Origin: a virus
Strand: one strand, 5' to 3'
Virus record (IMG/VR): IMGVR_UViG_3300036790_000240
Coordinates: 1 to 21,591 of that record
Length of the DNA stretch: 21,591 bases
Shown: positions 1-21,591 of the stretch, in pieces
How positions within the stretch are numbered: the stretch's first letter is position 1
Layout: every line of letters starts with the position of its first letter
Program-made: the position numbers and the translations under genes
The notes under the pieces: generated by a model
Seen by the model: the letters and a program-made list of their open reading frames with translations, nothing else
What the model was told of the DNA's origin: nothing
The model's database searches: none

Positions 1-87
1 CGCTGCCGGCGCACTCGTCCCCGTGCTGCTACTACGGGCACCTTCGCGTATGTCCCTGCGATCGCTAACAGGCGAGAAAGTCAATGA
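1..87 (+). CDS. Partial 3' end of an upstream gene
   Basis: An open frame runs from the first base of the window to a TGA at 85-87, giving 28 residues ending in RRESQ. The stop overlaps the start of the next gene as ATGA (84-87), the same coupling seen at several other junctions in this window. That is the main reason to take it as a real C-terminus. The fragment is too short to recognise and the upstream sequence is missing. Confidence 0.35.
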   Translation, partial: RCRRTRPRAATTGTFAYVPAIANRRESQ

Positions 88-650
88 CGCGGCTCGAAGA
101 ACTCTTGCAGACGCCCCGCATGGACGTGGGCGGCACGGACCCCCTGAATATGCTGCAGGGGCTGGATGACCTCCTTGAAGTCGTGAAACCTTCCCGCATG
201 ATCGAGATTGGGTGTTTCCACGGGATATCGACAGAATTGTTCTGTCTCCGTGTGCCGGATGTAGTCGCGATCGATCCGTGGGCCGGCGCGGATGACACCT
301 TTGCAGGGTTCATGAAGCGCTGCGAAAAATATACCGCCACGCTCTGCAATCCAGGAGCGTGGTGGCAACTTGAAGTTATCCGCGACGCGAGCCCTCGCGC
401 GCTTGATCGGTTCCGGACTGCCATCTTTGATTTCGCCTACATCGACGGGAACCATCATTTTGACGCCGTGGTGGCGGATATTCTCGCGTGTGCGCGTGTC
501 GTACGCCTGGACGCATACATTGGTGGACACGATTTTTCTATGCCGCAGGTCGCCAAAGCGGTAAGGCTCTTGCTCGGGGAGCCTGAAAAGACGTTCAGCG
601 ATGGCTCTTGGCTCTGCCGGAACAAGCTGATAGCGGAAACTGGGGTGTAG
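84..650 (+). CDS. Class I SAM-dependent methyltransferase-like protein
   Basis: This 188-residue protein has the glycine-rich loop of class I methyltransferases, IEIGCFHGIST (residues 40-50, acidic E41 and glycines G43 and G47). An acidic strand end, VVAIDPW, follows at about 60-66, and a later segment FDFAYIDGNHHFDAV resembles the Methyltransf_24 group common near sugar-modifying genes. The substrate cannot be read from the sequence; small molecules or glycans are usual for this group. The ATG at 84 is preceded by GAGAAAG and overlaps the previous stop as ATGA. It is one of two such genes in the window, the other at 16087-16689, but the two are not close copies. The fold call is fairly safe and the target is unknown. 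Confidence 0.65.
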   Translation: MTRLEELLQTPRMDVGGTDPLNMLQGLDDLLEVVKPSRMIEIGCFHGISTELFCLRVPDVVAIDPWAGADDTFAGFMKRCEKYTATLCNPGAWWQLEVIRDASPRALDRFRTAIFDFAYIDGNHHFDAVVADILACARVVRLDAYIGGHDFSMPQVAKAVRLLLGEPEKTFSDGSWLCRNKLIAETGV

Positions 651-663
651 ACCGCGGCCTGAT

Positions 664-703
664 GTTCCACAGTTTGCGTTGTTTTTGGGCCCACCTGTGG
701 AAC
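664..703. repeat. Perfect 9-bp inverted repeat in intergenic region
   Basis: GTTCCACAG (664-672) is matched exactly by CTGTGGAAC (695-703), separated by 22 bases. It lies between the methyltransferase stop and the dyad at 711-729. Its arm resembles the arm of that dyad with two extra bases (TGTTCCACAG against TGTTACAG), so the two may be related protein-binding sites. No T-run follows the right arm, so a simple intrinsic terminator is unlikely. Confidence 0.6.
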
Positions 704-710
704 GTCCGCG

Positions 711-729
711 TGTTACAGCTTCTGTAACA
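711..729. promoter_or_regulatory. Dispersed dyad, copy 1 (intergenic)
   Basis: TGTTACAG-CTT-CTGTAACA is a perfect 8-bp dyad with a 3-base centre. This is the only one of six copies that is intergenic; it ends 21 bases before the ATG at 751. It could be an operator for that gene or, like the other copies, a site with a genome-wide role. Weak promoter-like bases (TACACT at 739-744) follow it. Confidence 0.75.
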
Positions 730-750
730 AGTGCATAGTACACTCGCCGC

Positions 751-1005
751 ATGGGCACCAGCACAGACCAACGGTCGAACGCGCGCATCATCGCGTACAA
801 CGCGAAGGAAGTTCACTATCTGCGCACGGTGAACATCGTCACCACGCAGGCGCTGGCTAAGGCGCTCCACTTCAAAGAGTACCTGCAAGCCACTGCGGCC
901 CAGGCCGCGGCAAAGCCGAACCTCGTGCCGACGTTCATGGCGGCAGCGAGTTCAACAAAAGGTTTGCCCACCATTTACATTAACGGATATACTGCACCTT
1001 CCTAA
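751..1005 (+). CDS. Small protein of unknown function
   Basis: The ATG at 751 opens an 84-residue frame that I do not recognise. The middle (about residues 25-65) is alanine-rich and probably helical, and there is no membrane segment or cysteine. No good Shine-Dalgarno site precedes the start, so the gene is less certain than its neighbours. Support comes from fitting between a regulatory-looking intergenic region and the next gene, and from the lack of a better frame on either strand. Its last codons carry promoter-like bases for the next gene. Confidence 0.45.
   Translation: MGTSTDQRSNARIIAYNAKEVHYLRTVNIVTTQALAKALHFKEYLQATAAQAAAKPNLVPTFMAAASSTKGLPTIYINGYTAPS
964..993 (+). promoter_or_regulatory. 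Candidate sigma70-type promoter for the Acb2/Tad1-like gene
   Basis: TTGCCC (964-969) and TATACT (988-993) are separated by 18 bases, matching 4 of 6 and 5 of 6 consensus positions. Transcription would begin near 1000, about 35 bases before the ATG at 1035. The element lies inside the last codons of the preceding small gene and includes the 9-mer ATTAACGGA (979-987), which recurs at 13038 and 20792. Confidence 0.4.
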
Positions 1006-1034
1006 TCGCTTGACTTTGGCCACGGGAGGGAAGC

Positions 1035-1334
1035 ATGCTGAACCGGAAATACGATGCACACACCGGAGAGTGGACCCCCATGGCGCAGCTTCACAAATCG
1101 ACGTTCGAATATCTGAAGCCATCCGAAACGCAGCTTCAGGATATGGCATGCATGCGGACGTGCTTTGCGCGTTTTGCCGCGGAACTGGATCAGGTGCTGC
1201 CGCCCGGGCCGGACAAGACTTTTATCTTTCGTGAACTGCGTACGCTCGGCATGTGGGTGAATGTTGCGCTCACGCGTCACGCCGACGGCGCCCCGAGGGA
1301 AAGCGTTGCTGCCAAGGACGATACAACGGGATAA
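1035..1334 (+). CDS. Acb2/Tad1-like small protein (possible cyclic-nucleotide sponge)
   Basis: This 99-residue protein has the pattern I associate with the Acb2/Tad1 hairpin family: FEYLKP (24-29), then two predicted helices joined by a proline turn, PPGPDKT (56-62), and a last helix with MWVNVALTR (73-81). Family members usually show F-x-Y-x-x-P near the start and a closing MW-A-N-A-A-I-x-R-like helix. Acb2 and Tad1 proteins are phage anti-defence factors that bind the cyclic nucleotide signals of CBASS and Thoeris systems in the host cytoplasm. The start is set by GGGAGGG at 1024-1030. The family assignment is from memory of its pattern, without alignment. An unrelated small helical phage protein is the main alternative. 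Confidence 0.5.
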   Translation: MLNRKYDAHTGEWTPMAQLHKSTFEYLKPSETQLQDMACMRTCFARFAAELDQVLPPGPDKTFIFRELRTLGMWVNVALTRHADGAPRESVAAKDDTTG

Positions 1335-1397
1335 CAGCTACACTGCGCCGATATGGTTCATAGCCAGTCGGTGGCTCCCCAGCCTCAAGCAGTGCAC

Positions 1398-1436
1398 GGC
1401 CCCGGGATCGGCCTGTCCGGCCGACACCCCGGGGCC
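1398..1436 (+). ncRNA. Very strong RNA hairpin in leader of the 1474 gene
   Basis: GGCCCCGGG (1398-1406) pairs exactly with CCCGGGGCC (1428-1436), and inside it TCGGCC (1408-1413) pairs with GGCCGA (1419-1424) around a TGTCC loop. That gives 15 GC-rich base pairs with small internal bulges. It sits in the 139-base gap between two genes, 37 bases before the ATG at 1474. There is no T-run after it, so it is not a standard intrinsic terminator; it could be a transcript-stabilising or processing structure, or part of a small RNA. Confidence 0.5.
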
Positions 1437-1473
1437 AACCATTCTGAACCGCGTCTACCGCAAGGAGAAAACC

Positions 1474-1716
1474 ATGTTACCTGTCATGCTGTTCATTACG
1501 TTTGCCGCCGTTGGCCAGGGTTGGGTGACTGTCATCGATGACGAAGTCGGCCAGAAAGGCTCGTTCGCCACCCTGCAGGAGTGCGAGGCCGCGAAGCTGC
1601 CGGCGCTCGGCAAGGTCGCAGACGATCTGAAGACACGCCCTAATCTGGCGCTCGGGGATGCGTTCTGTTTTGACACGAGCGTCCTGCCGGGAGCGAGCTA
1701 CGCGCAGCCTGAATAA
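1474..1716 (+). CDS. Small exported or membrane-anchored protein of unknown function
   Basis: The 80-residue product starts with a short hydrophobic stretch, MLPVMLFITFAAVGQGW, that could be a signal peptide or anchor. It is followed by a soluble part with two cysteines (in LQECEAAK and DAFCFDT) that could form a disulfide in the periplasm. The frame is open further upstream, but AAGGAG at 1462-1467 places the start at the ATG at 1474. I do not recognise the family. Small exported phage proteins often act in lysis, superinfection exclusion or membrane alteration, but nothing here selects among these. Confidence 0.6.
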   Translation: MLPVMLFITFAAVGQGWVTVIDDEVGQKGSFATLQECEAAKLPALGKVADDLKTRPNLALGDAFCFDTSVLPGASYAQPE

Positions 1717-1723
1717 CCAGCGG

Positions 1724-1729
1724 TATAAT
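1724..1729 (+). promoter_or_regulatory. Consensus -10 element upstream of the 1743 gene
   Basis: TATAAT matches the sigma70 -10 consensus exactly, 13 bases before the ATG at 1743, in otherwise GC-rich DNA. No matching -35 box is seen at 16-18 bases upstream and there is no extended -10 TG. If active, the transcript would have almost no leader. Confidence 0.3.
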
Positions 1730-1742
1730 CCCGGGTGTAAGT

Positions 1743-2492
1743 ATGGCATCTTCAGCATCGAGCCCCGGCGGCAGCGCTGCCGCGGAAACCATCGGGCCGC
1801 TCAGCCCCTTCCAGAAGATCACTGGCATCCATTTTTCCAGTAAGTCGACGACGGAAGGGCTGCTCACCTGCACGTTTAGTTTCTCGGGCGGCGAAAAATT
1901 GGTCGGCGGCACGAACTATTTCCCGCCGGATAGCTCGCCCGCGGATGCGACCCAGTCAACAGACACGACGTTCGTACAAGGGCAAGCGCCTGAACTGTTG
2001 TTTTATCTTGTCGCGGAAAGTTCGCCGGGAAAAATCATTCAAAGACAAGGTCCGATCCCGATGAATATTGGGGTTCAGACGATTATTACGTCGACCATCC
2101 TAAAAGGCCCGGGTACCGGCCAAACTGAAACGCAGGTAACAAACGGGCCCGGACAACCGCTTCCGTTTGAGTTCACCATGAGTTTGGTTGATGTGCCGGA
2201 TACGGCGAATGTCTCAGTTGTGGTCACATCCGGGGACGAGGAACTTTATCCGGCCGCGTTTTTGCCGGGATACACCGCCTCCGCGCGCGACGAGGTCACG
2301 ACGACGGTAAACGGGAAAAACCCCAAGGTGCAAACGAAAACGATCCCGTCGTATACGCTGACCCAGTTTCACAGTGGTATCGATGATAGCGTGCCGTCCA
2401 CCGGTTGGTGGGCGTTCCCGGTGCAGTTCAACTGGCAACTGAGTATTATCGCATTTGGCCTTATCGCCAGCCCCACGCCGCCCCTTGAGTGA
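1743..2492 (+). CDS. Beta-strand-rich protein of unknown function
   Basis: This 249-residue protein has no recognised family. The first 18 residues are rich in Ser, Ala and Gly. The rest alternates hydrophobic and Thr/Ser residues with many Gly-Pro turns, the look of an all-beta protein such as a virion decoration or fibre domain. No membrane segment, signal peptide or cysteine cluster is evident. The ATG at 1743 is taken as start because the upstream frame is short; its ribosome binding site is weak. It lies between a small exported protein and a DNA-binding protein, so context does not fix its role. A structural role is inference only. Confidence 0.6.
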   Translation: MASSASSPGGSAAAETIGPLSPFQKITGIHFSSKSTTEGLLTCTFSFSGGEKLVGGTNYFPPDSSPADATQSTDTTFVQGQAPELLFYLVAESSPGKIIQRQGPIPMNIGVQTIITSTILKGPGTGQTETQVTNGPGQPLPFEFTMSLVDVPDTANVSVVVTSGDEELYPAAFLPGYTASARDEVTTTVNGKNPKVQTKTIPSYTLTQFHSGIDDSVPSTGWWAFPVQFNWQLSIIAFGLIASPTPPLE

Positions 2493-2523
2493 ATATTAGC
2501 CATGGCTTGGTATGACACTCATG

Positions 2524-2588
2524 GGTGCGCGGTGCTTGTGGCCTTTGATGGAGGGCTGCGAAGAACTAGGGGGTTCGGCCCGCGCACC
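2524..2588 (+). repeat. 9-bp inverted repeat with long loop in the leader of the winged-helix gene
   Basis: GGTGCGCGG (2524-2532) matches CCGCGCACC (2580-2588) exactly with 47 bases between. The right arm ends three bases before the direct repeats at 2591-2610. In RNA it would close a large loop in the leader of the 2632 gene; in DNA it could be a pair of distant binding sites. GC-rich sequence makes a chance match more likely than for the other repeats here. Confidence 0.35.
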
Positions 2589-2590
2589 TG

Positions 2591-2610
2591 CTGTTTACCT
2601 TCTATTTACC
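2591..2610 (+). promoter_or_regulatory. Tandem direct repeats at 11-bp spacing (candidate operator)
   Basis: CTGTTTACC (2591-2599) and CTATTTACC (2602-2610) agree at 8 of 9 bases and start exactly 11 bases apart. OmpR/PhoB-family proteins bind direct repeats of about this period, one monomer per repeat in tandem. The site lies 21 bases upstream of the start of a gene for such a winged-helix protein, so autoregulation is the natural inference. Confidence 0.5.
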
Positions 2611-2631
2611 AGCGAACAGCAAGGTAGCGGC

Positions 2632-3279
2632 ATGAGTTCACCGGCCCCCGACGACGCTGACGCTATCCCCGTGGAACTCCACGCTCCTATACAACGGGCG
2701 GCGTGTGAAGGTATTCCTGTTGGGGCAATCGGACGTATTTTCGCCTACGAACTGGGCGAAGTGTACATTGTGCTGAACTATCTGCACTCGATCGGCTCGA
2801 TCTCAGAAGTCCCCAAGCCTGACTGGCCGCCGACCGCGCGCGATGCCGATCGCTTGCCGCAGTTCGACGCCAAGCCGCAGGCGAGCAATCTACAGTTCGT
2901 AGCGCAGCGCGTGTTCAAGCTGACCAAACTCGAAGCCGGCTTCTTGACAGCGCTGATCCGATGTGAACACGCGGACAAAGGGATGCTGCACGGGATCATC
3001 GAGCAGCAACGCATGCAACGGCAGTCCCGGCCGAACAAGCTGGAACTTACGGACCCGAAGATGGTCGACGTGATGATCTGCAAGCTGCGGAAGAAATTGC
3101 GCGATCACGACGCGCAGTTCAATGGCGCCGTGCAAACTGTGTGGGGCGGCGGCTATTTCATTGACCCGAAGACCAAGGCAGCGCTATTGTCCCTCCTGGC
3201 AGACAATGGAGCCATCAATGTCAAAGCCGAAATCGCGAACGCCACAGCCAACGTCCTCATTGCCGCTGCCCGAGACTAA
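2632..3279 (+). CDS. OmpR/PhoB-type winged-helix DNA-binding protein without receiver domain
   Basis: The C-terminal half (about residues 94-178 of 215) matches the winged-helix effector domain of response regulators. It has a strand then FKLTKLEAGFLTALI, a recognition-helix region DPKMVDVMICKLRKKL (141-156), and the wing VQTVWGGGYFI (168-177), which parallels the family's TVRGxGYxL hairpin. There is no phosphoacceptor receiver domain. Residues 17-60 look like a second helix-turn-helix, so the protein may have two DNA-binding parts. The frame is open 120 bases further upstream, but AAGGTAG at 2621-2627 favours the ATG at 2632. It is likely a phage transcription regulator. The direct repeats just upstream fit self-control. 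Whether it binds the dispersed dyad is untested. Confidence 0.7.
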   Translation: MSSPAPDDADAIPVELHAPIQRAACEGIPVGAIGRIFAYELGEVYIVLNYLHSIGSISEVPKPDWPPTARDADRLPQFDAKPQASNLQFVAQRVFKLTKLEAGFLTALIRCEHADKGMLHGIIEQQRMQRQSRPNKLELTDPKMVDVMICKLRKKLRDHDAQFNGAVQTVWGGGYFIDPKTKAALLSLLADNGAINVKAEIANATANVLIAAARD

Positions 3280-3676
3280 GATCGATCCGCAGATTATCGC
3301 CGCGCAGCAATATGCCTTCCTGATGCAATACGAAGACGTGTTGATTTCGGCCCTCACTCCGGACGGTGAACGTGTCGAACTGAACGCCCTCTGCGATATG
3401 TTCGACGCCACTGTGCTGGTTTCTCATACCCGACGTGTTACCGACGAGAATTTTGCGGCAGTTCTGGCGCGCTGCACGCGCGTGCACTGCCTTGCCGCAA
3501 AACTCACCGATTGCACGTTTTATGGCCAGGAAATGAAGAAATTAGGCCAGGAAACGCCAAATATTGACAGCGCTGGCGAGAAAATCGTGGCGGAAATCGG
3601 AGAACTGCGAGCCGCCGCGGTGAAGGATTTGGAACTGCTTCACCAGTGTGCCTCGCCGTTAGTGAGGCTTTCTTAA
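3218..3676 (+). CDS. Unknown protein overlapping the end of the regulator gene
   Basis: The 152-residue product is not recognised. After a Pro/Ser-rich start (residues 1-25) it appears mostly helical, with cysteines in the central part (ALCDMFD, ARCTRVHCL, DCTFYG) and a charged helix near the end. The frame extends upstream to 3122, but the ATG at 3218, eight bases after a GGAG, gives a reasonable 62-base overlap with the regulator gene. An ATG at 3206 is also possible. The long overlap suggests translational coupling to the regulator, so it may work with it, but there is no direct evidence of function. Confidence 0.55.
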   Translation: MSKPKSRTPQPTSSLPLPETKIDPQIIAAQQYAFLMQYEDVLISALTPDGERVELNALCDMFDATVLVSHTRRVTDENFAAVLARCTRVHCLAAKLTDCTFYGQEMKKLGQETPNIDSAGEKIVAEIGELRAAAVKDLELLHQCASPLVRLS

Positions 3677-3711
3677 GTCTAGGCTGCGCAGGGTGCCTCA
3701 GAGGTAGTGCC

Positions 3712-4092
3712 ATGATCTCCGATACACCGCTACCGCACGTCGATCCGACTGCGGTAGGTCACTGGTTCTCGCTTGGTGGCTTGTTGGCCGCCCTTCTTGG
3801 TGTATTTGGGTTGATCCCGATCGTCATTGCGGCGTTTGCTGGTCTCGCCGCCGGCACGTATTACACGGTGCTTACCCTGCAGACGCCGCCGATCAATCAA
3901 TGGCTCATGAGCCGGCGCGAACGTGTCCGCGCTAAGCAGATCGCCAAGCTGCAATACAAACAGAGCCTGCTGGTAAGCGAAATGAAGAAATTGGGGCTGT
4001 CAACCCACGCCGAAGTTAGCATTACCGATAACAAGCAGACGACTACGATCGAGACGCACGCGACTGCCCTCGCAGATAAATCAAAGTCTTAA
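3712..4092 (+). CDS. Small membrane protein, holin candidate
   Basis: This 126-residue protein has a hydrophobic region at about residues 18-57 that could form one long or two short membrane helices around the LIPIV segment. A basic stretch follows (SRRERVRAKQ) and then a charged, probably coiled-coil tail. That shape fits phage holins and related lysis membrane proteins, which open or mark the inner membrane at the end of infection. AGAGG about 6 bases upstream supports the ATG at 3712 over earlier starts. No endolysin is recognisable beside it, which weakens the lysis reading. Its stop overlaps the terminase stop on the other strand. Confidence 0.5.
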   Translation: MISDTPLPHVDPTAVGHWFSLGGLLAALLGVFGLIPIVIAAFAGLAAGTYYTVLTLQTPPINQWLMSRRERVRAKQIAKLQYKQSLLVSEMKKLGLSTHAEVSITDNKQTTTIETHATALADKSKS

Positions 4093-5588
4093 GTCCATCC
4101 TGCCGAATTTATACGCACCGCGTTCTTTTTGGGGCGCGGCCGCATGTACTCTCCGATGTAGCTGGTCAGGCCTCCGTGGACCGTGAGCGCCAGATACTGC
4201 AGATCGTCGACCACATGCGAGAACGCGATGTGGACGCCGTCGATGGTGATGCCATTTTCTTTGTCGGGGGTGGGCTTAAGAATGCCGGTCTTGGTTTTTG
4301 TAAATCGGTATCCACCAGCCAACGCTCGACATAGGACAGGGCATCCCGAGCGATTAATAAGCAGCGTTGGGCCTCCGTTAGTTTGTCGGAGAAGGAGGGC
4401 TTCAATTGCTCTAAGTCGGGGTTCAATGTCGTTTGTAACAGCCGGGAATGCAGGGAAGCCAAATCGTTGCAGCAGTTCGAAACTACTTTCTTCGCTGTGA
4501 CTGTTTTTCGCCACACCGGACGGGTCGCCCACCAAAGCAACTCGGTAGGGCATGTATCGGTCGGTAAGCAACCGCGGCCGCAAGTTCTGCTGCAGATGTT
4601 TTTCAAGACCCACGTTGATGCCTGGGACTTCTTCATGGATGATCAGCCTTCCCATATGATCGCATTGTGCGATCAGGCTCCACGGGTTACGGCCGAAGTC
4701 CTGCCCGACGAGGATCGGGTAGCCCGGGAATAAGTTGGTTTCCTCGACGATATGGAATTGAGGGTTGAACGTGTTCTTGAAGACTGCGGCGCCGCTCGGA
4801 TCGTCGCCGTATTGTGCATGCACGTAGCGCTTCACCCAGTCCGATGCCTCGCCGTACATCCCCACAAGGCGCTCGTAATAGCGGCGCCCTTGCGTGCGAC
4901 GCATTTGACTATATTCTGGCAGTTTCATTGTTACAGGTGACTGTAACAGCCATTCCAGATTTTCGGCTTCGGGGCTCATGCCACTCGGCTGACGAAAGAG
5001 TGACCAGTCTGGTATCTGCATGGCTTCCATGGCTGTCATGAAGCCGTGCCACTCGCTCATTTCCGTGGGCATGTTGGAATCACAAATTATTCCATGCCAT
5101 GTTGGGGTTCCGCGGCCGCCGCTTGGGTATCGCCCTAAACGCCCTGAAATTGGAGCCAAAATGGAGATATCACTTTCAATTGCCTCTGAAATCCAGGCGC
5201 CCGTCAACTGCATGGACAGTACGCGGGCCTGATCTTCGGCGCTTTCAAGCGGCAGGAATATCCATTCACTGCGGACGTTATCGAAGCAGACGTGATAAAT
5301 ACTTTCGCTGACTTTCCAAATGCCTAAGCCGTTGGTGGCGAGCCACGTATCGCAGTCTTTGAGTACTGTATCTTTTAACGATTTCAAGGTTGTACGAATA
5401 ATCCCAAACCGAGTATATTTATAGCCGTCTTGTCCGGGCGCTTGCATAAGGGCGCGACGTAAGAGTTCAAGGATACAGGCGGTTGTTTTTCCGGAGCCTA
5501 CTGGTCCGACTATAATGCGGCCAAACGCTTCCGACTTCATAAAACGGGCGCAGGTGGCGGGAGCATTATAGGTTAGATTATTCGCCAT
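4089..5588 (-). CDS. terL: Terminase large subunit (ATPase/nuclease)
   Basis: The 499-residue protein is the DNA packaging motor. Walker A reads GPVGSGKTT (28-36). A Walker B-like strand ending in a catalytic acid is LTGAWISEAIE (128-138). The C-terminal RNase H-like nuclease has acids at D297 (VGQDFGR), D355 (VGDPSG) and D461/D462 (HVVDDLQYL). The enzyme would pump DNA through the portal into the prohead and cut the concatemer. The ATG at 5588 lies 11 bases inside the end of the upstream HNH gene. It is encoded on the strand opposite to portal and capsid, so packaging and head genes need separate promoters. One dispersed dyad lies within it at 4929-4948. Confidence 0.92.
   Translation of the reverse strand: MANNLTYNAPATCARFMKSEAFGRIIVGPVGSGKTTACILELLRRALMQAPGQDGYKYTRFGIIRTTLKSLKDTVLKDCDTWLATNGLGIWKVSESIYHVCFDNVRSEWIFLPLESAEDQARVLSMQLTGAWISEAIESDISILAPISGRLGRYPSGGRGTPTWHGIICDSNMPTEMSEWHGFMTAMEAMQIPDWSLFRQPSGMSPEAENLEWLLQSPVTMKLPEYSQMRRTQGRRYYERLVGMYGEASDWVKRYVHAQYGDDPSGAAVFKNTFNPQFHIVEETNLFPGYPILVGQDFGRNPWSLIAQCDHMGRLIIHEEVPGINVGLEKHLQQNLRPRLLTDRYMPYRVALVGDPSGVAKNSHSEESSFELLQRFGFPAFPAVTNDIEPRLRAIEALLLRQTNGGPTLLINRSGCPVLCRALAGGYRFTKTKTGILKPTPDKENGITIDGVHIAFSHVVDDLQYLALTVHGGLTSYIGEYMRPRPKKNAVRINSAGWT
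4929..4948. promoter_or_regulatory. Dispersed dyad, copy 2 (inside terminase gene)
   Basis: TGTTACAG-GTGA-CTGTAACA is a perfect 8-bp dyad with a 4-base centre, deep inside the large terminase coding region. It is far from any gene start, so ordinary promoter control is unlikely at this copy. Confidence 0.75.
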
Positions 5589-5922
5589 GTTGACGCAGCC
5601 ACAGTACAAGATTGGTTAGCGTTTGGGGGTTTTCATATGCATACCCTAATATTGAGTTGCAACGTGTACATAGTAAACCGCGTACCTTTCGTGTCACATG
5701 ATCATGGTCTACATGCAATACGCCGTGATATTCTTCATGCGGCGTTCTAGTACATGTGGCGCAATGACCATTTTGCTTTTGTAGCATATTTTCATAATCT
5801 TGTAGGCTGAGGCCGTAATTGCGTCGCAGATTGGACGATCTCGCTGAGCGTAAAAATGCTGCCCGGTTACGCACGCGCCAGCGTTTCGCTTTGGTTTGTC
5901 CGTCATGTATTTTCTTTGACAT
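5578..5922 (-). CDS. Endonuclease VII-type HNH nuclease
   Basis: This 114-residue protein has the zinc-binding and catalytic layout of the recombination endonuclease VII/HNH family: CATC (54-57), VDHDH (71-75), then RGLLCTRCN (81-89) and a C-terminal helical tail. A basic N-terminus and a YGLSLQDYENML helix precede the first cysteine pair, as usual in the family. The ATG at 5922 shares a base with the phosphoesterase stop (TAATG), and the end overlaps terL by 11 bases. The DNA is AT-richer than its phosphoesterase neighbour. Free-standing phage genes of this family are often homing endonucleases, though a role in resolving replicated DNA for packaging is possible beside terL. A relative lies at 15725-16090. 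Confidence 0.85.
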   Translation of the reverse strand: MSKKIHDGQTKAKRWRVRNRAAFLRSARSSNLRRNYGLSLQDYENMLQKQNGHCATCTRTPHEEYHGVLHVDHDHVTRKVRGLLCTRCNSILGYAYENPQTLTNLVLWLRQHGE

Positions 5923-7070
5923 TACTGCCCCCAGCCGACCCAAGCCTTATCGGCGTGGGCTTTCTTGCGGCCTTCCAGATAGACCGCCCAGCGCGCCGTG
6001 ATGCCATGCTCGGGATGCACGAAAAACAGCGCTTGGGTCGGCCGGTCATAGCTGGCGCGCAGAACCAGCCGGGCGTATTCGTCGTAGCCCTTCACGCAGC
6101 CGTTAAAGATGGCGTTCGGCAACCACAGAAGCTGGTGATAATGGCCGCCGAGCAGGAAATCGAAGTCGACGCCGATATGGCGATAGCTGTTGCCGATCTT
6201 CACCGTGCCGCGGGCGATCGGGCCGAGCGCACCGATGATGCCGTCGCCGCCCTTGACGCCCATGCGGTCGCCGTGGGTCAGGAGAAACCGGGTCCCATAG
6301 ACACTGAAGTAGGCATCCGGATCGACCGGGATTAGGAATTTGACGTTCTCGCTGCACCCGGCGATCTGTTGACCTGTGAATGGGTCGACGTGCCCTTCGA
6401 AATAGCGTTTCAGGTTGCACGAAATGAGCCAGTCATAGTTCGTGTAGACGGCTCCTTTCGATCGAGGCTTCAAGGTGCCACGCCCGTGGTTTCCCACGAC
6501 GGAAACCACGAACACGCGCCCGAAAGCGGCCTCTAACTGCTTGATGCCGGCGGCCAGGAGATCGGTTAGCTCGTCCACGGCTTGCTGCGGTGTTCGGTCA
6601 TTCGTGACCATCAGTTCTTCGTGGATATCGCCGCCGATCAAGTCGCCACCGAGACAGACCACGATGCCTGGATACTTGACGTTGGCTCGGCCCATGTGGT
6701 TGTGGGATAGATCGATCGTTGTCCCGAACAGCCGTTTCAAGCGCTCGGCGCTGATTTCGGCGTTAAACTCGTTGAGCCCGCGGGTCTCGTCCTTACTGAC
6801 GCGTTCGCCGTGGTGAATGTCACTGACCATGAGGACCGGGCCGCCCCGCTCGCCATGTACGACGCCCTTGCCGGCTACCCACTTAGGAGGCGCCGGGTCG
6901 CGTTCGGCGATACCGAACATGATCTTGCGTATGCTTTCGGCGGTGTCCTCTTTCGTTTGGAGTTTGCGGGTAAGGATGCGGGCCGCCGTGAGTTCGCGCT
7001 GTAATTTGCGCTGTTCATTGGTCGCGTCGCGCAAGCGTTCAGTGTCCGTCTTGAGAAGCGTACCCATCAT
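5922..7070 (-). CDS. Calcineurin-like metallophosphoesterase
   Basis: The 382-residue protein has all core metal-binding motifs of the metallophosphoesterase superfamily in order: SDIHHGE (D84, H86), LGGDLIGGD (about 140-148), VVGNHGRG (191-198), LTHGDRMG (264-271, H266) and GGHYH (308-312). It should hydrolyse phosphoester bonds with two metal ions; the substrate could be nucleic acid, a nucleotide or another phosphoester. The first 50 residues form a charged coiled-coil-like extension before the catalytic domain. GGAG lies just upstream of two adjacent ATG codons (7070 and 7067), either of which could start. It is in a packaging operon with terL and a probable terS, so a role in processing DNA at packaging is possible but not shown. 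Confidence 0.88.
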   Translation of the reverse strand: MMGTLLKTDTERLRDATNEQRKLQRELTAARILTRKLQTKEDTAESIRKIMFGIAERDPAPPKWVAGKGVVHGERGGPVLMVSDIHHGERVSKDETRGLNEFNAEISAERLKRLFGTTIDLSHNHMGRANVKYPGIVVCLGGDLIGGDIHEELMVTNDRTPQQAVDELTDLLAAGIKQLEAAFGRVFVVSVVGNHGRGTLKPRSKGAVYTNYDWLISCNLKRYFEGHVDPFTGQQIAGCSENVKFLIPVDPDAYFSVYGTRFLLTHGDRMGVKGGDGIIGALGPIARGTVKIGNSYRHIGVDFDFLLGGHYHQLLWLPNAIFNGCVKGYDEYARLVLRASYDRPTQALFFVHPEHGITARWAVYLEGRKKAHADKAWVGWGQ

Positions 7071-7080
7071 TTATCTCCGA

Positions 7081-7776
7081 TTAGAGGCCGGTTTCAATGT
7101 GCTCTTGCGGGTCGAATAACGGTAAGTCCGCGCTGTTCCCTTGGGGGAGTGGTTGTACCGCTGGTATCTCGCTAGCGTGATCGTGGAGGTTTGCAAGCGG
7201 AAGCGCCGCGCGCTCCCCTTCGATGACTGGTCGTAGCGCTGCTGCGTCTCCCGGCCTTTGGCTGTCTGGGAGTAACGCCGCGACGCCGCCCTCCATTGGG
7301 CGCGTTGTTTCAATATGGAGGCGGTCGTTGCCGAGGTTGATATTGATTGAGAATTTTTCACCAGTCGGCTGCGCGATCTGATTGGCTTTTGGACCCATGC
7401 CCGCGAGGTCCGCGAACAGTTTTGCCGTTTCAACAACATCGGCTAGGTTCTCACGGGCTGCGGACATGCGCGCGGCGATCTTCGGTAACGCATCTTCTAT
7501 CGCAATTGCGGCTGCTAATGCAACCCTTTCCTTTGTAGATTGGGGTTTATGCCAATTTTGCACCGCGTCTTCGAGCACGCGTTGAAAAAATTCGTTGGTC
7601 GCTAGGCTGTCATATTGTTGCTGGGTCAGCCCGTGCTTTTTCAGCACCGCAGGCATGTCTTCCATGGCCACTGCCACGTCGCGTACGAGCGCGGCGATGC
7701 TGTGGATGGTGAAATCCGCTGGCAATGTTACAGTGGCGGTAACAGGTGCGGGGGCGGTCGGGATGGTGGTTATCAT
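7081..7776 (-). CDS. Probable terminase small subunit
   Basis: This 231-residue protein has a segment at about 40-60 (VLKKHGLTQQQYDSLA) that reads as a helix-turn-helix. It is followed by long helices rich in Ala and Glu up to about residue 130, then a Pro-rich, probably flexible tail. That plan, DNA-binding head plus helical oligomerisation region, fits small terminase subunits, which recognise phage DNA and hand it to the large subunit. Position as first gene of the leftward packaging operon supports this. There is no catalytic motif. The start at 7776 lacks a good Shine-Dalgarno site. Copy 3 of the dyad lies within codons 11-17. An unrelated DNA-binding protein remains possible. Confidence 0.5.
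   Translation of the reverse strand: MITTIPTAPAPVTATVTLPADFTIHSIAALVRDVAVAMEDMPAVLKKHGLTQQQYDSLATNEFFQRVLEDAVQNWHKPQSTKERVALAAAIAIEDALPKIAARMSAARENLADVVETAKLFADLAGMGPKANQIAQPTGEKFSININLGNDRLHIETTRPMEGGVAALLPDSQRPGDAAALRPVIEGERAALPLANLHDHASEIPAVQPLPQGNSADLPLFDPQEHIETGL
7726..7744. promoter_or_regulatory. Dispersed dyad, copy 3 (near start of probable terS)
   Basis: TGTTACAG-TGG-CGGTAACA has one mismatch in the right arm. It begins 32 bases inside the leftward gene that starts at 7776, close enough to the divergent promoter region to affect its transcription. On the coding strand it falls in a Val-Thr repeat, which could partly explain it. Confidence 0.55.
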
Positions 7777-7877
7777 TTTTCGAACCTACGCGTGCCATAA
7801 GCGCGCAACAAGCCTTAAGTATCTATAAACGCGCCTCGCGTTACGTGGTGCTTGCACGCGCGCAGGAATAATCATTC
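7777..7877. promoter_or_regulatory. Divergent promoter region between packaging and head operons
   Basis: These 101 bases separate two divergent operons and must hold their promoters unless transcription enters from afar. The middle has AT-rich bases TTAAGTATCTATAAA (7815-7829), with TATAAA at 7824-7829 as a possible rightward -10, but no convincing -35. A small palindrome, GTGCTTGCAC, is at 7848-7857. AGGA at 7864-7867 is the portal ribosome binding site. I cannot assign either promoter firmly. Confidence 0.4.
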
Positions 7878-10211
7878 ATGAGTGATCAGCTTTTGGGGCA
7901 AGCCGGCGCTATACAGGTCATCCCGCCTGCACAGCTTGAAGCGCAATTGGCCAAGCAGGCCTCCGATAAGGCTGGCGCGTTCAATCCGCAGCCGCCGCCC
8001 CCGCAGGAACTGGTCTCTTATATCCGGGGCCAGTTTGAGATTTTCCGAAACCATCGCAATACGGCTGCCGGCTGGTCTGAACGCCTTCTGCAGGCGCTGC
8101 GCATCTTCAATGGGCAGTACGACGCCACCAAATTGATGGAAATTGCGAAGTGGGGTGGGTCCGCGATCTATGCTCGCATCATCGCGCAGAAGTGCCGCGC
8201 GGCCAGTTCGCTCCTGCGGGACATTTACTTGTCGCAGGACCGGCCGTACGCGGTTCGGCCGCCGGCCTCCCCCGATATTCCTGACAATATCATGCAGGCG
8301 ATCAACGCCCTGATGCAGCAGGAAACCCAATTGGTGCAGCAGCAGAAGGGGTCGCCGCCGCAGCCCGAGGACGTGCAGCAGCGCAAAATGGCGCTCATGG
8401 ATAGCGCGATGGATGCGGCCAAAAAGCAGGCCCGCGAGCAGGCGCGCGACAGCGAAGACAAGATTGAGGATATGCTGCGGCAGGGTAGCTTCTATAACGC
8501 CCTCGCCGAGTTCCTGGTTGACTTGCCGATCTTCCCATTCGCGGTGTTGAAAGGCCCCGTCGTGCGCGTCATGCCAGAAGTCATCTGGCCGCCGGGCGGT
8601 GGACAGCCGCAAATCCAGCAGAAGCCGCGGCTTACATGGGAACGGGTTTCGCCCTTCGATTTTTGGTTCACGCCCGGCGTCTCGGATATCCAGAACGGGA
8701 ACACGATTGAGAAATCCCGGCTTACGCGGGCCGAACTAAACGATATGCTCGATCTGCCCGGGTATAATCAAGACGAGGTTCGCGCGGTCCTCGATGAATA
8801 CGGCCGCGGCGGCCTCTATGATAACTGGGACACGACCGACGCCGAGCGCGCGATCCTTGAAAGCCGAGAGAACCCGGCCTGGAACCGGTCCGGATTGATC
8901 TCAATGATGGAGTTCAACGGCAATGTTCAAGGGCGCATTCTTCAGGATTATGGTCTCGCGGTGCCTGATGAACTGCGCGACTATCATGTTCAGGTGTGGT
9001 GTATTGGCAGCCATGTCATCAAGGCTAATCTGTCCCCCAGTCCTCGACAACGTCACCCATATTTCATCACATCGTTCGAAAAAGTCCCCGGTACGCCCGT
9101 CGGAAACTCTCTGAGCGATCTGCTCGGGGATATCCAGGAAGCGGCTAACGCCTGTCTGCGCTCGCTTGTGAACAACCTATCGATCTCGTCAGGGCCGCAG
9201 GTGGTTGTGAACGACGATCGCATGACGCCCGGCGAAAACACGGATGACCTGTATCCGTGGAAGCGCTGGCACATTCGAAACGACCCGCTCGGCAACGTCG
9301 GACAGCCGCCGGTCAGCTTCTTCATGCCGGCGAGCAACGTCCAGCAATTGATGCAGGCATATCAGGAATTGATCCAGATAGCCGATGACGTGTCCGCGAT
9401 CCCGAAATACGTTGGCGGCCAAGGTGCCAGTGGTGGTGCGGGACGCACCGCGTCTGGTCTCGCCATGCTCATGGGCAATGCGAGCAAAATTCTTCAGACG
9501 GTGAGCGCGAACATCGATCGCGATGTGATGGAGCCGGCGCTGATGCAACTTGCCGACTTGATCATGCTCACGGATACGACAGGCATCTTGACCGGCGAGG
9601 AACGGATTACGGTCCAAGGCGTGAACGTGGCCATCCAGCGTGAGACGATCCGGCAGCGCCAGATCGAGTTCTTGCAAGCTACGAACAACCCGACGGACAT
9701 GCACATTATGGGGCTCAAGGGCCGCGGCGAAGTGCTGCGCGCCGTGTCGCAAACCATCGGTCTTAACGGTGAGAACGTTGTCCCGAACGACGACAAGCTG
9801 GAACAGATGGAGCAACAGCAGCAACAGCAGCAAGCCAGCGGGCCGATCACGCAAATGATCGAAAAGGGCGTCAATGCGGGCGTCCAGGCTGGTGTGCAGC
9901 GGATCGCCACCGAACTTACGGCTGGCGATATTGCTCAACAGATCGGTATGCCGGAAGGGATGCCTACCCATATCGGTACGCCGGCGGCCGGCGGCGGTGC
10001 GCCCGGGGCTATCCCAGGGGCTCCCCCGCAACCGACAACGAATAACTCGTCCATGGATTTGGGTCCTGGCGGCGACATGGCCCGGCGCGCGGCGCAAAGC
10101 CAAGGGTCTCAGCCCAGCGCGCTCGTGCGCCAGGGACTTGGACCAGCCACTAATTTGACTGGACACCCGCCGGGTCCTGGTGCAAAGCCTATCAGTGCTG
10201 GTGTAGGATAA
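7878..10211 (+). CDS. Portal protein
   Basis: The 777-residue protein fits podovirus-type portal proteins in length, acidic-helical composition and position next to terminase and upstream of scaffold and capsid. Portals form the twelve-subunit ring at one head vertex through which terminase pumps DNA and to which the tail attaches. The N-terminal part has long helices with an Arg/Trp pattern (FRNHRNTAAGWSERLLQALR). The middle holds WERVSPFDFWFTPG, typical of the family's core. The C-terminus is low-complexity, with a run of seven glutamines near 650 followed by Gly/Pro/Ala-rich sequence, probably disordered or lining the barrel. Start ATG at 7878 follows AGGA. The sulfotransferase gene begins five bases after its stop. 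Confidence 0.88.
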   Translation: MSDQLLGQAGAIQVIPPAQLEAQLAKQASDKAGAFNPQPPPPQELVSYIRGQFEIFRNHRNTAAGWSERLLQALRIFNGQYDATKLMEIAKWGGSAIYARIIAQKCRAASSLLRDIYLSQDRPYAVRPPASPDIPDNIMQAINALMQQETQLVQQQKGSPPQPEDVQQRKMALMDSAMDAAKKQAREQARDSEDKIEDMLRQGSFYNALAEFLVDLPIFPFAVLKGPVVRVMPEVIWPPGGGQPQIQQKPRLTWERVSPFDFWFTPGVSDIQNGNTIEKSRLTRAELNDMLDLPGYNQDEVRAVLDEYGRGGLYDNWDTTDAERAILESRENPAWNRSGLISMMEFNGNVQGRILQDYGLAVPDELRDYHVQVWCIGSHVIKANLSPSPRQRHPYFITSFEKVPGTPVGNSLSDLLGDIQEAANACLRSLVNNLSISSGPQVVVNDDRMTPGENTDDLYPWKRWHIRNDPLGNVGQPPVSFFMPASNVQQLMQAYQELIQIADDVSAIPKYVGGQGASGGAGRTASGLAMLMGNASKILQTVSANIDRDVMEPALMQLADLIMLTDTTGILTGEERITVQGVNVAIQRETIRQRQIEFLQATNNPTDMHIMGLKGRGEVLRAVSQTIGLNGENVVPNDDKLEQMEQQQQQQQASGPITQMIEKGVNAGVQAGVQRIATELTAGDIAQQIGMPEGMPTHIGTPAAGGGAPGAIPGAPPQPTTNNSSMDLGPGGDMARRAAQSQGSQPSALVRQGLGPATNLTGHPPGPGAKPISAGVG

Positions 10212-10216
10212 GGTCG

Positions 10217-11020
10217 ATGCAGCGGTTGCATTTTCTTAGCGGGCTTCCACGTTCCGGGTCGACCTTGCTCGCTTCGATTTTGCGTCAGAACCCTCAAATC
10301 CACGCTTCGATCATGTCGCCTATCGGGCACGTTGTTACAGATGCTGTAACTGCGATGGGTGATCAAAATGAGGCGCACTCTTTTTTTGCATTCGGGGATC
10401 GGCCTGCGGTCGTACGCGGGATCATGGATGCATTTTATCGTGATGCGCGTCCTTGGGTATTTGATAATAGCCGGCGGTGGACGGCAAATATGGATTTACT
10501 TGCAACGGTATATCCAGACGCGCGGGTGATCGCGATGGTCCGCCCTGTCCCTGAAATCGTAGACAGTTTCGAGCAGGTTTTTCGAAAAGGCGCCCTCAAT
10601 CCCAGCAGGATATACGCCGGCGTCTCCAATTTGACGGTCTATGGCCGATATGATGCACTTATGGCGCCTGGGGCGGTGTTACGGTTCGCTTATGACGCAT
10701 TGCGCGATGCGTTCTATGGCCCCCACAAAAAGAACATGCTTGTGCTGGAATACAGTGCGCTCGCGAGCAATCCACAGGCGGTTATGGATGGATTGACTAA
10801 TTTGCTCGATCTTCCGAAATGGGACTATGATTTTAATGCAATACTGCCTATTCCAGGGGCTGCTGAGTTTGATCAAGAACTATCGACGCCTGGATTGCAC
10901 GCTCTCATGCCGACTGTCCGACACGACAATCGGCCGTTCATTATCCCACCCGATCTTGTCGCGCGGTGTCCTCCGTCGTTCTGGCGCCCAGTTAAGGAAA
11001 GCGCAACCAGTCGTCCCTAG
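10217..11020 (+). CDS. Sulfotransferase family protein
   Basis: This 267-residue protein has the two PAPS-binding signatures of sulfotransferases: the N-terminal 5'-phosphosulfate loop LSGLPRSGSTLL (7-18) and a 3'-phosphate site RVIAMVRPVPEIVDSF (103-118), with R109 and S117 at the classical spacing of eight. The enzyme would move sulfate from PAPS to an acceptor hydroxyl, probably a sugar or protein side chain. It directly follows the portal gene and precedes three collagen-like genes, with glycosyltransferases beyond, so glycans or fibre proteins are the likeliest acceptors. The DNA is AT-richer than the portal gene, which suggests separate acquisition. Copy 4 of the dyad lies at 10333-10350. 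Confidence 0.8.
   Translation: MQRLHFLSGLPRSGSTLLASILRQNPQIHASIMSPIGHVVTDAVTAMGDQNEAHSFFAFGDRPAVVRGIMDAFYRDARPWVFDNSRRWTANMDLLATVYPDARVIAMVRPVPEIVDSFEQVFRKGALNPSRIYAGVSNLTVYGRYDALMAPGAVLRFAYDALRDAFYGPHKKNMLVLEYSALASNPQAVMDGLTNLLDLPKWDYDFNAILPIPGAAEFDQELSTPGLHALMPTVRHDNRPFIIPPDLVARCPPSFWRPVKESATSRP
10333..10350. promoter_or_regulatory. Dispersed dyad, copy 4 (inside sulfotransferase gene)
   Basis: TGTTACAG-ATG-CTGTAAC is a perfect 7-bp core dyad with a 3-base centre; the last outer base pair is lost. It lies about 115 bases into the sulfotransferase gene, in codons for Val-Thr-Asp-Ala-Val-Thr. Confidence 0.7.
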
Positions 11021-11050
11021 TGTGCAAAGGATCGTTTCAAGGAACGCGCC

Positions 11051-11644
11051 ATGTCATTCACCGGTGTAACTGGCTCTTACGATGCTGACCGAAACTCGGT
11101 CGGCAATTTTTTGCAGCAAGTCGTCGCCGCGATTGAAAATGGCACTGCAGGTGGGGCGAGTGGTCCCACTGGCGCAACGGGCTCTGGAACTGGTCCCACG
11201 GGCGCCGCAGGCGCTGGAATTACCGGCCCGACCGGCGCTACCGGCTCGAATACAGGCCCGCAAGGTTCTGTTGGCTGGGCTGGCAACACGGGCAATACTG
11301 GACCGACCGGTATCACTGGTTTCGCTGGCCAGACTGGTTCTGCCGGTCCATTTGGGAACACTGGCCCGAACGCCGGCGTGACTGGCCCGACGGGCCCGAC
11401 TGGCCCCACGGCGGGGGCAACCGGTTCTGCTGGGAACACGGGCAAAACGGGCTACACGGGCCCCACTGGAACAACTGGTTCGCGCGGCATCGTTGGCGCG
11501 TTTGGTGCGAGCGGTCCCACGGGTCCGACTGGCCTCAATGTGCCTGGAAACATTTTCATTCCTCCGACTTCGAGCCCCGGTGTTACGGGACAAGTGTGGA
11601 ACAAGAATGGCGTTCTCACGGTCTCGAACGGACCGGGCACGTAA
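11051..11644 (+). CDS. Collagen-like virion protein 1
   Basis: The 197-residue protein has three parts. An N-terminal helix (about 12-32, [12 protein letters not shown]) could start trimer formation. A long Gly-X-Y region from about 37 to 160 is rich in GPTG triplets with Thr or Pro at X and Y. A C-terminal block follows, [19 protein letters not shown], a motif I associate with phage collagen-like fibre proteins. Short breaks in the triplet pattern occur. Such regions fold as triple helices and form thin fibres on virions. Thr in GPT triplets is a known O-glycosylation site in BclA-type collagens, relevant to the glycosyltransferases downstream. AAGGAA precedes the ATG. It is the first of three paralogues. 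Confidence 0.85.
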
Positions 11645-11653
11645 GGTGTGATC

Positions 11654-12250
11654 ATGGCGAATGCCCCAAACAGTCTTTTCGCGTCCAAGGACTATGATCC
11701 GAACCTGATCCCTGAAGTTCTGGGAACGGTCATTGCTGCGCTCAATGCGGGTGGTATCAGTGGTCCCACGGGGCCGACTGGTTCTACTGGCTTGCCCGGC
11801 GGCGCCACCGGAAACACAGGCCCAACTGGATCGTATACTGGCCCAACTGGGCCGATTGGAGGCGCATCCGGCTCTGCAGGCGCTACAGGTGTTACCGGCG
11901 CGACTGGTTTCGCCGGCCCCCAAGGCGCGGCGGGCTCGGGCGGCGTGACGGGGAACACAGGCCCGACTGGTCCGACCGGTCTTAATTCGGGCAACAACGC
12001 AACCGGCCCAACAGGGCCAACCGGATCGTCTACCGGCAAAGCTGGCCCAACGGGCATTACGGGCTCAACAGGTAATACAGGCCCGACTGCGAGCACCGGT
12101 CCGAATGGCCCGCAAGGTGCCGCCGGCGCTACAGGAATTACTGGCCCAACTGGGTCCAGCAACTTTGTGTTCACGCCGCCCACAACGAACCCACACGTCG
12201 TGGGACAGGTGTGGAACAACGCTGGTGTGCTAACGATTTCGGCGGGGTAA
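11654..12250 (+). CDS. Collagen-like virion protein 2
   Basis: This 198-residue paralogue has the same plan as its neighbours: a short head ending in the helix [14 protein letters not shown] (about 26-39), a Gly-X-Y region rich in GPTG to about residue 170, and a closing [19 protein letters not shown] block. The conserved ends and variable middle suggest tandem duplication with drift in the repeat region. A GTG at 11648 could start two codons earlier, but the ATG at 11654 with AGGTG upstream is preferred. It would assemble as a homotrimer or mix with the other two to form virion fibres. Which part of the virion carries them is not shown. Confidence 0.85.
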
Positions 12251-12254
12251 AATC

Positions 12255-13010
12255 ATGACCGAACCTGCAAGCAATCCGAGTGGCCCGATCCTCAATCCGA
12301 CGAATAAGCCGTCGACGTACGATGATAATATCATCCCGGCGGTTCTGTTGGAGGTTGTGCAGGCCATCAATTCTGGCTCGATCACTGGTCCGACCGGTTT
12401 AGCCGGCCATGCCGGGGCTAACACGAATACTGGCCCGACCGGCTCCACCGGTGGGACGTTGACCGTCGTTGTCACCCCGCTCGCGAACCCGGGTGAAACC
12501 GGCCCGTTCTTCACAGGCACGTTCCAGTACGTAGGACCGCAGGGTCCCGCCGGCGGCGTGCGCGGTCCGACTGGCTTTACGGGCTATACCGGCCCGCAAG
12601 GTTCGACCGGTGCGACGGGAAATACTGGTTCTGCAGGTGGAACTGGTATCACTGGTGGGACTGGCTTCCAGGGTTTGCCATATTTTGTAGGGCCGCTTGG
12701 CCCGACGGGAGGGACTGGGCTTACAGGCCCAACTGGTTCTGTTGGCGCGACTGGTCCGACGGGTTCAACTGGATCGACTGGTCCTACGGGCGCCACTGGT
12801 TCCACTGGCAGCGCCTTATTTGTTCCTCAGACGGGTCCTAGCGGCGCGTTTACCGGGTCATATGTCTACAATGGTCCGATTGGCTCGATAGGTCCGGTGA
12901 CGAACTCGAACTTTATCCCGCCGACAACCAACCCGCAGATACCGGGTGCTGTTTGGAATAACAACGGCGTTCTCACGATCGCGCCCGGTCAACGCGGTGG
13001 CAACGCATAA
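12255..13010 (+). CDS. Collagen-like virion protein 3
   Basis: The longest of the three (251 residues) starts with a 30-residue head and the helix [14 protein letters not shown], then a short Gly-X-Y stretch. A non-collagen island at about 58-100 ([16 protein letters not shown] and following) breaks the triplets before a second long Gly-X-Y stretch to about residue 195. Two near-duplicate segments, ending [12 protein letters not shown] and [12 protein letters not shown], bracket the second stretch. The C-terminal block [19 protein letters not shown] is shared with its paralogues. It starts four bases after the previous stop. The island could be a hinge or binding module. The promoter for the glycosyltransferase begins just after its stop. 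Confidence 0.85.
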
Positions 13011-13013
13011 TAC

Positions 13014-13042
13014 TTGACGCCCCCCGTGCAAGACGGTATTAA
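13014..13042 (+). promoter_or_regulatory. Near-consensus sigma70 promoter for the glycosyltransferase operon
   Basis: TTGACG (13014-13019) and TATTAA (13037-13042) are separated by exactly 17 bases, the best promoter match in the window (5 of 6 and 4 of 6 positions). Transcription would start near 13049-13050. The -10 box overlaps the first two bases of the hairpin at 13041-13075, so transcripts begun here would lack most of the hairpin's left arm. Confidence 0.65.
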
Positions 13043-13079
13043 CGGACCATGTGAAGGAGACTTCCATGGTCCGTTTTTG
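13041..13079 (+). terminator. Intrinsic terminator-like hairpin over the glycosyltransferase start
   Basis: AACGGACCATG (13041-13051) pairs exactly with CATGGTCCGTT (13065-13075). Inside, after a one-base bulge, GAAG (13053-13056) pairs with CTTC (13061-13064) around a GAGA tetraloop of the stable GNRA type. The right arm runs into TTTTT (13074-13078). This has the form of an intrinsic terminator, but it also contains the ribosome binding site AAGGAGA (13054-13060) and the ATG at 13066. A transcript reading through from the collagen genes should terminate or hide that start; one from the local promoter should not. Confidence 0.65.
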
Positions 13080-15090
13080 TTTGAATGGAATTGTTCGTAA
13101 TGAGGCTGACCGCATTGAACGCATGCTAGAAAGCGTTGCTCCCTTCCTTGCTTACGTCGTTATGGTCGACACGGGCAGCACTGACGATACCAAAGGCAAG
13201 ATCGAACGGTTCTGCGAAGCCAAGCACATCCCCTGTCAGATTTTCGATACTGAGTTCGTGGACTTCTCGCAGGCGCGCAATGCCGCGCTCGCGCACGCGC
13301 GTGCGGTCTGGTGTGAAACGCAAGCGTTCGATTATCTGATGCTGGTCGATGCCGATATGGAACTCAAAGTTTCCGATCCGCAGGTATTCGACGGCCTCAC
13401 TGGTCCCTCCTACGACATTTATCAGTATGCGGGCGCTGTGCATTACCAAAACAGGCGCCTCCTGAAGGCGGATCAGTTCGGTCAGTACCGCGGCGTCACA
13501 CATGAATATCTGGATGTGGAGACAGCCGGTTGTTTGCCGGAACTTGCCGTTTGGTTCCTCGATCATGCGGATGGCTCTAATCGCGTGGACAAGTTCAAGC
13601 GCGACGTACGCCTGTTGAAGGAGGGTCTGCGCGCTGAACCCAACAACGAGCGCTACATGTTCTATTTGGCGCAGTCATATCGGGATGCTGGCGCCCCTGT
13701 TAGTGCAGCCGCATGGTATAAACGGCGCGTGGCGGCCGGCGGGTGGGACGAGGAAGTCTGGCAGGCCCAGTGCAATTATGCCGCTTGTTTGCGTTCCATG
13801 GGAAAATATGACGCCTTTGTAACCGAGACGATGAAGGCGTATCAAATGCGCCCTTCGCGGGCAGAGAGCATCTACGATCTCGCCAAGTATTTCCGAGAGA
13901 AAGGTGAGAACGCGTTGGCGGTCCTCTTTGCTGAAACCGGGGTTGCGATCCCTCCCAGCAAAGATGCGCTCTTTGTCAACGACATGGTCTACCAAACGGG
14001 CTGTCTTGAGGAAGTGTCGATTGCTGGGTTCTACGTTCCGGGCAAGGAAAAGGCCGGCGCCAACGCGACGTACAAGCTAGCCACCATGCAGACGCCGTAT
14101 GGGCAGGCGCGTGAAACGGCGCGCAACAATATGTTCTACTACTTGAAGCCGCTGGTCGAGCACTGTCCATCGTTCACATGGCGATCGATCGACTGGGTGC
14201 CCCCGGTTGAGGGCTGGACCTGCATGAACCCGTCGATCACGACGATGAACGGCTCTCTTGTGATGAACATGCGTACGGTGAATTACCGCATGGACGAGCA
14301 GGGGCGCTATCTGGTTCGCGGCGTATACGATGATGGCACGCTCGGCTGCAATGCGAACGCCGAGAACCCGATCAACACACGTAACTGGCTGCTTCGCGTT
14401 CTTCCAGATTTGACGGTCGCCGGCGCCCAGGAAATCAAACCCCCGGTGCATATGGCGATTGAGTTTCCGTTGGTGGTCGGGTTTGAGGATGTGCGGCTGT
14501 TTGAATGGGGAAAGGAGCTACACGGTTCTGCGACGGTGCGCCAGATCGCACGCGATGGTCAATGCGAGCAAGTCCGATTTCAGATCGAAGACTGGGACAG
14601 CGACCCGCGGATCGGATTACGGTTCACACGCATGTTGCGCGAGCCGCGTGTGGCCGAAAAGAACTGGTCGCCGTGGGTTCGCGGTAGCACGTTGAAATTC
14701 ATGTATCAGCCGGGCCTTGTGGTTGACAAGTATGGGGCCACCGAAGCGATCCATGATACCGGTTTGCACTCTATTGATCTCCGCGGCGGCACGCAGATTG
14801 TGATGTTCCGAGGCGGTTGGTTGTCAGTAGTTCATGAAGCCCGCCAGCTTCCCGGCAGCGCCAAACGCTACTACTGGCATCGGTTTGTCTGGTATGATGA
14901 TAAAGGCGCACTCCAACGCATGTCGGAGCCGTTCGTGTTTAACGATCGCGTTATCGAGTTCGCTGCTGGTATGACGTGGCTTGACGCGAGCCGACTGGTG
15001 ATCTCGTATGGGTTCAAAGACGAGGAAGCCCGTTTGGGAACGATACTCGACACGGACGTTGAAAGGATGCTGGCATGGCCTGTAAAATAA
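13066..15090 (+). CDS. GT2 glycosyltransferase with TPR-like middle and beta-propeller-like C-terminus
   Basis: The 674-residue protein starts with a GT-A fold of family 2: CLNGIVRNEADRIERML (5-21), VVMVDTGSTDDT (31-42) and the metal-binding DXD in MLVDADME (D95, D97). Residues about 180-300 look like TPR-type helical repeats (YMFYLAQSYRDAGAP). The C-terminal half has motifs of a glycosidase-type five-bladed propeller: CMNPSI near 385, GFEDVRLFEWG near 472, GSTLKFMYQPG near 541 and ISYGFKDEEA near 646. It would transfer a sugar from a nucleotide sugar; the propeller may bind or process glycan. The frame opens at GTG 13051, but AAGGAGA at 13054-13060 sets the ATG at 13066. Expression is probably governed by the promoter and hairpin at its start. 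Confidence 0.8.
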   Translation: MVRFCLNGIVRNEADRIERMLESVAPFLAYVVMVDTGSTDDTKGKIERFCEAKHIPCQIFDTEFVDFSQARNAALAHARAVWCETQAFDYLMLVDADMELKVSDPQVFDGLTGPSYDIYQYAGAVHYQNRRLLKADQFGQYRGVTHEYLDVETAGCLPELAVWFLDHADGSNRVDKFKRDVRLLKEGLRAEPNNERYMFYLAQSYRDAGAPVSAAAWYKRRVAAGGWDEEVWQAQCNYAACLRSMGKYDAFVTETMKAYQMRPSRAESIYDLAKYFREKGENALAVLFAETGVAIPPSKDALFVNDMVYQTGCLEEVSIAGFYVPGKEKAGANATYKLATMQTPYGQARETARNNMFYYLKPLVEHCPSFTWRSIDWVPPVEGWTCMNPSITTMNGSLVMNMRTVNYRMDEQGRYLVRGVYDDGTLGCNANAENPINTRNWLLRVLPDLTVAGAQEIKPPVHMAIEFPLVVGFEDVRLFEWGKELHGSATVRQIARDGQCEQVRFQIEDWDSDPRIGLRFTRMLREPRVAEKNWSPWVRGSTLKFMYQPGLVVDKYGATEAIHDTGLHSIDLRGGTQIVMFRGGWLSVVHEARQLPGSAKRYYWHRFVWYDDKGALQRMSEPFVFNDRVIEFAAGMTWLDASRLVISYGFKDEEARLGTILDTDVERMLAWPVK

Positions 15091-15725
15091 AGGTCGTGAC
15101 AGGCTACATCCCGCTTGCTGAGCATCCGCGGCCACCCGAGGAATACGGCGCGCTTGGGGAGAAGCTGCGCGAGCTACGCGTGCCGGTCCAGCCGTTCTAT
15201 GCCAACGTCACGTCGACGTGGCTGTATCAGATGATCGCGGCGCTCCCGTTTGCCCCGACGTGGTCGGTGGACGACAACGGCCTGAAGAATACTCTGCCGT
15301 ATCATTGTGTGCAGCACCAAAAGTTCCAGTGGCTTTTCGACGCGGCAAAGATGGACCCGGAGCCGGACACGTTCGTATGGGTTGATTATGGTTTGGCGCA
15401 TATCCCGCGCTGGTCTACAGGAGGTATGAATGTCTTTTTATCGCGTATTCGCCGCGGTGATTTCGCGATCCCTGGATGTCATCAACGAGCCGATATTCGT
15501 GACGATAAGCCTTGTTGGCGGTTTTGCGGTGGTCTTATGGTTGTTCCGCGCAGCAATATCGGTCCACTGAAGAATTTGATCCAAGCGATGGCGCTTTTGC
15601 ATGCGAGTGCCACGAAGAACATCACTTGGGAAGTGAACACGCTTGCTCGCGTTGAGCAGACGGACCGGCTGCCTATTCGTTGGTATCAAGCCGACCATGA
15701 CGCCTCTATGTATGAGAACTATTGA
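15075..15725 (+). CDS. Glycosyltransferase-like protein, resembling HtrL/YibB family
   Basis: This 216-residue protein starts with KVVTGYIPL and an HPRPPEEYGALG segment, then FVWVDYGLAH and CGGLMVVPR further on. The order resembles the HtrL/YibB/WlaTC group, in which a WxDxG-like motif plays the part of a metal or donor site. Membership is tentative. It overlaps the previous glycosyltransferase by 16 bases and has AAGGA upstream, so the two are almost certainly co-translated and act in one pathway, probably adding successive sugars. No signal peptide or membrane helix is seen; it should work in the cytoplasm. A non-catalytic glycan-related role is the alternative. Confidence 0.5.
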   Translation: MACKIKVVTGYIPLAEHPRPPEEYGALGEKLRELRVPVQPFYANVTSTWLYQMIAALPFAPTWSVDDNGLKNTLPYHCVQHQKFQWLFDAAKMDPEPDTFVWVDYGLAHIPRWSTGGMNVFLSRIRRGDFAIPGCHQRADIRDDKPCWRFCGGLMVVPRSNIGPLKNLIQAMALLHASATKNITWEVNTLARVEQTDRLPIRWYQADHDASMYENY

Positions 15726-16090
15726 TGGGCGGTCGGGCTGCAGCAGAACGTTGGCGAAAAGCCCATCCTAAGCGCGCACGCGAAATTCGTCGGAAAGCCG
15801 CTGCAGTTTGGCGCAATAAACACCCGGATCATGCTAAAGCTGCGGATCGCGCGAAGCATCTTTTGAAAAAATATGGCCTTACTATACCTGAATGGGAGCA
15901 ACGCTTTAATATACAAGGCAATCGCTGTGCGGTATGTGGATCAGGAACTGGGCCTTGGGCGACTGACCATGACCATATTACAGGAAAACTTCGAGATATC
16001 TTGTGTTTGCAATGTAATACCGATTTAGGCTTGATTGAAAATCGAACCCGCGTTACTCTTTTACAAACGTATTTGGAGAAGTGGCTATGA
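15725..16090 (+). CDS. Endonuclease VII-type HNH nuclease, second copy
   Basis: The 121-residue protein repeats the layout of the nuclease at 5578-5922: basic N-terminus, KKYGLTIPEWEQRF, CAVC (68-71), TDHDH (80-84) and ILCLQCN (92-98). All zinc and HNH positions are intact. The two are family members, not recent copies, since they differ at most positions outside the motifs. The DNA is visibly AT-richer than the flanking sugar genes, and it interrupts a glycan operon, both signs of a mobile homing-type gene. Yet its start overlaps the previous stop (TGATG) and its stop overlaps the next start (ATGA), so it sits without damage in the operon. TTG at 15722 is an alternative start. Confidence 0.85.
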   Translation: MGGRAAAERWRKAHPKRAREIRRKAAAVWRNKHPDHAKAADRAKHLLKKYGLTIPEWEQRFNIQGNRCAVCGSGTGPWATDHDHITGKLRDILCLQCNTDLGLIENRTRVTLLQTYLEKWL

Positions 16091-16689
16091 GCACGTTTTA
16101 CTCATTCGAGGATTGGTGCGAGCGCGTGCTGCATCCAGAGGATACGAACCCGTGGAATTTTCGCACATGGGCGTTCTACGCAGAATACCGGACCAAATAT
16201 GCGATCGCCAAGATGGTGGCGCCGACCTCGATCCTGGAAATTGGGGTGCGATTTGGCTACGGCGCGCATTCGTTCCTGCTGGCATCGCCGGCGGCGCGGT
16301 ATGTCGGCTTGGACTTTGACGAGCCGAGTTGGGGGCCCTACAAAGGCAAGCCGCGAGAATGGGCTGAGAAGCATCTGCGCGAATATTTTCCGGGGGCGCC
16401 GATTGTTACAGTTGCCTGTAACACGCAAACAGAAGACCTCCCGTCGCTTGCAATGGCGGACCTTGTTCATATTGACGCCGACCACTCGCTTGAAGGTGCG
16501 CTGCGCGACATGATCAATTTCTGGCCGTTCACTCGTAAAGTGATGGTCGTGGACGACTATGCAGACATTCCTGCAGTCCGTGATGCTGTCAAGAATTTCA
16601 TAGAGCATGAGCCACGCACCATTCTTTTGCCGATCGCATCTATGCGTGGATCGGCGATCCTCGTGCGGGATGGGTGGAGAGGGCCATGA
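16087..16689 (+). CDS. Class I SAM-dependent methyltransferase-like protein
   Basis: This 200-residue protein has a class I methyltransferase core of the Methyltransf_24 type: ILEIGVRFGYGAHSFL (49-64, with E51, G53 and G57), YVGLDFDEP (72-80), DLVHIDADHSLEGALRD, and VMVVDDYADIPAVRDAV toward the end. It would methylate an unknown acceptor. Its place between glycosyltransferase genes, with ATGA overlaps on both sides, points to a sugar or glycan. GGAGAAG six bases upstream supports the ATG at 16087. Copy 5 of the dyad lies within it. Its length and motif order are similar to the methyltransferase at 84-650. Confidence 0.68.
   Translation: MSTFYSFEDWCERVLHPEDTNPWNFRTWAFYAEYRTKYAIAKMVAPTSILEIGVRFGYGAHSFLLASPAARYVGLDFDEPSWGPYKGKPREWAEKHLREYFPGAPIVTVACNTQTEDLPSLAMADLVHIDADHSLEGALRDMINFWPFTRKVMVVDDYADIPAVRDAVKNFIEHEPRTILLPIASMRGSAILVRDGWRGP
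16404..16423. promoter_or_regulatory. Dispersed dyad, copy 5 (inside methyltransferase gene)
   Basis: TGTTACAG-TTGC-CTGTAACA is a perfect 8-bp dyad with a 4-base centre, in the middle of the methyltransferase gene. The reading frame crosses its two arms differently (GTT ACA against TGT AAC), so a repeated peptide does not explain the symmetry here. Confidence 0.75.
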
Positions 16690-17339
16690 ACCTGTTGCAC
16701 CTAATCACGTCGTGCGACCGGGATCGCCATAACGGCGCCAACCAAGCCTGCCGCGATACGTGGCTGCGGGAGTGGGGCAGTCTGGTCCCTTACAAGTTTA
16801 TCGTGGGGCGTCCCTGCAAGTCGATCCTGCCAGATGAACTATGGGTCGATACACCAGATGATTTCGGGAATGTCGTATTCAAAGAGCGCATGGCTTACGA
16901 ATGGGCCTATGCGCACTATTATGATTTCGTCTATATCTCGTCGCCCGACTGTTATCGGATCATCCCGCGGATGCTCGCCAGCGGTTTCGAGAACCACGAC
17001 TACGTCGGCTCCAAGGCCCCCAACGAGAACCATTGCGGCGGGTGCGGTTACTGGTTGAGTGCGAAGGCGATCGATGCGTTACTCACGCAGGACGTGATCA
17101 TCGATTATCCCGATCGCTCCGCTGGTCGCGCGATGGCGGCCGCTGGCATTCCGCTGGTTGACGACACGCGCTACTGGGGCGCCCCCGGTCAGGATGGCGG
17201 CAAGCCGTTTGATCCTAACGCGCCGGGGGTGTGGGACACTGGCATCGTCGGGGTCAATCTCGGCCGCGGCACGGGAAATTTCGATCCGAAGTGGATGCGT
17301 GAATGCCACGCGAGCTATATGCAATGGAGCGCAAAATGA
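16686..17339 (+). CDS. GT31-like glycosyltransferase
   Basis: This 217-residue protein resembles the galactosyltransferase/Fringe group. It has QACRDTWLREWG (20-31, compare the family's RRxxIRxTW), YKFIVGRP (36-43), and CGGCGYWLSAKAIDALL (117-133, matching the family's glycine-rich YxSGGGYVLS block). It should add a hexose to a glycan or protein. The position of the metal-binding DXD is occupied by SSPDCY (85-90), a degenerate version, so metal dependence or activity is uncertain. It starts at an ATGA overlap with the methyltransferase and has GAGAGG upstream. The short size implies a minimal catalytic domain without membrane anchor. Confidence 0.55.
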   Translation: MNLLHLITSCDRDRHNGANQACRDTWLREWGSLVPYKFIVGRPCKSILPDELWVDTPDDFGNVVFKERMAYEWAYAHYYDFVYISSPDCYRIIPRMLASGFENHDYVGSKAPNENHCGGCGYWLSAKAIDALLTQDVIIDYPDRSAGRAMAAAGIPLVDDTRYWGAPGQDGGKPFDPNAPGVWDTGIVGVNLGRGTGNFDPKWMRECHASYMQWSAK

Positions 17340-17524
17340 CCAAATCTGTCACGGTGGCGCAGTTTCTGCACAAGTCGCCGGCCCGTGTCCTGGCGGCATG
17401 GTATGCGCCAAAAGGCCTCGCTCACCGGCGCGTGCGTAACCTGTTTGTTCGCATCAACGGAAAAAGCGTACACCCTGGTCCCCGTGCCGGTATCAAACGC
17501 TGGATGCGATTTCATCGCGCGTGA
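17336..17524 (+). CDS. Small basic protein of unknown function
   Basis: The 62-residue product overlaps the previous stop as ATGA, which supports the ATG at 17336. It is strongly basic, with many Arg and Lys (HRRVRNLFVRINGKS, IKRWMRFHRA), and has one tryptophan near the middle and one near the end. A nucleic-acid-binding or virion-internal role is possible. I do not recognise a family. It closes the glycan gene cluster before the gap at 17525-17598. Confidence 0.55.
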   Translation: MTKSVTVAQFLHKSPARVLAAWYAPKGLAHRRVRNLFVRINGKSVHPGPRAGIKRWMRFHRA

Positions 17525-17555
17525 GTTAAGCAGTTCTTCACGTTCGCGTCGTACA

Positions 17556-17590
17556 CCCAAATCCAGGTGAATATCACCTTCCGATTTGGG
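17556..17590 (+). promoter_or_regulatory. Hairpin overlapping the ribosome binding site of the 17599 gene
   Basis: CCCAAATC (17556-17563) pairs exactly with GATTTGGG (17583-17590), and inside it GGTGA (17566-17570) pairs with TCACC (17574-17578) around an ATA loop. The right arm includes the first GGG of the GGGAG site (17588-17592) that serves the ATG at 17599. The fold could limit translation or be an RNase processing point. No T-run follows. Confidence 0.5.
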
Positions 17591-17598
17591 AGACGACC

Positions 17599-17895
17599 AT
17601 GGCCAATGGTTTCAAGTCCGGTGTCAAGGATACCGGCAGCGTTGCTGAACTCAAGGGTAAGGGCGGCGCCAAGAAAGTCGACCGCAACGAGAGTTCGCAC
17701 GACGTGACGTTTGCCGAGGGCGGCGACACGAAGATGTTCGGTGAACAGTCGGCTGGCGAGCAGAAGCCCGGCGGAACTGCCCATACTGAAACATCCGCTC
17801 CCGGCGCCGATTTTGCGTCCGGCGGCAAAGGTAAGATGTTCGGTTTCCGCCCCAGCACGCCTGCGCAGGATGGCTGCACGGCGCCACGGGGTTAA
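17599..17895 (+). CDS. Small virion-cluster protein with two KMFG repeats
   Basis: This 98-residue protein contains the same short motif twice: GGDTKMFGEQSAGEQKPGGT (about 41-60) and GGKGKMFGFRPSTPAQDGCT (about 74-93). This is an internal duplication around G-G-x-x-K-M-F-G. The KMFG motif recurs, as I recall, in small phage proteins encoded just before capsid genes, where the function is unknown. The protein is Gly/Lys-rich, with no membrane segment. GGGAG at 17588-17592 sets the start, and a hairpin partly covers it. It begins the four-gene run leading to the scaffold. Confidence 0.6.
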   Translation: MANGFKSGVKDTGSVAELKGKGGAKKVDRNESSHDVTFAEGGDTKMFGEQSAGEQKPGGTAHTETSAPGADFASGGKGKMFGFRPSTPAQDGCTAPRG

Positions 17896-17898
17896 GCC

Positions 17899-18117
17899 AT
17901 GGCCGGCGGTCTCGCGATCAAAGCAGGCAAAGGGGGACACAAGAACGTCCCCACGCCGGGCATTCGCCCGGATTTCGTGCTCGGGTCTCGCCCCCAGAGT
18001 CTGCGCCAGTCCCCTGTTCCGCGGATCAAGCCTGCCGCATCTGGCACGCGTGATTACGGCAAGCAGCCCCCATCCCCCGGTATGTCAAGTTTCGGCGACA
18101 CCGGGCAACTGAGTTAA
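17899..18117 (+). CDS. Small Gly/Pro-rich virion-cluster protein
   Basis: The 72-residue product is basic at its start (GLAIKAGKGGHKNV) and Pro/Ser-rich after that, with little predicted structure. Its ATG comes three bases after the previous stop, so it is probably translated with it. Composition and place match the small unknown proteins that many podovirus-like phages encode between portal and scaffold genes. No function can be assigned. Confidence 0.5.
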   Translation: MAGGLAIKAGKGGHKNVPTPGIRPDFVLGSRPQSLRQSPVPRIKPAASGTRDYGKQPPSPGMSSFGDTGQLS

Positions 18118-18121
18118 GGCC

Positions 18122-18352
18122 ATGGTCTTCAAGAACCAGTTGACCCCTCTGTCGAAAGGTGGCGCGATCCACAAACACAAGGGAAAGGGCTCTGAGCAAG
18201 CGCCCATGCCCGATCGCAATACGTTGACTTCTCTGCAGAAGCCGGCGACGAACTCCATCAATAATTACGCCAAGGCAGCCCCGATGCCAATGCCCATGCC
18301 GCCCGCCGCCGGTGGCCTTGGAAGTGGTGATTGGAGCGGAAACGGGCAGTAA
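18122..18352 (+). CDS. Small basic virion-cluster protein
   Basis: This 76-residue protein has a basic N-terminal half (LSKGGAIHKHKGKGSEQ) and a methionine/proline repeat near the end (PMPMPMPP), then a Gly-rich tail. It begins four bases after the previous stop and its own TAA overlaps the next ATG as TAATG. These junctions support expression as one operon with its neighbours. The His/Lys cluster suggests nucleic acid binding or a flexible virion peptide. No family is recognised. Confidence 0.5.
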   Translation: MVFKNQLTPLSKGGAIHKHKGKGSEQAPMPDRNTLTSLQKPATNSINNYAKAAPMPMPMPPAAGGLGSGDWSGNGQ

Positions 18353-18600
18353 TGGCTCAAGGTTTGAACCCCCTCATGCAGACGCTTAATCGTCTGCGTA
18401 AGATCGACCCATCGATTTTTCAGGACTGCGTTAACGACTTGGCAAACTATACGGCCGAAGTCGTAGTCATGACGGTGGAAGCCCCACCCGATGCCGTGCT
18501 TGAAATGCAGGGCCGCGCCAGACAGGCGCGTGCTTTTCTCAGGGCCTTCCGGGAGTGCCATCTATCGGAACGTCCACAACAGCGGTCTCCGTCGCCATAG
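18352..18600 (+). CDS. Small helical protein of unknown function
   Basis: The 82-residue product is mostly helical by eye, with an acidic middle (VVVMTVEAPPDAVLEMQG) and basic ends (ARQARAFLRAF near 55-65). There is a single cysteine early and one in FRECHLSE. The start at 18352 shares a base with the preceding stop. It lies directly before the scaffold gene. Size, charge pattern and place allow a virion or assembly-helper role, but nothing in the sequence proves one. Confidence 0.5.
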   Translation: MAQGLNPLMQTLNRLRKIDPSIFQDCVNDLANYTAEVVVMTVEAPPDAVLEMQGRARQARAFLRAFRECHLSERPQQRSPSP

Positions 18601-18624
18601 GCCACGGACGCCAAGGAGAATATT

Positions 18625-19677
18625 ATGGCCCCCACCCATCTTGCCCCGATCGATCCCGATGTTCCTGTTCCTCCCGCGGTAAAAGCTGCTGCTGCGCGCG
18701 CCGAGGCGATCCACGCTCAGGCGTATAACACGCCGCCCGCACCTGAGGCCGCGCCGGCCCCTGTGGCTGTCGCCGCGCCGGCTCCTGCGCCTGTGGCCGC
18801 GCCCGTCGCCGCGGCGGCTCCTGAGCCTGCGCTGGCTCCTGTTACAGCGCCTGTAACGGCGCCCGCACCTGAGGCCGCCCCGGCACCCGATGTGGACTGG
18901 CAGGCGCGCTATAGCGCTATGAAGGGCCGGTTCGATCAGAGCCAGAGCATGATCAACGAGCTACAAGGTCAAGTCAGCCAGCTTGGCGATGAAGTCGTGC
19001 GGCATACCCAATTGGCGCAGACCCGGGCGCCGCAGACGCGCTCCCTGCCGGTTCCGCTCTTGACAGCCGAGGACGAAAAGACATTCGGCCCTGAACTGAT
19101 CGACGTTGTCCGCCGTGCCGCGCAGTCAGCGGTGGCGCCGATCGTGTCCGAGGTCGAGCAGCGCACACAGCGTTTGACCCAGCAAGTTCAGCAAAATACG
19201 ATGGCCACTCTTTACGAGCGGCTGGATGGCGACATGCCGGACTGGCGGGCCATCAATATGAACCCGCGCTTCAAGGCGTGGCTGGCTTTACGCGATCTTT
19301 ACTCTGGTGCTGTAAAGCGAGAACTGTTGATGGACGCATTCCGACGGGCCGATGCCCCTCGGGTCTTGACGTTCTTCAAAGGGTTCGTCTCTGACGAACA
19401 AGCTACGGGCCAGTTACCAGCCCCGCAGCCCGGCGCACAGCCCGATCCGGCTCTGTTCCGCGCCCCAGCGGTTCCCCTGGAAACTTTGTCGACCCCTGGC
19501 AGAGCGCATCCGGCGAGCACGACGAGTGCGACGGCGGACAAACCTGTTTTCACCCGCGACAATATTCGCTGGTTCTACTCCAACGAGGGTATCGGTGCCT
19601 ACGCAGGTAGGCCGGACGCTCGGAAGGCGGACGAACAGCGCATCTTTGATGCACAGCGAGACGGTCGCGTCCGTTAA
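18625..19677 (+). CDS. Scaffold-like protein
   Basis: This 350-residue protein is placed immediately upstream of the major capsid gene and has the composition of a capsid scaffold. It has a long Pro/Ala-rich disordered section (about 25-90), then a coiled-coil-like segment with MKGRFDQSQSMINELQGQV and VEQRTQRLTQQVQQN. A folded region with Trp and aromatic residues and a flexible tail follow. Scaffolds shape the prohead and then leave. Within the Pro/Ala section PAPEAAPAP occurs twice in frame, 126 bases apart, showing repeat expansion. AAGGAG precedes the ATG. Copy 6 of the dyad lies between those repeats. A minor head protein is the alternative. Confidence 0.7.
   Translation: MAPTHLAPIDPDVPVPPAVKAAAARAEAIHAQAYNTPPAPEAAPAPVAVAAPAPAPVAAPVAAAAPEPALAPVTAPVTAPAPEAAPAPDVDWQARYSAMKGRFDQSQSMINELQGQVSQLGDEVVRHTQLAQTRAPQTRSLPVPLLTAEDEKTFGPELIDVVRRAAQSAVAPIVSEVEQRTQRLTQQVQQNTMATLYERLDGDMPDWRAINMNPRFKAWLALRDLYSGAVKRELLMDAFRRADAPRVLTFFKGFVSDEQATGQLPAPQPGAQPDPALFRAPAVPLETLSTPGRAHPASTTSATADKPVFTRDNIRWFYSNEGIGAYAGRPDARKADEQRIFDAQRDGRVR
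18840..18857. promoter_or_regulatory. Dispersed dyad, copy 6 (inside scaffold gene)
   Basis: TGTTACAG-CGC-CTGTAAC has a perfect 7-bp core and a 3-base centre. It encodes part of a repeated Pro-Val-Thr-Ala unit, which could account for some of the symmetry. However, it uses GTT, ACA and GTA in a stretch where nearby valines are mostly GTG or GTC. Confidence 0.6.
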
Positions 19678-19679
19678 CC

Positions 19680-19702
19680 ACGAGGATCAACACGATCCTC
19701 GT
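19680..19702 (+). promoter_or_regulatory. Hairpin between scaffold and major capsid genes
   Basis: ACGAGGATC (19680-19688) pairs exactly with GATCCTCGT (19694-19702) around an AACAC loop, in the 41-base gap before the capsid gene. No T-run follows. It lies just upstream of the ribosome binding site GAGGAA, which stays free. It could protect or define the 5' end of a capsid mRNA and so let the capsid be made in large excess over scaffold. Confidence 0.6.
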
Positions 19703-19718
19703 AACTGAGGAACGTGCT

Positions 19719-20729
19719 ATGCCTATTCCTAGCGGTGCATTCCCGGGCGCCACGGCTCTCTCTACACCCCCGATCTACCCGACTGGGTCGAGCGGAAACA
19801 ACCTGCAGGCCACAGGGTTCATCCCTGAAATCTGGTCGGGCAAGTTGGTGGAGAAGTTCTATGCGTCCACCGTCCTTGCTGCGATCTCGAATACCGACTA
19901 CGAGGGCGAGATCAAGAACAAGGGCGACCGGGTGAAAATCCGGACGAAGCCCACTATCACGATCCACAACTACGACGCCGACGGCCTGCTTGGCCTCGAC
20001 CGTCCGACGGGTGGGACCGTGGAACTCTACATCGGCAACGGCAAGTATTTCTCCGTCATCCTGGACGATGTTATGGAGGTCCAGTCGGACCTCAATATCC
20101 TGTCCATGTGGTCGGACGATGCTGCCCAGCAGATGAAAATCGCCGTCGACAGCGACGTGCTCGACGGTATCTATGGTCAGATGGTTGCCCAGAACCAGGG
20201 CGCCTCTGCGGGCGCGATCTCCGGATCGCTCAACCTCGGCATACAGGGCACTCCCCTCGGCGTCGTGGGCCGCAATCCGGGCGTAGGTCAGGTGGAACTG
20301 CTCGACGTGCTGCTCCGTATGGGGCAGGTCCTCGACGAGCAGAATATCCCTGAAGTGGGCCGCTGGGTCGTGATGCCGGCGTGGGCCGGCCGCATGATCA
20401 AGCAATCGGAACTCCGTCAGGCTTACCTGTCCGGTGACAGCGTCTCTATGCTGCGCAACGGCCGGCTGGGCATGGTGGACCGGTTCACCATCTACATCAG
20501 CAACTTGCTGCCGAACAACGGCTCGGACAGCACGCACTTCAATGCCGGCGAATGGCCGATCTACGCGGGTCACGCTCACGGACTGACGTTCGCGAGCCAG
20601 ATCAGCAAGGTGGAAACCCTTCGCTCAGAACTGACCTTCGGGCAAATCCTTCGCGGCCTGCAGGTGTACGGCTATAATGTGGTCGACGGACGCGCGCTGG
20701 TTCAGTCGCAGGTTACGCCCGCCTCGTAA
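19719..20729 (+). CDS. Major capsid protein
   Basis: The 336-residue protein is the probable main shell protein. Evidence is its place after the scaffold, a strong intrinsic terminator after it, a good GAGGAA ribosome binding site, and capsid-like segments. FIPEIWSGKLVEKFYASTVLAAISN starts at about residue 34 (positions 19818-19892), followed by GDRVKIRTKPTITIHNYDADG and FGQILRGLQVYGYNV near the C-terminus. These resemble the HK97-fold coat proteins of many podo- and siphoviruses, in which a long helix follows an N-terminal arm. Hundreds of copies would form the head. Codon use is cleaner and more GC-rich than in most of the window, as expected for a highly expressed gene. No decoration domain is seen. 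Confidence 0.88.
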   Translation: MPIPSGAFPGATALSTPPIYPTGSSGNNLQATGFIPEIWSGKLVEKFYASTVLAAISNTDYEGEIKNKGDRVKIRTKPTITIHNYDADGLLGLDRPTGGTVELYIGNGKYFSVILDDVMEVQSDLNILSMWSDDAAQQMKIAVDSDVLDGIYGQMVAQNQGASAGAISGSLNLGIQGTPLGVVGRNPGVGQVELLDVLLRMGQVLDEQNIPEVGRWVVMPAWAGRMIKQSELRQAYLSGDSVSMLRNGRLGMVDRFTIYISNLLPNNGSDSTHFNAGEWPIYAGHAHGLTFASQISKVETLRSELTFGQILRGLQVYGYNVVDGRALVQSQVTPAS

Positions 20730-20757
20730 TCTTAGGGGGTGGAGACGCGAGTGTTAG

Positions 20758-20791
20758 CGGGCGGGGGTGATGCCCCGCCCGTTTCGTTTTT
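20758..20791 (+). terminator. Strong intrinsic terminator after the capsid gene
   Basis: CGGGCGGGG (20758-20766) pairs exactly with CCCCGCCCG (20773-20781) around a six-base loop and is followed by TTTCGTTTTT (20782-20791). The stem is all G-C. It is 29 bases after the capsid stop and would stop most rightward transcription, leaving the two connector-like genes at lower expression. It has no A-run on the left, so it works in one direction only. Confidence 0.85.
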
Positions 20792-20842
20792 ATTAACGGA
20801 TTTGCGGTGATTAAGGCCCATAATCTCCGCAGAGAGCGTGCC

Positions 20843-21241
20843 ATGGACGATGATCTCTTGTCAGTAGCGGATTATGTCACTGCGGCCCGCAGGCTCCTGC
20901 AGGACAAACGCAAGCCGTACCGCTATACTGACGCCTCGATCATCGAAGCGCTCAACATGGCGCTCGCTGAAGCGCGCCGGCTCCGCGCCGATTTCTTTGT
21001 GCGGTCGCACGGCAAGGTGCCACACTACAGCGAGCACAGCGAGGAATACGTTCCGATCGAGGTTTCGTTCCGGCTTGGTTTCGTGCATGGTATCGTGTGG
21101 CAGGTCTACGAGCAGGACGCCGAAGACGTGAACGACACGCGCGCCGCCACATATATGGCCAGTTTCCATGCCATTCTGACCGGCGTTACGCCGCCACCAA
21201 TCCAGGGCGGCACCCCAGGACCAGGGAGCGCGCAGCATTAA
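20843..21241 (+). CDS. Probable head-tail connector or adaptor protein
   Basis: This 132-residue protein has a helical N-terminal half with VADYVTAARRLLQDKRKPYRY, then IIEALNMALAEARRLRADFF, then a region VPIEVSFRLGFVHGIVWQVYEQDAEDVNDTRAATYM. This plan recurs, as I recall, in small proteins encoded right after podovirus capsid genes and thought to join head and tail. The frame opens at GTG 20807, but the ATG at 20843 with AGAGAG upstream is the better start and begins the conserved part. It lies after the capsid terminator and before another connector-like gene. The family call is tentative. Confidence 0.5.
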   Translation: MDDDLLSVADYVTAARRLLQDKRKPYRYTDASIIEALNMALAEARRLRADFFVRSHGKVPHYSEHSEEYVPIEVSFRLGFVHGIVWQVYEQDAEDVNDTRAATYMASFHAILTGVTPPPIQGGTPGPGSAQH

Positions 21242-21257
21242 CGCTGCCTGATCAGTC

Positions 21258-21591
21258 ATGTTGGAACAAGTCGACGTTGATCACTTCCTGGATGAAGTCG
21301 AGATTGAGTGCACCGGCACGTCGCGCGGCGGCATCAAGACTGCGCTCTATACGGTGCTGGACGAATTTTTCCAGGACAGTCTATCGTGGCGTGAGAGCAT
21401 CCATCTGAACGTCACTGCAGGCATCCAGTCATACAAAATTCTAGTGCGCGACGGCGGCCGGCCGATCGTGTTCATGGGGTGCTGGGACGGCTATCGCCTT
21501 GGCGTGAACGCGTTCATGCCGCATTTTGGCGATCTCCACGTTCGCAATCCGATCCAGACGACTTCGATCCCGGTGGCCACGACCAACCCGC
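21258..21591 (+). CDS. Partial virion protein, probable adaptor or tail component
   Basis: The ATG at 21258 opens a frame that runs off the end of the window after 111 codons. The start MLEQVDVDHFLDEVEIECTG is followed by an acidic helix (LYTVLDEFFQDSLSWRES). Beta-rich sequence then has the phrase VTAGIQSYKILVRDGGRP, of a kind seen in phage adaptor and tail-tube-related proteins that follow the capsid gene. It begins 16 bases after the previous stop, with no strong ribosome binding site. The missing C-terminus prevents a firm call. Confidence 0.6.
   Translation, partial: MLEQVDVDHFLDEVEIECTGTSRGGIKTALYTVLDEFFQDSLSWRESIHLNVTAGIQSYKILVRDGGRPIVFMGCWDGYRLGVNAFMPHFGDLHVRNPIQTTSIPVATTNP

Follow-up and report, generated by a model that had tools for sequence, protein, structure and literature searches.

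Does the small ORF at positions 1035-1334 of this viral DNA encode a member of the Acb2/Tad1 superfamily, as an earlier note made from the sequence alone had proposed, and, if so, does its product bind the ligands of the known members? The whole stretch analysed, referred to here as the window, is a 21.6 kb IMG/VR virus record in which terminase, portal and capsid genes are present. The ORF is read exactly as the earlier note gave it, and its product, P0001, contains the three peptides quoted there, FEYLKP at residues 24-29, PPGPDKT at 56-62 and MWVNVALTR at 73-81. The closest relative, L008, serves as the reference for the features of the locus, which are as follows.

711..729, no strand assigned: palindrome TGTTACAGCTTCTGTAACA, immediately before the small operon that includes the hairpin gene; equivalent at L008:5658-5676
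751..1005, + strand: upstream co-oriented ORF of 84 aa, with 62% identity to its positional counterpart in L008
1024..1030, + strand: Shine-Dalgarno-like GGGAGGG, 4 nt before the ATG of the 1035-1334 gene
1035..1334, + strand: Acb2/Tad1-hairpin-type gene, 99 aa plus stop, product P0001
1035..1088, + strand: N-terminal extension, residues 1-18, common to L008; predicted beta-hairpin
1110..1277, + strand: hairpin domain covering residues 26-81 and profile positions 2-58 of PF24729, from the Pfam match and the model
1284..1298, + strand: clade-specific tail D84-G-x-P-R88, from the clade alignment and subfamily comparison
1474..1716, + strand: downstream small ORF (80 aa) whose N-terminus is hydrophobic; the ORF downstream in L008 is a relative (33%)

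The gene and its surroundings

The L008 homologue is 64% identical to P0001 over residues 1-88 (E = 3e-45), and its gene is also preceded by GGGAGG, similar to the GGGAGGG of the window. A scan of IMG/VR yielded 150 relatives of P0001, 80 of which were kept, and one more was found in a Rhizobiales genome assembly; the median dN/dS in the family is 0.29 (395 pairs). On the basis of the L008 identity, the IMG/VR relatives and this ratio, 1035-1334 is not a chance ORF.

The window and L008 have a common order of palindrome, ORF of 84-85 aa, hairpin gene and small ORF with a hydrophobic N-terminus, the upstream ORF of the window giving no family match. The palindrome, GTTACAG-N3/4-CTGTAAC, recurs across both phages. 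As TGTTACAG-N3/4-CTGTAACA it occurs six times in the window (711-729, 4929-4948, 7726-7744, 10333-10351, 16404-16423 and 18840-18858), three times exactly and three times with one mismatch, against an expectation of essentially none; most of the sites lie inside ORFs. The L008 record (65.8 kb) contains 16 sites at no more than two mismatches of GTTACAGNNNCTGTAAC versus two for the reversed control, and the palindrome was found in none of 43 other family records. It is a candidate for a dispersed operator ('stoperator') or for a ParB-like site.

The remainder of the window contains several other genes of note. The product of 2512-3279 has a winged-helix Trans_reg_C end and is possibly a phage regulator, and its relatives lie near the hairpin gene in six loci, of which the window is one. 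Three tandem collagen-like proteins (Gly-x-y, GPTG-rich), which are probably fibres, are encoded at 11051-13010; the long antisense ORFs across them were rejected as mirror artefacts. On their two sides, at 10217-11020 and 13051-15090, lie genes for a sulfotransferase (1.5e-17 to PF13469) and for a family 2 glycosyltransferase, which may possibly modify the virion or the host surface. Two Methyltransf_24 proteins (84-650 and 16081-16689) occur in this one small phage fragment. The ORF at 15722-16090 (+) matches endonuclease VII families and that at 5578-5943 (-) is similar by eye; the two are possibly recombination endonucleases.

Family membership and predicted fold

The earlier note had proposed a profile search and a structure prediction of the oligomer. 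Searched alone against the Pfam profile PF24729 (Acb2_Tad1_hairpin), P0001 reaches 15.5 bits (E = 0.02) and thus stays under the curated cut-off of 27 bits, whereas it matches phrog_1454 of PHROG directly (E = 1.2e-7), and the PF24729 cut-off is passed in 18 of the 19 records of its relatives, including L008, and in none of 14 control genomes. Five phage proteins obtained by tblastn all score above this cut-off and all match phrog_1454, and PF24729 is matched at E<=0.1 by 45 of 45 diverse clade members, with a best value of 5.1e-12. The profile of a mixed alignment, A1, composed of these five proteins, P0001 and L001, finds PDB entry 9ptq, 'Acb2 homolog 43' (E = 1.1e-7), which is the nearest solved relative by this profile, and it also matches Tad1 and T4 Acb2 weakly via the segment RE..A.[AL]T..E.A.MW.N. 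Among PDB chains the clade-only profile matched neither Acb2 nor Tad1, hhalign linked the clade to T4-type Acb2 weakly (only 20 columns aligned, 50% probability), and the single-sequence PDB search with P0001 gave chance matches only. NCBIfam gave no match to P0001 and PADLOC one stray match only. In a tree of 209 sequences, the 51 members used make up one clade (support 0.998). For the comparison of residues, these 51 unique sequences were compared with 155 unique ones from three other subfamilies, and the turn and the second helix align without gaps between the two sets.

An AlphaFold2 monomer model of P0001, built with 45 sequences, has a mean pLDDT of 83, with blocks over residues 31-80 at about 95-98. 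It contains a one-turn helix at 25-27 followed by helices 31-54 and 59-80 arranged as a hairpin, together with a beta-hairpin at 4-15 that is absent from most of the clade. The structure prediction, run here as a monomer, returned the two-helix hairpin, and in a Foldseek search of viral models nearly all of the top matches are named Acb2/Tad1 hairpin proteins, with modest E values (best 7e-3). Foldseek and VIA-align searches of the model against the PDB returned generic helical hairpins only, and comparison with CbTad1 (8kbf) gave a Z score of 4.5, equal at most to that of unrelated helical pairs; since the PDB fold matches are only generic, no solved fold is claimed on the strength of them.

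The earlier assignment to Acb2/Tad1 is thus borne out by the relatives over the cut-off, the link to 9ptq and the predicted hairpin, although the score of P0001 alone counts against it. As judged from sequence and model, P0001 genuinely belongs to the Acb2/Tad1 hairpin superfamily, as a divergent member, and its clade is a large, little-studied branch, the specific changes of which fall within the known superfamily and do not constitute a new system. The curated PF24729 cut-off misses real members, as this clade shows.

Conserved pocket pair and clade-specific substitutions

The clade shares with PF24729 and phrog_1454 the F-x-[YF] motif, the Lys or Arg 15 residues further on, the P-x-[GS]-x-x-K turn, the [MF]W-x-N helix and the two-helix hairpin, but it has Pro or Ala for R59, Arg for T66, Arg for E69, Thr for A80 and Leu for H27, as well as the DGxPR tail. 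T4 Acb2 (Vs.4, 7uq2) and Pseudomonas p26 (8h2j, 8ixz) both carry a Tyr followed 15 residues later by a Lys (Y8/K23 and Y11/K26, respectively). In P0001, Y26 aligns with T4 Y8 in the Pfam alignments and R41 aligns with T4 K23 and p26 K26 in the multiple alignment; both residues are invariant in 51 of the 51 clade sequences, with Arg replacing Lys and the basic character kept. T4 Acb2 and p26 also resemble P0001 in having a short N-terminal segment followed by the hairpin, whereas P0001 is without their long insertion between the helices. In p26, we take Y11 and K26 to bind dinucleotides and R67, which aligns with P59 of P0001, to contact cyclic trinucleotides. In T4 Acb2, F82 forms a stack with the base and the Y8A substitution disrupts the binding of dinucleotides (PMC12657218), and T68M has been reported to lower binding (PMC12657230). 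In the alignment, F82 and T68 are without counterparts in P0001, which has T80 and R66 instead; the F82 column is Ala in p26, so that F82 is unconserved there too. The pocket argument is founded on T4 Y8 and conservation.

A second conserved patch differs between the clade and the three other subfamilies. In these 155 members, Arg accounts for 94-100% of column 59, Thr for 85-100% of column 66 and Glu for 91-100% of column 69, whereas in the clade Arg is found in 0% at column 59 (Pro/Ala) and in 100% at both column 66 and column 69. Tad1 and 9ptq keep the residues of all three columns, and p26 keeps the Arg and the Thr. The second helix of Tad1 (7uav, 8kbe family), [SG]-R-E-x-A-x-A-L-T-x-x-E-E-A-x-M-W-x-N, is the same module as that of P0001, but its R, T and E are P, R and R in P0001, which has only the predicted two-strand hairpin and not the four-stranded N-terminal antiparallel sheet of Tad1. 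Likewise, 9ptq has GREK/T/E versus GPDK/R/R in the clade, and Thr at the position of Y26. The clade ends in a near-invariant TRxxDGxPR.

Of about 70 positions, 23 are invariant in the clade, in part through selection by the search patterns: FEYLKP and GPDKT were themselves such patterns, so that part of the conservation there arises by selection, and Q33, M37, R41, R66, R69, M73, W74, N76, R81, G85 and P87 lie outside them. The earlier note had ascribed a possible new ligand preference to the divergence of the closing helix from the usual MWANAAI. That motif is indeed usual in the other subfamilies, but A-to-V changes are common in the clade (V75 in 25% and V77 in 72%), so that the divergence is trivial; the idea itself survives with other residues, the real changes being Pro or Ala for R59, Arg for both T66 and E69, and the DGxPR tail. 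The patch formed by columns 59, 66 and 69 has probably been remodelled and the tail added, so that the ligand or ligand set is likely not the same as in Acb2 and Tad1.

Proposed function and alternatives

By homology with Acb2 and Tad1, P0001 is probably a nucleotide-signal sponge or binder. Sequence and model show a short N-terminal segment with Y26, followed by a pair of long antiparallel helices that the PxGPDKT turn connects. As in Acb2 and Tad1, the protomers may assemble into a hexamer-like oligomer and a nucleotide immune signal may be bound between them, with Y26 and R41 in a dinucleotide-type pocket; capture of the signal would leave the effectors of CBASS, Thoeris or similar systems inactive, giving P0001 an anti-defence role. 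Each record contains one copy of the hairpin gene and, outside L008, its neighbours differ between phages, which would fit an accessory gene with an anti-defence role. The striking uniformity of the clade, out of the ordinary for a protein in an arms race, counts against the sponge reading, as does T80 in place of the base-stacking F82 of T4 Acb2.

This uniformity would suit a conserved phage housekeeping factor with the same helical hairpin, acting in packaging, in lysis or as a virion accessory and not as a sponge, which we regard as possible but doubtful. The gene lies within 4 kb of the large terminase gene in 12 of 22 records versus 7.8 expected, a borderline excess (p = 0.025, and p = 0.085 in records of at least 20 kb), and in Corynebacterium phage PSonyx, Streptomyces phage Bing and Lactococcus phage P1046 the homologue adjoins lysis genes or lies close to them. 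However, neighbours and orientation vary among phages, the nucleotide-pocket pair Y26/R41 is invariant, and the superfamily members characterised by experiment are sponges.

It is very improbable that the clade-specific R66, R69, R81 and D84 make P0001 a nucleotide enzyme or carrier rather than a pure sponge: these residues are invariant or nearly so, with R66, R69 and D84 special to the clade, but the protein is very small and we know of no catalytic motif in it. No superfamily member is reported as an enzyme in the literature examined, although a recent preprint describes a sponge family with hydrolase members, others being suggested (PMC13232231). Least probable of all is a chance resemblance to Acb2/Tad1, which the sub-threshold PF24729 score and the generic PDB fold matches would allow but which is already contradicted by the relatives of P0001, through the direct phrog_1454 match, the 18 of 19 records over the cut-off and the alignment to the 155 members of other subfamilies, ungapped in the turn and the second helix.

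In conclusion, under the preferred sponge reading, it is conceivable, though we consider it rather unlikely, that the FEYLKP clade is a large sponge branch in environmental phages in which the relocated arginines (from column 59 to columns 66 and 69) and the DGxPR tail recognise a nucleotide signal that neither Acb2 nor Tad1 binds. The immune signals made by hosts can be read from their phages' sponge proteins, and a widespread clade that keeps the Tyr/basic pair and exchanges near-universal residues offers a focused route to an unrecognised signal or specificity; if the proposal is true, the FEYLKP clade would point to a defence signal that has so far not been linked with the hairpin fold.
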